Shown one piece after another: positions 1 through 64,000 of a stretch of 64,000 nt of DNA. The notes under the pieces were generated by a model, which worked only from the letters and a program-made list of their open reading frames with translations, did no database searches and was not told where the DNA came from. Source of the DNA: Chitinophaga sp. 180180018-3 (GTDB lineage Bacteria; Bacteroidota; Bacteroidia; Chitinophagales; Chitinophagaceae); contig NZ_CP140772.1 of NCBI RefSeq assembly GCF_037893185.1, forward strand, positions 3,038,001-3,102,000, written 5' to 3'. The translations under genes were made by a program, and so were the position numbers. Numbering within the stretch: the stretch's first letter is position 1; the number at the start of each line of letters is the position of its first letter.

Positions 1-45
1 GTGTGGTAAAAGTTCCTGGTGCGTTTCTTTAAAATGGTTGCCCAT
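1..45 (-). CDS. ECF-type RNA polymerase sigma factor, N-terminal fragment
   Basis: Only the first 15 codons (MGNHFKETHQELLPH) lie in the window; the gene runs off the left edge. The ATG is two bases after the stop of the YciI-like gene, and that gene's 3' end (GAGAAAAAGGATAG) supplies a purine-rich ribosome-binding region, so the two are probably cotranscribed and translationally coupled. In Bacteroidota and Actinobacteria, DGPF/YciI proteins are very often followed by an ECF sigma factor of the SigJ/DUF6596 kind, and this N-terminus has the look of that group. The call rests mainly on this context. Confidence 0.55.
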   Translation of the reverse strand, partial: MGNHFKETHQELLPH

Positions 46-47
46 CG

Positions 48-389
48 CTATCCTTTTTCGCCGGGTTTCAATACTGCCCTCACTTCTATGTTGCCTCCCG
101 CCTTCAGCAAAGGATTCGCTTTGGCAATTTCCACGGCTTCCCCGATGGTATCGGCCTTCACAATCATATACCCGCTTACAAATTCTTTTATTTCTGTGTA
201 AGGCCCGTCTGTTACCATATCGGGCCTTACCGTTTTGGCATTGATGGCAGAAAGACTGTTCCCCTTATCCCCCAGGTGATTGCCGGCTGCTACATTGGCC
301 AGCCAGTTCATCCGCTCCTGCAGCTGCTCCGCGGTAGGATTGGCATGCGAATTTTCACTGTGCCTGAAAATCAGAACGAACTCATTCAT
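48..389 (-). CDS. YciI-like (DGPF domain) protein
   Basis: A 113-residue cytosolic protein. The segment VTDGPYTEIKEFVSGYMI (about residues 59-76) is the signature of the YCII/DGPF family, a small ferredoxin-like fold; the GEAVEIAKANPLL stretch that follows is also typical. The biochemical role of this subfamily is not settled. Members commonly accompany an ECF sigma factor, as here, where a sigma-factor start codon lies two bases after this stop. The length is normal for the family. The start is the first ATG, and no signal peptide is present. Confidence 0.85.
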   Translation of the reverse strand: MNEFVLIFRHSENSHANPTAEQLQERMNWLANVAAGNHLGDKGNSLSAINAKTVRPDMVTDGPYTEIKEFVSGYMIVKADTIGEAVEIAKANPLLKAGGNIEVRAVLKPGEKG

Positions 390-767
390 GAATAGTGGTT
401 TTTTGTTCCAGTACTATAACGATCTAAGATCGCATACGGGGACAAAGAACGGATTTTTTAGCGACTAGCAGCCAGCTGCCAGCCGTTATTGATTTTAGCT
501 TTTTTATGGAACACCTTACGCATACCTATCCCAATAAATTGTTAAAATAATATCAGGTTCGCCATTCATACCCATATGTTATTCACTTTAAAACGACTAC
601 AAATCACTATTTCCCAATCAATTGAGCATCCATCCGTTACCCTGCTATACTCATCCTCATATCATCCTCATATTATCCTCATATTATCCTCTAAGAATAC
701 TGTCTCGTTCTATGTTCGTCCTGATATTATTTTACTCCGGGCCGGCGTGACAGTAGATTAAAATACG
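390..767. other. non-coding stretch upstream of the YciI gene
   Basis: About 380 bases without a convincing gene. The short open frames here have no family resemblance. The stretch should hold the promoter of the YciI-sigma operon, and it contains an 11-base tandem repeat (650-692). No RNA gene was recognised. Confidence 0.5.
650..692. repeat. 11-bp tandem repeat, about four copies
   Basis: Four successive units of the form ATYATCCTCAT (661-671 and 672-682 are full units; 651-660 and 683-692 are partial or slightly diverged). The period of 11 bases is close to one DNA helical turn. It lies about 260-300 bases upstream of the YciI start, so it could be a set of phased protein sites or simple slippage. 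Confidence 0.75.
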
Positions 768-800
768 GCGGCGATTATCTTCCTGAAAGATAATCGCCGC
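768..800 (-). terminator. intrinsic terminator after the Wzi/RemB-like gene
   Basis: A perfect 14-bp stem (768-781 with 787-800; arm GCGGCGATTATCTT) with a 5-base loop. On the minus strand it is followed by TATTTTAAT. It lies 27 bases past the stop of the 828-2525 gene. Confidence 0.8.
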
Positions 801-827
801 TGCGTTGATATTTTAAATCGCTTACTG

Positions 828-2525
828 TTAAAAATTAAACTCCCGTGGCTGCAGGTTCATACGTAACCCAACTGTATAAAAGAATGTATTATTATCGGGC
901 ATGCCTTGTACTTTGTACCTGCGCACAGTGGTATTCAGGTCGATGAACAGATTTTCGAAAAGCTCCCAGGAAGCACTAAAGGCCGCCATGGTGCTGTTAG
1001 CCGGTATACCCGTACCAATGAAGAATCCATAATCTCTCGGACGTGTATTGTAACTGCGGAATATATCTGATCCCATATTTACACCGGCAGAATCCAGTCC
1101 CTGTTTGTGCACCATCAGCTTTCCGGTGAGGTATAATTTAGGTATCGGCTGATAACGTACTATTCCGATGAACTCTCTGAAATTGGCTCCCAACGGATGT
1201 GCGAGTGGTTGATTGTAGTGGGTGAGATTGGTGGTGCTGTCGAAGTTGGTATAAGTGTACGGTCTTACTATGTTGGCTTCTACCTGCAGGTCGAGGTTCC
1301 TCACATTGAAGGCATCGATATACTTCGCACCAAACTGGAAACCCTGTTTGTTGGCAAAACTTCCCCGGTTGTAATGAAGCACTTCTTTCGTCACAAACTC
1401 ATTAATCAGCAATTGCCCATAGAGTTGAACTGATTTTGCTATGTTGGCCTTGAAATCGAATCCCACATTGGCTTTACCAACGGCTCCCAACTGCTGCTCC
1501 ACAGACCGGTAGAAAATGATCGGATTCAGGTAGGCCAGCTGTAGGCCGTGTTTACCATCTTCCATTATATTCTCATAAAATCCAAGGTTCAGCCATTTGG
1601 TGGCCTGCAGGGAAAGATGATGTATCATCATATAGTTCTGCGGCCGCAGGTTCCTCTCGCCACCACTCGTGTATGGAACAAAAGGAGCGATCGTTTGCGC
1701 AAAGATATTCTCATAGTCGAATTTCCATATCCTGGTACTGATACGCAGATACAGGTAATTGCTGCTGAAATCACTCAGAAATAAACTGCGGAAACCATTT
1801 CCAAGAAATAATTTATCGTATGCAAACTGGATATCAAAATACTTTGCTGCGTTAAAGGAAATACCGCCGCGCGCATCAAAGTAATCATAGCCCTTATTGT
1901 TATAACTCTTATAAAAACCGGCTCCAGGTACTGCATTGAATTTGGTTACCCAATCTCTCACATACGCAGGATCCCTTTCCTGGTTATCGGTAAGATAGGT
2001 ATAGAAGCCCACCTTGTTAGCGATATTTCCGCGTATGACAACACCACGGGTATTCTGATAAATGCTGCCCGTTCCATCGTTGGAACCGCCGATCTGTAAA
2101 TTCAGTACCGGATTAACTGATAACTTGAAATCTTTTACGTCTACCGCGTACAAGTCGCCCGGGTTCTTATAGAATACCCCGAAAACAGGCTTGGACTGAA
2201 ATGCATCCGGGTAGTGGTTCGACCAGTCCCAGTTGTCTATCAGCAAACGCCGGATGTTATACCTGTCGGTCGCAGAAAGTTTGAAAGGCAACGCTCCGGC
2301 TTTATCCAGTGAATCAATCCTCAACACACTCTCGGTAACTTTGCGCCGATCGTATGGCTTTGTTGTACTGAAGCCCAGCAGTGAATCATGCTGCGTACGT
2401 ATATCCAGCCTGTCGAGCAGCTGATATTGTTTGTTGCCGAGGTTTATATAGTCCGATTGCGCTGTTGCAGATAAGCTGACAAATAATATCAGGATACCTA
2501 TTAACGGGTACTTTAGGTGCTTCAT
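828..2525 (-). CDS. Wzi-like / RemB-like outer-membrane beta-barrel protein
   Basis: About 565 residues. The ATG at 2525 gives a clean signal peptide (MKHLKYPLIGILILFVSLSA then TAQ); the open frame extends ten codons further up but without a better start. The mature part is rich in alternating aromatic strands typical of an outer-membrane barrel. It contains NTRGVVIRGNIANKVGFYTY and NQERDPAYV, which I associate with the capsule-assembly Wzi-like / gliding-protein RemB-like family of Bacteroidota. It could help hold surface polysaccharide or support gliding; the sequence does not decide which. The GH28 gene upstream in the same direction is 103 bases away. A strong hairpin terminator follows the stop. 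Confidence 0.65.
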   Translation of the reverse strand: MKHLKYPLIGILILFVSLSATAQSDYINLGNKQYQLLDRLDIRTQHDSLLGFSTTKPYDRRKVTESVLRIDSLDKAGALPFKLSATDRYNIRRLLIDNWDWSNHYPDAFQSKPVFGVFYKNPGDLYAVDVKDFKLSVNPVLNLQIGGSNDGTGSIYQNTRGVVIRGNIANKVGFYTYLTDNQERDPAYVRDWVTKFNAVPGAGFYKSYNNKGYDYFDARGGISFNAAKYFDIQFAYDKLFLGNGFRSLFLSDFSSNYLYLRISTRIWKFDYENIFAQTIAPFVPYTSGGERNLRPQNYMMIHHLSLQATKWLNLGFYENIMEDGKHGLQLAYLNPIIFYRSVEQQLGAVGKANVGFDFKANIAKSVQLYGQLLINEFVTKEVLHYNRGSFANKQGFQFGAKYIDAFNVRNLDLQVEANIVRPYTYTNFDSTTNLTHYNQPLAHPLGANFREFIGIVRYQPIPKLYLTGKLMVHKQGLDSAGVNMGSDIFRSYNTRPRDYGFFIGTGIPANSTMAAFSASWELFENLFIDLNTTVRRYKVQGMPDNNTFFYTVGLRMNLQPREFNF

Positions 2526-2560
2526 AGTCAACACTGAATTTTTGATGCGAAACAAGCCCG

Positions 2561-2568
2561 CAAAGATA
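2561..2568 (-). promoter_or_regulatory. Bacteroidota -7 promoter element
   Basis: TATCTTTG on the minus strand fits TAnnTTTG and lies 36 bases upstream of the 2525 start. I do not see a clean -33 TTTG, so this is only a partial match. Confidence 0.45.
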
Positions 2569-2628
2569 GTGCAACACTTGTCAGCGGGGGATTATAATAA
2601 CATTAAAATTAGCTTAATCCTGTAGGAA

Positions 2629-4053
2629 TCAGGAGTTTGGAACTCGCTCAACGCCCGCTTTCTCTCCGTTTAGGCTGCACCGGTAGTCTTCAAATCCGCT
2701 GACATCATCCAGTAGAAACGCTGGCCTGCTATCAGGCGTAAGGGTTTGCAGCCGTATATTGTCGAAGGTGATGTTTTTAACATGACGGAGATAGAATCCG
2801 GATGCAGGAAGCAGTACGCCGAACATCCTGTTCTCCGGATAGGCTGCCGGATTCTCCGGAACAGCCCGTGGCTGTTGATCCTGTACAACGCCACCGGGAC
2901 TAATAATCTGTACATTACTGATATGAACGTTTTCCACGCAATGACCCGGAAGGCCTGTTATGGAAGATGATAACGCACTGGCGCTGCTGGCAATCACATC
3001 ATGAATAGATATATTTCTGATGGCACTGACCCTGTTCCCGGCGCCCCTTCTCCGGTCGCCTAACCGGATGAATATCGGAGTTTGTACATCTCTCATGGTA
3101 ACATTGGAAACGATTACCTGGTCCATCAACCCACCATCTACTACTTCCAGGGCAATACCAGATAAGATAGTGGTATCTCCTGTGAGCTTCATCCAGGGAA
3201 AGTGCTGTTTCCAATGCCTGCGGTTTTCCTCCGAAGCTTTATGTAGTGCGCAATTGGATACGGTAATATTACGGAATCCCCCATTGGAGCCGGTACCAAA
3301 CTTAATCCCGTTACAATTGCTGCGTAACAGGCAGTTGGTTACCACGATGTTCTCACTCATTTCTTCTGTGTCACTTTTGAAACAAAGCGCATCATCGTCG
3401 GTATCTATGTTGCAATCAGCAATCACCACATGGCTGCTGCCGTTGATATCGATCCCGTCGTTATTAAAGTTACAATGGCTGTGAACGGTGAGCCCTCGAA
3501 GGGAAACGCCGTCGCATAGTTCATATTTCTGCACCCAATACGCGGAGTTCCTGATATGTATATCCCGGATAGTGATATCCCGGCTGTTCCTGAAATAAAG
3601 CATGATGGGGCGTATGGCACCGGTCTTGCTGTCGTCGCCCAGTTGAAAGGCTGCATCGCCGCCCTGTCCGTCGATAGTACCTTCTCCATAGATCGTTACA
3701 TGTTCAATATTCTCTCCGTAAATAAGCGCTGGCACATGTTTCGGGCCAAGCTTTGAAAACACGGTGCGATAAATATCCAGCTTCGTAATACCCGAAAGCG
3801 TAGCACCGTTTTTCAGATAAATACTGATACCCGACCTGATAAAAATTGGTCCGGTTACAAAATTACCCTCCGGAATAACAATGGTTCCGCTGCCGCAATG
3901 ATCAATAGCCTGCTGGATAATGGCCGTATTGTCTGTTTTGCCGTCGCCTTTGGCGCCAAGCTCAGTAATGTCAATAGTTTTGGCAGATACATGGAGGGCC
4001 GCTAAGTTGCAGATAGCAACAAAAAATAGCCTGATCATTTTGTAATTAGCCAT
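2629..4053 (-). CDS. glycoside hydrolase family 28 protein (polygalacturonase-like)
   Basis: About 474 residues, secreted. The start at 4053 gives the signal peptide MANYKMIRLFFVAICNLAA; upstream codons add an unlikely N-terminus. The right-handed beta-helix repeats (IVVTNCLLRS, ITVSNCALHK and others) and the opening GAKGDGKTDNTAIIQQAID are pectate-lyase/GH28 hallmarks. Acidic residues of the active site are present in FNNDGIDI and DTDDDALCFKS. The usual GHG and RIK motifs of fungal and plant polygalacturonases are not: the matching place reads CNGIKFGTGSNGG. This variant is common among Bacteroidota GH28 paralogues and may mean a different linkage, such as rhamnogalacturonan. It could release sugars from pectin in the periplasm or outside the cell. 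Confidence 0.85.
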   Translation of the reverse strand: MANYKMIRLFFVAICNLAALHVSAKTIDITELGAKGDGKTDNTAIIQQAIDHCGSGTIVIPEGNFVTGPIFIRSGISIYLKNGATLSGITKLDIYRTVFSKLGPKHVPALIYGENIEHVTIYGEGTIDGQGGDAAFQLGDDSKTGAIRPIMLYFRNSRDITIRDIHIRNSAYWVQKYELCDGVSLRGLTVHSHCNFNNDGIDINGSSHVVIADCNIDTDDDALCFKSDTEEMSENIVVTNCLLRSNCNGIKFGTGSNGGFRNITVSNCALHKASEENRRHWKQHFPWMKLTGDTTILSGIALEVVDGGLMDQVIVSNVTMRDVQTPIFIRLGDRRRGAGNRVSAIRNISIHDVIASSASALSSSITGLPGHCVENVHISNVQIISPGGVVQDQQPRAVPENPAAYPENRMFGVLLPASGFYLRHVKNITFDNIRLQTLTPDSRPAFLLDDVSGFEDYRCSLNGEKAGVERVPNS

Positions 4054-4189
4054 TATCCGGCTGAAGGGCCGGCCGATAGGAGGTGTGGGCGAAGTCTTCA
4101 TTTTCCTGCAAGTGTTTTAACGTGGCGGACGCAAGATATTACCTTTTCAACTTTTTGCAGATAAATTTTTATAAGCCCAAAACATGCCA

Positions 4190-4345
4190 CTAATGCAAGC
4201 TGATTACCCTCGTAATTTTCCATCCAGCGGGCGTTTGCTGCCATAAGGTAACAAACTTTCCTGCCCTGGAAGGTGTGCCTTTGGAAACGATGATAGCCAA
4301 ATTGAACAGCACCGTAACCGGGGATGGCATATACTTCAACGCTGC
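4190..4345 (-). pseudogene. possible remnant of an NTF2/SnoaL-like (DUF4440) protein
   Basis: The C-terminal 45 or so codons before the stop at 4190 read like the last strands of an NTF2-like protein (AGKFVTLWQQTPAGWKIT). Upstream the frame lacks the N-terminal half of such a domain and turns AT-rich and featureless. It is either a decayed gene or a chance resemblance. The surrounding 4054-4561 region holds no other recognisable gene. Confidence 0.3.
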
Positions 4346-4561
4346 CTGGATATATGTTTTTAATAGTAGTATGTAATACATAATAGTTATCATGTTCAAA
4401 ATTTTCAGACGATGTCTATGACGGATCAACTGATTAGGCTATATTTCTTAACAATCGCGAATACCCGTTTTATAAATGAATTTTTTCGGAGAGATGCCGG
4501 CTGTTGTATTAGTTTTCGTGTGGGCGTAACAGTTAGCGGCGCCGGAAATTTCGTTAATCGT

Positions 4562-4569
4562 TATCTTTG
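4562..4569 (+). promoter_or_regulatory. -7 promoter element of the YjaB-like gene
   Basis: TATCTTTG matches TAnnTTTG exactly and ends five bases before the ATG at 4574, implying a very short or absent 5' leader. No clear -33 box is visible. Confidence 0.45.
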
Positions 4570-4573
4570 CGGT

Positions 4574-5011
4574 ATGGAACATAAGATAGAACAGGCTGGC
4601 GAAGCTGATTTCAGGGAAATAACCGAAGTATGGGAAGCTTCAGTAAGGGCCACACACGATTTTTTAACGGAAGAGGATATACGCTTTTACAAACCACTTA
4701 TCCTGAATGAATATCTGAAAGCGGTGAAGCTATACTGTGTAAGGAATGCGGCCGGGGATATAGCAGGATTCATGGGGATTGCAGACAATAAACTGGAGAT
4801 GCTGTTTGTACATCCGGGGGCCCGTGGTACAGGTATCGGAAAAACACTGCTGAGTTATGCCATTGCACACGAAAAAGTAACTGCGGTAGACGTCAACGAA
4901 CAAAACGGACAGGCAGTAGGATTCTACCTGCACGAGGGATTTAAAATATTATCCAGGTCGGCAACAGACGGTATGGGAAAGCCTTTTCCCATTTTATCGA
5001 TGGGGCTGTAG
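4574..5011 (+). CDS. yjaB: GNAT N-acetyltransferase, YjaB-like
   Basis: A 145-residue single-domain GNAT enzyme. The acetyl-CoA-binding motif A is LFVHPGARGTGIGKTLL (about residues 79-95). The N-terminal SVRATHDFL and the C-terminal VNEQNGQAVGFYLHEGFK and GKPFPIL blocks closely follow E. coli YjaB as I remember it. It transfers an acetyl group from acetyl-CoA to an unknown amine. I chose the ATG at 4574 because it begins at the family's usual N-terminus and follows a promoter element; the open frame continues 54 codons upstream with no family resemblance. It converges on the BON/SH3 gene, with a shared terminator between them. Confidence 0.85.
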   Translation: MEHKIEQAGEADFREITEVWEASVRATHDFLTEEDIRFYKPLILNEYLKAVKLYCVRNAAGDIAGFMGIADNKLEMLFVHPGARGTGIGKTLLSYAIAHEKVTAVDVNEQNGQAVGFYLHEGFKILSRSATDGMGKPFPILSMGL

Positions 5012-5019
5012 CAAAAAGC

Positions 5020-5054
5020 AAAGGAGTTGCCCGTGGTTATCAGGCAACTCCTTT
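5020..5054. terminator. bidirectional intrinsic terminator
   Basis: A perfect 12-bp stem (AAAGGAGTTGCC at 5020-5031 with 5043-5054) and an 11-base loop, A-rich on the left and T-rich on the right. It lies between the convergent YjaB-like and BON/SH3 genes. Confidence 0.85.
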
Positions 5055-5074
5055 TACTTATATCTTTTCTCTAC

Positions 5075-5500
5075 TTATTCAACCGGCTCCAGATACTGTG
5101 AATAGGAGTATCCTTCTGCACCGCCGTCGGTGCGGATCAGCCACCACTGATCGCTTTGTTTGCTGATCAGGGTTACAATTTCCTCATGAGCCGCTTTACC
5201 CACGATTGGCTGGTCGGTACCAGGCCCCTTGCGGATATTCAGATTGGTAGAATCAGTAGTCACTTTCAGTTTTGCACCTGATACAGCTGTGGCTACATTG
5301 ATGTTCATTACAACATCGCCAGTCAGATAGTTAGGGTCTATCTTTCCGTAGACATCCCACAACTGATCTTTTACCGCACCACTTGGTGCTACGCCATCGA
5401 TATGTAATACACCATCCTGCTCGTTTACCTGCAGATCTGTAGTGCCGGACGACTGAGCTGTATCAATCAGTTCTTTATATTTGTCGGTTAGTGCTGACAT
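5075..5500 (-). CDS. small BON-like plus SH3-domain protein
   Basis: A 141-residue protein without a signal peptide. Residues 1-70 resemble a BON-like fold (LYDVYGKIDPN-type segment, here LWDVYGKIDPN, then GDVVMNINV). Residues 75-139 form a bacterial SH3 domain (NIRKGPGTDQPIVGK, then DQWWLIR and GYSYSQYLEPV). SH3b domains usually bind peptidoglycan or peptides, and BON domains bind phospholipids or act in envelope stress proteins. The gene is 26 bases downstream of a two-BON lipoprotein gene in the same direction, so the two probably form an operon and act together. The lack of a visible export signal is odd for such domains. Confidence 0.65.
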   Translation of the reverse strand: MSALTDKYKELIDTAQSSGTTDLQVNEQDGVLHIDGVAPSGAVKDQLWDVYGKIDPNYLTGDVVMNINVATAVSGAKLKVTTDSTNLNIRKGPGTDQPIVGKAAHEEIVTLISKQSDQWWLIRTDGGAEGYSYSQYLEPVE

Positions 5501-5525
5501 GGTTTTGCTTTTTTAGGGTGAACAA

Positions 5526-6017
5526 TTATTTTATTTTCAGGCCGGAAGCATCCACTTTCTTAGGTTTCAACGCATCCAGGGCAATTTTCAGCTTCTTCCA
5601 GCGATCAGCTTTTGATTCACCGGTGATAGTGATCACGCCATCTTTTACGTCAGCTGTAATACCAGGAAAATCCTTTACTACAGCAGCTACGCCTGTTTTC
5701 AAAGCATCGTCTGCAGTTGTTGCAGCAGCAGCAGGTGGCGGCGGAGCCGGCGCTTCTACTTTAATGTTGTTGACAACGTTTTTTACACCTTGTGTTACTT
5801 TGGCCGCAGCTTCTGCTGCGTCCTTGTCTGCCTCGCTTTTTACAGATCCGGAAAGTGTTACTACGCCTTCTTTTACTTCAGCAGTCACGCCCGGTGTAGC
5901 CTGCAGTGCAGTTGTTACACCAGCCTGAATATCTGAATCTTTGGGTTTCCCCTTACAGGCAATCATAAACAGCAGCCCTGCGGAAAGGATCAGAGTGCTC
6001 AGGTGTTTTAGTTTCAT
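5526..6017 (-). CDS. BON-domain lipoprotein
   Basis: About 163 residues. The start at 6017 gives a lipoprotein signal (MKLKHLSTLILSAGLLFMIAC); an ATG two codons upstream (6023) is an alternative. Two BON repeats follow, with the core phrases VKEGVVTLSGSVKSEADK and VKDGVITITGESKADRWK. They are separated by a Pro/Ala-rich linker. BON proteins of this kind sit on the periplasmic face of a membrane and are often induced by osmotic or envelope stress. It lies upstream of, and is probably cotranscribed with, the BON/SH3 gene. Confidence 0.8.
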   Translation of the reverse strand: MKLKHLSTLILSAGLLFMIACKGKPKDSDIQAGVTTALQATPGVTAEVKEGVVTLSGSVKSEADKDAAEAAAKVTQGVKNVVNNIKVEAPAPPPPAAAATTADDALKTGVAAVVKDFPGITADVKDGVITITGESKADRWKKLKIALDALKPKKVDASGLKIK

Positions 6018-6077
6018 AGTCATACTGAGTTTTAGTGATGAAAAAATACAGGGTTTAAGATAAGTATCTTTTCTCAA

Positions 6078-6380
6078 CTGGCAATAAGACTTCTATATGT
6101 TATTTATTTTTTAATGAAGATACCCTGGCGCCTATCCCCAAAGTTTAACTACGATAGACCTCCCGTTTATTTTTAGCTGGAAAAGAATCCTGATAATTTT
6201 TTTTCAGTGGTTATGGATTTTTTTGTTTCGCTGCATCATGCCGCCAAAGCGCCAGGTTTTGTAAAGTAGTGGTGGTTAATATATTTATAGTAAGATGTTT
6301 TTAAATTAAAGATTAATGTTATGAAAAAAATAAATAGTGGCTGACCCTAAAAACTCACTTTACCATTTAACCTTATATTG
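6078..6380. other. intergenic region between divergent genes
   Basis: About 300 AT-rich bases between the BON lipoprotein gene (leftward) and the plugless barrel gene (rightward). It must hold both promoters, but I could not place convincing -33/-7 pairs. A seven-codon frame at 6321-6344 (MKKINSG) has nothing to support it. Confidence 0.4.
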
Positions 6381-8951
6381 ATGAATTCAAAAATATATGC
6401 CTTGAAATATCTGCTATTGTTTCTCCTGGTACCGTCCTTTGTACTGGCGCAGCAAAATCTCCCCGTAACTCCGCTTACTTCCGGAGCCTATCAGCGCCTG
6501 ATCCACGCCGACTCCACCGGCGAACTCCTGATGCCTGTTGCTCCGCTGCCAACCGTGCCCGTGGATGGTACTTTAAGTTCAGGTACGCAAAAGCTCCACG
6601 TAAGAACACTCAACAACAGACTCCTGATCTCTTCTCCGGTTGCCCGCTTCCTGCTGATCAGTGGCGGCTATTCCGCTACCGTGGCCCTGAAAACGGTTAA
6701 CCGCCTTCCCACGATCCAAACTACGTATAGCCAGGGCCGTTCCATGAACGGCAACCTCGCCTGGCAGGGACCGGAAACCGGTGAAATGTTCAGCTATGGC
6801 CCCGCACTCAGTGGCCTCGAATTTAATGGTCAGCCTTATCCCTACGATATTAACGGAAAACTGGTGGCAGCAGGCACCGGCAACGGGCGTCACGCCAACG
6901 CCTATACGGGAAATATATTCCGCCATGCCTCCCTGTTCTCCCAATCCTTTAACCTCAATACCAGTTTGCAGGAAAATGGCCTGGTGTCGGGATATTTCAA
7001 TATACGCCTCGGGCATAGCACCGAACAAACTTTCATACAAACAAACAATAACTATAATAAAAATCTGCAACTGTCGCTGGGAAGAACTGTCAAATGGCTT
7101 CGTATTGCGGCCGACTGGAACTATTACGGAGAGCAGTTTTCAAACAGCAACCGCAACGGCTTCCTCAATCGTGCTTATCAACAGGCCATACTTACTCCGG
7201 TTACCTTCGATAACGGCCAGGGCTACACGCTCGGAGCAGGACAGCGCAGCTACGGCAGCCAGGCCGATAATCCCTGGTTCCTGCTTTCAGACAACAACAA
7301 CTATTTCCGGGCAAGAGAGCAACGTGCAGCACTGATGCTCGAAAGAAATGCTTACCGACAGGTGATATACCGCATTTCCCAGTCGTATGAGAACAGAACG
7401 GAAAACAGCAACGAAGGGTACAAGCCCGGTACTGCCGGATTTCCCGCCGGCCTGGAGCTACACCGGAATAAAACAGACCGGCTGTACCTCCTGAAGGCAG
7501 AAGCAATCGGCAAGGTACTTTACGGAATTTATGGACTCGATTCGAAATGGATCATCCACGATATTTTCTCTGAATCAAAGTCGGACATCAGCTATCAGCC
7601 TGGAGCTGCCTACGCTTATCAGCGAAGTACCAATGAAATAAATGTCCGTTACGAAACTTCGTGGACGGAGCACTGGAGGTGGCGGTTCGATCTGAATCTC
7701 GGAAATAAGATCTACCTGTCGAACACCGGTACTACTCCGCATTATTTCCTGCCTGATGCCAACTTTGCGGTAACACATCCGCTGAATACATCGGCCAGAA
7801 CCCCCTGGGAGCTAAAGCTGTTTTCTACATTTGTACAGAGCGCCGGTGAGCTGCCGCTTAACCGTTCCCTCGCTTATATCAATCTCCTGCAATACCGTAC
7901 CCGCGATATGGCAAAATACAATCCTGTGCAGGAAGTGGCCAACTTTGATCACCTCGATCCGGTATTGCGCAGAGAGTGGACCAACGGAGTGAATATCTAC
8001 ACAAACAGGCTCAATTTTGGCGTCAGCGTTTTTATGAAAGACGTGGAGCATGATCCCTTTCCGGTGAACGATAACGGTCGCCTGCTGCTGAAAAACATGG
8101 CGGATCATCGTACCACCGGAATTGATGTGGAAGCGGGATTCAATACACCGGCGCTGAAACCCGGCAACAAAAAACTAACCACTACGCATACACTTTCTCT
8201 GTCCCTTTACAGCAACAAGGTAACCCGGGTATATGACCATTATAACTACACACCCATCGCAGGGTTCAACGACGTATATACGACACTGGTAGAAGGGCAG
8301 CCACTGGGCGTTATCACTGGCAGTGCCTGGCTCCGCGATGCGGCGGGTAACCGCTTAATTGGCCCCGATGGCTTCCCCATGGTCGCTAAAACCCAGGCTG
8401 TCATCGGAAACCCTACACCCGATTTCCAGTTGAAACTCAGCAATACCATACAATGGTGGCGCTTTGCGCTCAACGCTGAACTGGATTGGAAACAGGGCGG
8501 CCAGCGCTGGAATGGCACCAGAGCCATGCTCGATTATTATGGCCGCTCCGGCCAGTCCGCCGCTGAAAGAAATACGGTGGGATATGTGTTCCCCGGTGTA
8601 CAACTGAACGGACAACCCAACAACATCCCGGTCGATTTTTATAATCCTTCCAAACCACTACAGGAGAATCGCTGGGTAAGATACGGGCCGGCAGGCGTGG
8701 CGGAAGACTATATAGAAAAAGCCAGCTGCCTGCGGCTGAATACCCTGAAACTAAGCTACCGGCAGCCGTTCCGGCATGTTTTCCGGGAACTGACGCTCAG
8801 CGCTTACGGGAATAATCTCCTGTTGTGGACCCCCTATAATGGTGTTGACCCGGAGCAATACCTGTTCGATCAGAGCAACACAACCGGCCTCGATTTCTTT
8901 AACCTGCCATCTGTTAAAACATTTGGATTTAATGTATCCCTTCAATTCTGA
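6381..8951 (+). CDS. TonB-dependent receptor (SusC-like) beta-barrel lacking its plug domain
   Basis: About 856 residues with a signal peptide (MNSKIYALKYLLLFLLVPS then FVLAQQ). From about residue 105 the protein follows the start of a SusC-type barrel: TTYSQGRSMNGNLAWQGPE, then SYGPALSGLEFNGQPYPYD. It continues through long barrel strands to a C-terminal GFNVSLQF ending in phenylalanine. An ordinary SusC has about 90 residues of regulatory domain and about 120 of plug ahead of this, with a VVDG motif and an EVLKDA..YGSRGANG motif. Neither is present here; the roughly 80 residues between signal and barrel are unlike a plug. The missing domains occur inside the next gene, whose ATG lies four bases past this stop. 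The ATG at 6381 is preferred over a TTG one codon earlier. Confidence 0.85.
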   Translation: MNSKIYALKYLLLFLLVPSFVLAQQNLPVTPLTSGAYQRLIHADSTGELLMPVAPLPTVPVDGTLSSGTQKLHVRTLNNRLLISSPVARFLLISGGYSATVALKTVNRLPTIQTTYSQGRSMNGNLAWQGPETGEMFSYGPALSGLEFNGQPYPYDINGKLVAAGTGNGRHANAYTGNIFRHASLFSQSFNLNTSLQENGLVSGYFNIRLGHSTEQTFIQTNNNYNKNLQLSLGRTVKWLRIAADWNYYGEQFSNSNRNGFLNRAYQQAILTPVTFDNGQGYTLGAGQRSYGSQADNPWFLLSDNNNYFRAREQRAALMLERNAYRQVIYRISQSYENRTENSNEGYKPGTAGFPAGLELHRNKTDRLYLLKAEAIGKVLYGIYGLDSKWIIHDIFSESKSDISYQPGAAYAYQRSTNEINVRYETSWTEHWRWRFDLNLGNKIYLSNTGTTPHYFLPDANFAVTHPLNTSARTPWELKLFSTFVQSAGELPLNRSLAYINLLQYRTRDMAKYNPVQEVANFDHLDPVLRREWTNGVNIYTNRLNFGVSVFMKDVEHDPFPVNDNGRLLLKNMADHRTTGIDVEAGFNTPALKPGNKKLTTTHTLSLSLYSNKVTRVYDHYNYTPIAGFNDVYTTLVEGQPLGVITGSAWLRDAAGNRLIGPDGFPMVAKTQAVIGNPTPDFQLKLSNTIQWWRFALNAELDWKQGGQRWNGTRAMLDYYGRSGQSAAERNTVGYVFPGVQLNGQPNNIPVDFYNPSKPLQENRWVRYGPAGVAEDYIEKASCLRLNTLKLSYRQPFRHVFRELTLSAYGNNLLLWTPYNGVDPEQYLFDQSNTTGLDFFNLPSVKTFGFNVSLQF

Positions 8952-8955
8952 GATT

Positions 8956-11900
8956 ATGAAAAAGATGATCAGTTTTGTGAGCCTCTTCCTGCTCTTCATT
9001 GCTACCAGCTTCGCACAGCAACCCGATTACGGGAAATATAAAGAGAAGATCTATATACAAACCAGTCATGTTTTTTTTCAGCCGGGCGATGAGGTGTTCT
9101 TTAAGTTATATCTCGTAAATGCGCGCAGCCAGCGGCCTTCCACGGTAAGCAAATCAGTAAATGTGGAAATAGTGGATCCTGCAGGTAAAGTGTTTAAAAG
9201 ACAGTTTTACAAGGTGGAAGACGGATACACGGAAGGTTCTTTTTCCTTCAACGATGATGCTGCCGGTGGTATCTATAAGATCAGCGCCTACACCACCTGG
9301 ATGCGCAATGAAACCGATAGTACCTTTTTTACAAAAGAACTGACACTGCAGAAAGTAGTGACGCCCAGAGTACTGATGAAACTGGATTTTCCAAAGAAGG
9401 GATATGGACCGGGAGACGAAGTACTGGCAGATTATTCGGCGCGTAGCCTGTCCGATCAGCCAATTCGTAATCAGCCGGTATCGTTTAAAGTATCGATCGG
9501 AGGCAAACTGGTAAATACTTCATCCACCACAACAGATAACGAAGGAAAAGCAAAACTGACATTCAGACTTCCTGCTGATCTCAATACCAATGATGGGTTA
9601 TTGAATGTAACAATCGACTACAATGCTTATCGGGAGTCTGTTTCCAGGAGCATCCCCATTGCACTGAACAAAATAGACCTGCAGCTGCTTCCGGAAGGAG
9701 GCACACTGGTAGCCGGCATCAACGCTAACATTGCTTTCCGGGCTGTGAATGAAAACGGTAAACCTGCAGATATAAAAGGCGCCGTACTGGATGACGCCGG
9801 GCGTACCGTACAGGAATTCGAAAGCTATTATGGCGGCATGGGCGCCTTCCACTTCACTCCTGAAGCGGGGAAAAAATATCACGTAAAAATCATCTCTCCG
9901 TTAAACATCCGGCAAACATATCCCTTTCCTGCTTTTACTACCGATGGTGTGACGATGAATATACTAAAGCGAGACGGGAAACTGCTGTTGGAACTCGCGG
10001 CTTCAGCTAATCAGGAGCTGCTGCTGACGGGGGAAACACGGGGAATGTCTGTCTATTCAAAACACATCGTGCTGAAAAAGAATGAGCGGCAAATACTCGA
10101 AATCGATACCACTCCCTTTCCCGCTGGTATTGCCAGGTTCACGCTCTCTAACCGGAACCAGGTACCCCTGGCAGAACGGCTGGTGTTCCTGAATGCGGCT
10201 AAAACCCTCCACGTAAGCATCTCTGCAACGAAGCAGCAATACCTGCCCCGGGAAAAGGTGGAGCTGATGGTACGTACGACCGACGAATCCGGGCATCCGC
10301 TGCCGGCAAATCTTTCGCTGGCTGTCATGGACGATAAACTATGGACCATGGCCGATGATAAACAGGATCACATGCTTTCCTGGCTGCTGATGAGCAGTGA
10401 GCTGAAAGGTAAAATCGATGAACCGGGATTTTATTTCAAAAAAGAAGAGCCGAAATCAGCCGCTGCACTGGATCTGGTGATGCTCACCCACGGTTATCGC
10501 TACTTTGATTATATCCCCGAAGTGAGAACAACGAATACACTGAAATACCTGCCTGATGCAGGTTACGTAGTGAGTGGGGTAGTGGTAAATAAAAACAATG
10601 TTCCGGTGAAAGCTGCCGTATTCCTGGTGAATACAGCCGATAAAGGAAAAGCCCTGAAACTTATTACTGATGCAGACGGCGTATTCTATTTCCCTGGACT
10701 TAGCGCGGGCAATACCTACTATGTTTTAGCCAGGTCGTTGCTGGGCAGCCAGACTGTTAGCATCCGCATGGATGAGTCAGGAATAGGATATAATAAGCTT
10801 CGCAACATTAAGCTACTCGAACAGGGATTTGGCCTCCTGCCAAAACCTGGCATACCAGAACTGAAGGCGGATGCCGCTGCAATTAATAACATAGTGGCGA
10901 TCGATGAAAAGGCGGTGCCGGTTGGCGACGACAAAAAACTGGAAGAAGTGGTGGTAATAGGATACGGAGTGGCGAAGAAACAAATGTTGACAGGCAGTGT
11001 AGCTGCTGTTACTGCAAACGAATTACTGGCGCCCGCAGGTGTACAGGGCTTGCTGCAGGGACGGGTAGCAGGAGTGGAGGTGGCCGCTAACGCCAATCCC
11101 GGTGCTGCAAAGGATATCAGACTTCGGGGAACTACATCACTTACCGGTAATAATACACCGCTGTTTGTAGTGGATGGCATCGTCTTTAATGGATTGGTGG
11201 GTGACCTCAACCCAAATGATATTACCGAAGTAACGGTGATGAAAGGTACAGATGCTACAGCTATATATGGAAGCAGGGCGGTAAACGGGGTTATCATTAT
11301 TAGTACCACGCGGAAGGCAAAAGAACGGATACGGCTAAACGTAGGACAAAAAAACTACTATGCTACCAGTATTGTGAATAGTCCCGCTAACGCATATACG
11401 GTGGCCCGTCGTTTCTATGCGCCACGCTATGCTTCAACGGAAACAACCGAGCGTACCGACTTCCGCGAAACGATCTACTGGAACCCGGTCGTGCAAACCG
11501 ATGAAACTGGTACGGCAACCATAACCTGCTATAACTCCGATGCTACGACTACTTTCAGGGCTATCGCGGAAGGTATTTCCTGGGATGGCCGGGCCGGAAG
11601 AGAAGAAGCTACCTGGTCGGCAAGAAGCGCATTGGAAACGGATGCAAAAATACCACCGTATCTGACCGCCGGCGATAAAGTACTCGTACCACTGGTACTG
11701 AGGAATAACACCAGTCATCATATGAAACTCGGCATCACCCTCACTACGCCGGAAAATATTAGCATAGGAAAATATGAAAACATTGTAGAGGTCGCAGCCA
11801 ATAACTCCCGCCAGGTGCTTATACCGCTGGAAGCCATTGCCCGTACCAAAGGTAACATACGATTTGTAGTGGCAGGAATAGATGGGCATGTAGCACTTTC

Positions 11901-13461
11901 TCTCCCCATTGAAGCAGCCGAAAAAGGTTTCCCGGTGAATTATACTTTCTCAGGAGATAAATCAGCGCAACATCGTTTTGTAATGAGCCAGCCGGTGAAA
12001 GGAAGTGTCACTTCGCGTCTGCAGGTATTCACCAGCCTCGAAGGACAACTGCTCGACGGGATTGAATCCATGCTGAGTGAGCCCCATGGCTGTTTTGAAC
12101 AAACCTCTTCTTCCACGTATCCGAATATCCTGATTCTGAAATACCTGAAAGAATCCGGCAAATCCAATCATCAGGCAGAAAGTAAAGCGATGGACTATAT
12201 TGAGGAAGGCTATAAACGCCTGGTGGGATTCGAAACAACGGAAGGAGGCTTCGAATGGTTTGGCCATACGCCACCACATGAAGCATTGACGGCTTACGGC
12301 TTGCTGGAGTTCACAGATATGCAGTCGTTCATCAACGTCGATAAAAACATGCTGAACCGCACCAAAGCATTCCTTCTGAAACGGCGGAATGGGAAAGGTG
12401 GTTTCCAGTCTGCCTCAGGCGGATACGACAGGTTCGCATCTGTACCGGCAACTATTGCAGATCTGTACATCGTGTATGCCCTGACCCAGGCCGGTGTAAA
12501 ACAGGAAATACAAAAGGAATACGAATCGGGCGTAGCGCGGGCGCTGACTTCCGGCGATGCTTACCAGCAGGCCCTGATAGCACTGGCGGCAGATAATATG
12601 GCGAATACAGCTGATTTCGACCGGCTGATGAGCGCGCTGAAAAACAGCTACCGTAACGGTAAACTTCCTGCTGCTACTACCGTAGTAAACTCCCGGGAAG
12701 TATCGCTAAGGGTGGAAACAATGTCGCTGTTTGTAATGGCCCTCGCCCGGGAGAAAACGCCGGAAGTGGCTACCATGGCGGAACTGGTTTCCAAAATCCT
12801 GTCGGAAAAGAGTTACTACGGCTACGGCTCTACGCAGGGAACCGTGCTGGCCCTGAGCGCCATCGTTGATTACGTGAAAATCAAAGGCCGCCTGGAAAGC
12901 GCAGGTAGTGTCAGCTTTCAGCTGAATGGACAGGCTGTGCATCCAAACGACGCGTTGACCGGATTAATCCGGAACAACGAGAATGAATTCACTGCTCAGT
13001 ATTCCAATAATAACGGCATACCTTACAGCATGCAGGTATCTTATTATACCCTGCAGCCGCAAGCCAATCCCGGTGCGCCACTGGCTTTAAGTACCACGTT
13101 GGGCAACACCCGTACCAGGGTAGGGGAAACGGTGAGAATGAATATCACAGTGAAAAATACCCGCTCCGAACTACAGCCTATGTCTATCGCCAGGATAGGG
13201 ATTCCCGCGGGTTTGTCGCTGCAACCCTGGCAACTCAAAGAGATGGTTGATACGAAGCAGCTGGCCTGGTACGAAATATTCGATAATTACCTCGTACTCT
13301 ACTGGATGGGCTTCAGCCCGGGTGAAACCAAAACAGTGAAGCTGGATCTGAAAGCCGATATCCCCGGCACCTACAAGGCTAAAGCCGGAAACTGCTATCT
13401 GTATTATACGCCGGAACTTAAAGACTGGCAGGCAGGTACAGCAATCGAAATTGCACCCTGA
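8956..13461 (+). CDS. thioester alpha-2-macroglobulin family protein with an internal SusC-type regulatory domain and TonB plug
   Basis: About 1501 residues. In order: a signal peptide (1-20); a macroglobulin MG2-like strand KIYIQTSHVFFQPGDEVFF (31-49) and further MG-type domains; a carboxypeptidase-regulatory-like domain (about 536-610); a complete TonB plug from LEEVVVIGYG (662) through FVVDG (about 737) to YGSRAVNGVIIISTT (about 788). Next comes the A2M core domain (RTDFRETIYWNPVVQTDETG, about 833 onward). The alpha-toroid thioester domain carries GCFEQ (Cys1046 and Gln1049, so the thioester-forming pair is intact). A receptor-binding-like C-terminal domain starts at about 1375. Bacterial A2Ms trap proteases through the thioester. 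The start is four bases after the barrel gene's stop, so translation is coupled. No lipobox is present, unlike E. coli YfhM. A strong terminator follows. Confidence 0.88.
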   Translation: MKKMISFVSLFLLFIATSFAQQPDYGKYKEKIYIQTSHVFFQPGDEVFFKLYLVNARSQRPSTVSKSVNVEIVDPAGKVFKRQFYKVEDGYTEGSFSFNDDAAGGIYKISAYTTWMRNETDSTFFTKELTLQKVVTPRVLMKLDFPKKGYGPGDEVLADYSARSLSDQPIRNQPVSFKVSIGGKLVNTSSTTTDNEGKAKLTFRLPADLNTNDGLLNVTIDYNAYRESVSRSIPIALNKIDLQLLPEGGTLVAGINANIAFRAVNENGKPADIKGAVLDDAGRTVQEFESYYGGMGAFHFTPEAGKKYHVKIISPLNIRQTYPFPAFTTDGVTMNILKRDGKLLLELAASANQELLLTGETRGMSVYSKHIVLKKNERQILEIDTTPFPAGIARFTLSNRNQVPLAERLVFLNAAKTLHVSISATKQQYLPREKVELMVRTTDESGHPLPANLSLAVMDDKLWTMADDKQDHMLSWLLMSSELKGKIDEPGFYFKKEEPKSAAALDLVMLTHGYRYFDYIPEVRTTNTLKYLPDAGYVVSGVVVNKNNVPVKAAVFLVNTADKGKALKLITDADGVFYFPGLSAGNTYYVLARSLLGSQTVSIRMDESGIGYNKLRNIKLLEQGFGLLPKPGIPELKADAAAINNIVAIDEKAVPVGDDKKLEEVVVIGYGVAKKQMLTGSVAAVTANELLAPAGVQGLLQGRVAGVEVAANANPGAAKDIRLRGTTSLTGNNTPLFVVDGIVFNGLVGDLNPNDITEVTVMKGTDATAIYGSRAVNGVIIISTTRKAKERIRLNVGQKNYYATSIVNSPANAYTVARRFYAPRYASTETTERTDFRETIYWNPVVQTDETGTATITCYNSDATTTFRAIAEGISWDGRAGREEATWSARSALETDAKIPPYLTAGDKVLVPLVLRNNTSHHMKLGITLTTPENISIGKYENIVEVAANNSRQVLIPLEAIARTKGNIRFVVAGIDGHVALSLPIEAAEKGFPVNYTFSGDKSAQHRFVMSQPVKGSVTSRLQVFTSLEGQLLDGIESMLSEPHGCFEQTSSSTYPNILILKYLKESGKSNHQAESKAMDYIEEGYKRLVGFETTEGGFEWFGHTPPHEALTAYGLLEFTDMQSFINVDKNMLNRTKAFLLKRRNGKGGFQSASGGYDRFASVPATIADLYIVYALTQAGVKQEIQKEYESGVARALTSGDAYQQALIALAADNMANTADFDRLMSALKNSYRNGKLPAATTVVNSREVSLRVETMSLFVMALAREKTPEVATMAELVSKILSEKSYYGYGSTQGTVLALSAIVDYVKIKGRLESAGSVSFQLNGQAVHPNDALTGLIRNNENEFTAQYSNNNGIPYSMQVSYYTLQPQANPGAPLALSTTLGNTRTRVGETVRMNITVKNTRSELQPMSIARIGIPAGLSLQPWQLKEMVDTKQLAWYEIFDNYLVLYWMGFSPGETKTVKLDLKADIPGTYKAKAGNCYLYYTPELKDWQAGTAIEIAP

Positions 13462-13482
13462 ATGAATGAAGTCATATCAGCA

Positions 13483-13512
13483 GGACGCGCTTTCATAAGC
13501 GCGTCCTTTTTT
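13483..13512 (+). terminator. intrinsic terminator after the barrel-macroglobulin operon
   Basis: A perfect 10-bp GC-rich stem (GGACGCGCTT at 13483-13492 with 13497-13506), a TCAT loop and six Ts. It starts 22 bases past the macroglobulin stop. Confidence 0.9.
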
Positions 13513-13563
13513 ATGCTTAGTAATTATTTTTTTGGAAGATATCAAACGGCGCATTAATTTAGT

Positions 13564-13583
13564 ATTTAGATAGTTGTCTAAAT
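13564..13583. promoter_or_regulatory. SdpR/ArsR operator
   Basis: A perfect inverted repeat ATTTAGA-N6-TCTAAAT, ending eight bases before the repressor's ATG. Its place and symmetry fit an autoregulatory site for the ArsR-fold repressor that follows. Confidence 0.75.
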
Positions 13584-13591
13584 ATCTGCTT

Positions 13592-13894
13592 ATGAACAAT
13601 GTATTCAAAGCCCTGAACGACAAAACACGCAGAGACATCCTGGAGTTATTGAAGCAGGACGACATGACGGCGGGACAGATAGCAGACCATTTCAATTTTT
13701 CCAAACCAACGATCTCCCATCACCTGGACCTATTGAAGCAGGCCGGTCTGGTGACCAGCGTCAGGAAGGGGCAGTTCATTTTTTATTCCCTTAACACCAC
13801 AGTAATGGATGAATTACTGAAATGGATGCTGCAATTTTCTGTTAATGCTATACCTGTCAAAAAGAAAGTAAGCCCCGGTTATGAAAAACATTAA
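13592..13894 (+). CDS. sdpR: ArsR-fold transcriptional repressor, SdpR family
   Basis: A 100-residue winged-helix protein: MNNVFKALNDKTRRDILELL, then MTAGQIADHFNFSKPTISHHL as the recognition helix and RKGQFIFYSL as the wing. No metal-binding CxC motif of ArsR is seen, which fits the SdpR type (autorepressor paired with SdpI). The start at 13592 is chosen over an ATG-like start six codons upstream because that one lies inside the operator palindrome. The 3' end overlaps the sdpI start by 14 bases. It probably shuts off its own three-gene operon and is relieved by SdpI, as in Bacillus; that last point is inference. Confidence 0.87.
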   Translation: MNNVFKALNDKTRRDILELLKQDDMTAGQIADHFNFSKPTISHHLDLLKQAGLVTSVRKGQFIFYSLNTTVMDELLKWMLQFSVNAIPVKKKVSPGYEKH

Positions 13895-14771
13895 ATGGAT
13901 GAAGGAAATAGCAATAATGCTGTTACTGCCAATACCTTTCCTTGTATACCTGTATCTGAAGCCTGAATTGCCAGGCATGCTGCCCTCTCATTACACCATT
14001 GGGCCAGATGGGAAGTGGGTCGTAGACGGCCATTCATCGCCCCTCGGACTCGTTGGTGGCATGGTGGTGAGCAGCCTGTTGGTTTACGGCGCTATGTCTC
14101 TTCCCTTGTTCCTGCCTCAATGGACCAGAGGCAGGGACCAGCAGGTGAAGTATCTGTTGCCAATTATGTTTTGGTGTAAAGCTGCACTGATGATATTATT
14201 CTGCTGTATACCCATCTATGAAATGTTGTCGGCAACCGGAAGAATACCTGCTGAAAGCGCTGCTATGAGAGGTTTCGTTATAACCGTGCTGGTGATAGTG
14301 ATCATCAACATTTTCATATACCAGCTGTTCTCAGTCGTATATCGCAAGATGGAACCCAAACCCTTACCCGATAGCTACGCAAGGATCATCTGGATAGGCA
14401 CGCATCTCATGATTTCACTGATACCGCTTGCAATGATAGTGATGCCAGATGGCGCCCGCATGGAGAAATTGGTACCTCGATTGATTTTTGCCTTCCTGGC
14501 AGTAATGGGCAATCTTACTTACAGTATTAAGCCCAATGGGTTCATTGGGATACGCACTCCCTGGACGCTGAAAAATGAAACGGTATGGCGCAGAACGCAC
14601 CGCCTGGGCGGCGTAGTGTTTTTCATTGCAGGAATTGTTGGCCTGATAGCCTCGCTGATGCTGAATGTGCTGCAGACCCACATCCTGGTAACCATTATCA
14701 TATTTGCGACAGTAGGTATGCTAACCATTTATTCCTTTATCATCTATAAAAATCTCCCTCATGAATCATAA
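13881..14771 (+). CDS. sdpI: SdpI-like immunity/signal membrane protein (DUF1648)
   Basis: A 296-residue integral membrane protein with about eight hydrophobic segments. The N-terminal DUF1648-type segment contains LPSHYTIGPDGK. The C-terminal part holds the SdpI hallmark GNLTYSIKPNGFIGIRTPWT and then NETVWRRTHRLGG. In Bacillus subtilis SdpI gives immunity to the SdpC toxin and senses it, sequestering SdpR at the membrane. Here no toxin gene is nearby; the third operon member is a secreted hydrolase. It overlaps sdpR by 14 bases and the hydrolase by 11, so the three genes are one transcript. Confidence 0.87.
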   Translation: MKNIKWMKEIAIMLLLPIPFLVYLYLKPELPGMLPSHYTIGPDGKWVVDGHSSPLGLVGGMVVSSLLVYGAMSLPLFLPQWTRGRDQQVKYLLPIMFWCKAALMILFCCIPIYEMLSATGRIPAESAAMRGFVITVLVIVIINIFIYQLFSVVYRKMEPKPLPDSYARIIWIGTHLMISLIPLAMIVMPDGARMEKLVPRLIFAFLAVMGNLTYSIKPNGFIGIRTPWTLKNETVWRRTHRLGGVVFFIAGIVGLIASLMLNVLQTHILVTIIIFATVGMLTIYSFIIYKNLPHES

Positions 14772-16032
14772 ACTGTTGAAATCTATTTTACTGATGATTT
14801 ATTGCCTGTTGCCGCTCAACATGTTGGCGCAGGAAAAAGACCGGGTGGTGAGCAACTTCTTTGAACAAATGGGGAAAGGCAATTGGAATGAGGCCACCCG
14901 GGATATGGATGGCAACATGAAAAGACAGGTAACGCCGGATATACTTCAACAGCTATGGGCGCAGATGGAGCGTACCTATGGTACCTGGGAAACCTTTGCT
15001 TCGCAACGGATCGTCATGCAGCGTGGCTACCGCCTTGTATTTGCGGAGAATCATTTTAAACAGGCTGTTATCACTTTCAGAGTGGCACTCGACAGCCTGC
15101 ATCATATTGCCGGTTTTTCAATAGCCGATACAAAGGGCAGAGCGCCGGCCCTGAGCAGAATGGAATCTTCCGACTCGGTAGGCACTGCCGATGGAGGTAC
15201 TTTATACGGTACACTCCTGATCCCGGACAACGTAAAAACCTGCCCGGTGGCATTGATCATTGCAGGCTCCGGGCCAACGGACCGCAACGGCAATAGTATA
15301 CTCGTTGGCAAGGCCGACGCCGACGGCTACCGCCTGCTCGCAAATGCACTGGCCGCTGCGGGAATTGCCTCGCTGCGGTACGATAAACGCTGGGTTGGAC
15401 AAAGCAGCAGCGGGTTTAAAAAAGAACCCGGGAAAGTAACCATCGAAGATTATATGACTGATGCAGTAACCTGGCTGGAACATCTGCAGCACGATCAGCG
15501 CTTTTCCGGCGTAGTCGTGATCGGGCACAGCGAGGGCGCCCTCATCGGAAGTATGATGGCACAGCAGCATACATTCAAAAGCCTCGTATCGTTGGCTGGC
15601 CCCGCCGATCCGATGGACCAGATCCTGCTCGCACAACTGAAACCCAGGCTGCCCGATAGCCTGTACCGCAACGCGGTGAGCATCTTCCATACACTCCGCG
15701 ACCAGCAGGACCCCGTGGCTGTACCGGAGGCACTCCACATTTTTTTCAACCCCGGAATATATGAATACTGGAAAAGCGCTGTCAGATTATTGCCCTGCAG
15801 CCTGATCAGTCAGGTGAAAATACCCGTACTGATACTGAATGGTACCGCGGATGTGCAGATACCACCTGCCCAGGCCCGGCAATTAAAGCAATGCCTGCCT
15901 GCCGCCCGCCTGGAGCTGATTGGCGGCATGCCCCATCTTCTGAAAGATACCCAGTCATCTTCGAATAGTGCTTCTCCCTTACCTTTGTGCCCGTCGTTAC
16001 TGACCCCACTCGTCAACTTTATCAGGGAATAA
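14761..16032 (+). CDS. secreted alpha/beta hydrolase with N-terminal DUF3887-like domain
   Basis: About 423 residues with a signal peptide (MNHKLLKSILLMIYCLLPLN, then MLAQ). Residues 25-120 resemble the DUF3887/NTF2-like helper domain. Residues 140-423 form an alpha/beta hydrolase: IIAGSGPTDRNGNS (oxyanion region), VVIGHSEGALIGS with the nucleophile Ser, LNGTADVQIPP with the acid Asp, and GGMPHLL with the catalytic His. The substrate is unknown; related proteins are esterases or peptidases. The 11-base overlap with sdpI places it under the SdpR operator, so it may act in the same response to a membrane-active stress. Confidence 0.8.
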   Translation: MNHKLLKSILLMIYCLLPLNMLAQEKDRVVSNFFEQMGKGNWNEATRDMDGNMKRQVTPDILQQLWAQMERTYGTWETFASQRIVMQRGYRLVFAENHFKQAVITFRVALDSLHHIAGFSIADTKGRAPALSRMESSDSVGTADGGTLYGTLLIPDNVKTCPVALIIAGSGPTDRNGNSILVGKADADGYRLLANALAAAGIASLRYDKRWVGQSSSGFKKEPGKVTIEDYMTDAVTWLEHLQHDQRFSGVVVIGHSEGALIGSMMAQQHTFKSLVSLAGPADPMDQILLAQLKPRLPDSLYRNAVSIFHTLRDQQDPVAVPEALHIFFNPGIYEYWKSAVRLLPCSLISQVKIPVLILNGTADVQIPPAQARQLKQCLPAARLELIGGMPHLLKDTQSSSNSASPLPLCPSLLTPLVNFIRE

Positions 16033-16097
16033 ATTTTTTTCACTGCATAAGGGTTTGAAGGCGTTCAGGTGTATTACAGTTATAACAGCGTTGGGAA

Positions 16098-16631
16098 TTG
16101 GATCAGCAATTGGAGCGGAATAAATTTCAGGTAGAACAATACTTTCATGATAATTATGAAGGCCTGCACCGTTATGCCTATACTATCCTGAAAGATAACG
16201 ATGCTGCCAAAGACGCTGTGCAGGCCGTATTTCTTAAACTATGGGAGAAAAGAGCATTCATTAACGGGGAGCAGTCGGTAAAATCGTACCTGTATACAGC
16301 TGTATATAACTATTGTCTTAATATAAAACGACACGAAAAAGTAAAAACAAGATATGCGGCTGAAAATACCCATGCAAACCAGGAGGGGGGCAATCAGCTG
16401 ATCAGTAAGGAAACCCGTCAGCGGATTATGGAGCATATTGATGCACTGGCACCTCAGTGCAGACTTATTTTCACCAAAAGCAGGTTTGAAGATAAAAAGT
16501 ACGCCGAAATCGCTGAAGAACTGGGCATTTCGGTGAAAACCGTGGAAGCACAGATGGGTAAGGCATTAAAGATACTAAGGGCAAAACTGTTGGATATTTT
16601 GATCAGCCTGATCATTTTCCATCTCCTGTAA
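16098..16631 (+). CDS. ECF RNA polymerase sigma factor
   Basis: About 177 residues. Region 2 is seen in HRYAYTILKDNDAAKDAVQAVF and LKLWEKR; region 4 in YAEIAEELGISVKTVEAQM. No ATG is available before region 2, so translation probably begins at the TTG at 16098; the frame closes upstream at 16083. FecR follows after 11 bases and an STN outer-membrane protein after that, giving a cell-surface signalling set. The hydrophobic C-terminal tail (LDILISLIIFHLL) is common in Bacteroidota ECF factors of this type. Confidence 0.87.
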   Translation: MDQQLERNKFQVEQYFHDNYEGLHRYAYTILKDNDAAKDAVQAVFLKLWEKRAFINGEQSVKSYLYTAVYNYCLNIKRHEKVKTRYAAENTHANQEGGNQLISKETRQRIMEHIDALAPQCRLIFTKSRFEDKKYAEIAEELGISVKTVEAQMGKALKILRAKLLDILISLIIFHLL

Positions 16632-16642
16632 AAATTTAAGTA

Positions 16643-17623
16643 ATGATGAACCATCCTGATCACATACAGATAGATGACGAAATCCTGGCAAAGTACCTGT
16701 CGGGCGAAGCATCCCCGGAAGAAGCCATGGCGGTCGACCAATGGGCCGGCGCCAGCAGGGAAAACCGCGCTGTATTGGATCAGGCAATGAAAGTATGGAA
16801 CAGCACCTCCAATCATCCTGCCTGGCAGTTACCCGGAAAGCCGACATTACTTTCCGCTATCCGCATGCAGCAAAATAAACAACGCAGGCCTGCTGTCATC
16901 ATGAAGTGGACCGCCGCCGCAGCAATGTTGCTGCTGGCGGCACTGGCTACATTCTACCTCATTCCCCGCAACAATCCGGTGAAACAGGTGGCAGACTGGG
17001 TTGTTCGTGATGCCGGCAACAATGTGCTGCGGGATACCCTGCCGGATCAGTCGGTGGCGGTAATCGGCAGCCATTCCTCCATCCGTTATGCCCCCGGGTT
17101 TTCCGGAAAAAACCGGCAGGTATATCTTTCCGGAAATGCATCCTTTGATGTAACATCTGCTTCCACCAAACCGTTTCTGGTAAATACCGGGGAAGTGGTA
17201 GTGAAAGTACTGGGTACGTCGTTTGATGTAAGCCAACAGGATTCGGCTATAGCAATAAATGTCCGGACAGGCGCTGTGCAGGTATCAGGCCCGGATTCTG
17301 TCATCACACTCAGGGCGGGTGAAAGTACAATATACCTGCAGGCGGATCGCCGGTTTATGAACCCGAGGCAACCTGCTCAATCAACCGGGCAACGCTCCTT
17401 TAATTTCAATAACGCTACCCTCCGGGAAGTGGCGTCGGCATTGGAGAAAGCGTATCAGGTAAAAGTAGTTTTTGAAAATAAGAAACTGGAAACCTGCACC
17501 ATGAGCAGCGCTTTCGAAAATAAACCGCTTACGTTCATCCTGGATGTAGTCTCAATTACATTGAATGTCCGGTACAGGATAGATAAAAATATAGTGTATA
17601 TCAGTGGCAATGGATGCAATTAA
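16643..17623 (+). CDS. FecR-family anti-sigma factor
   Basis: About 326 residues. Order: a cytosolic N-terminal anti-sigma segment (YLSGEASPEEAMAVDQWA); one transmembrane helix (WTAAAAMLLLAALATFYLI, about 89-107); a periplasmic FecR domain (GNASFDVTSASTKPFLVNTG and VKVLGTSFDV); and a C-terminal DUF4974 domain (NNATLREVASALEKAY). It should hold the preceding sigma factor inactive until an outer-membrane partner signals. The stop overlaps the start of the STN protein gene, so all three are coupled. Confidence 0.9.
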   Translation: MMNHPDHIQIDDEILAKYLSGEASPEEAMAVDQWAGASRENRAVLDQAMKVWNSTSNHPAWQLPGKPTLLSAIRMQQNKQRRPAVIMKWTAAAAMLLLAALATFYLIPRNNPVKQVADWVVRDAGNNVLRDTLPDQSVAVIGSHSSIRYAPGFSGKNRQVYLSGNASFDVTSASTKPFLVNTGEVVVKVLGTSFDVSQQDSAIAINVRTGAVQVSGPDSVITLRAGESTIYLQADRRFMNPRQPAQSTGQRSFNFNNATLREVASALEKAYQVKVVFENKKLETCTMSSAFENKPLTFILDVVSITLNVRYRIDKNIVYISGNGCN

Positions 17624-18815
17624 CCTACGACATGTTCTGGCACTCTCGCTGTTTCTCTTCTTTGGAATAACAATACCAGCTGCGGGCCAATCGAGCCTGC
17701 AACGAAAGGTGTTACTACCGTCAACGTATATACGCTTCGATTCCCTGCTGGCTATCGTCAGCAGGCAAACCGGCGCCCGCTTTTCAGTGAATACCCGGAA
17801 GTTTCCCCCGTCGCGGGTCATTCGCCTTTCGGCTGAAACAATACAACTGTCGCAGCTGTTGGCGGAAATCAAACATACGACAGGGATAAGGTACAAAACA
17901 CTCGGAGGTCATATCATCTTCGTAGATAGTGAACCAACAAAGAAAAAAGTAGTACCTGTACCTGATGTACAGCATTGGAATTTACATGCTATACCGCGTA
18001 TGTATTTGTCTTACAGAGATACCATTATACCAGCCGATATTATCGGCGCACACAACCAGGTAGTCTCGCATAAGCCAACTACTCCTGATGATACTGCCCA
18101 TCATTTCCAATTAACGTTTAGCCGTAACCGGTATATCTCCAATGGCCCCTTCAGGGCACAGGATGGTTCGCTGGTATACAAGCAGGTACGCGCACCGCGC
18201 AGAGAGAAGCGCCCCTGGATATTTTCCAGCCGCCCCCGCTATGCCCGGCCTGAAGTGTTAGGCCGCAGCAGCGAGCCCAATCAGCTGTTGCTGCTGAATG
18301 CAGGTGTTTATACCACGGAACTATTTTACCTGAATCCAGCCATTCAGGCAGGTGTTTCATTCCTTTACGGGATCATCTCCAGGAATTCCAATTTCAATCT
18401 TAACAGCATTCAATGGGGCGTAGGTTCTTCCATTGGACTGGGCGAAAACTGGCGCCTGCACCTGCAGCTCACTACCGGTAATGTTAGCCGCAACTACGAT
18501 ACGCTCACCTACAAACGAAAGGCAACGGCTCGTTTACTGAAAGGTGCACTGCTGGCCGACAGGCAAATAAGCTCCCGTTTTCGCCTGCAGTTCGGCGTCA
18601 CATACAATAATATGCAAACCCACTTTTATCAGAATGATGCACCATTTGTGCTGGAACCGGGTATGACGGATCTGCTGTTGAAGAACATGAATTTTATTGA
18701 TCTGCCTTTTACTATCAGCAAGTCCTATACGCCAGACAAAGGCCTTAACACAAAAAGCTGGATAGGAGGGCAGGTCGGGCTCTTTTATAATATTAATTTC
18801 TCGCGACGGCGATAA
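17610..18815 (+). CDS. outer-membrane protein with N-terminal STN signalling domain
   Basis: About 401 residues. The ATG at 17610 overlaps the FecR 3' end by 14 bases and gives a signal peptide (MDAINLRHVLALSLFLFFG); a GTG two codons earlier is possible. Residues about 35-105 fit the secretin/TonB short N-terminal (STN) fold: YIRFDSLLAIVSRQTGARF, then LSQLLAEIKHTTGIRY. The last 190 residues alternate polar and hydrophobic strands (YLNPAIQAGVSFLYG, WRLHLQLTTGN, FRLQFGVTYNN), suggesting a small outer-membrane barrel. There is no plug or TonB receptor barrel. In Fec-type systems the STN domain contacts FecR, so this protein could be the sensor of the trio. Confidence 0.65.
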   Translation: MDAINLRHVLALSLFLFFGITIPAAGQSSLQRKVLLPSTYIRFDSLLAIVSRQTGARFSVNTRKFPPSRVIRLSAETIQLSQLLAEIKHTTGIRYKTLGGHIIFVDSEPTKKKVVPVPDVQHWNLHAIPRMYLSYRDTIIPADIIGAHNQVVSHKPTTPDDTAHHFQLTFSRNRYISNGPFRAQDGSLVYKQVRAPRREKRPWIFSSRPRYARPEVLGRSSEPNQLLLLNAGVYTTELFYLNPAIQAGVSFLYGIISRNSNFNLNSIQWGVGSSIGLGENWRLHLQLTTGNVSRNYDTLTYKRKATARLLKGALLADRQISSRFRLQFGVTYNNMQTHFYQNDAPFVLEPGMTDLLLKNMNFIDLPFTISKSYTPDKGLNTKSWIGGQVGLFYNINFSRRR

Positions 18816-18879
18816 GGGTTTTTGATCACTCGCGTGTAGTAGTAATGCTTTTTATTTTTTATCAAAAGATGGCGTTACT

Positions 18880-19659
18880 ATGATAGCATTATTGAAAACA
18901 GCAGAACGGACCAGTCATTCTTCTTTTATTAATAACTACGTTTTTCAACGGCATGTATTTGCCTACAAATCTGTACCTGAGCAATATATCCGCAATAAAC
19001 AGGTACTGGAGCTGGGTTGCGGCGATGGATACGGCATGGATATGCTGGCGCCGTATGCCGGTCATTATCTGTCGGTCGACAAAAAGAAGCCCACCCGGCA
19101 GTTGCCGCCCAACGCTGCTTTCAGGCAATGTCAGCTGCCATCGCTTCAGGGTATCAGCGATCATTCGTTCGATACAGTGATCTGTTTTCAGGTGATTGAA
19201 CACATCAAAAACGACAACGCCCTGCTACGCGAGATCAGACGTGTATTAAAGCCCGGCGGCCGGCTTTTGCTGACAACCCCTAACAAATTCACTTCGCTTA
19301 GCCGCAATCCCTTTCATGTCCGCGAATATCTGCCGCAGGAAATGTTGGCGCTGATAGCAGCAAACTTCCCGCAGGCCCGGGTGGAGGGCATTTACGGAAA
19401 CCAGACTGTGATGACCTATTATGAAGAAAACAAACGCAGCGTGCAGCGTTTTACCCGGTATGATATTTTTAACCTGCAACACCACCTGCCGGCCTTCATG
19501 CTGCGCATACCCTACAGCCTGCTTAACAACATCAACAGGTTGATGCTGCTCAGGAAGATGAACGATGTAACTGCAGGCATCCAGTGGGATGATTTCTACC
19601 TGCATTCACTCCGGGATCATTGCCTGGACTACTTTGTAACAGCAACCACCAGCCTATAG
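18880..19659 (+). CDS. class I SAM-dependent methyltransferase
   Basis: About 259 residues. Motif I is VLELGCGDGYG (42-52); motif II/III is seen in FDTVICFQVIEHI and LREIRRVLKPGGRLLLTTPN, typical of the Methyltransf_11 group. The PNKFTSLSRNPFHVREYLPQEM segment is common in methyltransferases near cell-surface sugar genes, but no such genes are adjacent. The substrate is unknown. A 20-bp inverted repeat begins seven bases past the stop. Confidence 0.85.
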   Translation: MIALLKTAERTSHSSFINNYVFQRHVFAYKSVPEQYIRNKQVLELGCGDGYGMDMLAPYAGHYLSVDKKKPTRQLPPNAAFRQCQLPSLQGISDHSFDTVICFQVIEHIKNDNALLREIRRVLKPGGRLLLTTPNKFTSLSRNPFHVREYLPQEMLALIAANFPQARVEGIYGNQTVMTYYEENKRSVQRFTRYDIFNLQHHLPAFMLRIPYSLLNNINRLMLLRKMNDVTAGIQWDDFYLHSLRDHCLDYFVTATTSL

Positions 19660-19665
19660 TATTAA

Positions 19666-19728
19666 TCTTTAGTGATCAAAGCGGATGAGGTTGCCGGGAT
19701 TTATTTCCTCCGCTTTGATCACTAAAGA
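19666..19728. repeat. stop-adjacent long inverted repeat G
   Basis: A perfect 20-bp arm (19666-19685 with 19709-19728) and a 23-base loop. The arm holds TCTTTAGT and AGCGGA words shared with the repeats at 24778 and 54551. It starts seven bases past the methyltransferase stop, ahead of a gene in the same direction. It probably acts as a terminator or 3'-end structure. Confidence 0.85.
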
Positions 19729-19809
19729 CTTTGCAATTTCCGTCCGATTTGCGTACTTTGTATGTACAAACTGTTGATTTGTGTATACATTATAAATTTT
19801 GGACGCGTT

Positions 19810-20832
19810 ATGGCTTTTTTTCAGACCTTATACCAGGAGATAATTGGGTTCCTGGGTATTTCTCAGTTGATCGCAATATGCAAAAGCGGAGACTATAAAT
19901 CGCTGCTCACCCTGAACGGCGTGTTTGCCGCCGTTTCACCACTGATTCCTTTCCTGCTGCTGCTGGAGGTGATCAGGGCGGGATTCTACAAGCGTTTTAA
20001 GATTGAAGACTACAAAATGCCCTTCTTTATTTTTGTAGCCAATCGCTTCATATCCCGCTTCCTTTCCATCGCTGCCGTGGCTTTCTGTATCGGATTACTG
20101 GAAAAGTATGCACTGTTTCATACCACTATAACCTGGTACTGGTTCATCTATGGATACATTGTCTGGGAGTTTTCGCATTTTATTTATCACTACCTGGGGC
20201 ATAAGGTGCGCCTGTTTTGGTGCCTGCATTCCACCCACCATGCGCCGCAATCCATGAACCTCTCTGTGACCTATGCGCACTTCTTCCTGGAGGCGCCCTA
20301 TGCGGATGTGATCCGCACCAGCATCTGTATACTGATGGGCGTTAATCCGCCAATGCTGTTCATCATTATGTTCATCGATGGTACCTGGGGTTCATTCATA
20401 CATGTGGGCGAAAACCTGATCAAAGACGGGCGGCTGGGATTCCTGAACAACATCATCCTGACACCTTCCCATCATCGGGTGCATCATGCCAAAAATCCAC
20501 TGTATATGGATACCAATTTCTGCAACCTGCTTAATATCTGGGATAAGGTGTTCGGCACTTTTCAGCACGAAAGAAGGGGTATGGATATCGAGTATGGTAT
20601 ATCGAGAGAAATGAATCCCAATAACTTCTTTGATGTATACTTTGGAGAACTTTACTACCTGTACAAAGATATGTATCATGCACCGGGCCTGAAGAATAAA
20701 CTGCTATACATAGTAATGCCGCCGGGATGGAGCCATACCGGAGAACATAAAACTGCCAGGGTAGTGAAACGGGCATTCCTGCAGCAGGAACAGCAGGTGG
20801 GGCCGGGGCATTTGGTCGAAGAGGTATTATAA
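19810..20832 (+). CDS. fatty acid hydroxylase / sterol desaturase family membrane protein
   Basis: About 340 residues with several membrane helices. The three histidine clusters of the di-iron family are present: HFIYH (123-127), HSTHH (140-144) and HHRVHH (221-226). It should oxygenate a lipid at the membrane with O2; the substrate cannot be read off. I prefer the ATG at 19810. A start 16 codons up (19762) is possible, but a TACTTTG element ends at about 19759, which would make that region the transcript start. The stop codon lies in the centre of a 30-bp palindrome. Confidence 0.85.
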   Translation: MAFFQTLYQEIIGFLGISQLIAICKSGDYKSLLTLNGVFAAVSPLIPFLLLLEVIRAGFYKRFKIEDYKMPFFIFVANRFISRFLSIAAVAFCIGLLEKYALFHTTITWYWFIYGYIVWEFSHFIYHYLGHKVRLFWCLHSTHHAPQSMNLSVTYAHFFLEAPYADVIRTSICILMGVNPPMLFIIMFIDGTWGSFIHVGENLIKDGRLGFLNNIILTPSHHRVHHAKNPLYMDTNFCNLLNIWDKVFGTFQHERRGMDIEYGISREMNPNNFFDVYFGELYYLYKDMYHAPGLKNKLLYIVMPPGWSHTGEHKTARVVKRAFLQQEQQVGPGHLVEEVL

Positions 20833-20844
20833 TACCTCTTCGAC
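20815..20844. terminator. 30-bp perfect palindrome centred on a stop codon
   Basis: GTCGAAGAGGTATTA is followed directly by its reverse complement. The hydroxylase TAA (20830-20832) starts at the centre of symmetry. It can form a cruciform or hairpin between two convergent genes, and there is no T-run. It is probably a terminator-like structure. Confidence 0.7.
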
Positions 20845-20884
20845 TAATCCATTATTCGGTTCGCAGTATAGTATAACTGAACTT

Positions 20885-21358
20885 TTATTTAACCTTCTTT
20901 ACATTCACTGCACTGGGGCCTTTGTGGCCATTTTCTATCTCAAAAGTAACCTGGTCGCGCTCTTTTATCGGTTCCAGCAATTGCTTGATATGTACGAATA
21001 TACTGTTCTGCGTTTGCTGATCAATGATAAACCCGAAGCCTTTAGACTCATTGAAGAATTTAACGACTCCTCTGCGAACAGGTGATCCAACCGGCTCCTC
21101 TGCCACTTGTCTGGCCGGGCCCAGCTGAATGTCTTCTACATTGATTTCTTTTTTCTTGTTCGGGTCCGGAGGAGTAGACGTGATGTTCCCGTCTTCATCG
21201 ATATAAGCCATCATGTCCTCAAGGCTTTTTCCTTTGCTGCTGTTAGCCTTGCGCTCTTCCTTGCGCTCCATTTTTTCCTGTCGCGCTTTTGCTTTTTTGA
21301 TTTCTTTGTCTCTCTTGCCGCCACCCCCATTGCCACCGGGGTCTTGTATTCTTGCCAT
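20885..21358 (-). CDS. cold-shock domain protein with basic N-terminal extension
   Basis: About 157 residues. The C-terminal 65 residues are a cold-shock domain with both RNA-binding motifs (GVVKFFNESKGFGFI and NSIFVHI). The N-terminal half is charged and disordered: a glycine-rich start and Lys/Arg/Glu-rich stretches (EIKKAKARQEKMERKEERK). It probably binds RNA or single-stranded DNA; the basic arm may add non-specific affinity. The start is set at 21358 (MARIQDPGG), since an upstream ATG adds seven unlikely residues. It converges on the hydroxylase gene. Confidence 0.85.
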   Translation of the reverse strand: MARIQDPGGNGGGGKRDKEIKKAKARQEKMERKEERKANSSKGKSLEDMMAYIDEDGNITSTPPDPNKKKEINVEDIQLGPARQVAEEPVGSPVRRGVVKFFNESKGFGFIIDQQTQNSIFVHIKQLLEPIKERDQVTFEIENGHKGPSAVNVKKVK

Positions 21359-21500
21359 AAATATGCTGATATTTTGCATCGTAAAGATCGGGATTTTTTT
21401 ATAATGTTGGTATGCCCGGATTTACATAGATTAGCTAATGGGTTATTGGCCCTCAACCCGGGGCCTTATCAACCAATAATTCTTCAAAATCTAATTGCTT

Positions 21501-24500
21501 ATGATCAAGAAAACTCTCCTGGTCTTCCTGGCTGTAATGGCCGGCAGACAGGCAAATGGACAGGTAGATGCCGGCCTGTTTCGCTATCCCGATGTTTCCC
21601 GTACTCAAATCGCTTTTTCGTATGCCAATGACATTTGGATCGTACCCAAAGGTGGCGGTACGGCGATAAAACTGATCTCCCCGCCAGGACTGGAATCTTT
21701 TCCCAAATTTTCACCCGATGGCAGCAAACTGGCTTTCAGCGCCAATTACGACGGTAATACGGATGTTTACGTGCTGCCGGTTACAGGTGGGATTCCCCGC
21801 AGGCTGACGGAATATGGAGGCCCCGACCGGGTGGTCGACTGGACACCCGACGGGAAACAGGTGCTCTTTGCCTCGCAGCGCGAGAGTACCAAATCCCGCT
21901 TCAACCAGTTTTATACCATTCCCGAAGAAGGCGGCAGCGCTGTTAAATTGCCGCTGGCCTATGCCGAATTCGGCTCCTGGTCGCCCGATGGCAGCAGCAT
22001 GGCTGTTACTACCCGCTCTCAGAGCTTTTCGAACTGGAAAAGATACCGGGGCGGCATGAAAGCAGACATCCATATCTTCCACTTCAAAACCGGACAATCT
22101 GAAAATATCTCCGCCAAAAGCGAAACCGGCGATGAATTCCCGATGTGGTATAAAAATTATATCTACTTCCTGTCGGATCGCGGATCGGAACAGCGAATGA
22201 ATCTCTGGCGCTTTGATACCAACACCCGCACCGCTGAACAGCTGACCCACTACAACGAATACGATGTGCATTTCCCTTCGATCGGACCGGAAGATATCGT
22301 ATATGAAGCTAATGGAAAGATCTTCCTGATGTCGCTGGAAACGCTGCAGTCGACGCCGGTGAATATCACCATCGCTACCGACCTGGCTGCCATGAAACCA
22401 CATAACATGCACGTTCGCGATTATATCCAGTTTGCATCTCTCAGTCCCGACGGCCAGCGGGCGCTAGTCAGCGCGAGGGGCGATATATTTTCCCTGCCCG
22501 CCAAAAATGGCTATGTCAAGGATCTTACCCGTAGCAGTGGCGTTGCAGAGCGATACCCCGTATGGTCGCCCGATGGGAAGAAAATAGCCTGGTGGAGCGA
22601 TAAATCAGGCGAATACGAGCTGTGGGTGGCTACTCCGGGTAAGGAGGAAGCAGCTACACAGGTTTCTCACCTCGGTCCCGGATTCCGCTACCGGCCTTAC
22701 TGGTCGCCGGATGGAAAACACGTGGCATTCATAGACCAGCATATGAAGATCCAGCTGCTGGAAATGGCTACCGGTAAAGTGACGGAGATAGACAAAGCCC
22801 TGCACTATTCGCCGGATGTATTTGATGGCTTTAACTTCAGCTGGTCGCCCGACAGCAAATGGCTGACGTATAGCCGTGATATGGAAAACCGCCATGAAGC
22901 CGTGTTTCTCTATGATGTTAGCGCTGGCCAGCGATATCAGGTAACCAGCGGTTTTTATGACTGCGCAAGACCGGTTTTTGATGACTCCGGGAAATATCTC
23001 TATGTGATCACCAATCAGGCGTTTCATCCCAGCTACAGCAGCATCGACAATACTTTTATCTATACCAGCAGTACGCTGATAGGTGTAATCGGGCTGGAGA
23101 AAAGTACGCCCTCGCTGCTTGCTACCCGCAACGATGCAGTAAAGGAAAACAGTGAGGCAGCCAAAGAAGAGAAGCCTGCAGCCGATAAAAAAGACAAGAA
23201 AACCAAAACACCTCCTGCCGGTAAAGAGAAAAAAGAAGCCACCCGGATTGATACCGATAATATGGAAGCAAGACTGGAATTGCTGCCGGTTCCTGCTGGC
23301 AACTATTCCCGCCTCGGAGCGGTGAAAGGTAAGATCCTTTTCCTGAACAACAGCACGCCTCCGAATGAAGAAGAGGGGCCGCAGGAAGCAAATCTGCAGT
23401 ACTACGACATCGCCACGAGAAAGGTAAAGACGATCATCCGCAACCCCGGCGCCTACGAGCTTTCCGCCGACGGCAGCCGCATTTTGGTGAACACCGGGCA
23501 ATACGGCGTCATAGAGGTTGCTGAAAACCAGAAAATAGATACCGCCATGGGAGTAGCAGAAATGGAGATGACAGTGAATCCGGAACAGGAATGGAAACAG
23601 CTGTTTATGGACGCCTGGCGCCTCGAAAGAGATTATTTCTATGATCCCGGCATGCATGGCGTGAACTGGAATGACGTGAAAGATAAATACCTCCGCCTGC
23701 TGAAAGGCGCACGCACAAGAGATGAGGTGAAATTTGTAATAAATGAAGTGTTGGGAGAAATGAGCTCATCTCATACGTATAACATCGGCGGCGATCTGGA
23801 AGAAGGTAAGCGGGAAAACATGGGCTACCTCGGGGTCGACTGGGAAGCAGACGGTGATTATTACAAGATCAAACGGATTATCCGCGGCGCCGCCTGGAAT
23901 GCAGAAGTGCGGAATCCCCTCGATGAGCCTGGCGTAAACATCCACGAAGGCGATTATATCCTTGCAGTGAACGGTGTACCACTCACCACCACACAGGAAC
24001 CCTACGCACCCTTCGAAGGCCTCGCCGGCAAAACAGTAGAGCTGACCTGGAACACACGTCCTTCCGCAGAAGGCGCAAAGAAAGCGGTGGTAAAAACTAT
24101 CGGCAGCGATTATCGCCTCAGGCACCTGGCATGGATAGAAAGTAACCGAAAACGCGTGGCTGAGGCCACCAATAACCAGGCAGGATATATCTATGTGCCC
24201 AGCACCGGCATCGACGGCCAGGACGAACTGATCCGGCAATTCAATGCACAATGGAATATGCCGGCACTTATCATAGATGAGCGATTCAATAATGGTGGAC
24301 AGATTCCCGACCGCTTTATTGAAATGCTGAACCGTAAACCACTTGCCTACTGGGCAACAAGAGATGGTAGTCCGGCCCCTAATCCGGAATTCGCACATTT
24401 CGGACCTAAGGTCATGCTGATCAACGGCTGGAGCGGCTCCGGCGGAGACGCCTTCCCGAACTATTTCCGCAAAACAGGCCTGGGCCCCCTGATCGGAACC

Positions 24501-24773
24501 CGCACCTGGGGCGGACTCATTGGCATCAGCGGCACACCACCACTGATCGATAACGCCATGATCACCATCCCCTCATTCAGAATGATGAATACCGATGGCT
24601 CCTGGTTCCGGGAAGGACATGGCGTAGACCCCGATATTCCTGTGGACGAAAACCTCGGCGATATGGCCCGCGGCGTGGATCCACAACTGGAACGCGCCAT
24701 CACGGAAATAAAACAACTCCTGCAAACCAAACCTTATAAGGCACCGGCGCAACCACCGTACGAGAAGAGATAA
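21501..24773 (+). CDS. tricorn-like S41 peptidase with TolB/WD40-like propellers
   Basis: About 1090 residues, secreted (signal MIKKTLLVFLAVMAGRQANG). The first 550 residues contain repeated PDG blades (FPKFSPDGSKLAFS, RVVDWTPDGKQVLFA, YPVWSPDGKKIAWW) of tricorn/TolB-type propellers. A Lys/Glu-rich linker follows at about 550-585. The tricorn C1 domain has SSSHTY (Ser757-His758 region). A PDZ-like domain follows, then the S41 core with ERFNNGGQ and the nucleophile region NGWSGSGGDAF (about 975-985). It should degrade peptides in the periplasm. The ATG at 21501 is preferred to a TTG two codons earlier. Confidence 0.9.
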   Translation: MIKKTLLVFLAVMAGRQANGQVDAGLFRYPDVSRTQIAFSYANDIWIVPKGGGTAIKLISPPGLESFPKFSPDGSKLAFSANYDGNTDVYVLPVTGGIPRRLTEYGGPDRVVDWTPDGKQVLFASQRESTKSRFNQFYTIPEEGGSAVKLPLAYAEFGSWSPDGSSMAVTTRSQSFSNWKRYRGGMKADIHIFHFKTGQSENISAKSETGDEFPMWYKNYIYFLSDRGSEQRMNLWRFDTNTRTAEQLTHYNEYDVHFPSIGPEDIVYEANGKIFLMSLETLQSTPVNITIATDLAAMKPHNMHVRDYIQFASLSPDGQRALVSARGDIFSLPAKNGYVKDLTRSSGVAERYPVWSPDGKKIAWWSDKSGEYELWVATPGKEEAATQVSHLGPGFRYRPYWSPDGKHVAFIDQHMKIQLLEMATGKVTEIDKALHYSPDVFDGFNFSWSPDSKWLTYSRDMENRHEAVFLYDVSAGQRYQVTSGFYDCARPVFDDSGKYLYVITNQAFHPSYSSIDNTFIYTSSTLIGVIGLEKSTPSLLATRNDAVKENSEAAKEEKPAADKKDKKTKTPPAGKEKKEATRIDTDNMEARLELLPVPAGNYSRLGAVKGKILFLNNSTPPNEEEGPQEANLQYYDIATRKVKTIIRNPGAYELSADGSRILVNTGQYGVIEVAENQKIDTAMGVAEMEMTVNPEQEWKQLFMDAWRLERDYFYDPGMHGVNWNDVKDKYLRLLKGARTRDEVKFVINEVLGEMSSSHTYNIGGDLEEGKRENMGYLGVDWEADGDYYKIKRIIRGAAWNAEVRNPLDEPGVNIHEGDYILAVNGVPLTTTQEPYAPFEGLAGKTVELTWNTRPSAEGAKKAVVKTIGSDYRLRHLAWIESNRKRVAEATNNQAGYIYVPSTGIDGQDELIRQFNAQWNMPALIIDERFNNGGQIPDRFIEMLNRKPLAYWATRDGSPAPNPEFAHFGPKVMLINGWSGSGGDAFPNYFRKTGLGPLIGTRTWGGLIGISGTPPLIDNAMITIPSFRMMNTDGSWFREGHGVDPDIPVDENLGDMARGVDPQLERAITEIKQLLQTKPYKAPAQPPYEKR

Positions 24774-24777
24774 AAGC

Positions 24778-24886
24778 AGCTGTTAGCCTTTTGTAAAATG
24801 CGGAGAAGATCCCATTATATTTATAAATTGCAATCAGGGGAATCTCCGCATTTTACTAAAGACTAAAGGCTAAAAAGCCAACAGCT
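24778..24886. repeat. stop-adjacent long inverted repeat F
   Basis: A perfect 14-bp inner stem (GTAAAATGCGGAGA, 24793-24806 with 24843-24856). The outer arms, 24778-24791 and 24865-24886, pair with a bulge. It starts five bases past the tricorn stop and ends six bases before the sigma-factor ATG. The right arm has an extra TAAAGACTAAAGGC-type segment missing from the left arm. Confidence 0.8.
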
Positions 24887-24892
24887 ATTGTT

Positions 24893-25474
24893 ATGAACAC
24901 TCCCGAATGGTCTGATGAGGAATTGGTGGCAGCGCTGAAACAGGGCGACAGGCAGGCTTTTGAAGAAATCTACAACAGGTATGCATCCAGACTTTTCCTA
25001 TCGGCGTTCAATATCCTGCGCGACAGGGACCGTTGTAAGGACCTGGTGCAGGAAGTATTGGTACAGCTTTGGATCCGGCGGGAAGAAACAACGATACTGC
25101 TGTTACGGAACTATCTGCTGACGGCAGTAAGGTACCAGGTGCTGAAAGCCCTGCGATCCGACAGCAAGCGGGTGATCATTGAAGAAGGGGAAATGGAAAC
25201 CCTGATGGGCGTATTGCCGTTAAAAGATCATTTGGAAGAATCAGATATCAACCGCCTGTTAGATGAAGGCATCGCCGCATTACCGGAAAAATGCAGGCAG
25301 ATATTTGTGATGAGCAGAAAAGAATTCCTTTCCAATAAAGAAATAGCCGAACGCCTCGGCATCAGCATCAAAACTGTCGAAAACCAGATGACGATTGCCT
25401 TACACCGGCTCCGGGTGGTAATGGGAGAGTTCCTCTTCTGGGCCTGCGTACTAACCCCTCTTTGGTGGTATTGA
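24893..25474 (+). CDS. ECF RNA polymerase sigma factor of a SusCD locus
   Basis: About 193 residues. Region 2: QAFEEIYNRYASRLFLSAFN and CKDLVQEVLVQLWIRRE. Region 4: LSNKEIAERLGISIKTVENQM. It heads the order sigma, FecR, STN-bearing SusC, SusD, which is the standard trans-envelope signalling layout in Bacteroidota: ligand uptake by SusC releases this factor from FecR and raises transcription of the locus. The ATG is six bases past inverted repeat F. Confidence 0.92.
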   Translation: MNTPEWSDEELVAALKQGDRQAFEEIYNRYASRLFLSAFNILRDRDRCKDLVQEVLVQLWIRREETTILLLRNYLLTAVRYQVLKALRSDSKRVIIEEGEMETLMGVLPLKDHLEESDINRLLDEGIAALPEKCRQIFVMSRKEFLSNKEIAERLGISIKTVENQMTIALHRLRVVMGEFLFWACVLTPLWWY

Positions 25475-25545
25475 TAACACCTGAAAAAATTTCTTTCTCT
25501 CTTTTGGGGGTACCCGCCTTGTTCTGGTACATTCTATTATAAGCT

Positions 25546-26517
25546 ATGACAAACGAAGAATTTCGCAAACTGGGAGCAAAGCTCCTGGATGGTACTGCTA
25601 CGCCCGACGAAGAGCAGGCTTTTCTGGAAAGCTACGAACTGCTGCAGCGGCGCTATCCGCAATGGGATGCCACCGTCATGGGAGAAGAAGAGGCGTTCAG
25701 GAAATCACTTTTCCGGGATGTAATGAACAGGATAGATGATGTAGCAAGACGCCGGCGCCTGATCTGGTTCTCCAGAGCGGCCGCTGCGGTGCTACTGCTG
25801 GCTGCCCTGGGTACCGGTACATGGCTTTTCCTTAAAAAGCCCCGGGCGCCGGTGCTGCCGGTGCAAACCAGTATTGCCAGCGGCGATCACATAAAACAAC
25901 TGCAACTGCCCGATGGCACAAAGATCTGGCTGAATACCGCCAGTAACCTGATTGTGCCGGAAAATTTCGGGAACAACACCCGCGAATTAACGCTTACGGG
26001 CGAAGCCTATTTTGAAGTAGCTAATTCCCCGGCAGCACCTTTCGTGCTGCATACCGGCAAACTAACAACACGCGTGCTGGGTACCAGCTTTAACGTGAAA
26101 GCCTATACGGAAGATAAAACAATTGCCGTAACGGTGGTAAGCGGGAAGGTAGGAGTTACATCCCGCTCCGGAGCGAAAGCAGAACCGATGCTGGTAACCC
26201 CGGATCAGCGCGCGGTATACGACAAAACAAACAACGAACTGCAACGAGAGGAGCACATTGGCTCCGGCGATATGACTGCCTGGAAAGAAGGCCGGCTGCT
26301 ATTCCGTAATACGCCCATGAATGAAGTACTTAACGCGCTGAAACGCAGATACCACGTTAATGTATCCTGCAGCCCGGCAATGGAAGATTGTCCCGTGTAC
26401 GGCGACTTTAATAACGAACCACTGGAAAAAGTATTGAAAGTACTGGCCTTGTCGCTGCGGGGAGAAATAGTTCCGCAGGACGATGGCTTTCTGATAAAAG
26501 GCAAACGATGCCACTAG
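25546..26517 (+). CDS. FecR-family anti-sigma factor
   Basis: About 323 residues. The cytosolic anti-sigma part covers roughly 1-75. A membrane helix follows (AAAAVLLLAALGTGTWLFL, about 80-98), then the FecR core (LPDGTKIWLNTASNLIVPE, GEAYFEVANSPAAPFVLHTG, TRVLGTSFNVKAY) and the C-terminal DUF4974 (NTPMNEVLNALKRRYHVNV). It should hold the sigma factor encoded 71 bases upstream and receive the signal from the STN domain of the SusC protein downstream. Confidence 0.93.
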   Translation: MTNEEFRKLGAKLLDGTATPDEEQAFLESYELLQRRYPQWDATVMGEEEAFRKSLFRDVMNRIDDVARRRRLIWFSRAAAAVLLLAALGTGTWLFLKKPRAPVLPVQTSIASGDHIKQLQLPDGTKIWLNTASNLIVPENFGNNTRELTLTGEAYFEVANSPAAPFVLHTGKLTTRVLGTSFNVKAYTEDKTIAVTVVSGKVGVTSRSGAKAEPMLVTPDQRAVYDKTNNELQREEHIGSGDMTAWKEGRLLFRNTPMNEVLNALKRRYHVNVSCSPAMEDCPVYGDFNNEPLEKVLKVLALSLRGEIVPQDDGFLIKGKRCH

Positions 26518-26545
26518 ATTTCATGTAAACCGAATTTAATTTTAT

Positions 26546-26570
26546 CAACCACGTTAAAACAACCACGTTA
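26546..26570. repeat. direct repeat pair upstream of SusC
   Basis: CAACCACGTTA occurs at 26546-26556 and again at 26560-26570, a 14-base period, between FecR and susC. It could be a regulator site or part of an ECF-type promoter region. Confidence 0.5.
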
Positions 26571-26613
26571 GCAATGACCAGATTAACAGATCTCTCCTCC
26601 GCCAAATGAAAAA

Positions 26614-26632
26614 TCCCGGACAAGGTCCGGGA
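26614..26632. other. GC-rich hairpin between fecR and susC
   Basis: TCCCGGAC (26614-26621) pairs perfectly with 26625-26632 across a 3-base loop. No T-run follows. It may be a weak terminator after fecR or a stabilising hairpin in the susC leader. Confidence 0.5.
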
Positions 26633-26725
26633 ACTGTAAAATGAAGGCTTTATCGGGAACGTGTGCCGCGGTCTGGAAAACTTTACGACGCGCGTTCTTT
26701 TCCTAACATTCAACAATGTGAAAAT

Positions 26726-29700
26726 ATGCAAAAATCTCTATTCGGGATAGTACTTTACTATGTCTGGGAATTTATGAAGTTATCTACCTTGGTGTCTATT
26801 ATTATTTGCTCCTGCTGCACGGTATCCCTTGCTAAAGAAAGCCATGCCCAGGAAGTATTGAATAAACCGGTGACCTTACATCTGAAGCAGGTAAGCCTCA
26901 CAGATGCCCTGGACGCCATATCACGGCAGGCCGCCGTGAAATTCGTTTATACCGGTGCTCATGTGGATCATGCCTCGAAAGTATCGCTCAGCGTGAAGAG
27001 TACCCGCCTGAAGGAGGTGCTCCCAAAACTACTGCAGCCCTCTAATCTCGACTATAAGGTGGTAGACGATATGATCGTTATCAATCCCGCTGCCCCGGTC
27101 AAACCACAAGCCCCTCCTAAGTTTGTAAAGGGAAAAGTAACCGACCGTCATCACCAGCCGCTGCCCGGTGTAACGGTGAAGGTAAAAGGCACCAATACCG
27201 GCATCACTACCGATAATGAAGGCAACTACCGCCTGCAGATTCCGGACGATGATGCCGTGCTCATCTTTTCCAGCCTGGGATTTACACCGCAAACCATTCC
27301 TGTCAATGGCCGCGATGTAATTGATATTACCCTCGACGAAAGCGCCAAATCCATGAGCGAAGTAGTGGTGGTAGGGTACGGCACCCAGAAAAGAAGCGAC
27401 GTAACAGGCGCCATCGCTTCCGTAAAGGGAGCTGAAACGGTGAACCAGCCTGCCCGCAGCGTGGCCGACCTGCTACAGGCCCGCACCGCAGGCGTGGAAG
27501 TTGTAAAAAATACCGGCGACCCGGAGGGAAGCACCAGCATATACATCCGCGGCGCTACTTCCTTTAACAACCCCGGCCCGCTGTATGTGGTCGACGGCGT
27601 GCCGCAGGGAAACACCGGAAACAATTTCAATACACAGGACATAGAATCCATTGAAGTATTGAAGGATGCCAGCTCCGCATCTATTTACGGCGCTGCTGCA
27701 GCCGGTGGGGTGATCCTGGTGACTACTAAAAGAGGCGCCATGAATAAACGCCCTACGGTGGCGTTTAACGCCTATGACGGCGTTACCAGGCCTATCTTTA
27801 ACAAGCTGCTGGACCGCGACGATTTTATCAAAGCCCGGGCTAATATGGGTCAGGATCTTACAGGTGGAGTAGCCCCTGCAAAGCTGCCGAACGTCGACTG
27901 GGTGAATGCGCTCTATCAGAACGGTGTGCAGCAAAACTACGACCTGTCTGTTGCGGGTGGAAACGACCATTCCAAATTCTATCTCTCTGCTGGTTACAGC
28001 AATCAAAAAGGCAACGTGATAGAAAACAGCTTCAAAAAATATGCAGTCCGCATCAACTCCGATCATAACATCGGTAAGCTGTTTAAAGTAGGAGAGTCTG
28101 TACTCATCTGGAATACCCAAAACCGGCCAACGGTGAATGGCGGCGGATTTCCTTACCGTACCCGGCCCGATATGGCGATATACGACTCCACCAATGTTAC
28201 CGGAGGCGGATGGGGAAAGGCGCCGGAAGGATTCGGAGGCCCCAACTACGTAGGTGCTGAACTAAGTAACGAATATCATAACGATAATAACGCCGTGGAA
28301 GGAAATATGTACGGCATCGTAAATATCATAGAAGGGCTTAGCCTAAAAGGTGTTTTCGGTTATAGTAATATCAACTACTACAGTTCTGTATATAAAGGGG
28401 CGTACGACTTTGGCCCGGTAAGGAATACAGATCCAACGCTTACCAAAACTGCCAACAATGCAAAGGAATTATCTACTACCATCACGCTGAACTTCGACCG
28501 TACTTTTGGCAAACATACTATCCGGGCGCTTGCAGGATATGAACAGCGGAAAGGTACCTATTCCAATATGACCGGAACGGCCGACAGTCTTGCGTTACCA
28601 CATGCTACCAACTTTTTTGTAACGAGCAATGTCAACCAGTATGTAACCGGAGGCATCGGTTACGGGTTACTGAAATCTCTCTTCGGACGCATTAATTATG
28701 AGTTCGCACAGAAATATATTGCTGAGGTATCGCTGCGCCATGATGGCGACTTCTACCGCTTCGGGCCACGTAACAGCTATGGTAATTTTCCATCTGCCTC
28801 TGTTGCCTGGCGCATGATAGAAGAACCATTTATTAAAGAAAACCTGACCTTCCTCTCGGATCTGAAACTTCGTGCAGGCTATGGCGTAGTCGGCAATAAT
28901 AATATTCCAGCTTATTTGTTTTTAGCAAGATATTATGATGTAGGTGGCTTCAGCTTTGCAAACAACGGCAGCAAAACTATCGCCTATGGCGTGGATATAC
29001 TGCCCAACGTGGATATCAAATGGGAAACTACGCATGAGCTGAATATCGGGCTCGACTTTGCTATGATGAAAAACCGGCTGACGGTCAGCGCCGATTTTTA
29101 TAACAAACAAACGCAGGGTATCTTGTACAACCTGGCACTGCCGCCCTCTTCAGGGATTGTACAGGCCTTCACTACGAACGTTGGTAAGATCAGGAATAAG
29201 GGGTTTGAATTCCTGGCCACCTGGCAGGATCGTGCGGGAGACTTCCAGTATTCAGTATCTGCCAATGCCTCCTTCAACAGGAATAAAGTACTCCAGCTGG
29301 ATGGTACCAACAACAATCCTATCTTCAGCGGCGATAACAACATCGCTCCCGGATTCGGTATCATGAATAACCAGAGTATCAGTCGCAGTGCGGTAGGACG
29401 CTCTCTGGGCGAATTCTACGGCTACATCGCTACCGGTATCTACCAAACGGATGGAGAAGCGGCAAAAGGCCCTACCGTAAACGGACAAAAGCCTCACGCC
29501 GGCGACCTTATATTCAGGGATCTTAACGGTGATGGTATCATCGATGATAAGGACCGCGACTATATGGGCAACCCCAATCCCAAAATGAACTACGGTCTGA
29601 ATCTCAATCTGCGCTATAAGTGGATCGACGTGGGCATCCTGCTGCAGGGCGTTCAGGGAGTACAAGTATTCAACGGCCGTCAGCCCTATAACCAGTCTTT

Positions 29701-30106
29701 CTTTGGAGATGGTAACACCTCCAGGGATATCTTCAAAACCTCTTTCTTTGGCGACAATGGATTAACCAATCAGCCAAGGGTAGTGTATAAAGATGCCGGA
29801 GGAAACTATAACGTAGACCCATATACGAACTATGCCAGGATCTCTTCCTGGTGGGTGGAAAATGGCGCCTATCTGAAACTACAGAATCTGCAGATAGGCT
29901 TCAATCTGCCCCAGCAGTGGCTTACACCGGTGAAACTTGCCAGTGCCCGCTTTTTCGTGATGGGCAGCAACCTGTTTACCATCACCGGTTATAAGGGCCT
30001 CGATCCGCAGGTACAGGCAATGAATGTCATCTCCAGGGGAATTGACGGACCGTCATACTATCCACAAAACAGGCTTTACGCCATTGGTCTGAATGTTACT
30101 TATTAA
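26726..30106 (+). CDS. SusC-type TonB-dependent receptor with STN domain
   Basis: About 1126 residues. The start at 26726 gives the long, charged n-region and hydrophobic signal usual for STN-SusC proteins (MQKSLFGIVLYYVWEFMKL, then the core). The STN domain covers about 45-115 (LTDALDAISRQAAVKFVYTG). The regulatory domain follows (VKGKVTDRHHQPLPGVTVKV), then the plug (SEVVVVGYGTQKRSDVTGAI, YVVDGVPQG, EVLKDASSASIYGAAAAGG) and a full barrel ending in YAIGLNVTY. It imports an unknown, probably glycan or peptide, ligand with SusD and signals to FecR through the STN domain. The plug end reads YGAAAAGG where most have YGSRGANG. Confidence 0.95.
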   Translation: MQKSLFGIVLYYVWEFMKLSTLVSIIICSCCTVSLAKESHAQEVLNKPVTLHLKQVSLTDALDAISRQAAVKFVYTGAHVDHASKVSLSVKSTRLKEVLPKLLQPSNLDYKVVDDMIVINPAAPVKPQAPPKFVKGKVTDRHHQPLPGVTVKVKGTNTGITTDNEGNYRLQIPDDDAVLIFSSLGFTPQTIPVNGRDVIDITLDESAKSMSEVVVVGYGTQKRSDVTGAIASVKGAETVNQPARSVADLLQARTAGVEVVKNTGDPEGSTSIYIRGATSFNNPGPLYVVDGVPQGNTGNNFNTQDIESIEVLKDASSASIYGAAAAGGVILVTTKRGAMNKRPTVAFNAYDGVTRPIFNKLLDRDDFIKARANMGQDLTGGVAPAKLPNVDWVNALYQNGVQQNYDLSVAGGNDHSKFYLSAGYSNQKGNVIENSFKKYAVRINSDHNIGKLFKVGESVLIWNTQNRPTVNGGGFPYRTRPDMAIYDSTNVTGGGWGKAPEGFGGPNYVGAELSNEYHNDNNAVEGNMYGIVNIIEGLSLKGVFGYSNINYYSSVYKGAYDFGPVRNTDPTLTKTANNAKELSTTITLNFDRTFGKHTIRALAGYEQRKGTYSNMTGTADSLALPHATNFFVTSNVNQYVTGGIGYGLLKSLFGRINYEFAQKYIAEVSLRHDGDFYRFGPRNSYGNFPSASVAWRMIEEPFIKENLTFLSDLKLRAGYGVVGNNNIPAYLFLARYYDVGGFSFANNGSKTIAYGVDILPNVDIKWETTHELNIGLDFAMMKNRLTVSADFYNKQTQGILYNLALPPSSGIVQAFTTNVGKIRNKGFEFLATWQDRAGDFQYSVSANASFNRNKVLQLDGTNNNPIFSGDNNIAPGFGIMNNQSISRSAVGRSLGEFYGYIATGIYQTDGEAAKGPTVNGQKPHAGDLIFRDLNGDGIIDDKDRDYMGNPNPKMNYGLNLNLRYKWIDVGILLQGVQGVQVFNGRQPYNQSFFGDGNTSRDIFKTSFFGDNGLTNQPRVVYKDAGGNYNVDPYTNYARISSWWVENGAYLKLQNLQIGFNLPQQWLTPVKLASARFFVMGSNLFTITGYKGLDPQVQAMNVISRGIDGPSYYPQNRLYAIGLNVTY

Positions 30107-30116
30107 AACTATTGTT

Positions 30117-31895
30117 ATGCAGCTTTTTCGCGTTAAACATATATTTTACCTGGCAGTTGTTTTATTATTTGCTGCCTGCACAAAAGACCTGAAGGATGTA
30201 TCGGATCCCGGTGCATATTCGGCAGCGAATTATCCCAATAGCATGGCCCAGCTGAAAGCAGTGCTGGGAGGCGCTTACTCTAACCTTAGAACCCAGGCGT
30301 TATGGGGGTTTGAAGTGAATGCGCACGATATTTACCTGATGGATCATACTGCTGATCTGGGCTACGGAGGCGATCCTAACTGGAGCGATCTGAGCAGGAA
30401 TGCCTGGAATGCCAGCAACGGATACATTTATCGCTTATGGTCTGCCTGCTATGTGGGAGCACAACGGGTAAATACCTACCTGGATGCCGCTGAATTCTAC
30501 CGCAAACATTACGCTCACGCCGGCGACTCCGCAGAGCTGACGCTGGAAGCAGGAGAGGCGCATTTCCTTCGGGCGCTCTACTATTTCTATCTCGCAAATA
30601 TGTTTTGTCCACCTGTGCAGGATGGCAATGGCATGAATACCCCGGCTATTCCCATTGTACGGAAAACCGCTGCCACGCTGAAAGATACCTACGTTGGCAA
30701 AAGTTCCGTCAGGGAAGTATGGGATTATATTATCAGCGACCTGATTACTGCCGATCAGCAACTGCAGAAACATCAATGGGATGCGGGGAATATAGGCCGC
30801 GTGCCCGGTTGGGCGCCGAATGCCCTGCTGGCAAAGGCTTACGTGTTTACCGGAGATTATGCCAGGGCAAAAGCAGTACTGAAGGATATCATCGATAACA
30901 GTGGCCACAGCCTGATGCCGTTTGATATTTATAAGAATATGTTTAACGGAGACAATGAATTCAACAATGAATCTTTTTATGAGATCAACATCCAGAATGA
31001 TTTCTCTATTAACTATGGCATCTTCACAGGCGATAACATCACCGCCAGCTGCGGACTGATCATTGCGCCTACCTGCATGAATATTAAGGATACATCCGCT
31101 ATTGCAAACGGATATGGCAATATTTTCGTTCACGATAAAAATCTGAAACGTTTCGGATTTAATTTGCCGCTATGGAAAATGGTACCCAATCCATCCTATG
31201 ATCCGGCGCGCCCGGCAGGGCCTTACAATCCCGCCAACGTCTGCGATCCCGCTTATGTGCAGCAGTCGCTGGCCCTGCGCCAGAAAAAACTCGTGGACCC
31301 TCGCTTGTATGTGGCCGCACTGCAACCCTGGGTCGACTCTGTAGGCACGGATTCCAGCGGAACAGTTGTAAGGCGCATAGTGCTTAAATACAAAGAGATA
31401 CCCGCTAACCTCAAGAGCCAGTACTATGGCTGGAGCCTGCGTAAATATGGTCCTATCGACAATAATATCTTTGCTGTAAAAGCTACAGACAAAGGCAATG
31501 TACACATCGTACGACTGGCCGATATTTACCTGCTTTATGCAGAAGCGTGTATGCGTACAGGTGATAATGCCACCGCACTGGAATATATCAATAAAGTACA
31601 CAGAAGGGCCTACGGCCTAAGCCCTGATGCTGCTTCCGCTGCAGACTATAAAACGTTAACAGATAATACCATGGCTACAGATCCGGTACTGGCCAATAAT
31701 CCGCTGCGCTACGAACGCTGGGCAGAGCTTTTCGGAGAAGGGCAGTGGTGGTTTGATCTCAGACGCTGGAAACTGGGAGAACAGGAAGCGGCATACTACG
31801 ATAATACTGTACAAGGGAAGATTGCCTGGACGGCTGGCAGTTACTATTTCCCGATTCCTCAATTGGAAGTGGATAATAATCCTGCGTTGAAGTGA
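30117..31895 (+). CDS. SusD/RagB family outer-membrane lipoprotein
   Basis: About 592 residues. A lipoprotein signal ends in LLFAAC. TPR-like helices and the SusD landmarks EAHFLRALYYFYLANMF, PNALLAKAYVFTGDYARAK and NPLRYERWAELFGEGQWWFD are visible. It caps the SusC barrel and binds the ligand at the cell surface. The start at 30117, ten bases past the susC stop, is preferred to an upstream ATG inside susC because it gives a proper lipobox. No glycan-degrading gene follows directly, so the substrate is unknown. Confidence 0.94.
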   Translation: MQLFRVKHIFYLAVVLLFAACTKDLKDVSDPGAYSAANYPNSMAQLKAVLGGAYSNLRTQALWGFEVNAHDIYLMDHTADLGYGGDPNWSDLSRNAWNASNGYIYRLWSACYVGAQRVNTYLDAAEFYRKHYAHAGDSAELTLEAGEAHFLRALYYFYLANMFCPPVQDGNGMNTPAIPIVRKTAATLKDTYVGKSSVREVWDYIISDLITADQQLQKHQWDAGNIGRVPGWAPNALLAKAYVFTGDYARAKAVLKDIIDNSGHSLMPFDIYKNMFNGDNEFNNESFYEINIQNDFSINYGIFTGDNITASCGLIIAPTCMNIKDTSAIANGYGNIFVHDKNLKRFGFNLPLWKMVPNPSYDPARPAGPYNPANVCDPAYVQQSLALRQKKLVDPRLYVAALQPWVDSVGTDSSGTVVRRIVLKYKEIPANLKSQYYGWSLRKYGPIDNNIFAVKATDKGNVHIVRLADIYLLYAEACMRTGDNATALEYINKVHRRAYGLSPDAASAADYKTLTDNTMATDPVLANNPLRYERWAELFGEGQWWFDLRRWKLGEQEAAYYDNTVQGKIAWTAGSYYFPIPQLEVDNNPALK

Positions 31896-31904
31896 TGAAT
31901 AGGG

Positions 31905-31933
31905 CTGCCGGAGCAATAACATTGCTCCGGCAG
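31905..31933. terminator. bidirectional hairpin between convergent genes
   Basis: A perfect 13-bp stem (CTGCCGGAGCAAT at 31905-31917 with 31921-31933) and a 3-base loop, between susD and the DUF6268-like gene. T-runs are weak on both sides. Confidence 0.75.
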
Positions 31934-31942
31934 TTACAAAAA

Positions 31943-32890
31943 TCATCTCGTCGGCTTAAAATTCCATCTCAATCCGCCGCTGAAAAAGTAATTCGTTGCA
32001 AGCCGGTGTAATGGCCGGTCTTTGAAGATATCACTCAGCTTTTTCTCCTGAAAAGTAACACCGCTCGCCAGGATACTTCCGCCTGCAGCCACGAAATCGA
32101 TATGCCGGTTCAAATGCCAGGTATTCTCCAATGCCAGGCTTAATTCTGAATATCCCATCAGCCGTTTATTGTCGGCTCTTTTCTCTACGTCATATGCTGC
32201 TCCGTACATTCGGCATGCCAGTGCCATGTCGGTAAGATCGTTCAACCGGCGGGATACGCTTATTTTCTGCGGGAAGTTAACATCCAGGCGGAATTTGCTT
32301 TCTGTCTGCCACCGGATCATAAACGCCGGCAGTATCATCGGCGTGCCGAATGAATTGGTGAGCGCGGCGCCGAAACCATACGCAAACTGCCTGGTATGTT
32401 GTTTTATAAACAGCAGGCCACCATTGACGAAGATATCGTTGCCATCGATTTTCTCCATATCTGTATAAAGTCCTACTGAAGCCATACCCAGTATGGCCCA
32501 GCGGTTACCTATGCTGCGAAAGTGTTGTAGTGCAATCTGAGCACCCAATAATTCTTCCGGAAATATGTGCTGGTCATAATCTTTGTTGGAGAATCTGGTG
32601 TAGCTGCCCGATACTGACATACTCCAGTTCCTGACTTTAGAAGTGGCTGTATCGAGCCGCTGGCTCAGCATGAATACTGCCCCGAAATTATAACGTATCT
32701 GTGATGTGGTGGATTTGGTTTTTACGCTGTCTTCCGGCCGGATATAATGAGAGGAAGGAAGATAGTCGGCACTAAAGCCAATTCCCGGCCCGTTCAGTGA
32801 AGTGGCGCCCAGCTGGGCGCACAAACGTTGTGCAGGGAACAGGGCTACTGATAATAATAATACGCAGATGTAACTTTTCCGTAATTGCAT
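31943..32890 (-). CDS. DUF6268-like outer-membrane protein
   Basis: About 315 residues. The signal peptide is MQLRKSYICVLLLSVALFPA, with LCAQ at the cleavage; an ATG seven codons upstream is also possible. The mature part alternates polar and aromatic residues in barrel-like strands. The opening GFSADYLPSSHYI is a phrase I associate with DUF6268 proteins, which have no assigned function. The gene lies 74 bases downstream of FabF in the same direction and may be part of that transcript. Confidence 0.55.
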   Translation of the reverse strand: MQLRKSYICVLLLSVALFPAQRLCAQLGATSLNGPGIGFSADYLPSSHYIRPEDSVKTKSTTSQIRYNFGAVFMLSQRLDTATSKVRNWSMSVSGSYTRFSNKDYDQHIFPEELLGAQIALQHFRSIGNRWAILGMASVGLYTDMEKIDGNDIFVNGGLLFIKQHTRQFAYGFGAALTNSFGTPMILPAFMIRWQTESKFRLDVNFPQKISVSRRLNDLTDMALACRMYGAAYDVEKRADNKRLMGYSELSLALENTWHLNRHIDFVAAGGSILASGVTFQEKKLSDIFKDRPLHRLATNYFFSGGLRWNFKPTR

Positions 32891-32984
32891 GTGTACTGGT
32901 GTCTTGCTCATAGAAAGTTTTATTAACCTTTAGAGAAAGACACCATGCACCATTACTACCCCTATATCATTTTTTAAAATTTAG

Positions 32985-34226
32985 TCAGACACGTTTGAAG
33001 ACGACTATTCCGTTATGGCCGCCGAATCCGAAGGTATTGCTGACTGCAACATTGATCCTTTTCTCCATCGCCTGCCCCAGCACAATCTGCAAAGACGCCG
33101 GGATGGCGGGATCCAGTTGTTGTGTATTGATAGTAGGTGGAACTATATTTTGCTGAATGCTCATTACACAGGCAATGGCTTCTATTGCTCCCGCTGCGCC
33201 CAGAAGGTGACCGGTCATCGATTTAGTAGCGCTGATATGCAGATGTGCCGGCGTATTGCCAAATAGCCGTGTGATTGCAGCTATTTCACTAAGGTCGCCT
33301 ACTGGCGTAGAGGTGGCATGTGCGTTCAGGTAGTCAACGGATTCCTTATCAAGACCAGCATCCTCCAGGGCCGATTGCATGGCACGGTAGGCGCCCAGTC
33401 CTTCAGGATGGGTGGCCGTCATATGATAGGCATCCGCCGTCATAGCGGCTCCTGCTACTTCTGCATAGATCCTGGCTCCTCTGGCTTTGGCATGCTCATA
33501 TTCTTCCAGGATCAGTGCACCGGCGCCTTCGCCCATAACAAATCCGTCTCTTTCCGTATCAAACGGCCGCGAAGCTATAGCCGGATCATCGTTACGCACC
33601 GACATCGCCTTCATGGCACAGAAGCCTCCGACGGATGCCGGCGTGATGGGCGCTTCAGAGCCTCCTGTCACAATTACTTTGGCCTTACCTAAACGGATAT
33701 ACGTTAAGGCATCCATGATAGCGGTATTGGAAGTAGCACAGGCCGATACGGTCGTATAATTGATACCCATCAATCTGTACTTGATGGAGATCATGCCGGA
33801 AGCCATATTGGTGATGAGCTTGGGAACGAAATAAGGACTGACGCGGGGATTGTAGCCGCCACTTACATATTCGGTAACCTGCTCCTCGAATGTTTGCATC
33901 CCTCCCTGGCCCGAACCCCAGATCACACCGGTATCAAAAGGATCCATACGGCTGAAGTCGAGGCCCGCATCATGGATCGCCTGATCGGCAGCTACCATGG
34001 CATATTGGGTAAACGGATCCGTTTTACGTATCTCAGCTTTGTCGAGCAGCGCCGTTGCATCGAATCCTTTTACTTCATTGGCAAAGCGTGTCCGGAAGCG
34101 ACTGGCATCGAAATGGGTAATAGTGGCAGCACCGCTTTTCCCGTTAACAAGACTTGCCCAGAAATCAGGCACATTGTTACCGATAGGAGAAACAGCTCCC
34201 ATACCGGTGATGACAACTCTTTTCAT
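32985..34226 (-). CDS. beta-ketoacyl-ACP synthase II (FabF-like)
   Basis: A 413-residue condensing enzyme that joins malonyl-ACP to an acyl chain. The thiolase-fold triad is complete: Cys163 in SACATSNTAI, His303 in NAHATSTPVGD and His340 in KSMTGHLLGAAGA, with Lys335. The length is normal for FabF. It lies five bases behind a TetR repressor gene, away from any fatty-acid operon, so it is probably an extra, regulated copy that shifts membrane lipid or makes a special acyl chain rather than the housekeeping enzyme. Confidence 0.93.
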   Translation of the reverse strand: MKRVVITGMGAVSPIGNNVPDFWASLVNGKSGAATITHFDASRFRTRFANEVKGFDATALLDKAEIRKTDPFTQYAMVAADQAIHDAGLDFSRMDPFDTGVIWGSGQGGMQTFEEQVTEYVSGGYNPRVSPYFVPKLITNMASGMISIKYRLMGINYTTVSACATSNTAIMDALTYIRLGKAKVIVTGGSEAPITPASVGGFCAMKAMSVRNDDPAIASRPFDTERDGFVMGEGAGALILEEYEHAKARGARIYAEVAGAAMTADAYHMTATHPEGLGAYRAMQSALEDAGLDKESVDYLNAHATSTPVGDLSEIAAITRLFGNTPAHLHISATKSMTGHLLGAAGAIEAIACVMSIQQNIVPPTINTQQLDPAIPASLQIVLGQAMEKRINVAVSNTFGFGGHNGIVVFKRV

Positions 34227-34231
34227 AGTAG

Positions 34232-34789
34232 TTATTTTTTGCAGAGATCTTCCATCAGTTGTTCCGCTATCTGCCGGAAAGCTGCTGGTCCCATTACCCT
34301 CGATAAGAGGAGGGAAGATTGTAGATTCGACATGATAATCAGGGCTCGTGCCTGCGCAGTACCCTTAAAATGAAGACGTTTATTTTTTCGCCCCTGCTCC
34401 AGGCAGCCGGTCAGCCATATCACAATTTTATCGGCCATTTCCTGCACTTTTGCCTGCATAGACGGTGCCAGTGTTTCAAAATCTGTCGCCAGTGAGCCCA
34501 TCAGGCAAATGTTCCCCTCACTGCAGTATTTCCGGAATACCTCGAACAGCTTCCCCAGCTGCTCTTCTTCCGGTAGCTTACGCCAACTTTCTGTATTGGC
34601 GCTGAATTTATCCATCTCCTGTTCTATGACTTCCACCCCCAGATCCGTTTTGGCCGGGAAATGGTAATGAACAGCCGCATTCCTGATATCCAGCGGATCC
34701 GCGATATCCTTATAGCTGAAAGCATTATATCCCTTCGTCCGAACCAGCCTGTCGGCCATTGCTATTATTTTACCCTTTGTATCCGTCAT
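34232..34789 (-). CDS. TetR/AcrR family regulator
   Basis: About 185 residues. The N-terminal helix-turn-helix (AMADRLVRTKGYNAFSYKDI, then IRNAAVHYHFPAKTDLG) is typical of TetR. The C-terminal ligand part contains CLMGSLATDFETLAPSMQAK, as in YcdC/Rut-like members. A perfect 8-bp palindrome sits 14 bases upstream of its start. With FabF five bases downstream, it probably represses the pair and responds to a lipid-like or toxic small molecule. Confidence 0.9.
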   Translation of the reverse strand: MTDTKGKIIAMADRLVRTKGYNAFSYKDIADPLDIRNAAVHYHFPAKTDLGVEVIEQEMDKFSANTESWRKLPEEEQLGKLFEVFRKYCSEGNICLMGSLATDFETLAPSMQAKVQEMADKIVIWLTGCLEQGRKNKRLHFKGTAQARALIIMSNLQSSLLLSRVMGPAAFRQIAEQLMEDLCKK

Positions 34790-34802
34790 AATGGGGCAAA
34801 TA

Positions 34803-34822
34803 TACTTACTTAGTAGTAAGTA
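34803..34822. promoter_or_regulatory. TetR operator
   Basis: TACTTACT-TAGT-AGTAAGTA is a perfect palindrome just upstream of the tetR-fabF start. It ends four bases before inverted repeat A. Confidence 0.75.
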
Positions 34823-34826
34823 GGAA

Positions 34827-34956
34827 AATAAATTAAGAATTGGGAATTACGAATTACGAAATACAGAGGAGATCTTAGCGGATATCAAAAAGTATCACTA
34901 TCCGCTAAGATCTCCTCTGTATTTCGTAATTCGTAATTCCCAATTCTTAATTTATT
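34827..34956. repeat. stop-adjacent long inverted repeat A, 58-bp perfect arms
   Basis: Arms 34827-34884 and 34899-34956 are perfect reverse complements over 58 bases, with a 14-base loop. Outer arm: words of the AATTACGAATTACG type. Inner arm: GAGGAGATCTTAGCGGATA. The right arm includes the permease stop codon (TAA, 34952-34954). This is the most perfect member of the set. Confidence 0.95.
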
Positions 34957-37324
34957 CTTTCAGGTTCTCCGCCGGATTCCCCATAGCGGCCTTTATAGAC
35001 TGGAAACTGACGGTGAACAATGCAATGATCATGGCTATAATACCGGCCAGTACGAATACCCAGTAGTGGATGTTTACCCGATAGGGGTATTTCTGGAGCC
35101 AGTTGCTCATGGTAAACCAGGCGACAGGGAAGGCGATGATAGCGGAAATGGCTACCAGTTTAAGAAAATCGGCAGAAAGCAGTTGCGTGATATTGGTGGT
35201 GCTGGCGCCCAGTATTTTTCGGATGCTGATTTCTTTTGTCCGGCGTTCGGCTGTGTAGGCTGCCAGCCCGAATAAACCAAGACAGCTGATCAGAATGGCC
35301 AGGGCAGCGAATAATCGTGATAACTGCTGCATAAGCATTTCATTGACGAACATGGCGTTGAACTGATCATCTACAAACCGGTAGGAAAACGGATAAGCCG
35401 GATTGTATTGCTTCATAACACGACCGATCTTTTCCAACGCTGCTTCTTTATCAATTCCGCTTGCCATACGTACATAGGTCAGGGTGGCTTCTTCCGGTAT
35501 ACAATAGAACACCACCGGGTCCGGGGTGCCGTACATATTACCGTAAACGTAGTCCTCTACTACACCTGCTACGCGGGATTTTATCACGGAATCGCGGCGC
35601 AAAGGGGTCATGATCATTTTACCTACGGCACTGCCGGGCCCCATTAATTTCTCCATCGACGCAGTAACGATTACATCATTGCCATTGGCTGCAGCAATGG
35701 GTTTGAAGTCACTGCCGGCAATGAATTTCATTCCCAGGGTACTGAAAAACCCGGGACTAATAAGCCGTTGAGAGACGAGTATTTTATCGGTTGGCCGTTT
35801 GCCGGTCCAGTCAAGACTATTCGTATTATTACCACCATAAATAGCCTGGTGATCGGCCAGGGCTACCTGGTCTACCGCACCCGTTGCGAGCAACGCAGTT
35901 TTGATGAATTCGTAGTGTGTGTTCATCTCCCCGGTATTATTCATTACAATCAGGTTTTCCTTATTCAACCCCAGGTTACGGTGCTTCACATGTTGTATCT
36001 GCTGAAAGATGATGATGGTGCAGATGATCAATACAATAGAAATGCTGAACTGCGTGATCACCAGGCCTTTTCGGATAAACGTGCCTCCGCCGGGAGCGGA
36101 TTTGAAACCTTTCAGCACTAATACCGGGTTAAACGACGAAAGGTAAAGCGACGGGTAACTCCCTGCCAGCAAGCCACAAGTAACGGTTAATATCAGCAGA
36201 AACAGCACATGCGTGGGAGCGAGGAGGTCGACGGTCAGCTGTTTGTCTACCATCTTGTTAAAAGCAGGCAGACAAATATACAGCAGCAGCACTGCAATTA
36301 CGGCGGAAAGGATGGCAAAGAACAATGCCTCCCCGATGAATTGTAATACCAGCCTGTTTTTGCTGGCCCCCATCGTTTTGCGGACGCCTACTTCTTTTGC
36401 CCGCTTCTCGCTGCGGGCAGTGGAAAGATTCATGAAATTAATACAGGCAATCACTAAGATGATCCAGGCAATCAAAGAAAACAGCCGTACATACTCAATC
36501 CGGCCGCCGGATTGTTTGCCATCTATAAATTGACTATGCAGGCGCCAGTCGTTCATACTCAACAGAAAAGCCTGATTAATAGCATGCGGATCACGTTGCC
36601 TGATTGCGTTTTTAAGCAGATTGTTGATGATGTCGAAATTGGCATTGGGCGCAAGTTCTGCGTATATACTGACCGAATTGGCATCCCATTCGGAAAGGTA
36701 TTTATTCGCCCGGTAATAAATCTCAAAGGGTGCTACCCAGTCGAATTGTATGCTGGAGTTACCGGGATTATCTTTCACCACGCCGCTCACGACGTAAGGT
36801 TGCTTATTATCGACGATGATCGTTTTTCCTACGATATTCCTGGTGGCACCAAAAAGTTTTTGTGCTGTTTTTTCTGTAATCACCAGCGAATACAACTGCG
36901 AAAAGGCAGTAGCAGCATTTCCTTCCACAAAAGGCAACGTAAAGATCCCGAAGAGAGACGGATCGGCATACATCCCGTTGGCGTAAGTGGCTTTTTCGCC
37001 GGTGCCAAACATCGCGTTGATCGGCCCTTCAGTTGTCCGGCAGGTTTGCCGGATACCCGGCAATTCCCTTTTCATGGCCTCCGCCATCGGGGCAGGGCAG
37101 GAGGAGAAAGTCCGGATACTGCCATCATAGTTCCAGTGCTCCATTACCTGATAGATCCGGTCCTTCTTCTGATGTATATGATCAAAAGTGACCTCATCTT
37201 CTACCCACAGAAAAATAACGCCCGCACAGACAAGGCCCACTGCCAGCCCGAAAATATTGAGAAAGCTGTAGGTCTTATTCTTCCAAAGGTTTCGCAAAGC
37301 GATCTTTAAGTAGTTTTTAAACAT
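34952..37324 (-). CDS. MacB/FtsX-type ABC transporter permease
   Basis: About 790 residues with the double FtsX layout usual in Bacteroidota: an N-terminal helix (SFLNIFGLAVGLVCAGVIFL), a large extracytoplasmic MacB-PCD domain, an FtsX core (RSEKRAKEVGVRKTMGASKN) followed by further helices, a second periplasmic domain, and a second FtsX core (RRTKEISIRKILGASTTN). Such proteins couple ATP hydrolysis by a separate ATPase to work across the envelope. No ATPase gene is adjacent. The stop codon lies inside inverted repeat A. Confidence 0.93.
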   Translation of the reverse strand: MFKNYLKIALRNLWKNKTYSFLNIFGLAVGLVCAGVIFLWVEDEVTFDHIHQKKDRIYQVMEHWNYDGSIRTFSSCPAPMAEAMKRELPGIRQTCRTTEGPINAMFGTGEKATYANGMYADPSLFGIFTLPFVEGNAATAFSQLYSLVITEKTAQKLFGATRNIVGKTIIVDNKQPYVVSGVVKDNPGNSSIQFDWVAPFEIYYRANKYLSEWDANSVSIYAELAPNANFDIINNLLKNAIRQRDPHAINQAFLLSMNDWRLHSQFIDGKQSGGRIEYVRLFSLIAWIILVIACINFMNLSTARSEKRAKEVGVRKTMGASKNRLVLQFIGEALFFAILSAVIAVLLLYICLPAFNKMVDKQLTVDLLAPTHVLFLLILTVTCGLLAGSYPSLYLSSFNPVLVLKGFKSAPGGGTFIRKGLVITQFSISIVLIICTIIIFQQIQHVKHRNLGLNKENLIVMNNTGEMNTHYEFIKTALLATGAVDQVALADHQAIYGGNNTNSLDWTGKRPTDKILVSQRLISPGFFSTLGMKFIAGSDFKPIAAANGNDVIVTASMEKLMGPGSAVGKMIMTPLRRDSVIKSRVAGVVEDYVYGNMYGTPDPVVFYCIPEEATLTYVRMASGIDKEAALEKIGRVMKQYNPAYPFSYRFVDDQFNAMFVNEMLMQQLSRLFAALAILISCLGLFGLAAYTAERRTKEISIRKILGASTTNITQLLSADFLKLVAISAIIAFPVAWFTMSNWLQKYPYRVNIHYWVFVLAGIIAMIIALFTVSFQSIKAAMGNPAENLKE

Positions 37325-37487
37325 AGTGGTTACACTTTAGCAATAGTGTCTGTACCCTGGAACTAAGATGGTGCCATGCCATCATTCTTTGAAAATCAAC
37401 TGTTTGGAAAATAACTGGCGTCCGTTTTTAAACCTTATTGTCCGGAATTGAACAGGGAGGAGAAAGAATGAAGAATAGGGGATGAAG

Positions 37488-37588
37488 AATGAAGCAACAG
37501 CGGGAAGATTTTAGCGAATAGAATCGCTAAGGTGAACAACATCCGCTAAAGTTCTTCCCGTTGTTGCTTCATTTTCTGGTTTTCATTC
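37488..37588. repeat. stop-adjacent inverted repeat B (degenerate)
   Basis: A 21-bp stem with one G-U pair (37488-37508 with 37553-37573). Weaker outer pairing reaches the stop of the GIY-YIG gene at 37589. The core on one strand reads CTTTAGCGGAT, as in repeat A. A second small hairpin, TTAGCGA/TCGCTAA, sits in the loop (37511-37530). Confidence 0.75.
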
Positions 37589-37921
37589 TCAATAATGATC
37601 TCCTTGCCACTGTTCTTTCACCAGTGCTTCCAGTGCCTTCAATTCCCTTTTATAGTCCGTTTGAGGATCGTCACTTTCTTTCAATACTTCGAGTATTTCG
37701 TAAACAAAGTCGTCGCCGTTTTGTTCCTGCCAATCGCGCTGCAAGGCTTCATTGGCATATCGTCCGGACATTAGCTGTACCCGTAGCGAGTTCCAGGCCC
37801 TGTCTACGTCCATGCTGTTGCCGATCAATACTTTGTTGTTTCGCTTGTTCCGTAGCTGGAAAACACCTTTTCGGAATACCATCTCCCTATATGCCTGCTT
37901 CAATTCTTTCTTTGAGGTCAT
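37589..37921 (-). CDS. GIY-YIG nuclease family-like protein
   Basis: A 110-residue cytosolic protein. GVFQLRNKRNNKVLIGNSMD (about 19-38) matches the divergent GIY-YIG group common in Bacteroidota, where the first tyrosines are replaced. RDWQEQNGDDFVYEILEVLK follows. Catalytic ability is uncertain because GIY-YIG itself is not intact. The start codon lies inside a 22-bp direct repeat whose other copy spans the stop of the neighbouring tetR. Confidence 0.7.
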   Translation of the reverse strand: MTSKKELKQAYREMVFRKGVFQLRNKRNNKVLIGNSMDVDRAWNSLRVQLMSGRYANEALQRDWQEQNGDDFVYEILEVLKESDDPQTDYKRELKALEALVKEQWQGDHY

Positions 37922-38012
37922 TGTTTACTGTTTTATTGTTGAGCTGTAAAAACTATTTGTCCGTTTGATGTTTGCTTCATCATTCAGCGGTTGAGGTCAT
38001 TGTTTACTGTTT
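37912..38012. repeat. 22-bp direct repeat, two copies 79 bp apart
   Basis: Identical 22-base copies at 37912-37933 and 37991-38012. Read on the minus strand each contains AAACAGTAAACAATGACC, i.e. a TAA followed by an ATG. One copy gives the tetR stop and the other the GIY-YIG start. Confidence 0.85.
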
Positions 38013-38597
38013 CAATTGCTGATCTATGAAACTGCCTGCCTGTTTCACGAATGCCTCATAGCTCCCCGGATAACGCCGGTTGAGATACAGCGTAAGGAGC
38101 CCCGTACAGCCGTAAAGCAGTACCATATTCTTATGTGCCGCCTCTCTGATGGTTAGCATGCGCCTGTCGACACAAAACTCCCAGTCTGCCGCGCAAAGAT
38201 CGCCCAGCAACGATGTTACCAGCTCGCTGGTATTGCCTTTCTGATCTATATCGGATAGTTTCTCGTTGAAGAAAAGGTCGAATATCCCCGGGTACTGAAT
38301 GAAGTAATCCATATAAGCCAATATGATCGCTTTCAGCCGCTTATTGCCTGGCGTGATACTACTGGTGCGCCCGGCCGTATACTCCTGGCATTCTTCCCGG
38401 AAGTCCTTTACGCAAAGGAATACCAGGTCTTTTACGTCCTTGAAGTAGTTGTAAAGCGTGGCAAAGGAATATCCCGCACGATCTGCTATATTCCTGACAC
38501 TGACGCTTTTCAGCCCTTCACTTTTCAACAGCTCTTTGGTAGCAGCAATAAAATATCCTCTGACCCTTTGCTCCTGGATTTCTTTTTTATTTACCAT
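38004..38597 (-). CDS. TetR family regulator
   Basis: About 197 residues. Helix-turn-helix: ATKELLKSEGLKSVSVRNIA, then GYSFATLYNYFKDVKDLV. The start is placed at 38597 (MVNKKEIQEQ) because the next upstream ATG would put codons over a palindromic operator at 38610-38624. It diverges from the GH43 gene (74 bases upstream of it), which it may control. Downstream lies the GIY-YIG gene. Confidence 0.88.
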   Translation of the reverse strand: MVNKKEIQEQRVRGYFIAATKELLKSEGLKSVSVRNIADRAGYSFATLYNYFKDVKDLVFLCVKDFREECQEYTAGRTSSITPGNKRLKAIILAYMDYFIQYPGIFDLFFNEKLSDIDQKGNTSELVTSLLGDLCAADWEFCVDRRMLTIREAAHKNMVLLYGCTGLLTLYLNRRYPGSYEAFVKQAGSFIDQQLKQ

Positions 38598-38609
38598 AGT
38601 GCAAATATA

Positions 38610-38624
38610 TTGAACAGTGTTCAA
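38610..38624. promoter_or_regulatory. TetR operator
   Basis: TTGAAC-AGT-GTTCAA, a perfect 6-bp inverted repeat, 13 bases upstream of tetR and between two divergent genes. Confidence 0.7.
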
Positions 38625-38639
38625 ATTTTGTTATGATAT

Positions 38640-38670
38640 TAATAAGAATTGCGATTCCTAATTCTTATTA
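38640..38670. other. AT-rich hairpin between tetR and GH43
   Basis: TAATAAGAATT (38640-38650) pairs with 38660-38670 across nine bases. The AAGAATT word is the same as in the outer arms of the long inverted repeats, so this may be a short relative or a plain leader hairpin for GH43. Confidence 0.5.
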
Positions 38671-38697
38671 TATTTATCGGTTTCTAATACTCATGAT

Positions 38698-39681
38698 ATG
38701 AAAAGACTCTTTGTACTGTTGCTGGCGACGAGCTGCGCGTGCACGGTAATGGCCCAGCAAAAAAAGAAAGGCAATTTCTCAGGCAATCCCGTTTTTCCAG
38801 GCTGGTACGCTGATCCCGAAGGAGTAGTGTTCAACAAAGCTTACTGGATCTATCCCACCTATTCCGCCGCGTACGAGAAACAGGTTTTCTTTGACGCCTT
38901 TTCTTCTCCCGATCTTGTAAACTGGACCAAACACGCTGCTATTTTGGATACGGCTGCGGTAAAGTGGGCCAAACGCGCGATGTGGGCGCCGGCTATTGTA
39001 GAAAAAAATCATAAATACTATTTCTTCTTCGGCGCTAATGATATTCAGAACAACCAGGAAACCGGTGGGATAGGAGTGGCCGTGGCAGATAATCCGGCCG
39101 GTCCGTTCAGGGATTACCTGGGAAAGCCGCTGGTCGATAAGATCATTAATAAAGCACAACCGATCGATCAATACGTGTTCCACGACAGTGACGGGAAATA
39201 CTATCTCATCTATGGCGGCTGGGGCCATTGCAATATTGCACAACTGAACGATGATTTTACCGGGTTCGTTCCATTCGCTGATGGTACAACATTCCGGGAA
39301 ATCACCCCTGAAAAATATGTGGAAGGGCCTACGATGTTCAAAAAAGACGGTAAGTATTATTTCATGTGGTCGGAAGGCGGATGGACAGGCCCGGACTATA
39401 GTGTAGCCTATGCCATCGCAGATACTCCCCTGGGGCCGTTTAAACGTATCGGCAAGATCCTGGAACAGGATCCGGCGATCGCTACCGGCGCGGGGCATCA
39501 TTCTGTGATTAGTATCCCGGAGGAAAACCGCTGGTACATTGTGTATCATCGCCGGCCGCTGACGGAGAAGGCTGCTAACTCCAGGGAAACCTGCATCGAC
39601 CGGATGTATTTCGATAAAGACGGCTTCATTAAGCCGGTGAAGATCACCCGTGAAGGAGTCAGCAAAGCCGTTATACGCTAA
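38698..39681 (+). CDS. glycoside hydrolase family 43 protein
   Basis: About 327 residues with a signal peptide (MKRLFVLLLATSCACTVMA). The five-bladed propeller family has three acidic residues, and all are visible: Asp in GWYADPEGV (base), Asp in IDQYVFHD (pKa modulator) and Glu in KYVEGPTMFKK (acid). WAPAIVEKNHKYYFFFGAN is typical. It probably acts on arabinan, xylan or galactan side chains. It stands alone rather than in a polysaccharide-utilisation locus and diverges from a TetR gene that may regulate it. Confidence 0.92.
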   Translation: MKRLFVLLLATSCACTVMAQQKKKGNFSGNPVFPGWYADPEGVVFNKAYWIYPTYSAAYEKQVFFDAFSSPDLVNWTKHAAILDTAAVKWAKRAMWAPAIVEKNHKYYFFFGANDIQNNQETGGIGVAVADNPAGPFRDYLGKPLVDKIINKAQPIDQYVFHDSDGKYYLIYGGWGHCNIAQLNDDFTGFVPFADGTTFREITPEKYVEGPTMFKKDGKYYFMWSEGGWTGPDYSVAYAIADTPLGPFKRIGKILEQDPAIATGAGHHSVISIPEENRWYIVYHRRPLTEKAANSRETCIDRMYFDKDGFIKPVKITREGVSKAVIR

Positions 39682-39694
39682 CACGGGAAGACTG

Positions 39695-40954
39695 TCAGAG
39701 CGGTCGGTAAGCAGGTGATTTTTTGATCAGATCACTATTATCGACCGCTTTCATAGCTGTTTGTTTTTTCCGCTCTCTTACGAAGATGGCGGTGGCTACT
39801 GCACCGCTTATGCCTGCTACAAACACTGTGAGCTGTGGCCCTATGAAATAAGCCAGCAATCCTGTAAGCAAACTGCCTACCGGGATAATTCCCTGATATG
39901 CCATAATGTAGTAACTGATGACCCTCGCCCGCATGGCGGGCGCTGCATGTGTTTGTATGTAGGTATTGATGGAAGAAGTTTGCGCCATCATGCCTACGCC
40001 CGATAGCATCATAAATACCAGTGCCATTGGAAGCCACTTACTGAACGAAAGCAATAACACACTCAGGGAAAATATCAGGCTCGCAGAAACCAGTATTTTT
40101 ATCAGATCCCTGCCGGGTTTCAGTCGCGCCATGAAAATAGCAGACGCAATGGAACCCAGCCCGGCAGCGCTTTCGAACCAGCTGAAGGTTTTCGCATTTC
40201 CATGAAAGATATCTTTTGCAAACACCGGCATCAGCGTATTGAAAGGGATCACCAGCAGGCTGCTGGCGGAAAGCATCAGCAGCAACGACGCAATATCTTT
40301 ATCGGAAGATACATACCGGTATCCTTCCCTGAGTTCTTCCCATATACTGCGATCGGACTTTACCACAGGCGGCAACGTAATTTTCATCATCCACAAAGAA
40401 ATCAATACCGGTACATAGCTCAGGAAATTACTAAGGAAACAAAAATCTTCCCCAAACGCACTCAGTATAATTCCTGCCAGTGCAGGCCCGGCAATACGGG
40501 CGAAATTAGCCATGGTAGAATTCAGGGCAATTGCATTGGGCAGATCCTCGCGGTTCTCCACCATCTCCACCATCAATGATTGCCGGCAGGTAACGTCAAA
40601 AGCATTGATGACTCCCTGTACCAATGAAAGAAAAATAATGCCCGGAATATTATACCAGCGCAGCAGGATCATGCCCGCCAGCGCGCCGGCCTGTAACATC
40701 GAAATCACCTGCGTGAGCATCAGCAGGCGATACCGGTTGTGGCGATCAATATAACTCCCGGCATATGGCGAAAGCAACAGCGAAGGAATGAGGCTCACAA
40801 AACTAACCACGCCCAACAACATCGCCGAATTGGTTAACCGGTAAACCAGCCAGCAAACAGCTGTTTTCTGCATCCAGGTGCCGATCAGGGAGATCGACTG
40901 ACCATAGAAAAATAACCTGAAATTCGGAGATTTTAATGCGCGAAATGTATTCAT
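39695..40954 (-). CDS. MFS exporter (MFS_3 / EntS-like)
   Basis: About 419 residues with 12 predicted helices. The opening FRLFFYGQSISLIGTWMQKT and the A-motif-like SYIDRHNRYRLL are typical of the MFS_3 group that includes enterobactin exporter EntS. It probably expels a drug or siderophore. It diverges from the LysR gene 112 bases away, a layout in which LysR often regulates the neighbour. Confidence 0.88.
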   Translation of the reverse strand: MNTFRALKSPNFRLFFYGQSISLIGTWMQKTAVCWLVYRLTNSAMLLGVVSFVSLIPSLLLSPYAGSYIDRHNRYRLLMLTQVISMLQAGALAGMILLRWYNIPGIIFLSLVQGVINAFDVTCRQSLMVEMVENREDLPNAIALNSTMANFARIAGPALAGIILSAFGEDFCFLSNFLSYVPVLISLWMMKITLPPVVKSDRSIWEELREGYRYVSSDKDIASLLLMLSASSLLVIPFNTLMPVFAKDIFHGNAKTFSWFESAAGLGSIASAIFMARLKPGRDLIKILVSASLIFSLSVLLLSFSKWLPMALVFMMLSGVGMMAQTSSINTYIQTHAAPAMRARVISYYIMAYQGIIPVGSLLTGLLAYFIGPQLTVFVAGISGAVATAIFVRERKKQTAMKAVDNSDLIKKSPAYRPL

Positions 40955-41066
40955 CTTATCACTTTTTGGGCTGGTGTTTCAATAAACTGCTGCAAATTTC
41001 GGTAATTGAGATATATTTGTTAAATAGATTGTTTTAATGGTTTTAATAGTTAAAAACGATTAATAG

Positions 41067-41972
41067 ATGGAGCTGCGTCAACTAACCTATTTTGTGAAGG
41101 CAGCGGAGATGTCACATTTCACGGATGCTGCTGCCATGCTGTATATCACTCAATCCACTTTGTCGCAACAGATCAAGCAGCTCGAAAATGAGCTGGGGAT
41201 GCTGTTGTTCGACAGGATCGGGAAGCATGTGCAATTGACGGAAGCGGGTCGCGTGTTCCTGCAACATGCGCGGCAGATACTGCTGGATGTCGACAAGGGA
41301 AAGCAGGCAATACAGGATCTGCAGCAGGTACTCCGCGGGGAGCTCCGTATAGGTAGCACCTACGCGTTTACATCTCTCTTACTACCTGCCCTTACCACTT
41401 TCCCGGTGAAATACCCCGGCATAAAGATCTATGTGGAATACGGCACAACGGCGGCGCTGGAACGCAAGCTCCGCGCGTCTGAACTGGATTTGGTGCTGGC
41501 ATTTCATCAGGATGTATTTGGCGCCGACCTTAACATGCGGGAGCTGTTCCGGTCGAAAATGGTGGTAGTGGTATCGAAGAAGAATAAACTGGCGGGATTG
41601 AAGAAAATCAGCCTGCAAAATCTTAATGGGATGGATCTTATCTTTCCCTCGTTTGGTTTCAGTGCCCGGGATTCACTGGATGAGGTATTGAAAAGCAATA
41701 AAATTCAGCCGGCCGTTAAAATTGAGATGAACGATATACACTCCATCCTGAAACTGGTGGAAAAGGGGCATTGGGCTACCCTGCTCAATGAACGTGCGTT
41801 GCTGGGCTGGAAGAATCTGGTAGCCATTCCGGTAGAAGGACGTGAACTGCAACGAAGAGCTTATGTTATCTGGCAAAAAGGAATTTACCGCAAGAAGGCT
41901 GCGGATCTGTTCACGGAAGAGTTATGGAAAGGTATGCAGGAAGATGGTATTCAACCCGGTATCCATCGTTAA
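41067..41972 (+). CDS. LysR family transcriptional regulator
   Basis: About 301 residues. The N-terminal winged helix is ELRQLTYFVKAAEMSHFTDA and LYITQSTLSQQIKQLENELG. The effector domain starts at about 90 (GELRIGSTYAFTSLLLPAL). It resembles the CynR/GltC-like branch. It is divergent from the MFS exporter; the shared 40955-41066 region is AT-rich, with T-N11-A-type sequence such as TTGTTTTAATGGTTTTAA where it could bind. The effector is unknown. Confidence 0.92.
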   Translation: MELRQLTYFVKAAEMSHFTDAAAMLYITQSTLSQQIKQLENELGMLLFDRIGKHVQLTEAGRVFLQHARQILLDVDKGKQAIQDLQQVLRGELRIGSTYAFTSLLLPALTTFPVKYPGIKIYVEYGTTAALERKLRASELDLVLAFHQDVFGADLNMRELFRSKMVVVVSKKNKLAGLKKISLQNLNGMDLIFPSFGFSARDSLDEVLKSNKIQPAVKIEMNDIHSILKLVEKGHWATLLNERALLGWKNLVAIPVEGRELQRRAYVIWQKGIYRKKAADLFTEELWKGMQEDGIQPGIHR

Positions 41973-42029
41973 AAGAGTGGCCACACAGCAGCAGCCTCTT
42001 GCTGCCACCGGGGTGACCACCTGAAAGAG

Positions 42030-42974
42030 TTACTGGGCTTTTCTCAGGTCCGCAATGGGGCATCGGTAATAGCTTTCAAACGTCTGCGCCAGATCTTCCC
42101 AGCTATCGTACAGCGCTACGGCGGCGATATATGTCAACGTATAATCTGTTTCAACGATCATTTTAAAAACAGCAGCCATGGACTCCTGTAGTATCAGTTC
42201 TTCCACGCTGATCAGGAATTCCTGCTCAAACGGTACTTCGAGGAATTCAGGTACAACCCTGAACCGGTCGCATAATGCCTCTTTGCTGCCGGCTTCCAGT
42301 GGGTACTCCATGATAAAGGCTGCAATGCTGCGCAATTGCTGGCGATGATGTTCCATCAGCATCACAGGTGGATGAGTTTCCAGCGAGCGCAGGTAAGTAC
42401 TGAAAAAATCGATGGCGTTCCGGCGGAAGAAAACATCAGCAACCTTTCCGATCATTCTGAAACCGGCGATCCGGCGCACGATATGGTAGTTTACCTCGTT
42501 TGGCCGGAAGGGGAGCTTGCTGACCGGGTATTGCCCCTTTTTGATACCCGGAATATCCAGGGCCTGAAAAAGCGGAAATTCTTTTTTGAGATAACCAAGA
42601 TATGTCAGGTCGAAATACACCTGGAAATTGACGGCAAATTCCAGCTGCGTATCCGGACTGTCTCCCGTCATGATCCGCATCTGCGGGCCAGGTCCGCTAT
42701 CCGTTGGACTGGAAATACCCGCTGGCAACATATATTTCTTGGGGTCAATCCGTTTGAGGGCAATCCCGTTGCCCAGGTGAATGAGGTGATAGTAAATAAG
42801 AAATTGTTCCAGTTCAATTTGCTGGCTAAATATGATACCGCTTTCATCTGCGTCCAGGAAGCATTTGGCATTTGGGATCAGCTGGGATTGTAAATAACCG
42901 GGAATACGTTCGTAGGTGATACAATCCGTCGTTTCATGGTTAGAGATGAGGTATTTGCTTGCAGGCAGATTCAT
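42030..42974 (-). CDS. divergent AraC-like regulator (hypothetical)
   Basis: About 314 residues. I do not recognise the first 210. The last 85 can be laid over an AraC double helix-turn-helix: SKEALCDRFRVVPEFLEVPF as the first unit and TLTYIAAVALYDSWEDLAQT, then FESYYRCPIADLR, as the second. The match is weak and key positions are replaced. It is third in the operon sigma, FecR, this gene, where a susC would normally be. It is probably a regulator tied to that sigma circuit. Confidence 0.5.
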   Translation of the reverse strand: MNLPASKYLISNHETTDCITYERIPGYLQSQLIPNAKCFLDADESGIIFSQQIELEQFLIYYHLIHLGNGIALKRIDPKKYMLPAGISSPTDSGPGPQMRIMTGDSPDTQLEFAVNFQVYFDLTYLGYLKKEFPLFQALDIPGIKKGQYPVSKLPFRPNEVNYHIVRRIAGFRMIGKVADVFFRRNAIDFFSTYLRSLETHPPVMLMEHHRQQLRSIAAFIMEYPLEAGSKEALCDRFRVVPEFLEVPFEQEFLISVEELILQESMAAVFKMIVETDYTLTYIAAVALYDSWEDLAQTFESYYRCPIADLRKAQ

Positions 42975-43000
42975 AACTAATGGTTATTGAATGTTGTGGT

Positions 43001-44092
43001 TTATTTGAAATGCAGTGTGCTATCAGCGGTAAAATAGAAATCAGTACCTGTGGTGGCTTTAATACCATCCAGCAGGAAGCTCATGGGCGTATTTTTGTCC
43101 AGCAACCCGGTAAATCTCCGTTGTCCGGCGGCTGGATTGTCGACCACCGCGCGTACCCCGAACCAGCGGAAAATGGTGCCGCAAACTTCTTCAATAGGCA
43201 TTTCAGAGAAGCAATACAATCCTTTCTGCCATCCCAGTTCCACAGTGGCATTAAATGGCCGGGTATCGAGCGATTCGGTTTTCTGATCGAAAACAGCCTG
43301 CTGACCTGGTTTCATCAGTATCGCTTTTTTGCCGGCCTTCATCCTTACTTTACCTTCTATCAGTGAAACCTTTACCAGGCCGCTATCGTAGCTGTTGATG
43401 TTAAAAGAAGTACCCAATACATCCACCGTACTGTTAGGTAGATGCACCTGGAAGGGTTTACCTGTTTGCCGCGCTACTTTAACGTAAGCCTCGCCATCCA
43501 GCGTAATTTCACGGGTATGCCCGTTGAAATTGAAAGGAAACTTCATGCTGGTAACAGCGTTGAGGGTTACGACCGAGCCATCGGAGAGGGCAACATCGAA
43601 GCGCTGGCCATGAGGTACAGAAATAGTATTGACACCTTCCGGCAGCGTGGTGCCGGTATTGAGGAAGAGCGTGTTATTCTTAACCGGAATCTCCCGGCCG
43701 GCTACATGGATAAGGCCGCTGGCTTCTGAAAGGTTGATGGCAGGCCCGCTGGCTGGCTGGAGAATCACGTCATTTCTGACAGCCACTACTTTTACCGGTT
43801 TTGAAGAGCGAAAGAAATTGAATTTCCAGACAGCAGCTGCCAATAACATAACAGCAGCGGCAGCCGTCCAGGGCATAAGTTTGCGGAGAATAGACTTTTT
43901 AGGCTGAAAATCAATTACTTCGATCCAGGCTGCCGGAGGATCTGGAATGTGCATGGAGGAGAGTTTTTCCCATTTTTCCCTGACATTAGCGTCCTCTTCA
44001 ATAAGTTCTTCCAATAATTGATCATCTGCCGCTGAGATAGTTCCCGCCAGCTTTTCTGTCATCAACTTATATATTTCTTCTGCGCTGTTCAT
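43001..44092 (-). CDS. FecR-family anti-sigma factor
   Basis: About 363 residues. The ATG at 44092 is used; a GTG two codons upstream is possible. Cytosolic part about 1-70; membrane helix LMPWTAAAAVMLLAAAVWKF (about 72-91). The FecR core contains VPHGQRFDVALSDGSVVTLN, GEAYVKVARQTGKPFQVHL and VDVLGTSFNINSY; the C-terminal DUF4974 has SEMPIEEVCGTIFRWFGV. It should control the sigma factor encoded just upstream. No SusC or STN gene is near, so its signal source is not obvious. Confidence 0.92.
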   Translation of the reverse strand: MNSAEEIYKLMTEKLAGTISAADDQLLEELIEEDANVREKWEKLSSMHIPDPPAAWIEVIDFQPKKSILRKLMPWTAAAAVMLLAAAVWKFNFFRSSKPVKVVAVRNDVILQPASGPAINLSEASGLIHVAGREIPVKNNTLFLNTGTTLPEGVNTISVPHGQRFDVALSDGSVVTLNAVTSMKFPFNFNGHTREITLDGEAYVKVARQTGKPFQVHLPNSTVDVLGTSFNINSYDSGLVKVSLIEGKVRMKAGKKAILMKPGQQAVFDQKTESLDTRPFNATVELGWQKGLYCFSEMPIEEVCGTIFRWFGVRAVVDNPAAGQRRFTGLLDKNTPMSFLLDGIKATTGTDFYFTADSTLHFK

Positions 44093-44128
44093 GTACACTA
44101 TTAACAGTTTATTTAATCGGGCGGGGTA

Positions 44129-44686
44129 TCAGAAAAGGATTTTTTTTAAAGATGCCCTCAAAGTTTTCAGCGCATTGGCCACTTGTTTTTTCACTGTCTC
44201 TTCACTGGTATCCATTACAGCTGCTATTTCTTTGCGTGTTTTGTGCTCCTGGTAGGCCAGCCGAAATGCCATCGACTGGCGTTCCGGTAACTGGCTAATG
44301 GCGGTTTCCAGCTGTGCTTTCAGTTCATCGTTCTCAAGTTTGTTTTGTGGCAGGGTGTAGGTGTCAGATAGTAAAATGTCTTTAAGTCTTTTGTTTCGCG
44401 TAGCATCTTTCGAAATTTTGTTCAGGCATCGGTTCCGTACACTAACGAACAGAAAATTTTTAAATGATTGGGTGCTGTCCAGATCAATCCGTGAGCTCAG
44501 GTCCTTTTCCCAGAAATCAATGAAGAAATCCTGTACCAGTTCCTGGGCCTCTGTTTCGCTCCTGAGTATAGTATATGCAGTTACGTATAACCATTGGTGG
44601 TAGTTTTCATAAAAATACTGAAACGCGGATGCATTCCCCGTTTTTAGTTGTGCAAGCAATTCAATATCGTTGATAGATGCACTCAT
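44129..44686 (-). CDS. ECF RNA polymerase sigma factor
   Basis: About 185 residues from the ATG at 44686 (MSASINDIELLAQLKTGNAS), the usual N-terminus of this group; an ATG 14 codons upstream is an alternative. Region 2: ASAFQYFYENYHQWLYVTAY and EAQELVQDFFIDFW. Region 4: KTRKEIAAVMDTSEETVKKQ. FecR follows after 36 bases. Upstream is inverted repeat C, which separates it from the helicase gene. Confidence 0.92.
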   Translation of the reverse strand: MSASINDIELLAQLKTGNASAFQYFYENYHQWLYVTAYTILRSETEAQELVQDFFIDFWEKDLSSRIDLDSTQSFKNFLFVSVRNRCLNKISKDATRNKRLKDILLSDTYTLPQNKLENDELKAQLETAISQLPERQSMAFRLAYQEHKTRKEIAAVMDTSEETVKKQVANALKTLRASLKKILF

Positions 44687-44917
44687 GCTGGGATTTTGTT
44701 GATACGGCAGCTCCTGCATTGGCTGCACGAAAGGGTACGCGGTTTGTCAATGGTTGTCCGCCAGGCGTCCTGTTGCTCAGACTCTTTTAGCTGGATTTTC
44801 TGGAAGACGGCAGATATCGAATATTAACAAGCAGTATTATAGGGATATATTCGGGAAAAAATCATAAATGGTTTTTTCTTTTCATTGGAAGTTTGTTAAC
44901 GAGATGTTATTCGGGCG

Positions 44918-45031
44918 AATTAAGAATATAGAAAGAAGAATTAAGAATGAAAGCGGAGATAGTAAACGCGAAGATCAACTTCGCTACTATCTCCGCTTTC
45001 ATTCTTAATTCTTCTTTCTATATTCTTAATT
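44918..45031. repeat. stop-adjacent long inverted repeat C, 47-bp perfect arms
   Basis: Arms 44918-44964 and 44985-45031 pair perfectly for 47 bases. Beyond a small bulge the loop adds a GCGAAG/CTTCGC stem (44968-44973 with 44979-44984). The outer arm has ATTAAGAATATAG and the inner arm GCGGAGATAGTA. The right arm covers the first two bases of the helicase stop codon. Confidence 0.95.
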
Positions 45032-46358
45032 ATTTCTTCGGTTTCCTCTTCTTCGGCTTTCCGTATTTCATCATCATTTTCTCCTTATGGGAGACCTTCT
45101 GATTCGTTTTCAGGTTTTTGGCCTTTTTCTGATGGAAGGCAGGGCCCGCATCACTCCGGTCAGGCGCTTTAACGAGCGTATTACGCATATGTACTTTCGG
45201 AATTTCATCTTCCGTAAGCACATCAGATATTACCAGCTCCTCCGGTAACGGCTGTTCCGGAATAACATAGTTCATCAGTGCCTCGATTTTCTCCAGGTTC
45301 TCTGTTTCGGAATCTTTCGTAAACAGTATAGAGATCCCTTTTTTATCAGCCCTACCGGTACGGCCTATACGATGTATGTAGTTCTCCGGTGCATCCGGCG
45401 TATCAAAGTTGATGACGTGCGTTACTTCGGCGATATCCAGCCCGCGGGCAATGATATCGGTGGCAATCAGAAAACGGAGCTCGCCTGCCTGAAACCGGCG
45501 TACCGTATTGAAGCGGTGATTCTGCTCCTTGTTGGAATGAATGATACCGGTCTTATCGGGAAAGTCTTTTTCCAGCGGTTCGAAGAGGTCGTCTGCCAGC
45601 TGCTTGGTGCCGGCAAAGATCAGCGTCTTCGTCATCGTAGGATCCTTTCTGATCAGCAGCTCCAGCAAATTGACCTTGGTATTGAAGTTGGGCACGCGGT
45701 ATACCGATTGGTCAATATTCTCCAGTGGCGTACCAGTGGGCGCTGCTTCTATCCTGACGGGAGCGTTGAAATGTATGTTTATCAATTGTTCCACGTCATC
45801 GGTAATGGTGGCGGAAAACATCAGGTTCTGACGCCGTGGCGGCAGCAGGTCCATGATGTTCTGCAATTGCGTCCGGAAGCCCAGGTTTAGCATTTCATCC
45901 ACCTCGTCGATGATCAGCCGTTTGATGGATTTTACTTTCAGCGCACCGCTAAGAATGATGTCGTAAAGCCGGCCGGGAGTAGCCACCAGTATATCCAGCT
46001 TTTCTTTCACCGCTTCCATCTGCGGATTCATGTTTACGCCTCCATATACGCCCAGTACCGATACGCTCATGTAAGTGGTCAGTTTCTTTACCGCTTCCAC
46101 GACCTGTATGACCAGCTCCCTCGTTGGAACAAGGATCAATATTGTAGGATGCTTTTCTTTCGAGAACTTAAACATACGCAGCACCGGCAACAGGTAAGCA
46201 AAGGTTTTACCCGTGCCTGTTTGCGCAATCCCGCATACGTCCTGGCCGGACATGATCACAGAAAAGGCACGTTGTTGTATGGTGGTAGGTGTTTGATAAC
46301 CCAGTTCGTCCAGTGCATTCAATAAGGAAGCATTCAGATTTAAATCGCCAAAAGTCAT
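45030..46358 (-). CDS. DEAD-box family ATP-dependent RNA helicase (RhlE-like)
   Basis: About 442 residues. Motifs: AQTGTGKT (45-52), PTRELV (78-83), TPGR (127-130), DEVD in place of DEAD (151-154), SAT (182-184), then RGLD and HRIGRTGR in the second domain. A basic C-terminal tail (KMMMKYGKPKKRKPKK) should bind RNA. DEVD is a known Bacteroidota variant and keeps the two acidic residues. It probably unwinds RNA in ribosome assembly or decay. Confidence 0.95.
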   Translation of the reverse strand: MTFGDLNLNASLLNALDELGYQTPTTIQQRAFSVIMSGQDVCGIAQTGTGKTFAYLLPVLRMFKFSKEKHPTILILVPTRELVIQVVEAVKKLTTYMSVSVLGVYGGVNMNPQMEAVKEKLDILVATPGRLYDIILSGALKVKSIKRLIIDEVDEMLNLGFRTQLQNIMDLLPPRRQNLMFSATITDDVEQLINIHFNAPVRIEAAPTGTPLENIDQSVYRVPNFNTKVNLLELLIRKDPTMTKTLIFAGTKQLADDLFEPLEKDFPDKTGIIHSNKEQNHRFNTVRRFQAGELRFLIATDIIARGLDIAEVTHVINFDTPDAPENYIHRIGRTGRADKKGISILFTKDSETENLEKIEALMNYVIPEQPLPEELVISDVLTEDEIPKVHMRNTLVKAPDRSDAGPAFHQKKAKNLKTNQKVSHKEKMMMKYGKPKKRKPKK

Positions 46359-46381
46359 GATACTGCTGAAAATATGAACGG

Positions 46382-46389
46382 CAAAGGTA
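46382..46389 (-). promoter_or_regulatory. -7 promoter element of the helicase gene
   Basis: TACCTTTG on the minus strand fits TAnnTTTG and lies 23 bases upstream of the ATG. No matching -33 at the usual distance. Confidence 0.4.
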
Positions 46390-46455
46390 TGGAAAAGCCT
46401 GCAAAGGAAACTTTTTGCCTGCTGCTTTCTGCTTATCTTAGCTTAAATTGAATCC

Positions 46456-47385
46456 ATGAAAAATCTGCATACACAGGCTATTGTTATTCATGCCTACGGC
46501 GGCCCTGAACAATTACAGCTGGAAGAAGTGCCGGTAATGGTACCGGCGAAAGATCAGGTGCTGATCAAAGTGGTGGCAAGCGGAGTGAATCCGATCGACT
46601 GGAAACTGAGGCAGGGGTTTATGCAACATCCGCTGCCTTATATACCAGGCGTGGAAGCTTCCGGCGTGGTAACTGCAGTAGGAGACGGGGTGTTCGGAAT
46701 GACGACCGGCGACGAGGTGTATGGCGCTCTTGATGGCTCTTACGCGACTTACGCGATCGGATCAGCGGAGCTGCTCTTCAAAAAACCGACGCATGTATCA
46801 TTTGAAGAAGCCGCCACGATGGCTGGCGCTAAAACTGCCTGGACCGCGCTCTTCGAAACAGGCGGATTAACCAAAGGGAAACGTGTGCTGATTCATGCTG
46901 GTGCCGGTGGGGTAGGACATTTCGCAGTGCAGCTGGCGTACAATGCCGGCGCCTATGTGATAGCTACTGCCAGTGCGGAAAACATGGACTTCGTAACAGG
47001 CCTCGGCGCCGATGAGGTGATCGATTACAAATCAACCCCCTTCGAATCGCAGACCGGGCAGATAGATCTTGTTTTTGATACCGTTGGCGGAGATACTACC
47101 GAGCGCTCGCTGCAGGTACTGAAACCCGGTGGACTATTGGTCAGCATCACCCAGATGCCTGATCCCGAAAAGGCGGCAGCAGCCGGGGTACGCGCGCAAT
47201 TCAGCGGTTCCCGCTCTGTACAAGCCATGAGGGAAGTCCATAAACTCCTCGATAAAGGCCTGATCAAACCATACGTACGCAAAGTTTTCCAACCGTTGTC
47301 TGCTGCAGCCGCCGCCCAGGAATACAGCCAGCATGGCGGACCTGGACGTGGGAAAATTGTATTGAAAATAGGAACGGAAGATTAA
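46456..47385 (+). CDS. NADP-dependent quinone-oxidoreductase-like MDR protein
   Basis: About 309 residues of the medium-chain dehydrogenase family without zinc ligands. GroES-like N-terminus (VVASGVNPIDWKLRQG, YIPGVEASGVVTAVGDGV). Rossmann motif VLIHAGAGGVGHFAVQLAYN (about 146-165). IDLVFDTVGGDT is typical. It reduces a quinone or enone with NADPH. The 3' end overlaps a convergent HxlR gene by four bases; HxlR regulators often control such oxidoreductases. Confidence 0.92.
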   Translation: MKNLHTQAIVIHAYGGPEQLQLEEVPVMVPAKDQVLIKVVASGVNPIDWKLRQGFMQHPLPYIPGVEASGVVTAVGDGVFGMTTGDEVYGALDGSYATYAIGSAELLFKKPTHVSFEEAATMAGAKTAWTALFETGGLTKGKRVLIHAGAGGVGHFAVQLAYNAGAYVIATASAENMDFVTGLGADEVIDYKSTPFESQTGQIDLVFDTVGGDTTERSLQVLKPGGLLVSITQMPDPEKAAAAGVRAQFSGSRSVQAMREVHKLLDKGLIKPYVRKVFQPLSAAAAAQEYSQHGGPGRGKIVLKIGTED

Positions 47386-47774
47386 TTCTTTCCCAGCATT
47401 TTCTTTCTGTGCTGTATTCCCCATCTCTGCAACGCAATGATCACGCTATCTAAGGTGGAAGCGTAAGGGGTGAGTGTATACTCCACCGTTACCGGCTGTG
47501 TGTCGTACACGGTACGCTTTACCAACTTGTGCGTCTCCAGGTCTTTCAGCTCTTTCGAAAGAACTTTAGAGGTAATTTTAGGAATGCTGCGTTCTATATC
47601 ACGGAAACGTTTATGCCCCCTGGAAACAGCGATGATGATTGGCAGCTTCCATTTCCCGCTGATCACATCCAGCGCGTCTCTTACAGGCATGATCACCTTA
47701 TGGCAATCGGTATGGCTGTTTTCTCCTTCGCCCACCGGCTTACCGCAGTCGATGGTTAATTCTTCTGTTTTCAT
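47382..47774 (-). CDS. HxlR family transcriptional regulator
   Basis: About 130 residues: a winged helix with VISGKWKLPIIIAVSRGHKR, FRDIERSIPKITSKVLSKEL and VKRTVYDTQPVTVEYTLTPY. These regulators sense reactive carbonyl or quinone stress through cysteines; here a Cys occurs in the N-terminal IDCGKPVG and another in TDCHKVI. It diverges from the DsbA-like gene and converges with the MDR oxidoreductase. Confidence 0.92.
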   Translation of the reverse strand: MKTEELTIDCGKPVGEGENSHTDCHKVIMPVRDALDVISGKWKLPIIIAVSRGHKRFRDIERSIPKITSKVLSKELKDLETHKLVKRTVYDTQPVTVEYTLTPYASTLDSVIIALQRWGIQHRKKMLGKN

Positions 47775-47784
47775 CAGTATGTTA

Positions 47785-47855
47785 TTGGTTACCTCTGGTA
47801 TAGTGCTTACTTTAAGGTAACTGGTTACTTTTTGATAGCAAATATATTAACTTTG
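47785..47855. promoter_or_regulatory. HxlR/dsbA-like intergenic control region
   Basis: Half-sites GGTTACC (47785-47791), GGTAACT (47814-47820) and GGTTACT (47823-47829) could bind HxlR. A rightward -7 element TAACTTTG lies at 47848-47855, 24 bases before the DsbA-like ATG. Confidence 0.45.
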
Positions 47856-47878
47856 TCGTTGCAACAAATAAAATTATG

Positions 47879-48586
47879 ATGAAAGTAGAAATATGGTCCG
47901 ATATCATGTGCCCGTTTTGCTATATAGGCAAACGGAGATTTGAAGCGGCGCTGGAACAGTTCCCTGGCAAAGGCGACATTACTGTTGAATGGAAGAGCTT
48001 CCAGTTGGATCCTTCACTGAAATCCCAGCCGGGAGTGGATGTATATGATCATCTGGCAGAGAAGAAGGGACAATCGCGGGAATGGTCGCTGGCGATGCAC
48101 GAGCAGGTGACCGGGATGGCGAGGGAAGCCGGACTTACCTATAATTTCGATAAAGCGGTAATCGCCAATTCATTTGATGCACACCGGCTGATACAGTTAG
48201 CCAAACAGCATCAACTGGGCGATACGGCAGAAGAACGTTTGTTCCGGGCTTATTTTACAGAAGGGAAAGATATGAGCGATCCGCAGGTGTTGCTGGAAAT
48301 AGGTACTGAAATCGGACTGCCCAAAGCGGCTATTGAAGCATTACTACATTCAGGCGATATGGCAGCTGCTGTGAAGCACGACGTACAGGAAGCCGAGCAG
48401 CTGGGCATTAGAGGAGTACCTTTCTTTGTACTTGATCGTAAATTTGGCGTTTCCGGAGCCCAACCCGTGGAAGCCTTCACCCAGGCACTGGAAAAGGCGC
48501 ATGGCGAGTGGAAGAAGACACAGCCGGTGCAGTCATTTGATACACTGGACGGAGAGGTTTGCACCCCGGATGGGAACTGTGGATGA
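47879..48586 (+). CDS. DsbA-family oxidoreductase (FrnE-like)
   Basis: About 235 residues, cytosolic (no signal peptide). The active site is CPFC in SDIMCPFCYIGKRRFE (near residue 11-18). GIRGVPFFVLDRKFGVSGAQ contains the cis-proline loop typical of FrnE/2-hydroxychromene isomerase-like thioredoxin folds. A C-terminal CTPDGNCG adds two cysteines. It probably catalyses thiol-disulfide exchange in redox stress. It is divergent from HxlR, which may control it. Inverted repeat D begins three bases past the stop. Confidence 0.92.
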   Translation: MKVEIWSDIMCPFCYIGKRRFEAALEQFPGKGDITVEWKSFQLDPSLKSQPGVDVYDHLAEKKGQSREWSLAMHEQVTGMAREAGLTYNFDKAVIANSFDAHRLIQLAKQHQLGDTAEERLFRAYFTEGKDMSDPQVLLEIGTEIGLPKAAIEALLHSGDMAAAVKHDVQEAEQLGIRGVPFFVLDRKFGVSGAQPVEAFTQALEKAHGEWKKTQPVQSFDTLDGEVCTPDGNCG

Positions 48587-48589
48587 ATG

Positions 48590-48693
48590 AAGAATATGGA
48601 ATGAAGAATGAAGAAAAGGCGCGAAGGTCTTAGCGTGTATTATAAATCGCTAAGATCTTCGCGCCTTTTCTTCATTCTTCATTCCATATTCTT
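48590..48693. repeat. stop-adjacent long inverted repeat D, 46-bp arms
   Basis: Arms 48590-48635 and 48648-48693 pair over 46 bases with a single G-U, loop 12 bases. Outer words GAAGAATATGG and GAATGAAG; inner core GCGCGAAGATCTTAGCG, matching the core of repeat A. Starts three bases past the DsbA-like stop. Confidence 0.93.
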
Positions 48694-48718
48694 AATTTTA
48701 CACTCTAATCATCCGTTT

Positions 48719-49696
48719 ATGGCGCTTCTTAAAAGAATCAACCCCTTTTCCAAACAGAATAACGACACCGGCTTTGGTACGAATGCCACCGGCTATGGTG
48801 GACGTTTTCTTAACCGCGACGGAAGCTACAACATCCGCAGGGAGGGGAGATCGTTTATGCACCGGTTTAACATTTACCACGCGCTGCTGAACGTGCCTGC
48901 CTGGAAATTCGCTATGGTGATCTTCCTGTTTTATTTCTCTATCAACCTGGTGTATTCCGGTATTTACTGGTGGGTGGGCGTATCCGAATTCCAGGGAATT
49001 GTTGGCCAGTCGGCCTGGGCCAGGTTTAAAGAAATCTACTTTTTCAGTACCGAAACTTTTACTACGGTGGGATATGGCCGCGTAAACCCGGTGGGTGACG
49101 GCGCCAACGCGGTAGCTGCTATCGAAGCTATGACCGGCTTTCTTTCATTTGCCGTAGCTACCGGTCTTATCTATGGCCGTTTTTCAAAGCCCCGGGCACA
49201 CCTGTTATTCAGCGATCATGCACTGGTGGCTCCTTATCAGGGTGGCACTGCCCTGATGTTCCGCTTTGCTTCCTATAAGGAAAACCATACATTAAATAAT
49301 GTGGAGGTGCTGGTAACGACCGGATTTCAGGTACAGGAAAATGGAAACGCGGTATATAAATTTTATAATCTGCCGTTGGAAAGACGAAACATCGATAACC
49401 TGTCGATGAACTGGACAGTGGTGCACCCGATCGATGAAAACAGCCCACTGCTGGGCTTTACGGCGCAAGACATGGAAACAGCCGACCTGGAATTATATGT
49501 TACAGTAAGAGGGTTCAATGATGTATACGCCAATACGGTGTTGCAACGCACTTCTTACACTTACCAGGAGATTGCCTTCAACCGGAAGTTTGTGCCCATG
49601 TACCGGGAAAGCGACAATGGAAGAACTACAATACTGGAGTTGCACAAACTCGACAAATCTGTAGAAGTGGTCCCGGTGCCCGGCCAGCCGGCATAA
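48719..49696 (+). CDS. inward-rectifier K+ channel (KirBac-like)
   Basis: About 325 residues. Two membrane helices (about 61-85 and 128-154) flank a pore loop with the selectivity filter TVGYG (116-120). The C-terminal cytosolic Ig-like Kir domain begins near 160 (PRAHLLFSDHALVAPYQGG). The slide-helix region before TM1 (FNIYHALLNVPAWKF) is present. It conducts K+ and is probably gated by lipid or ligand. The ATG at 48719 starts the family's normal N-terminus, 26 bases past inverted repeat D. Confidence 0.94.
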   Translation: MALLKRINPFSKQNNDTGFGTNATGYGGRFLNRDGSYNIRREGRSFMHRFNIYHALLNVPAWKFAMVIFLFYFSINLVYSGIYWWVGVSEFQGIVGQSAWARFKEIYFFSTETFTTVGYGRVNPVGDGANAVAAIEAMTGFLSFAVATGLIYGRFSKPRAHLLFSDHALVAPYQGGTALMFRFASYKENHTLNNVEVLVTTGFQVQENGNAVYKFYNLPLERRNIDNLSMNWTVVHPIDENSPLLGFTAQDMETADLELYVTVRGFNDVYANTVLQRTSYTYQEIAFNRKFVPMYRESDNGRTTILELHKLDKSVEVVPVPGQPA

Positions 49697-49707
49697 ATAA
49701 TCTATTC

Positions 49708-51150
49708 TTAATGCTCTTTGTGGGATATCAGTAGTAAGCCAAGATAAGTAAACATACCATTGATCAGCAACAGTTCCAGCCCGATCTGGAATTTTCCGAA
49801 GAACGAGGCCTGGTAAACATCTACTATCAGGCAAAGGAAAGGAGCCGCAACACATACTACAGGCACCAGTTCGTCGTGCACTTTGCGCTTCGACAAAATA
49901 CCGAATGCGAAAAGCCCCAGTAGCGGACCGTAGGTATAGGTGGCCACTTTAAGAATCACGCCGATCATACTCTGGTTATTCACCCATTCAAATACCATCA
50001 CAAACAACAGGAAAATAAACGCCATCAGCAGATGTATACGCTGGCGGATCTTTTTCTTTTCTGCGTCTGTCCAGTCGTCCCGCCGCTGCATCCCCAGAAT
50101 ATCAATACAAATGGAAGAGGTAAGCGCCGTCATCGCCCCATCGGCACTGGGAAACAACGCCGAAATCAGGGCGATGATAAAGATAACAGAAATCACCGGT
50201 GGCATGTGATGCAACGCCAGCTCAGGGAATAATTTGTCGCCCGTAGCCAGCACCTGCTGCGCACCGTACAGGTTCAGCAACCCGCCCAGAAACAGGAACA
50301 GCCCAATGACTACCACCATGATGAACGCCAGTGAAACCATGTTTTTCCTGGAATCCTTTAGTGTTTTTACAGAGATGTTTTTCTGCATCATTTCCTGATC
50401 AAGACCGGTCATGGTGATGGTGATAAACGCACCTGCCAGTATCTGCTTTATAAAAAACAGCTTATCGTTCGGATCCGTATTGAAAATTTTTGTCAGGCCT
50501 TTCGACTGCATCATGCCAATGCTTTCACCCAATCCCAGGTTCATCGCATGCAATATGTATATCACGCAAATGATCAGTCCGGCCAGCATACAGCTGGTTT
50601 GAAGCGTATCGGTATACACAATGGTTTTTACCCCGCCTTCGTACGTGTATAACAGGATCATCAGCAGAATGATCAGGGTGGTGAGCCAGAAAGGCACGCC
50701 AAAGCTGGAAAGAATAGCATCCTGCAATATCCTTACTACGAGGAACAAACGGGCTGTAGCCCCCAGGGTGCGCGACAGGATAAAGAAAGAAGCGCCTGTC
50801 TTATATGAGCTCCTGCCGAAACGGGTGTCCAGGTAATTGTAGATGGAAGTCAGCTGCAACCGGTAGTAGAGCGGAATCAGCACATAAGCAATCGTAAGAT
50901 ACCCTATAAAATATCCCAGGGTGATCTGCATGTAGGAAAAAGCGTCTCTGCCAACTGCCCCCGGAACACTAACGAAAGTAACCCCGCTCAGGGAAGTACC
51001 TATCATACCGAATGCCACCAGCATCCAGTTGCTGTTTCGGTTGCCAATAAAGAAGGAGTCATTGTTGGAATTGCGTCCCGTATACCACGCTACTAAAAGC
51101 AGTATCACAAAGTAGGCAATGACAAATGAGAATAATAAACCTGGCGACAT
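49708..51150 (-). CDS. sodium:solute symporter (SSS family)
   Basis: About 480 residues with some 13 hydrophobic segments. Family hallmarks: WYTGRNSNNDSFFIGNRNSN after TM1, GMIGTSLSGVTFVSVPGAV in the unwound helix, and YRLQLTSIYNYLDTRFGRSS. It uses the Na+ gradient to import a sugar, acid or vitamin; the substrate is unknown. It converges on the Kir gene with only 11 bases between stops. Confidence 0.93.
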   Translation of the reverse strand: MSPGLLFSFVIAYFVILLLVAWYTGRNSNNDSFFIGNRNSNWMLVAFGMIGTSLSGVTFVSVPGAVGRDAFSYMQITLGYFIGYLTIAYVLIPLYYRLQLTSIYNYLDTRFGRSSYKTGASFFILSRTLGATARLFLVVRILQDAILSSFGVPFWLTTLIILLMILLYTYEGGVKTIVYTDTLQTSCMLAGLIICVIYILHAMNLGLGESIGMMQSKGLTKIFNTDPNDKLFFIKQILAGAFITITMTGLDQEMMQKNISVKTLKDSRKNMVSLAFIMVVVIGLFLFLGGLLNLYGAQQVLATGDKLFPELALHHMPPVISVIFIIALISALFPSADGAMTALTSSICIDILGMQRRDDWTDAEKKKIRQRIHLLMAFIFLLFVMVFEWVNNQSMIGVILKVATYTYGPLLGLFAFGILSKRKVHDELVPVVCVAAPFLCLIVDVYQASFFGKFQIGLELLLINGMFTYLGLLLISHKEH

Positions 51151-51304
51151 AGCGTAAAATAGATTGCTAAAAGATATAAAGATAGCAAGATAAGGTTTTA
51201 GCTGATAGCTATTAGCTTTTAGTTGCCGGCTTTTGTTTTTGTTTTTTGTATCGGAAGATGTCTGCGCGATGGTTATCCGGTGGTAAAATCCCTGCCTGAA
51301 TTTT

Positions 51305-51358
51305 ATTTGACTAGAGCAAATAATTTATTTGCTCTAGTCAAATAGTTGTGTAGTTTTG
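51305..51358 (+). promoter_or_regulatory. MarR promoter with 39-bp operator palindrome
   Basis: A perfect 19-bp inverted repeat (51305-51323 and 51325-51343) around one base; the arm is ATTTGACTAGAGCAAATAA. The right arm contains the -33 TTTG (51328-51331). A -7 TAGTTTTG (51351-51358) follows after 19 bases, and the ATG is 18 bases further. Binding of the MarR dimer would block this promoter. Confidence 0.8.
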
Positions 51359-51376
51359 TATGAAAAATAATACTTT

Positions 51377-52315
51377 ATGGACTTGGGGAATCCAGTTGTA
51401 GGCGAGATTCGGAGCTTTAACCGGTTTTATACCGGCATGATCGGGTTGCTGAACCAGCATATCCTGGAAAGCAGCTTATCGCTTTCAGAAGTGAGGGTGT
51501 TGTATGAAATAGGGCAGTCGGGGAAATGCACAGCGGGGCAATTGATCAGCACCCTGAAGCTGGATGGGGGATACTTGAGCCGCATCCTGCGGAAGCTGGA
51601 AAAAAATGGATGGCTGAGCCGGCACCAGTCTACCGCCGACGGGCGTACGTTTTTTCTGCAGCTCAATGCCGCCGGCAGAAAAGCGCTGGCTGCACTAAAC
51701 GAAAAATCCAGTCAGGAGATCAGTCAGCTGATTACCCCGCTTTCCCAAACAGCGCAAAGGAAAGTGACGGATGCCATGAAAGCCATACAGTCCGTACTTT
51801 CGGCAGGAGAGCAGCCGGCAGTTGCGAATGATACGGATATCCGTATCCGTTATACACTGGAACCGGGGGATGTTGGATACCTGATTTACATGCACGGATA
51901 TCTGTATGCCCGTGAAACAGGATTTAACCTGGAGTTTGAGGCATATGTCTGCAAAACATTCTATGAATTCCTGCCCACTTACAATCCTAACAAAGACCGT
52001 ATGTTTCTGGCCATCGCTGATGGTCGCATTATCGGGTCGGTAGCAATATTAGGGGCATCCCGTCATCAGGCGCAGCTGCGCTGGTTCCTGATTGATCCGG
52101 AATACAGGGGAAGGGGATTGGGCAAAATGTTGTTGCAGGAAGCGCTCAGCTGCTGCCGCGAAAAAGGGTACCAGAAGGTATACCTGATGACCACCAGTTT
52201 ACAGGAAACAGCTGCCGTTCTCTATAAGAAGGCCGGCTTCCGCAAAACAGGTGAAAAGCTCCTGCAACAATGGGGAACAGAATTATTCGAACAACGCTTC
52301 GAGCTGGAACTATAG
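51377..52315 (+). CDS. bifunctional MarR regulator / GNAT acetyltransferase
   Basis: About 312 residues. Residues 1-145 are a MarR winged helix (LSLSEVRVLYEIGQSGKCTA, LDGGYLSRILRKLEKNGWLS). Residues 152-312 are a GNAT domain with the acetyl-CoA motif RWFLIDPEYRGRGLGKMLLQ. This fusion is known in many bacteria, so the link may be regulation of, or by, acetylation of a small molecule. The large palindrome over its promoter points to autorepression. Confidence 0.92.
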   Translation: MDLGNPVVGEIRSFNRFYTGMIGLLNQHILESSLSLSEVRVLYEIGQSGKCTAGQLISTLKLDGGYLSRILRKLEKNGWLSRHQSTADGRTFFLQLNAAGRKALAALNEKSSQEISQLITPLSQTAQRKVTDAMKAIQSVLSAGEQPAVANDTDIRIRYTLEPGDVGYLIYMHGYLYARETGFNLEFEAYVCKTFYEFLPTYNPNKDRMFLAIADGRIIGSVAILGASRHQAQLRWFLIDPEYRGRGLGKMLLQEALSCCREKGYQKVYLMTTSLQETAAVLYKKAGFRKTGEKLLQQWGTELFEQRFELEL

Positions 52316-52317
52316 CA

Positions 52318-52337
52318 GTTAACAACCAAATGTTAAC
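52318..52337. terminator. short hairpin between convergent genes
   Basis: GTTAACA-N6-TGTTAAC, three bases past the MarR-GNAT stop and just before the DinB stop. Weak and AT-rich. Confidence 0.45.
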
Positions 52338-52339
52338 AG

Positions 52340-52798
52340 CTATGCATACTTATGCAATAATACTACCTGCCCCAGGTGATAAGCATCATGCTCGGCCAGG
52401 CCTTGCATATAATAGATAGCTTTCTGATCGGTACCGGGGAAAGTATCAAAGAGCTCTTTCTCCGGGAACTTACGGATAGTAGCTGCCATCTGCTCAAAGG
52501 AATGGGCCAGCCGGTGAACGGTGGCCTGCCAGTTTTCTTCCCCATGATTTTCCGGCATATAAAAATCCGGCAGATCCCCGTCCTGCTCCGGAGGTTCGTT
52601 ATAGATGTATCGTTGCACCCGCTGGTGCCAGTATATGAGGTGATTGATGATCTGCCAGATATTATTGGAATCCCCCAGCTGTTGTACTGCCTGCCGGGCA
52701 TTGATCCGGCTGAGGTGTTCCTGGAAGGTAACTCCCAGCCAGGGCTCCCCATTGTAGAGGTTTTCCAGCGAAAGTGCGAAGTGTTCAGTTAATGACAT
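52340..52798 (-). CDS. DinB superfamily protein
   Basis: About 152 residues, a four-helix bundle. The metal-binding histidines of the family are present in HLIYWHQR (about 52-59) and in HDAYHLGQVVLLHK near the end. Related proteins are metal-dependent thiol transferases or have no known role. The family name comes from a damage-inducible Bacillus gene; no damage operator is evident here. Confidence 0.85.
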   Translation of the reverse strand: MSLTEHFALSLENLYNGEPWLGVTFQEHLSRINARQAVQQLGDSNNIWQIINHLIYWHQRVQRYIYNEPPEQDGDLPDFYMPENHGEENWQATVHRLAHSFEQMAATIRKFPEKELFDTFPGTDQKAIYYMQGLAEHDAYHLGQVVLLHKYA

Positions 52799-52908
52799 GA
52801 CACAAGAATTTTATTTTTTTAAGATATCCCGGTCGGTTGACTGTTGGCCTTGCTGTAATTCGTAATTTACAGAATTCTTTATTTTCAGAGAATATAAAAC
52901 CCATTGTT

Positions 52909-54546
52909 ATGAATCAACAGCAATTGGAAACCAACAAGAATGAGGATACGATGCGGAGGGCTATCAGCACCATGAAGCAGCGTCTGGGAGTGATTGAGCA
53001 GGGGGGCGGTAAAAAGAGCCTGGAGAAGGTACGGCAGCGGGGAAAGCTCACCGCAAGAGAACGTATCGCTTACCTGATCGATAAAGACACCCCCTTTACT
53101 GAAATAGGAGCTTTTGCCGCCTGGGAGATGTACCCCGAACACGGTGGTTGCCCCGCTGCCGGTACCGTTGGAGGGATCGGATATGTAAGCGGCAGACAGT
53201 GCATGATTGTGGCTAATGACATGACCGTAAAGGCAGGAGCCTGGTTTCCGATGACCGGCAAGAAAAACCTCCGTCTGCAGGAAATCGCCATGGAGAACCG
53301 CTTGCCCGTGATCTACCTCGTAGACAGTGCAGGGGTATTTCTGCCGATGCAGGATGAGATATTCCCCGACAAAGAACATTTTGGGCGCATCTTCCGGAAC
53401 AACGCCCGTATGAGCGCCATGGGTATCACCCAGATCGCCGCCGTGATGGGAAGCTGTGTGGCGGGAGGCGCCTATCTGCCTATCATGAGCGATGAAGTAT
53501 TGATGGTAGAAGGCAATGGCTCTATTTTCCTCGCAGGCCCGTATCTTGTGAAGGCGGCCATTGGGGAAGACGTTGATGCGGAAACGTTAGGAGGCGCTGT
53601 TACTCATACAGAAATTTCCGGCATAGCCGACTATAAATTCAAATCAGACGAAGACTGCCTCGATCAGGTGAAACGCATCGTTGCAAAAATCGGGCATCAG
53701 CCGCAGGCCGGCTTCGACAGAATCACTCCTGTGCTCCCGGCTAAGGATCCTGTAGAACTCGACAGCATCCTTCCTGCTGATAGTTCCCGGCCATACGATA
53801 TGCTCGAAATCATAGAGCGACTGGTAGATGGTTCTGCCTTTGATCAGTACAAACAGGATTATGGCAAAAGCATTATCTGTGGCTATGGCCGCATCGACGG
53901 ATGGGCAGTAGGTATTGTTGCCAATCAGCGCAAAATAGTGAAGAGCCGCAAAGGTGAAATGCAGATGGGAGGCGTTATTTACAACGACAGTGCCGACAAA
54001 GCCGCCCGCTTTATTATGAACTGCAATCAGAAGAAGATCCCGCTGGTATTCCTGCAGGACGTAACCGGCTTTATGGTGGGCAGCAGGAGTGAGCACTCCG
54101 GCATCATCAAAGACGGTGCTAAACTGGTGAATGCAGTCGCCAACTCAGTGGTACCCAAGATCACTATTGTTATTGGTAATTCCTATGGCGCCGGCAATTA
54201 CGCTATGTGTGGAAAAGCCTACGACCCCCGTTTCATCTATGCCTGGCCTTCTGCTAAGATCGCTGTAATGGGCGGAGAACAGGCCGCTAAAACCCTGCTG
54301 CAGATACAGGTTGCCGGATTGAAGGCGAAAGGACAGGAGATATCGCCGGAGGAAGAAGCCCGCCTGCTTAAAGAAATCACCGATAAATACAATGCTCAGA
54401 CTACGCCATACTATGCAGCCGCCCGTTTGTGGGTAGATGATATTATCGCTCCAACCGATACCCGGAGCCGTATATCAGAAGGCATCAAAGCCGCTAACAA
54501 CGCACGTGTGGAAGAAGTGCTCAATGTAGGAGTGATTCAGGTATAA
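52909..54546 (+). CDS. acyl-CoA carboxylase, carboxyltransferase (beta) subunit
   Basis: About 545 residues with both crotonase-fold halves. VYLVDSAGVFLPMQDE-type segment (here IYLVDSAGVFLPMQDEIFPD), then NNARMSAMGITQIAAVMGSC and VAGGAYLPIMSDE. The second half has FLQDVTGFMVGSRSEHSGI and GNSYGAGNYAMCGKAYDPRF, followed by WPSAKIAVMGGEQAAKTLLQ. It is closest to methylcrotonyl-CoA carboxylase beta, but propionyl- or geranyl-CoA are possible. No biotin-carboxylase partner gene is adjacent. The ATG at 52909 is preferred to a GTG/TTG start 24 codons earlier. Confidence 0.93.
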   Translation: MNQQQLETNKNEDTMRRAISTMKQRLGVIEQGGGKKSLEKVRQRGKLTARERIAYLIDKDTPFTEIGAFAAWEMYPEHGGCPAAGTVGGIGYVSGRQCMIVANDMTVKAGAWFPMTGKKNLRLQEIAMENRLPVIYLVDSAGVFLPMQDEIFPDKEHFGRIFRNNARMSAMGITQIAAVMGSCVAGGAYLPIMSDEVLMVEGNGSIFLAGPYLVKAAIGEDVDAETLGGAVTHTEISGIADYKFKSDEDCLDQVKRIVAKIGHQPQAGFDRITPVLPAKDPVELDSILPADSSRPYDMLEIIERLVDGSAFDQYKQDYGKSIICGYGRIDGWAVGIVANQRKIVKSRKGEMQMGGVIYNDSADKAARFIMNCNQKKIPLVFLQDVTGFMVGSRSEHSGIIKDGAKLVNAVANSVVPKITIVIGNSYGAGNYAMCGKAYDPRFIYAWPSAKIAVMGGEQAAKTLLQIQVAGLKAKGQEISPEEEARLLKEITDKYNAQTTPYYAAARLWVDDIIAPTDTRSRISEGIKAANNARVEEVLNVGVIQV

Positions 54547-54550
54547 CGTT

Positions 54551-54654
54551 TAGTCTTTAGTGTTTGGTCTGTAGTAAAATGCAACGAAGATTATGTTACA
54601 TAGATAGAACATAATCTTCGTTGCATTTTACCAAAGACCAAACACTAAAGACTA
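54551..54654. repeat. stop-adjacent long inverted repeat E, 47-bp arms
   Basis: Arms 54551-54597 and 54608-54654 pair with two mismatches; loop 10 bases. The outer arm has AGTCTTTAGTGTTTGGTCT and the inner arm AAAATGCAACGAAGATTATG. It starts five bases past the carboxylase stop, ahead of rnhA in the same direction. A CTAAAGACTAAAGGC word recurs just before rnhA (about 54728-54742), like the right arm of repeat F. Confidence 0.92.
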
Positions 54655-54747
54655 TTCTGTATATTCGCGTTTCCTTTTAACGAAGAAGACTGCATCATTG
54701 AATGCTTCAATAACAGTCACTAAAAAGCTAAAGACTAAAGGCGATAT

Positions 54748-55206
54748 ATGTCAGAATTGGTTGTATATACAGATGGGGCATCAAGGGGAAACCCCGGCCC
54801 GGGCGGATATGGTGTGATATTAATGTGGGGCAGTGTCCGGAAGGAATTGTCGCAGGGGTATCGTAAAACCACCAATAACAGAATGGAATTGCTGGCAGTA
54901 ATAGTAGCGCTGGAAGCATTAAAGAAAGAAGGATTGAATGTGACCATCTATACGGATAGTAAATATGTGGTAGACAGTATTGAGAAAGGCTGGCTCTGGG
55001 GGTGGATCAAAATAAATTTCAAGGAGAAAAAAAATAAAGACCTCTGGTTGCGATTTGTACCGCTGTATAAAAGGCAACGGGTAAAAATGCAATGGGTGAA
55101 AGGTCATGCCAGTAATCCGTTTAATAACCGCTGTGATGAACTGGCCACACAGGCGGCCGACAGTGGCCACTGGCTGGTAGATGAAGGTTTTGAAGCCAAC
55201 CTTTAA
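54748..55206 (+). CDS. rnhA: ribonuclease HI
   Basis: About 152 residues. It cuts the RNA strand of RNA-DNA hybrids. The catalytic acids are visible: Asp9 in VVYTDGASRGNPGPGG, Glu47 in NNRMELLAV, Asp70 in YTDSKYVV and Asp130 in NNRCDELA; His120 is in VKGHASNPF. The length is normal for RNase HI, with the basic handle region (WIKINFKEKKNKDLW). Confidence 0.97.
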   Translation: MSELVVYTDGASRGNPGPGGYGVILMWGSVRKELSQGYRKTTNNRMELLAVIVALEALKKEGLNVTIYTDSKYVVDSIEKGWLWGWIKINFKEKKNKDLWLRFVPLYKRQRVKMQWVKGHASNPFNNRCDELATQAADSGHWLVDEGFEANL

Positions 55207-55435
55207 GAATATACTGATATAAACAATCTGTTCCGAACCCTGATAGCTTTCTTTTGGAATACACTGCTTCCACTCTCGTTGCTCAGGTATAAAAGCACTA
55301 GGATGAATTACGTATAACAACTATCCATTTATTGCAGCGATTTTCCACTCATCATATTTTCATCAGCTGAAACCCTTTGCTGTATTGAAAACTAATGCAA
55401 CATAAAAAACGTAGTAAAACATTTTTAACAAATCT

Positions 55436-55467
55436 TTTGTTTTTGATTTTGAAAGGACATAGCTTTG
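55436..55467 (+). promoter_or_regulatory. promoter of the Cys-leader/SusCD operon
   Basis: A -33 TTTG (55436-55439), 20 bases, then a -7 TAGCTTTG (55460-55467). This is a full match to the Bacteroidota consensus and puts the transcript start at about 55473, 54 bases before the leader peptide. Confidence 0.75.
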
Positions 55468-55526
55468 CCGCCTATTAGTCTATAGGAATTATAGGGTAAT
55501 AGCGGAAAACATTTAAAGACGAGCTT

Positions 55527-55592
55527 ATGAAGAAAAGAATGACCCAACCGTATAAGGTGAACAATCACTGCTGTTGCTGTTGCGCCTATTAA
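55527..55592 (+). CDS. cysteine-rich leader peptide (21 aa), putative attenuator
   Basis: A complete frame from ATG to TAA of 21 codons: Met-Lys-Lys-Arg..., ending NNHCCCCCAY. The five cysteines are consecutive (55569-55583, alternating TGC and TGT). It lies between a consensus promoter and susC, with 177 bases of structured leader after it. The codon run TGCTGT can pair with ACAGCA at 55613-55618. If the ribosome stalls on Cys codons when charged cysteine tRNA is scarce, that pairing, and any hairpin competing with it, would change. This is the layout of a classical attenuator peptide; function is inferred. It is too short to carry other information. Confidence 0.6.
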   Translation: MKKRMTQPYKVNNHCCCCCAY

Positions 55593-55769
55593 AACCGACT
55601 GACTGTTTAACCACAGCAGGTTACAACAACCATTAGTGATGACCGGAACTCCAACCGTTCCGGGTGCTTAACACAGTAGTATTTTTCATGTCACATAGCC
55701 CGGTATAATCGGGCAGGGAAACCTGTTGCCGGGAGAAACCTGATATCTGGACATTTTCAACATTCAATC
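55593..55769 (+). other. structured leader RNA between the Cys peptide and susC
   Basis: 177 bases with several possible hairpins: CCGGAAC/GTTCCGG (55643-55649 with 55657-55663), followed 13 bases later by a TATTTTT run, and a CAGG-GAAA-CCTG stem with a GNRA loop at about 55714-55725. ACAGCA (55613-55618) is complementary to the Cys codons. No riboswitch class was recognised. Confidence 0.5.
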
Positions 55770-58700
55770 ATGTTACAACGACTACTCCTTTTCCTACTGC
55801 TATTAGGGCCTTTAGCAGTATTTGCGCAAAGTCGCACGATTACCGGCCGCATTTACTCCGCATCGGACAATCAGCCATTGCCCGGAGCTTCGGTGGCCGT
55901 GAAAGGAACAACTGCCGGAACCGTAAGCGGGGCCGACGGAAGTTTCAGTTTGCAGGTAACTGATCCTGCTGCAACTACGCTTGTTATCCGCTATATCGGA
56001 ATGCAGGCGCAGGAAGTAGCCATCAGTGCATCTCCGCTAACAATAAGACTACGTTCATCCGGTAAGGATATCGATGAAATAGTAATCGTAGCTTATGGTA
56101 CCGCAAAGAAAAATTCTTACACAGGTTCTGTTTCGCAGATCAAAGGCGAAGAGCTCGAGAACCGGCAGGTATCCAGCGTCTCGAAGGCGCTACAGGGCCT
56201 CGCTGCAGGGGTACAGAGTACTTCTGCCAGCGGTCAGCCTGGTTCCGATGCTACGATACGCATCCGCGGTATTGGCTCCATCAATGCTTCTGCTGATCCG
56301 CTGTATGTGGTAGATGGCGTGCCTTACGGAGGAAGCCTGAATGCAATTAATCCTGCTGATATCGAATCTATCAGCGTGCTGAAAGATGCTGCTTCCAGTG
56401 CGTTGTATGGATCACGGGGCGCCAATGGTGTCATCATTATTACTACCAAAAAAGGGAAGAAGCCCGGAAGTAATATAGACGTTCGCGTTAGTCAGGGTTA
56501 TTCCAGCCGCGCCGTGAGAGACTATGATCGTGTAAGTACTGATCAGTACTTTCAAATGTATTGGGAAGCGCTGCGCAATGCCTCCCTCACAAATGGTGCA
56601 ACACCGGATGTTGCGGCGAAACAGGCCAGCAGCCGGCTGATCGGACGACTGGGCATCAATCCCTACGGCAATGCATTCCCTCAGCCGGTTGGTACCGATG
56701 GCAAGCTGGCAGCGGGTGCGAAAGCCCTTTGGAACGACGATTGGGATAAAGCCATGCAACGTACCGGTCATCGTACACAGGCTGATTTAAGTGTAAGCGG
56801 TGCCGCAGATAAAGCAAGATATTACATCTCCGGCGGTTACCTCGATGATCAGGGTATTTATCTTGGCTCCGGATTCAAACGCTACAACCTCCGCAGCAAT
56901 ATAGAGCTCGATGCTAAGAAATGGCTGAAACTGGGACTGAACCTTGCTGGTTCACACTCCGAACAGCAGGCGCCTCCTTCGGAAGACAGCCGTTCAGATA
57001 ACTACGTGAACTACGGCCGCCTGATGTCTTCTTTCTACCCGATCTATCAACGGGATCCGGCTACGGGCGCTTACGTCCTCGATGCTAATGGCAACAGGAT
57101 CTTTGATTTCGGCGCTTACCGGCCAAGCGCTAATAATCCGAAAACCAATCTGATAGCCACTTCCGGTATCGATAAGCACAACGTCCTTCGCGATGATGTT
57201 TCTGCAAGATTGTTCGGAGAGGCTACTATCTGGCGCGGACTGAAGTTTAAAACCAGTTACAATGCTGACTATACCGCGAGAAACGCACACGACTATACGA
57301 ATCCGACACTCGGCTTCGACGCAGAAGTAGGCGGTACCGTGGAGAAAGTGGGGACCCGCACTTTCAGCTGGACTTTCAACAATATCCTTACTTATGAGGA
57401 AACATTCAATGGGGTGCATCACCTGAACCTGCTGGCTGGTCAGGAAGCCTATAAATTCAGGAATACATTCATGGATGGCTCCAAGTCAGGCTTCTCGCTA
57501 CCGGGAGTGGACGAACTCTCTGATGCCGCACTGATCAAAGATCTGCAGGGCTATACAGATACTTACACACTGTCCAGCTTCCTCGGACGTGCTGAATACG
57601 ATTACAAAAACAGGTACTTCTTATCGGCCTCCCTGCGCCGCGACGGTTCTTCCCGCTTTGCACCGGATCACCGCTGGGGTACATTCTGGTCGATCGGCGG
57701 CTCCTGGAAGGCAACAGAGGAAGACTTTCTGAAAAATGTGTCCTGGCTGAACCTGCTGACACTCAGGGCCAGCTATGGTGCACAGGGGAACGACAATCTC
57801 GGCACAGATGCCTACTACAACTACTATCCGCTGCTGAACATCAACAGCAACCTCGGAGAAGGAGGTACCTACCGCAGGTTACTGTATAACCCGAAACTGA
57901 AATGGGAAACAAACCTGAACCTGAACGTGGGCGTGGATTTTTCTGTATTTAGTAATCGTCTTGGTGGTACAGTGGAGTTCTTCGAACGTAAATCGAAAGA
58001 CCTCCTGTTTTCCAGACCGATTGCTCCTTCACTTGGATATTCCTCGATTGCAGAGAACATAGGTGCTTTAAAAAATACAGGCGTTGACGTTACCCTGCAC
58101 GGCGTTCCCGTTAAAACTAAAAGCTTCTCCTGGAATGTGGATTTCAATATGACTCACTATACGAACAAGGTCACCTCGCTGCCGCAGCGGGAGATTATCA
58201 GCGGCACTAAAAAACTCATGGTAGGCCGTTCTATCTACGATTTCTGGATCAGGAAATGGGCGGGCGTAGATCCCAATACCGGCCTGCCTCAATGGTATGT
58301 CGATAAAACTGATGGCAGCCACGGCGTTACGAATACCTATGCCAATGCCTCCCTGTATTACAGCAGCTCTTCATTGCCGGATGTATATGGTGGTTTAACC
58401 AATACGTTCAACTATAAAGGCTTTTCTCTGTCGTTCATGCTGGTGTACAGCCTGGGTGGTAAAGTGCTCGATCAGGATTATCTCTTCCTCCTGGGTACCG
58501 GAACTTCCGCCGGACGTCCTTTTGCAAAGGAAATGCTGAATCACTGGACTCCCGACAACAAGAACACCGATGTGCCTAAGCTGACGACGATCAATACCAA
58601 CTGGACTTCCGTTTCAGACCGTTTTCTTTACGACGCCAGCTATGCCCGCCTGAAGACGTTGAACCTGAGCTATAACCTGCCTAAATCGCTGATGGAAAAA

Positions 58701-58859
58701 GCTCATCTGAACAACATCCTGGTATATGTACAGGGGGAAAACCTTTTCACCATCTACGGCCATCAGGGATTGGATCCTGAACAGTCAGTAGGAGGAACTA
58801 CTTACTACCGCTATCCGGCTATTAAGGCGTTCTCCGCTGGTATTAACCTGAGCTTCTAA
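55770..58859 (+). CDS. SusC-type TonB-dependent receptor (no STN)
   Basis: About 1029 residues. Signal peptide MLQRLLLFLLLLGPLAVFAQ. The regulatory domain follows (ITGRIYSASDNQPLPGASVA), then the plug (DEIVIVAYGTAKKNSYTGSV, YVVDGVPYGG, SVLKDAASSALYGSRGANG) and a complete barrel ending SAGINLSF. Without an STN domain it does not signal to a FecR, so control is more likely through its leader. The cysteine-codon peptide upstream suggests that it imports a cysteine or other sulfur-containing compound; that is inference. Confidence 0.95.
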   Translation: MLQRLLLFLLLLGPLAVFAQSRTITGRIYSASDNQPLPGASVAVKGTTAGTVSGADGSFSLQVTDPAATTLVIRYIGMQAQEVAISASPLTIRLRSSGKDIDEIVIVAYGTAKKNSYTGSVSQIKGEELENRQVSSVSKALQGLAAGVQSTSASGQPGSDATIRIRGIGSINASADPLYVVDGVPYGGSLNAINPADIESISVLKDAASSALYGSRGANGVIIITTKKGKKPGSNIDVRVSQGYSSRAVRDYDRVSTDQYFQMYWEALRNASLTNGATPDVAAKQASSRLIGRLGINPYGNAFPQPVGTDGKLAAGAKALWNDDWDKAMQRTGHRTQADLSVSGAADKARYYISGGYLDDQGIYLGSGFKRYNLRSNIELDAKKWLKLGLNLAGSHSEQQAPPSEDSRSDNYVNYGRLMSSFYPIYQRDPATGAYVLDANGNRIFDFGAYRPSANNPKTNLIATSGIDKHNVLRDDVSARLFGEATIWRGLKFKTSYNADYTARNAHDYTNPTLGFDAEVGGTVEKVGTRTFSWTFNNILTYEETFNGVHHLNLLAGQEAYKFRNTFMDGSKSGFSLPGVDELSDAALIKDLQGYTDTYTLSSFLGRAEYDYKNRYFLSASLRRDGSSRFAPDHRWGTFWSIGGSWKATEEDFLKNVSWLNLLTLRASYGAQGNDNLGTDAYYNYYPLLNINSNLGEGGTYRRLLYNPKLKWETNLNLNVGVDFSVFSNRLGGTVEFFERKSKDLLFSRPIAPSLGYSSIAENIGALKNTGVDVTLHGVPVKTKSFSWNVDFNMTHYTNKVTSLPQREIISGTKKLMVGRSIYDFWIRKWAGVDPNTGLPQWYVDKTDGSHGVTNTYANASLYYSSSSLPDVYGGLTNTFNYKGFSLSFMLVYSLGGKVLDQDYLFLLGTGTSAGRPFAKEMLNHWTPDNKNTDVPKLTTINTNWTSVSDRFLYDASYARLKTLNLSYNLPKSLMEKAHLNNILVYVQGENLFTIYGHQGLDPEQSVGGTTYYRYPAIKAFSAGINLSF

Positions 58860-58869
58860 AAATACGACC

Positions 58870-60360
58870 ATGAACAAGAGTATAATATTAATCATATTCG
58901 CAGCCCTTATATCAGGCGCCTGCAACAAGGACTTCCTGGATACCAAACCTACCAATGCGATCCCGGACAACGAAGTATTCAACACTGCCGACAATGTGGA
59001 AACCGTATTGAATGGTACCTGGTCCTATATGTTCGAGGAGTTCTTTACCTACGCCGTTCCTGGCTATAAATCCATTCATCTTACCAGCGATGCGATGGGC
59101 AGCGATATTGCCGTTACGCAGAAATATGGCTTGCGCGACGCCTACGGATACACGGAGATGGCGGATAACACCAAAAACAGGGTGAATGCATGCTGGACCA
59201 TTCTATACAAGGTGATCGACAACTGTAATAACGTGATCACACGGGTGGATAATGCAACCGGCGATGCTGATAAGAAACAACGCTTAAAAGGACAGGCCTA
59301 CGCCCTGAGAGGATATTGCTACCTGACACTGGCGTCTTTTTATCAGTTCAACAGAACGGGTACGGAAAAAGCAGTACCTGTTAGTCTGACGCCTACCGTT
59401 CCCGGAGCAGTAGGCAAACCCAAATCTACAATAGGAGAGGTCTACAAACAGGTGATAGCTGATCTGCAGGCCGCGGTGCCATTGCTGAAAAATTACCAGC
59501 GTAGCCCTACCCAGAAATGGAAGATAGATCTCAACGTGGTAAATGGTTTGCTCGCAAGGGCCTATCTCTATAACCGTCAGTGGGATCTCGCCATTGATCC
59601 TGCCAAAGCCGCCCGTGCAGGGTATCCGCTGATGTCGGGCGACGACTATAATAAAGGATTCAGTGATATCAATAATGGCGAGTGGATCTGGGGGCATGCA
59701 CAAACAGCCAACCAGAGTAACGCCAGCTATAACTTTCATTACCTCGATGTATCCACACCGGCCTCTTATTACCAGAGCTTCATGTGTGATCCGTATTTTA
59801 AGAATTTCTTTGACAGCGCTGATGTACGTTTCCGTTTATTCGACTGGGATACCTTACCTGATCAGGAAGGATACCTGCGCTACAAGAAATTCCGCTTCCG
59901 CGATCCCGGCGCGCTCATTGGCGACCTGGTGCTGATGCGCTCTGCGGAAATGTACCTGATAGAGGCCGAAGCATATGCACATCAGGGGAACGTTGCTAAA
60001 GCGGCGGAAGCGCTCAATGCACTGCGGACAGTGCGCAATGCTGCAAAGTACAACGGTGGCGGAAGTTTGATGGATACTATCCTGGTGGAAAGAAGGAAGG
60101 AACTGTGGGGCGAGGGATTTGCACTATCCGACATTATTCGTACAGGCGGTACCGTAGTACGCAAGCCGTTCCTGTCGTACACCGGTGAAGATAGCATTAT
60201 CAGTGTACCCCGTGGCGATGGTTCTTTTAAGAAGATAGCAGTGCAGGGTCATCTTACTACCAGATTGCCGGATGGTACTCCGTTTATACCTTACAGTACA
60301 TCCTACCTGTTTGCTATTCCTGTTTCAGAAATTCAGAATAATCCCAACCTGGATAAATAA
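58870..60360 (+). CDS. SusD/RagB family outer-membrane lipoprotein
   Basis: About 496 residues. Lipobox LISGAC followed by NKDFLDTKPTNAIPDNEVF, a phrase typical of the SusD family. GQAYALRGYCYLTLASFYQF and VVNGLLARAYLYNRQWDLAI are the TPR helices; VERRKELWGEGFALSDIIR is the C-terminal signature. It pairs with the SusC encoded ten bases upstream and should bind the ligand at the surface. Confidence 0.94.
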   Translation: MNKSIILIIFAALISGACNKDFLDTKPTNAIPDNEVFNTADNVETVLNGTWSYMFEEFFTYAVPGYKSIHLTSDAMGSDIAVTQKYGLRDAYGYTEMADNTKNRVNACWTILYKVIDNCNNVITRVDNATGDADKKQRLKGQAYALRGYCYLTLASFYQFNRTGTEKAVPVSLTPTVPGAVGKPKSTIGEVYKQVIADLQAAVPLLKNYQRSPTQKWKIDLNVVNGLLARAYLYNRQWDLAIDPAKAARAGYPLMSGDDYNKGFSDINNGEWIWGHAQTANQSNASYNFHYLDVSTPASYYQSFMCDPYFKNFFDSADVRFRLFDWDTLPDQEGYLRYKKFRFRDPGALIGDLVLMRSAEMYLIEAEAYAHQGNVAKAAEALNALRTVRNAAKYNGGGSLMDTILVERRKELWGEGFALSDIIRTGGTVVRKPFLSYTGEDSIISVPRGDGSFKKIAVQGHLTTRLPDGTPFIPYSTSYLFAIPVSEIQNNPNLDK

Positions 60361-60375
60361 GCAAAAACCAATGTG

Positions 60376-60409
60376 AAAAAGCCTCCGGAGTTCTCACCGG
60401 AGGCTTTTT
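60376..60409. terminator. bidirectional intrinsic terminator
   Basis: AAAAAGCCTCCGG (60376-60388) pairs with 60397-60409; loop of eight bases, A-rich before and T-rich after. Between convergent susD and the lipoprotein gene. Confidence 0.9.
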
Positions 60410-60416
60410 TGTATGC

Positions 60417-61250
60417 TTATTTTTTGTTGAGATCAATATATTTATAACGGGTGACGTATGTTTCCGTTTTACCACCTGATCCGCTCTTATAAGTGGTTGT
60501 ATCTGTGAGCATCAGACCCTTGTTGTCAAAGGAGCGGCCCCAGGTATATTCGCCATCAGGTACTCCGAGATGATTGATCACCTTTCTGCTGGTAATGAAG
60601 TTATCGGAGAGATTGTAGGTATTGCTTTGATCCCCGATCAGGAAGTAGGCGTAAGATAGCGTCTTAGCCGGATTGGCTTTGTCGCTGTAAGTGAAGGTAC
60701 GGTTGTATGACAGTGTCAACGTGTTATTAACCGGTCTGTATTCCTTTTCTGCAGTGATGCTGTTGCCGGTCCAGGTGAATTCACGTTTTCTGTCGCTGCC
60801 ATTGCCCGCGCCTTTTTCAACTTTTACCAGCTTGTCGTTTTCGTACACCAGCGTGTCGCGCGACGCAGCAATGCTGGTTGCCTGATCCATGATGTCGAAG
60901 AAATTATCGATCCGCACCAGGCGGTTGCCGGAATATACGAACTGTTTGTAGGTTACTTCGGTATCTGTTTTTTTCTTCTTAATGGTTACCCGCACTGGTT
61001 TTCCGTTGTCGTAAGAAAATCGGAACAACCGATAGTAACCATCAGGATTATTAACAGTGGCTTCTTCAATAGTGTTGATGGATTTGTCTGCGTTGTAAGT
61101 ATAAATAAGACTGTCGTTATCAGTGTCTACAGCACCGGAGATGTTCCAATCTTCAGTTGTTGGTACAGGAGTAATATCGTCTTTCTTATCATTTTTACAT
61201 GCGGCAGCGAAGAGTGCCAGGGCGGCCACGCCCAACAGTACTTTTTTCAT
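60417..61250 (-). CDS. DUF4595-like lipoprotein
   Basis: About 277 residues. A lipoprotein signal ends in LFAAAC. The body is made of repeated short strands of the form YTYNADKSINTIEEA, FVYSGNRLVRIDNF and YENDKLVKVEKGAG, the beta-sheet repeat pattern of DUF4595/RHS-like Bacteroidota lipoproteins. No function is known. It converges on the SusD gene and is probably unrelated in transcription. Confidence 0.6.
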   Translation of the reverse strand: MKKVLLGVAALALFAAACKNDKKDDITPVPTTEDWNISGAVDTDNDSLIYTYNADKSINTIEEATVNNPDGYYRLFRFSYDNGKPVRVTIKKKKTDTEVTYKQFVYSGNRLVRIDNFFDIMDQATSIAASRDTLVYENDKLVKVEKGAGNGSDRKREFTWTGNSITAEKEYRPVNNTLTLSYNRTFTYSDKANPAKTLSYAYFLIGDQSNTYNLSDNFITSRKVINHLGVPDGEYTWGRSFDNKGLMLTDTTTYKSGSGGKTETYVTRYKYIDLNKK

Positions 61251-61306
61251 AGGTTTGGAGTTTTCGTATATACGTTATGTTTAGTGTAACGGGGTGCAAG
61301 TTAATG

Positions 61307-61362
61307 TGGATATACTTATCTGCAAAAGGTTTGTAAGACAGGATAAGTTCTCAATATATCCA
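61307..61362. other. imperfect hairpin upstream of the lipoprotein gene
   Basis: TGGATATACTTATC (61307-61320) pairs with GATAAG and TATATCCA (61342-61347 and 61355-61362) around a bulge. It may be a terminator for the remnant gene or a leader structure. Confidence 0.4.
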
Positions 61363-61385
61363 TGGAATGAGGCGTGCCGTGTGTT

Positions 61386-61676
61386 TCATATCAGACGCCC
61401 GAGTTGCGCAATGGATACGAAGCGGAAGGCCATTCCGGAAAATATAACGGCAAGGCCTATACGATTTAATGCAGTGCCGGGCAGAATAGGGTAGAAGGTC
61501 CGCGCCGATACAATAATGGAAATATTGATAAACACAATGATAACGATCCAGATAATAAGCAAACTGCCTTTGTCCTGTTTCTTTTTATCACTGGCATCGC
61601 CTCCCCGCAGGAGCCTGTGCAGCAGTATTTCTGAAAGAAACCAGAGCAGATAGATAATGCCTGAAAGAAGATCCAT
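61386..61676 (-). pseudogene. truncated isoprenylcysteine carboxylmethyltransferase-like gene
   Basis: 96 codons with three hydrophobic segments. The end, GTALNRIGLAVIFSGMAFRF then VSIAQLGRLI, reads like the N-terminal half of an ICMT/PEMT-type methyltransferase. In full members the phrase QLGRFFTVDV-like continues into the SAM-binding, catalytic half. Here a stop codon comes right after QLGRLI, and the next 135 bases before the following gene hold nothing similar in any frame I checked. It is probably a deletion remnant. Confidence 0.55.
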
Positions 61677-61763
61677 ATATCAGGAGGATATTTACATTTC
61701 AAATATATGTAATGTTTTATGGTTGTCAAAAAGTGCGTAATTTGTGGCAATTAAAATGATGCT

Positions 61764-62066
61764 ATGGAGAATCTGCAAACGATCATTTCAGCCAGCACTC
61801 CGGTGTTAATAGATTGTTTTGCCACCTGGTGCGGGCCCTGCCAGATGGTACCTCCCATCCTGAAGGAAGTGAAAGATAAGATGAACGATCAGATCAGGAT
61901 CGTGAAGATAGACATCGACAAAAATCAGCAGCTGGCTGCGCAATGGCAGATCAGCAGTGTGCCTACATTACTGTTGTTCCGCGAAGGCAAATTAATATGG
62001 CGTCAGAGTGGGGTAGTGCCTGCGCATCAGCTACTGCCTATCCTGCAGCAGAAAATCGGCTCCTGA
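61764..62066 (+). CDS. thioredoxin
   Basis: A 100-residue, cytosolic thioredoxin. Active site WCGPC (Cys23 and Cys26), cis-proline in SVPTLLLFREGK. It reduces disulfides in cytosolic proteins. A TAATTTG element at 61738-61744 may be its -7. It converges on the TPR lipoprotein gene, with 12 bases between stops. Confidence 0.94.
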   Translation: MENLQTIISASTPVLIDCFATWCGPCQMVPPILKEVKDKMNDQIRIVKIDIDKNQQLAAQWQISSVPTLLLFREGKLIWRQSGVVPAHQLLPILQQKIGS

Positions 62067-62078
62067 GCACCGGCATCT

Positions 62079-63239
62079 TTAGAAACTATTGTAGAACACT
62101 TCCAGATCCCGGCTGAGCTTATCATATATAGGCCGGGTGAACTCCATAAACAGGTCCGATGGCGGAGGAGGCGGTATATCACGGCCGCCGATCAGTAATT
62201 TGTCTTCATCACTCAACGCCCTTGCATCTCCTCTATACGTGCCAAACTGATTTTGCCAGGTATAACTTCCCGGAATGCGATCGCTTCTTAATAACTGACC
62301 GTTGGTAGTGTTGGTGATCTGGTAATCCAGCAACCCCCTGGATACTACTGTTTTTTTGGTAATGAACAGGGTGGCTCTCACAGTTTCATAAAGATCGATC
62401 ACCCTGCCGCTTGTATCTTTGGTGCTGCCTGTTACAATTTCTTTTGAAACATCGCGCTGGAAGCGGTCTACATAGGTTTGTCCCACTTCAAAATCGTAAA
62501 ATCTTAACGCTATATATTCATCCGGGCGGATGTTATCGTTCCTGGCAATGCGTTCGTCGTAGAATTGAACAAACTGGTTAATATTACGTGTTTGCAGATT
62601 TCTCACGAGATAATCCCGGAACTGGTCGGCACTGAACTGGAAGAATGGGGAGCGTACTTCGATCTGACTTACCACCACGTTGATAACCCCCAGCTGGAAG
62701 GCTTCATCGCGGCGTTCTTTCGCATCGCGGTAATTGGGAACCAGTTTGAGCGCAGCCGCAAATTCATCATAGGCCTGTCGTGCGCTGGTCTTATCTCCCC
62801 GGTCGAGCAGGGTCATGCCCCTGTCGTACCGCGCCTCTGCAGCATTTTCCTGTGCTCCAGTGATGGCATCCCGGTAATCTTTTGGTTGTACCAGCCGCAT
62901 GGCAGCAGGGGAGCTGTGAATAGCCGTATACAGCTGCTGTAACGCCCTGTATTCAGTTCTTACATTTTCCCATTTAAGTTGATTATTGGAACGGAGAAAA
63001 GCATTTACCCTGCCTTCATGGATTTCCTGTGCGTGATCATAGGCGGGAGCCAGTAATCGGGCTGCCGTTTCATCCTGTGGCTTGCGCTGTAGTTTTTTTA
63101 CAAATGCCAGCACGGCGTCATCATATCTGCCTTTATTATATAATTTTTCTCCCGATTTGCAGGATAGGAATAATACATACAAAATAACGGTAGTTGCTCG
63201 CAGCAGTAGCCAGGGCAATGGTTTTCTCATGGGGTTCAT
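62079..63239 (-). CDS. TPR-containing lipoprotein of unknown function
   Basis: About 386 residues (a start three codons later is also possible). The lipobox is LYVLFLSC. Then KLYNKGRYDDAVLAFVKKLQ and further TPR-like helices, with ARYDRGMTLLDRGDKTSARQ at about 135. The C-terminal half (VVVSQIEVRSPFFQFSADQF onward) is unlike TPRs; I do not recognise it. It is anchored in a membrane facing the periplasm and probably scaffolds an envelope complex. smpB lies 20 bases upstream in the same direction, so the two may be cotranscribed. Confidence 0.65.
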   Translation of the reverse strand: MNPMRKPLPWLLLRATTVILYVLFLSCKSGEKLYNKGRYDDAVLAFVKKLQRKPQDETAARLLAPAYDHAQEIHEGRVNAFLRSNNQLKWENVRTEYRALQQLYTAIHSSPAAMRLVQPKDYRDAITGAQENAAEARYDRGMTLLDRGDKTSARQAYDEFAAALKLVPNYRDAKERRDEAFQLGVINVVVSQIEVRSPFFQFSADQFRDYLVRNLQTRNINQFVQFYDERIARNDNIRPDEYIALRFYDFEVGQTYVDRFQRDVSKEIVTGSTKDTSGRVIDLYETVRATLFITKKTVVSRGLLDYQITNTTNGQLLRSDRIPGSYTWQNQFGTYRGDARALSDEDKLLIGGRDIPPPPPSDLFMEFTRPIYDKLSRDLEVFYNSF

Positions 63240-63259
63240 ATATGAGGTCTGTTTGCAGG

Positions 63260-63697
63260 TTATTTATATTGCCGTCTTAATTCGCGGTCGGCTTCCCGTT
63301 GCTTGATAGAATCCCGCTTATCGTGTAGTTTTTTACCTCTGCCTACTCCGATTTCCATTTTTGCCAATCCTTTATCGGAGACGAATATACGCAGTGGTAT
63401 GATCGTATAGCCCCGGTCTTTGAGCCTGTTTTCGATTTTTCTCAATTCCCGTTTTGTCAATAACAGCTTGCGTTCCCGTAAAGGGTCATGATTAAAAGAA
63501 GTACCATGAGAATAGTGTGCGATATGCAGACTTCTCACATATAACTCTCCTTTGTTAAAATAGCAGAATGAATCATTAAAGCTCACTTTCCCGGCACGGA
63601 TCGACTTTATTTCAGTGCCCAGCAAAACCATCCCTGCAACGTATTTATCTTCAATTGCGTACTCGTAATATGCCGATCTGTTCTTTAACTCCGCCAT
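63260..63697 (-). CDS. smpB: SsrA-binding protein SmpB
   Basis: About 145 residues, the partner of tmRNA in ribosome rescue. Hallmarks: YYEYAIEDKYVAGMVLLGTE, IKSIRAGKVSFNDSF, LLLTKRELRKIE, YTIIPLRIF, and the basic tail KLHDKRDSIKQREADRELRR that enters the mRNA channel. The length is normal. Only 14 bases separate its ATG from inverted repeat H, so its promoter must lie within or beyond the repeat, or it is read through from accD. Confidence 0.97.
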   Translation of the reverse strand: MAELKNRSAYYEYAIEDKYVAGMVLLGTEIKSIRAGKVSFNDSFCYFNKGELYVRSLHIAHYSHGTSFNHDPLRERKLLLTKRELRKIENRLKDRGYTIIPLRIFVSDKGLAKMEIGVGRGKKLHDKRDSIKQREADRELRRQYK

Positions 63698-63711
63698 AGT
63701 TGTGGAATTAC

Positions 63712-63821
63712 GAATTAGGAATTAGGAATTACGAATTATAAGCGGAGAGTTAAGCGAACACTGATATATTAATACCCGCTAACATCTCCGCTTATAATTC
63801 GTAATTCGTAATTCTTAATTT
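63712..63821. repeat. stop-adjacent long inverted repeat H
   Basis: A perfect 23-bp stem (63726-63748 with 63785-63807) extends outward to 63712 and 63821 with one mismatch and two G-U pairs, and inward with bulges. The outer arm has GAATTACGAATTAC words, as in repeat A; the core on the accD side reads GCGGAGATGTTAGCGGGT. The accD stop codon (63815-63817) is inside the arm. Confidence 0.88.
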
Positions 63822-64000
63822 TTAAAAAGCGTTAGCAAACTTGCCAACTTCGTCTTTAATTCTTTCCTGTCCATGATAAAATCCAGGAAGCCATGCTCCA
63901 ACAGGAACTCTGCGCTCTGGAAACCGGCAGGCAAATCTTTTTTAATAGTTTCTTTAATGATCCTGGGGCCTGCAAAACCAATCAGGGCGCCTGGTTCCGC
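63815..64000 (-). CDS. accD: acetyl-CoA carboxylase carboxyltransferase beta subunit, C-terminal part
   Basis: 61 codons plus stop; the gene continues beyond the right edge. [19 protein letters not shown] and [20 protein letters not shown] are the well-known C-terminus of AccD, which with AccA moves CO2 from biotin to acetyl-CoA in the first step of fatty-acid synthesis. The stop TAA is supplied by an ATTAAGAATT word of inverted repeat H, and the preceding Lys-Asn may be an extension caused by that repeat. Confidence 0.95.

Follow-up and report, generated by a model that had tools for sequence, protein, structure and literature searches.

A plugless SusC-type barrel and an adjoining plug-bearing thioester alpha-2-macroglobulin as a probable TonB-dependent machine divided between two chains

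Two genes that lie four bases apart on the forward strand hold between them the parts of a SusC-type receptor, and the second is at the same time a member of the alpha-2-macroglobulin (A2M) family. They occupy positions 6381 to 13461 of the window, by which we mean the whole stretch of 64,000 nucleotides analysed, and have the following features:

6381..8951, +: gene 1, plugless SusC-type barrel protein, 856 aa and stop (ATG at 6381, stop TGA at 8949-8951)
6381..6569, +: putative signal peptide (by eye) and disordered N-terminus, aa 1-63 (AlphaFold2 pLDDT)
6645..8948, +: 22-strand barrel, aa 89-856 (AlphaFold2 model)
8952..8955, +: four-base spacer between gene 1 and gene 2 (sequence)
8956..13461, +: gene 2, A2M-family protein with NTE/CTD, TonB box, plug and thioester, 1501 aa and stop (ATG at 8956, stop at 13459-13461)
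9046..9330, +: MG2 domain, aa 31-125 (Pfam PF01835)
10570..10740, +: NTE/CTD, carboxypeptidase regulatory-like (CarboxypepD_reg), aa 539-595 (Pfam PF13620, E 6e-7, slightly under cut-off)
10786..10932, +: variable linker from the CTD to the TonB box, candidate bait, aa 611-659 (mean conservation 0.468)
10939..10956, +: TonB box LEEVVV, aa 662-667 (alignment to the BT1763 box region)
10978..11292, +: SusC-type plug, aa 675-779 (Pfam PF07715, Plug, 48.6 bits against a cut-off of 23.9; TIGR04056)
11452..11466, +: putative alpha'NT-like element R..F/Y R shortly 3' of the plug, aa 833-837 (conservation)
11470..11739, +: A2M domain, aa 839-928 (Pfam PF00207)
12052..12873, +: thioester domain (TED), aa 1033-1306 (Pfam PF07678; helical in the model)
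12088..12102, +: GCFEQ thioester motif, intact, aa 1045-1049 (sequence)
13093..13416, +: bMG10-like C-terminal domain, aa 1380-1487 (Pfam PF17973, under cut-off)
13482..13507, +: candidate intrinsic terminator behind both genes, 11-pair stem and T run (motif scan)

Residues 1-63 of gene 1, where a SusC would carry its NTE and plug, are predicted to be disordered (AlphaFold2 pLDDT below 50 for aa 1-36 and 38-63, residue 37 excepted), and the 22-strand outer-membrane barrel characteristic of SusC/RagA is modelled from residue 89 on. The plug that in SusC stands N-terminal to the barrel in the same chain, and that defines this group, is absent from gene 1 and sits in the A2M instead. No Pfam family matched gene 1 at E<=0.1. 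The SusC model of NCBIfam, TIGR04056, aligned with its barrel end only (aa 538-856, positions 668-981 of the 981 in the model), scoring 83 bits, which is under the whole-protein cut-off of the model. Many structural matches to the gene 1 model start at residues 16-23, within the low-confidence N-terminus; we do not take these for a plug.

In gene 2 the same TIGR04056 model matched only aa 658-818 (model positions 74-238, E 8e-45), and together the two proteins cover one SusC, overlapping by about 16 residues. The plug region of gene 2 is also matched by 6sli_B, 5t3r_D and 5fq6_B. The rest of the protein has the make-up of its family, that is MG domains, an A2M domain and a TED, with the end of A2M_BRD matched at aa 414-461 (E 0.044, under cut-off). 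The CTD corresponds to strands at aa 537-609 in the A2M model (pLDDT about 70-85), and pLDDT drops below 50 for aa 623-684, in the region of the linker whose residues 611-659 are candidate bait. According to the domain matches and the model, the bait slot ahead of the alpha'NT-like segment appears to hold the CTD, the disordered linker and the plug, so that the plug would occupy the place of the A2M bait region. The segment itself (R833 in 93 and F or Y at 836 in all of the 108 A2Ms described below) may be likened to R732/F735 of human A2M (PMC9352918). The initial annotation had proposed a split receptor, with a SusC barrel devoid of a plug in one protein and a regulatory domain, a plug and a GCFEQ thioester in an A2M; our analysis confirms this division and also its corollary that residues 25-105 of the barrel protein contain no plug-like fold, being modelled as disordered up to residue 63 and as barrel from 89. 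A longer frame for gene 2, from 8839, was rejected: it overlaps gene 1, and the ATG at 8956 leads into a signal-peptide-like stretch. Terminator-like sites occur in the region at chance level (9 vs 9.2), the one at 13482-13507 having the longest stem, and a promoter scan of the region gave no excess over chance (8 vs 9.9).

A homologue search with aa 380-1000 of gene 2 returned 7151 matches, a number that is no measure of family size; 120 were listed, and many of the remainder are probably ordinary SusC plugs. Fifty-eight stretches were fetched around matches, together with 60 more from the genera g107 (43 of its 90 positive genomes, besides one already in the first 58), g108 (6) and g128 (11). 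With the window, 115 stretches contain an A2M with a plug, or its remnants; two of these (L088 and L101) were excluded as contig ends. At all 113 testable loci, in three families, barrel sequence lies directly upstream of the A2M; the same pair with the same domain division at 113 of 113 loci is far beyond chance. At 108 of these loci the barrel frame is no shorter than 800 aa and the A2M frame no shorter than 1209 aa, L133 and L207 having shortened A2M frames; one gene or both are broken at the other five (L103, L104, L210, L241 and L246). The distance from the barrel gene to the best-placed plausible ATG has a median of 4 nt in the relatives and falls within -10 to 40 nt in 102 of 105 measurable pairs. 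Separate scans of 51 and 58 barrel frames found no plug, and a plug profile run with filters off on the 51 split barrels gave a best E of 1.1; a 59th upstream frame with a plug, at L241, is a fragment of the broken A2M of that very locus.

Four stretches were not counted here: the barrel remnant L102, treated below, and L098, L099 and L100, whose A2Ms have neither plug nor barrel. L099 and L100 encode distant A2Ms (22-26% identity), and L098 is the only close control. Its A2M (G444, 5874-10580) has the same frame and the GCFEQ motif, with two CTDs and no plug in the bait slot; no barrel adjoins it, and the gene upstream is MsrA-like by eye.

The surroundings of the pair are not conserved. In the window its neighbours are BON, GNAT and SdpI genes and a hydrolase gene. 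Any of the six window flanking genes was found at only 10 of 54 loci (L087-L097 and L102-L144), and each at no more than eight, so the pair has been kept while its surroundings changed. In the window the pair has no gene for a SusD-type lipoprotein beside it. Two further SusC genes that we examined there, at 26663 and 55770, are of the usual kind: each encodes plug and barrel as a single chain (822 and 863 bits with TIGR04056) and adjoins a SusD gene. Elsewhere in the window, at 16098-18815, genes for an ECF sigma factor and FecR are followed by one for a 403-aa protein without Pfam match, the N-terminus of which is STN-like by eye; this is possibly another receptor part detached from its barrel.

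The two genes are also present and absent together. Among 79 genomes of the window's genus, 43 carry both, 34 neither, and one each a remnant of the barrel or of the A2M (barrel at E<=1e-40, 44 genomes; A2M core at E<=1e-30, 44 genomes); in two of the 43 (G047 and G065) both genes are broken. The barrel-only genome (G040, locus L102, 5623-7023) has a 366-residue frame that ends about 300 bases before an SdpI gene. The SdpI gene comes after the A2M in the window, and the simplest reading is that one deletion took the rest of the barrel and the whole A2M. The A2M-only genome, G037, has a decayed copy at a contig end. In g107, which belongs to another family, 89 of 173 genomes have both genes, 83 neither, and one (G754) the A2M alone, with its core 740 bases from the contig start. 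Contig ends aside, no genome of these two genera has one gene intact and the other wholly absent. Five g107 genomes, which we count against the machine proposed below, have one gene broken and the other long and open: the barrel is broken in G632 (L210) and G702 (L246), the A2M in G642 (L241), G716 and G762, either by real decay or by sequencing error. The window genome has one full match to each gene among the matches listed. In wider samples, 11 of 244 genomes of the family (3 of them from the window's genus) were positive, with or without the plug in the query, and 5 of 296 genomes of the phylum with the plug, 7 after its removal. Absences in these genome samples may be overstated, least where nearly all candidates were scored: three candidates per genome were scored for plug queries in the family and phylum samples, where SusC plugs are many, and three or four for plugless ones; four to six at most in g107; and in the window's genus the best 12 of 30-86 in one search and nearly all in the other. 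The expectation that plugless barrels and plugged A2Ms would keep company in other genomes, rather than occur mostly apart, is thus borne out by the 113 loci and by the two genera. P-values computed for the pairs take no account of relatedness among them; the more independent evidence for the pairing is that from the three families, the changing surroundings and the joint absence.

The plug of the A2M is constrained like a working plug and keeps the ordinary SusC pattern, as judged from its sequence. Column entropies of A2M plugs and SusC plugs are correlated (0.82), the consensus is identical in A2M plugs at 55 of 71 conserved SusC plug columns, and a SusC-plug profile gives A2M plugs 57-156 bits (median 129) against 71-175 (median 141) for SusC plugs that are members of the profile itself. 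A TonB box likewise precedes the plug in the A2M sequence: E or D stands at 664 in 106 of the 108 proteins, V665 in 106 and V or I at 666 in 105. In BT1763 the box is VDEVVV, established by deletion and alanine mutants (PMC7782687). As the A2M carries both plug and box, it is this protein that TonB would have to pull. The GCFEQ thioester, which conforms to the CxEQ of the family, is kept in all 108 pairs. In the A2M model the plug itself has low confidence (pLDDT about 47-68), as expected for a plug modelled without its barrel and equally for a poor model. Contacts between a barrel Glu and a plug Arg lock the plug in other receptors; such contacts could not be mapped here, the alignment to ordinary SusCs being too loose in mid-barrel. 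One further protein, at L011 (496-3249, minus strand, in the same genome as the window), begins with MG2 and ends after an A2M-like region, without a TED. Its plug is degenerate (11.8 bits), the 3.9 kb seen contain no barrel, and it apparently represents an orphan plug.

A tree of the C-terminal barrel places the 108 split barrels in a single clade (support 1.0), apart from 46 ordinary SusCs. The 108 A2M plugs also fall in one clade (support 0.958), which includes one ordinary SusC, that at 55770 of the window, so a single origin is less firm for the plug than for the barrel. The simplest story is that the plug moved once, from a pore gene into the adjoining trap gene, in a direction that we infer, and that the pair has been inherited together since. 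Two barrels, L097 (g108) and L095 (g128), have an N-terminal CTD (PF13715, 36.7 and 49.5 bits) and no plug, and other g108 and g128 barrels look alike by eye; Pfam detected no CTD in the g107 barrels L096 and L214 or in the Chitinophaga-family barrels (window and L087). A distant relative of the plugless barrels, P0073 (998 aa), has a CTD (59.0 bits) and, by eye within residues 1-230, what appears to be the last part of a plug; it is possibly an intermediate of the split.

We regard the covariation analysis of barrel and plug as uninformative and do not enlist it as support. In 108 pairs (Neff 69), raw mutual information between barrel and A2M is depleted in the plug, probably as a result of dominant clade markers. 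When the shuffling is confined to clades, linker, plug, post-plug and CTD all exceed the other A2M domains, but with columns matched for within-clade entropy the excess of the plug is gone (residual 0.033 vs 0.020, sd 0.059, elsewhere). In the same entropy-matched comparison the linker (aa 613-656, 12 columns only) and the CTD stand above other parts of the A2M, with residuals of 0.232 and 0.127. Distance matrices do not single out the plug as the partner of the barrel, the correlation being lower for barrel and plug (r 0.68) than for barrel and MG1-6 (r 0.975).

Starting from the computed division of domains, tiling of one SusC, adjacency, joint presence and absence, barrel fold and conservation of plug, box and thioester, we propose that the two genes probably encode one TonB-dependent outer-membrane machine, with its plug supplied in trans and a thioester A2M beneath the pore. 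Gene 1 would be a 22-strand SusC barrel that has lost its own plug, and gene 2 a periplasmic thioester A2M in which NTE, TonB box and plug stand where the bait region would be expected. In TonB-dependent transporters both ends of the plug face the periplasm, so a plug within a periplasmic protein can enter a barrel from below. The A2M plug would dock in this way, sealing the pore and, as no lipid anchor is evident, tethering the A2M under it. TonB would then pull the box in the A2M and the pore would open; what arrives at the periplasmic mouth, most simply a protease or another protein, would meet the exposed linker and plug as bait, and the thioester would be able to bond to it. Docking in trans, which was also the simplest reading of the initial annotation, is very likely on comparative grounds, given that an open 22-strand pore would be harmful, that the plug is intact and that the two genera have no lone intact gene, contig ends aside. 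A drive by TonB is probable, thioester trapping under the pore has odds slightly better than even, and a coupling of plug movement to exposure of the trap is doubtful. The initial annotation likewise supposed that movement by TonB could expose or reset the trap.

Some properties of better known proteins bear on these last steps. Native human A2M given a longer bait region did not fire its trap, for which the continuity of the region has to be broken, and the native fold was impaired when the region was lengthened during synthesis (PMC9352918). A pull by itself, then, need not set off the trap, and a plug serving as bait must be cut. The isolated FepA plug behaved as unfolded (PMC11658791), so an undocked plug would be good bait. 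We count the unfolding of the FepA plug and the effects of bait lengthening against the proposed machine, along with the covariation and distance-matrix results and the low confidence of the modelled plug.

Other explanations differ in what the docked plug would be for. If plug and barrel formed a static outer-membrane anchor for a protease-trapping A2M, in place of a lipid and with no transport or role for TonB, the invariant thioester would be explained, as would the lack of a lipobox-like pattern in all 108 A2Ms (by a simple pattern search), where ECAM of E. coli is described (PMC4498604) as anchored in the inner membrane and linked with Pbp1C. For anchoring alone a lipobox would do more simply than a 22-strand pore, however, and both the retained TonB box (V665 in 106 of 108) and the ordinary conservation pattern of the plug speak for more than anchoring; we hold this explanation to be quite improbable. 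It is also unlikely, if somewhat easier to entertain, that the barrel imports proteins or peptides which the A2M captures covalently as food and not in defence against proteases. The best solved SusC sequence in searches with the gene 1 profile was 5fq6_B (BT2261-2264), 8aa4_A being weak, and the RagAB peptide transporter is among the structural matches to the barrel model; yet SusC structures are so closely alike that the ranking of matches reveals little of the substrate, and no SusD adjoins the pair in the window.

An outward machine, in which the A2M plug would keep a secreted protease inactive until its exit, has a model in the TonB-dependent export of PopC by Oar (PMC11658791). The six window neighbours are each confined to 8 or fewer of the 54 loci, which leaves no constant cargo gene among them; we regard export as very unlikely. 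Just as improbable, in our view, is that the A2M plug serves other SusC barrels and the plugless neighbour is sealed otherwise. The genome does have 163 matches to the A2M query, most of those listed falling on the plug of frames about 1000-1250 aa long, and hence many barrels, and at L011 an A2M-like protein with a degenerate plug has no barrel in the stretch seen. Against this, every one of the 46 ordinary SusCs sampled contains its own plug (a plug match had been the criterion for choosing 20 of these), genomes have or lack the two genes jointly, and the A2Ms without plug are also without barrel.

A plug in trans that serves TonB-driven opening above a thioester A2M thus remains our preferred reading. 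In a stronger form, which we consider rather unlikely, it would be a force-gated covalent trap, the plug of a nutrient pore turned into the bait region of a complement-like thioester protein. The docked plug would be folded and hidden and the trap cocked; a pull by TonB would unfold the plug and open the pore, plug and linker would become cleavable bait, and an incoming protease would fire the thioester at the mouth of the pore. Opening the door and arming the trap would then be one movement. Should the machine itself be real, it would be a natural plug in trans, under selection in three families, and by omitting or changing one partner one could study how the plug is removed, how TonB pulls and how the pore opens; bacterial A2Ms would also gain a defined place under an outer-membrane pore.

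In the TonB-dependent transporters described to date, to our knowledge, a single chain provides both plug and barrel in cis. Among open PMC papers, screened by titles and starts of abstracts (most subscription papers and all preprints lie outside this set), we found none on a plugless barrel paired with a plugged A2M. Database names reflect the mixed nature of the proteins: in the listed matches the A2Ms are called 'TonB-dependent receptor plug domain-containing protein', 'alpha-2-macroglobulin-like protein' or 'SusC/RagA subfamily outer membrane receptor', and the barrels 'hypothetical protein' or, in a few cases, TonB-dependent receptor or SusC/RagA family protein. With SusC/RagA transporters (BT1763, BT2264, RagA) the pair shares the 22-strand barrel, NTE, TonB box and plug with SusC signatures, its two members tiling one SusC; it differs in having plug and barrel on two chains, the plug embedded in an A2M, and no SusD beside it in the window. 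A plug in trans has an artificial precedent in FhuA, the plug and barrel of which were reportedly expressed separately in E. coli by Braun and co-workers; that system was engineered and involved no fusion to another protein. A natural parallel is SprA of the type 9 secretion system, also a Bacteroidota outer-membrane barrel closed by a separate protein. The Plug protein of SprA differs in its unrelated fold and is not known to have a TonB box or a thioester. With ECAM/YfhM of E. coli and SaA2M of Salmonella the second gene shares, by sequence, the A2M domain and a TED with CxEQ. YfhM carries a lipoprotein signal for membrane anchoring, whereas the A2Ms described here show no lipobox pattern, appear to carry a TonB plug where the bait would be expected, and have a barrel of the outer membrane as partner. 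Because the plug in the same chain that defines SusC is absent, the pair as a machine fits neither kind, and it is a variant of both SusC transporters and A2Ms. The slot in question holds the bait in native human A2M and the anaphylatoxin domain in complement C3; here its equivalent appears to hold the NTE, TonB box and plug of a pore.
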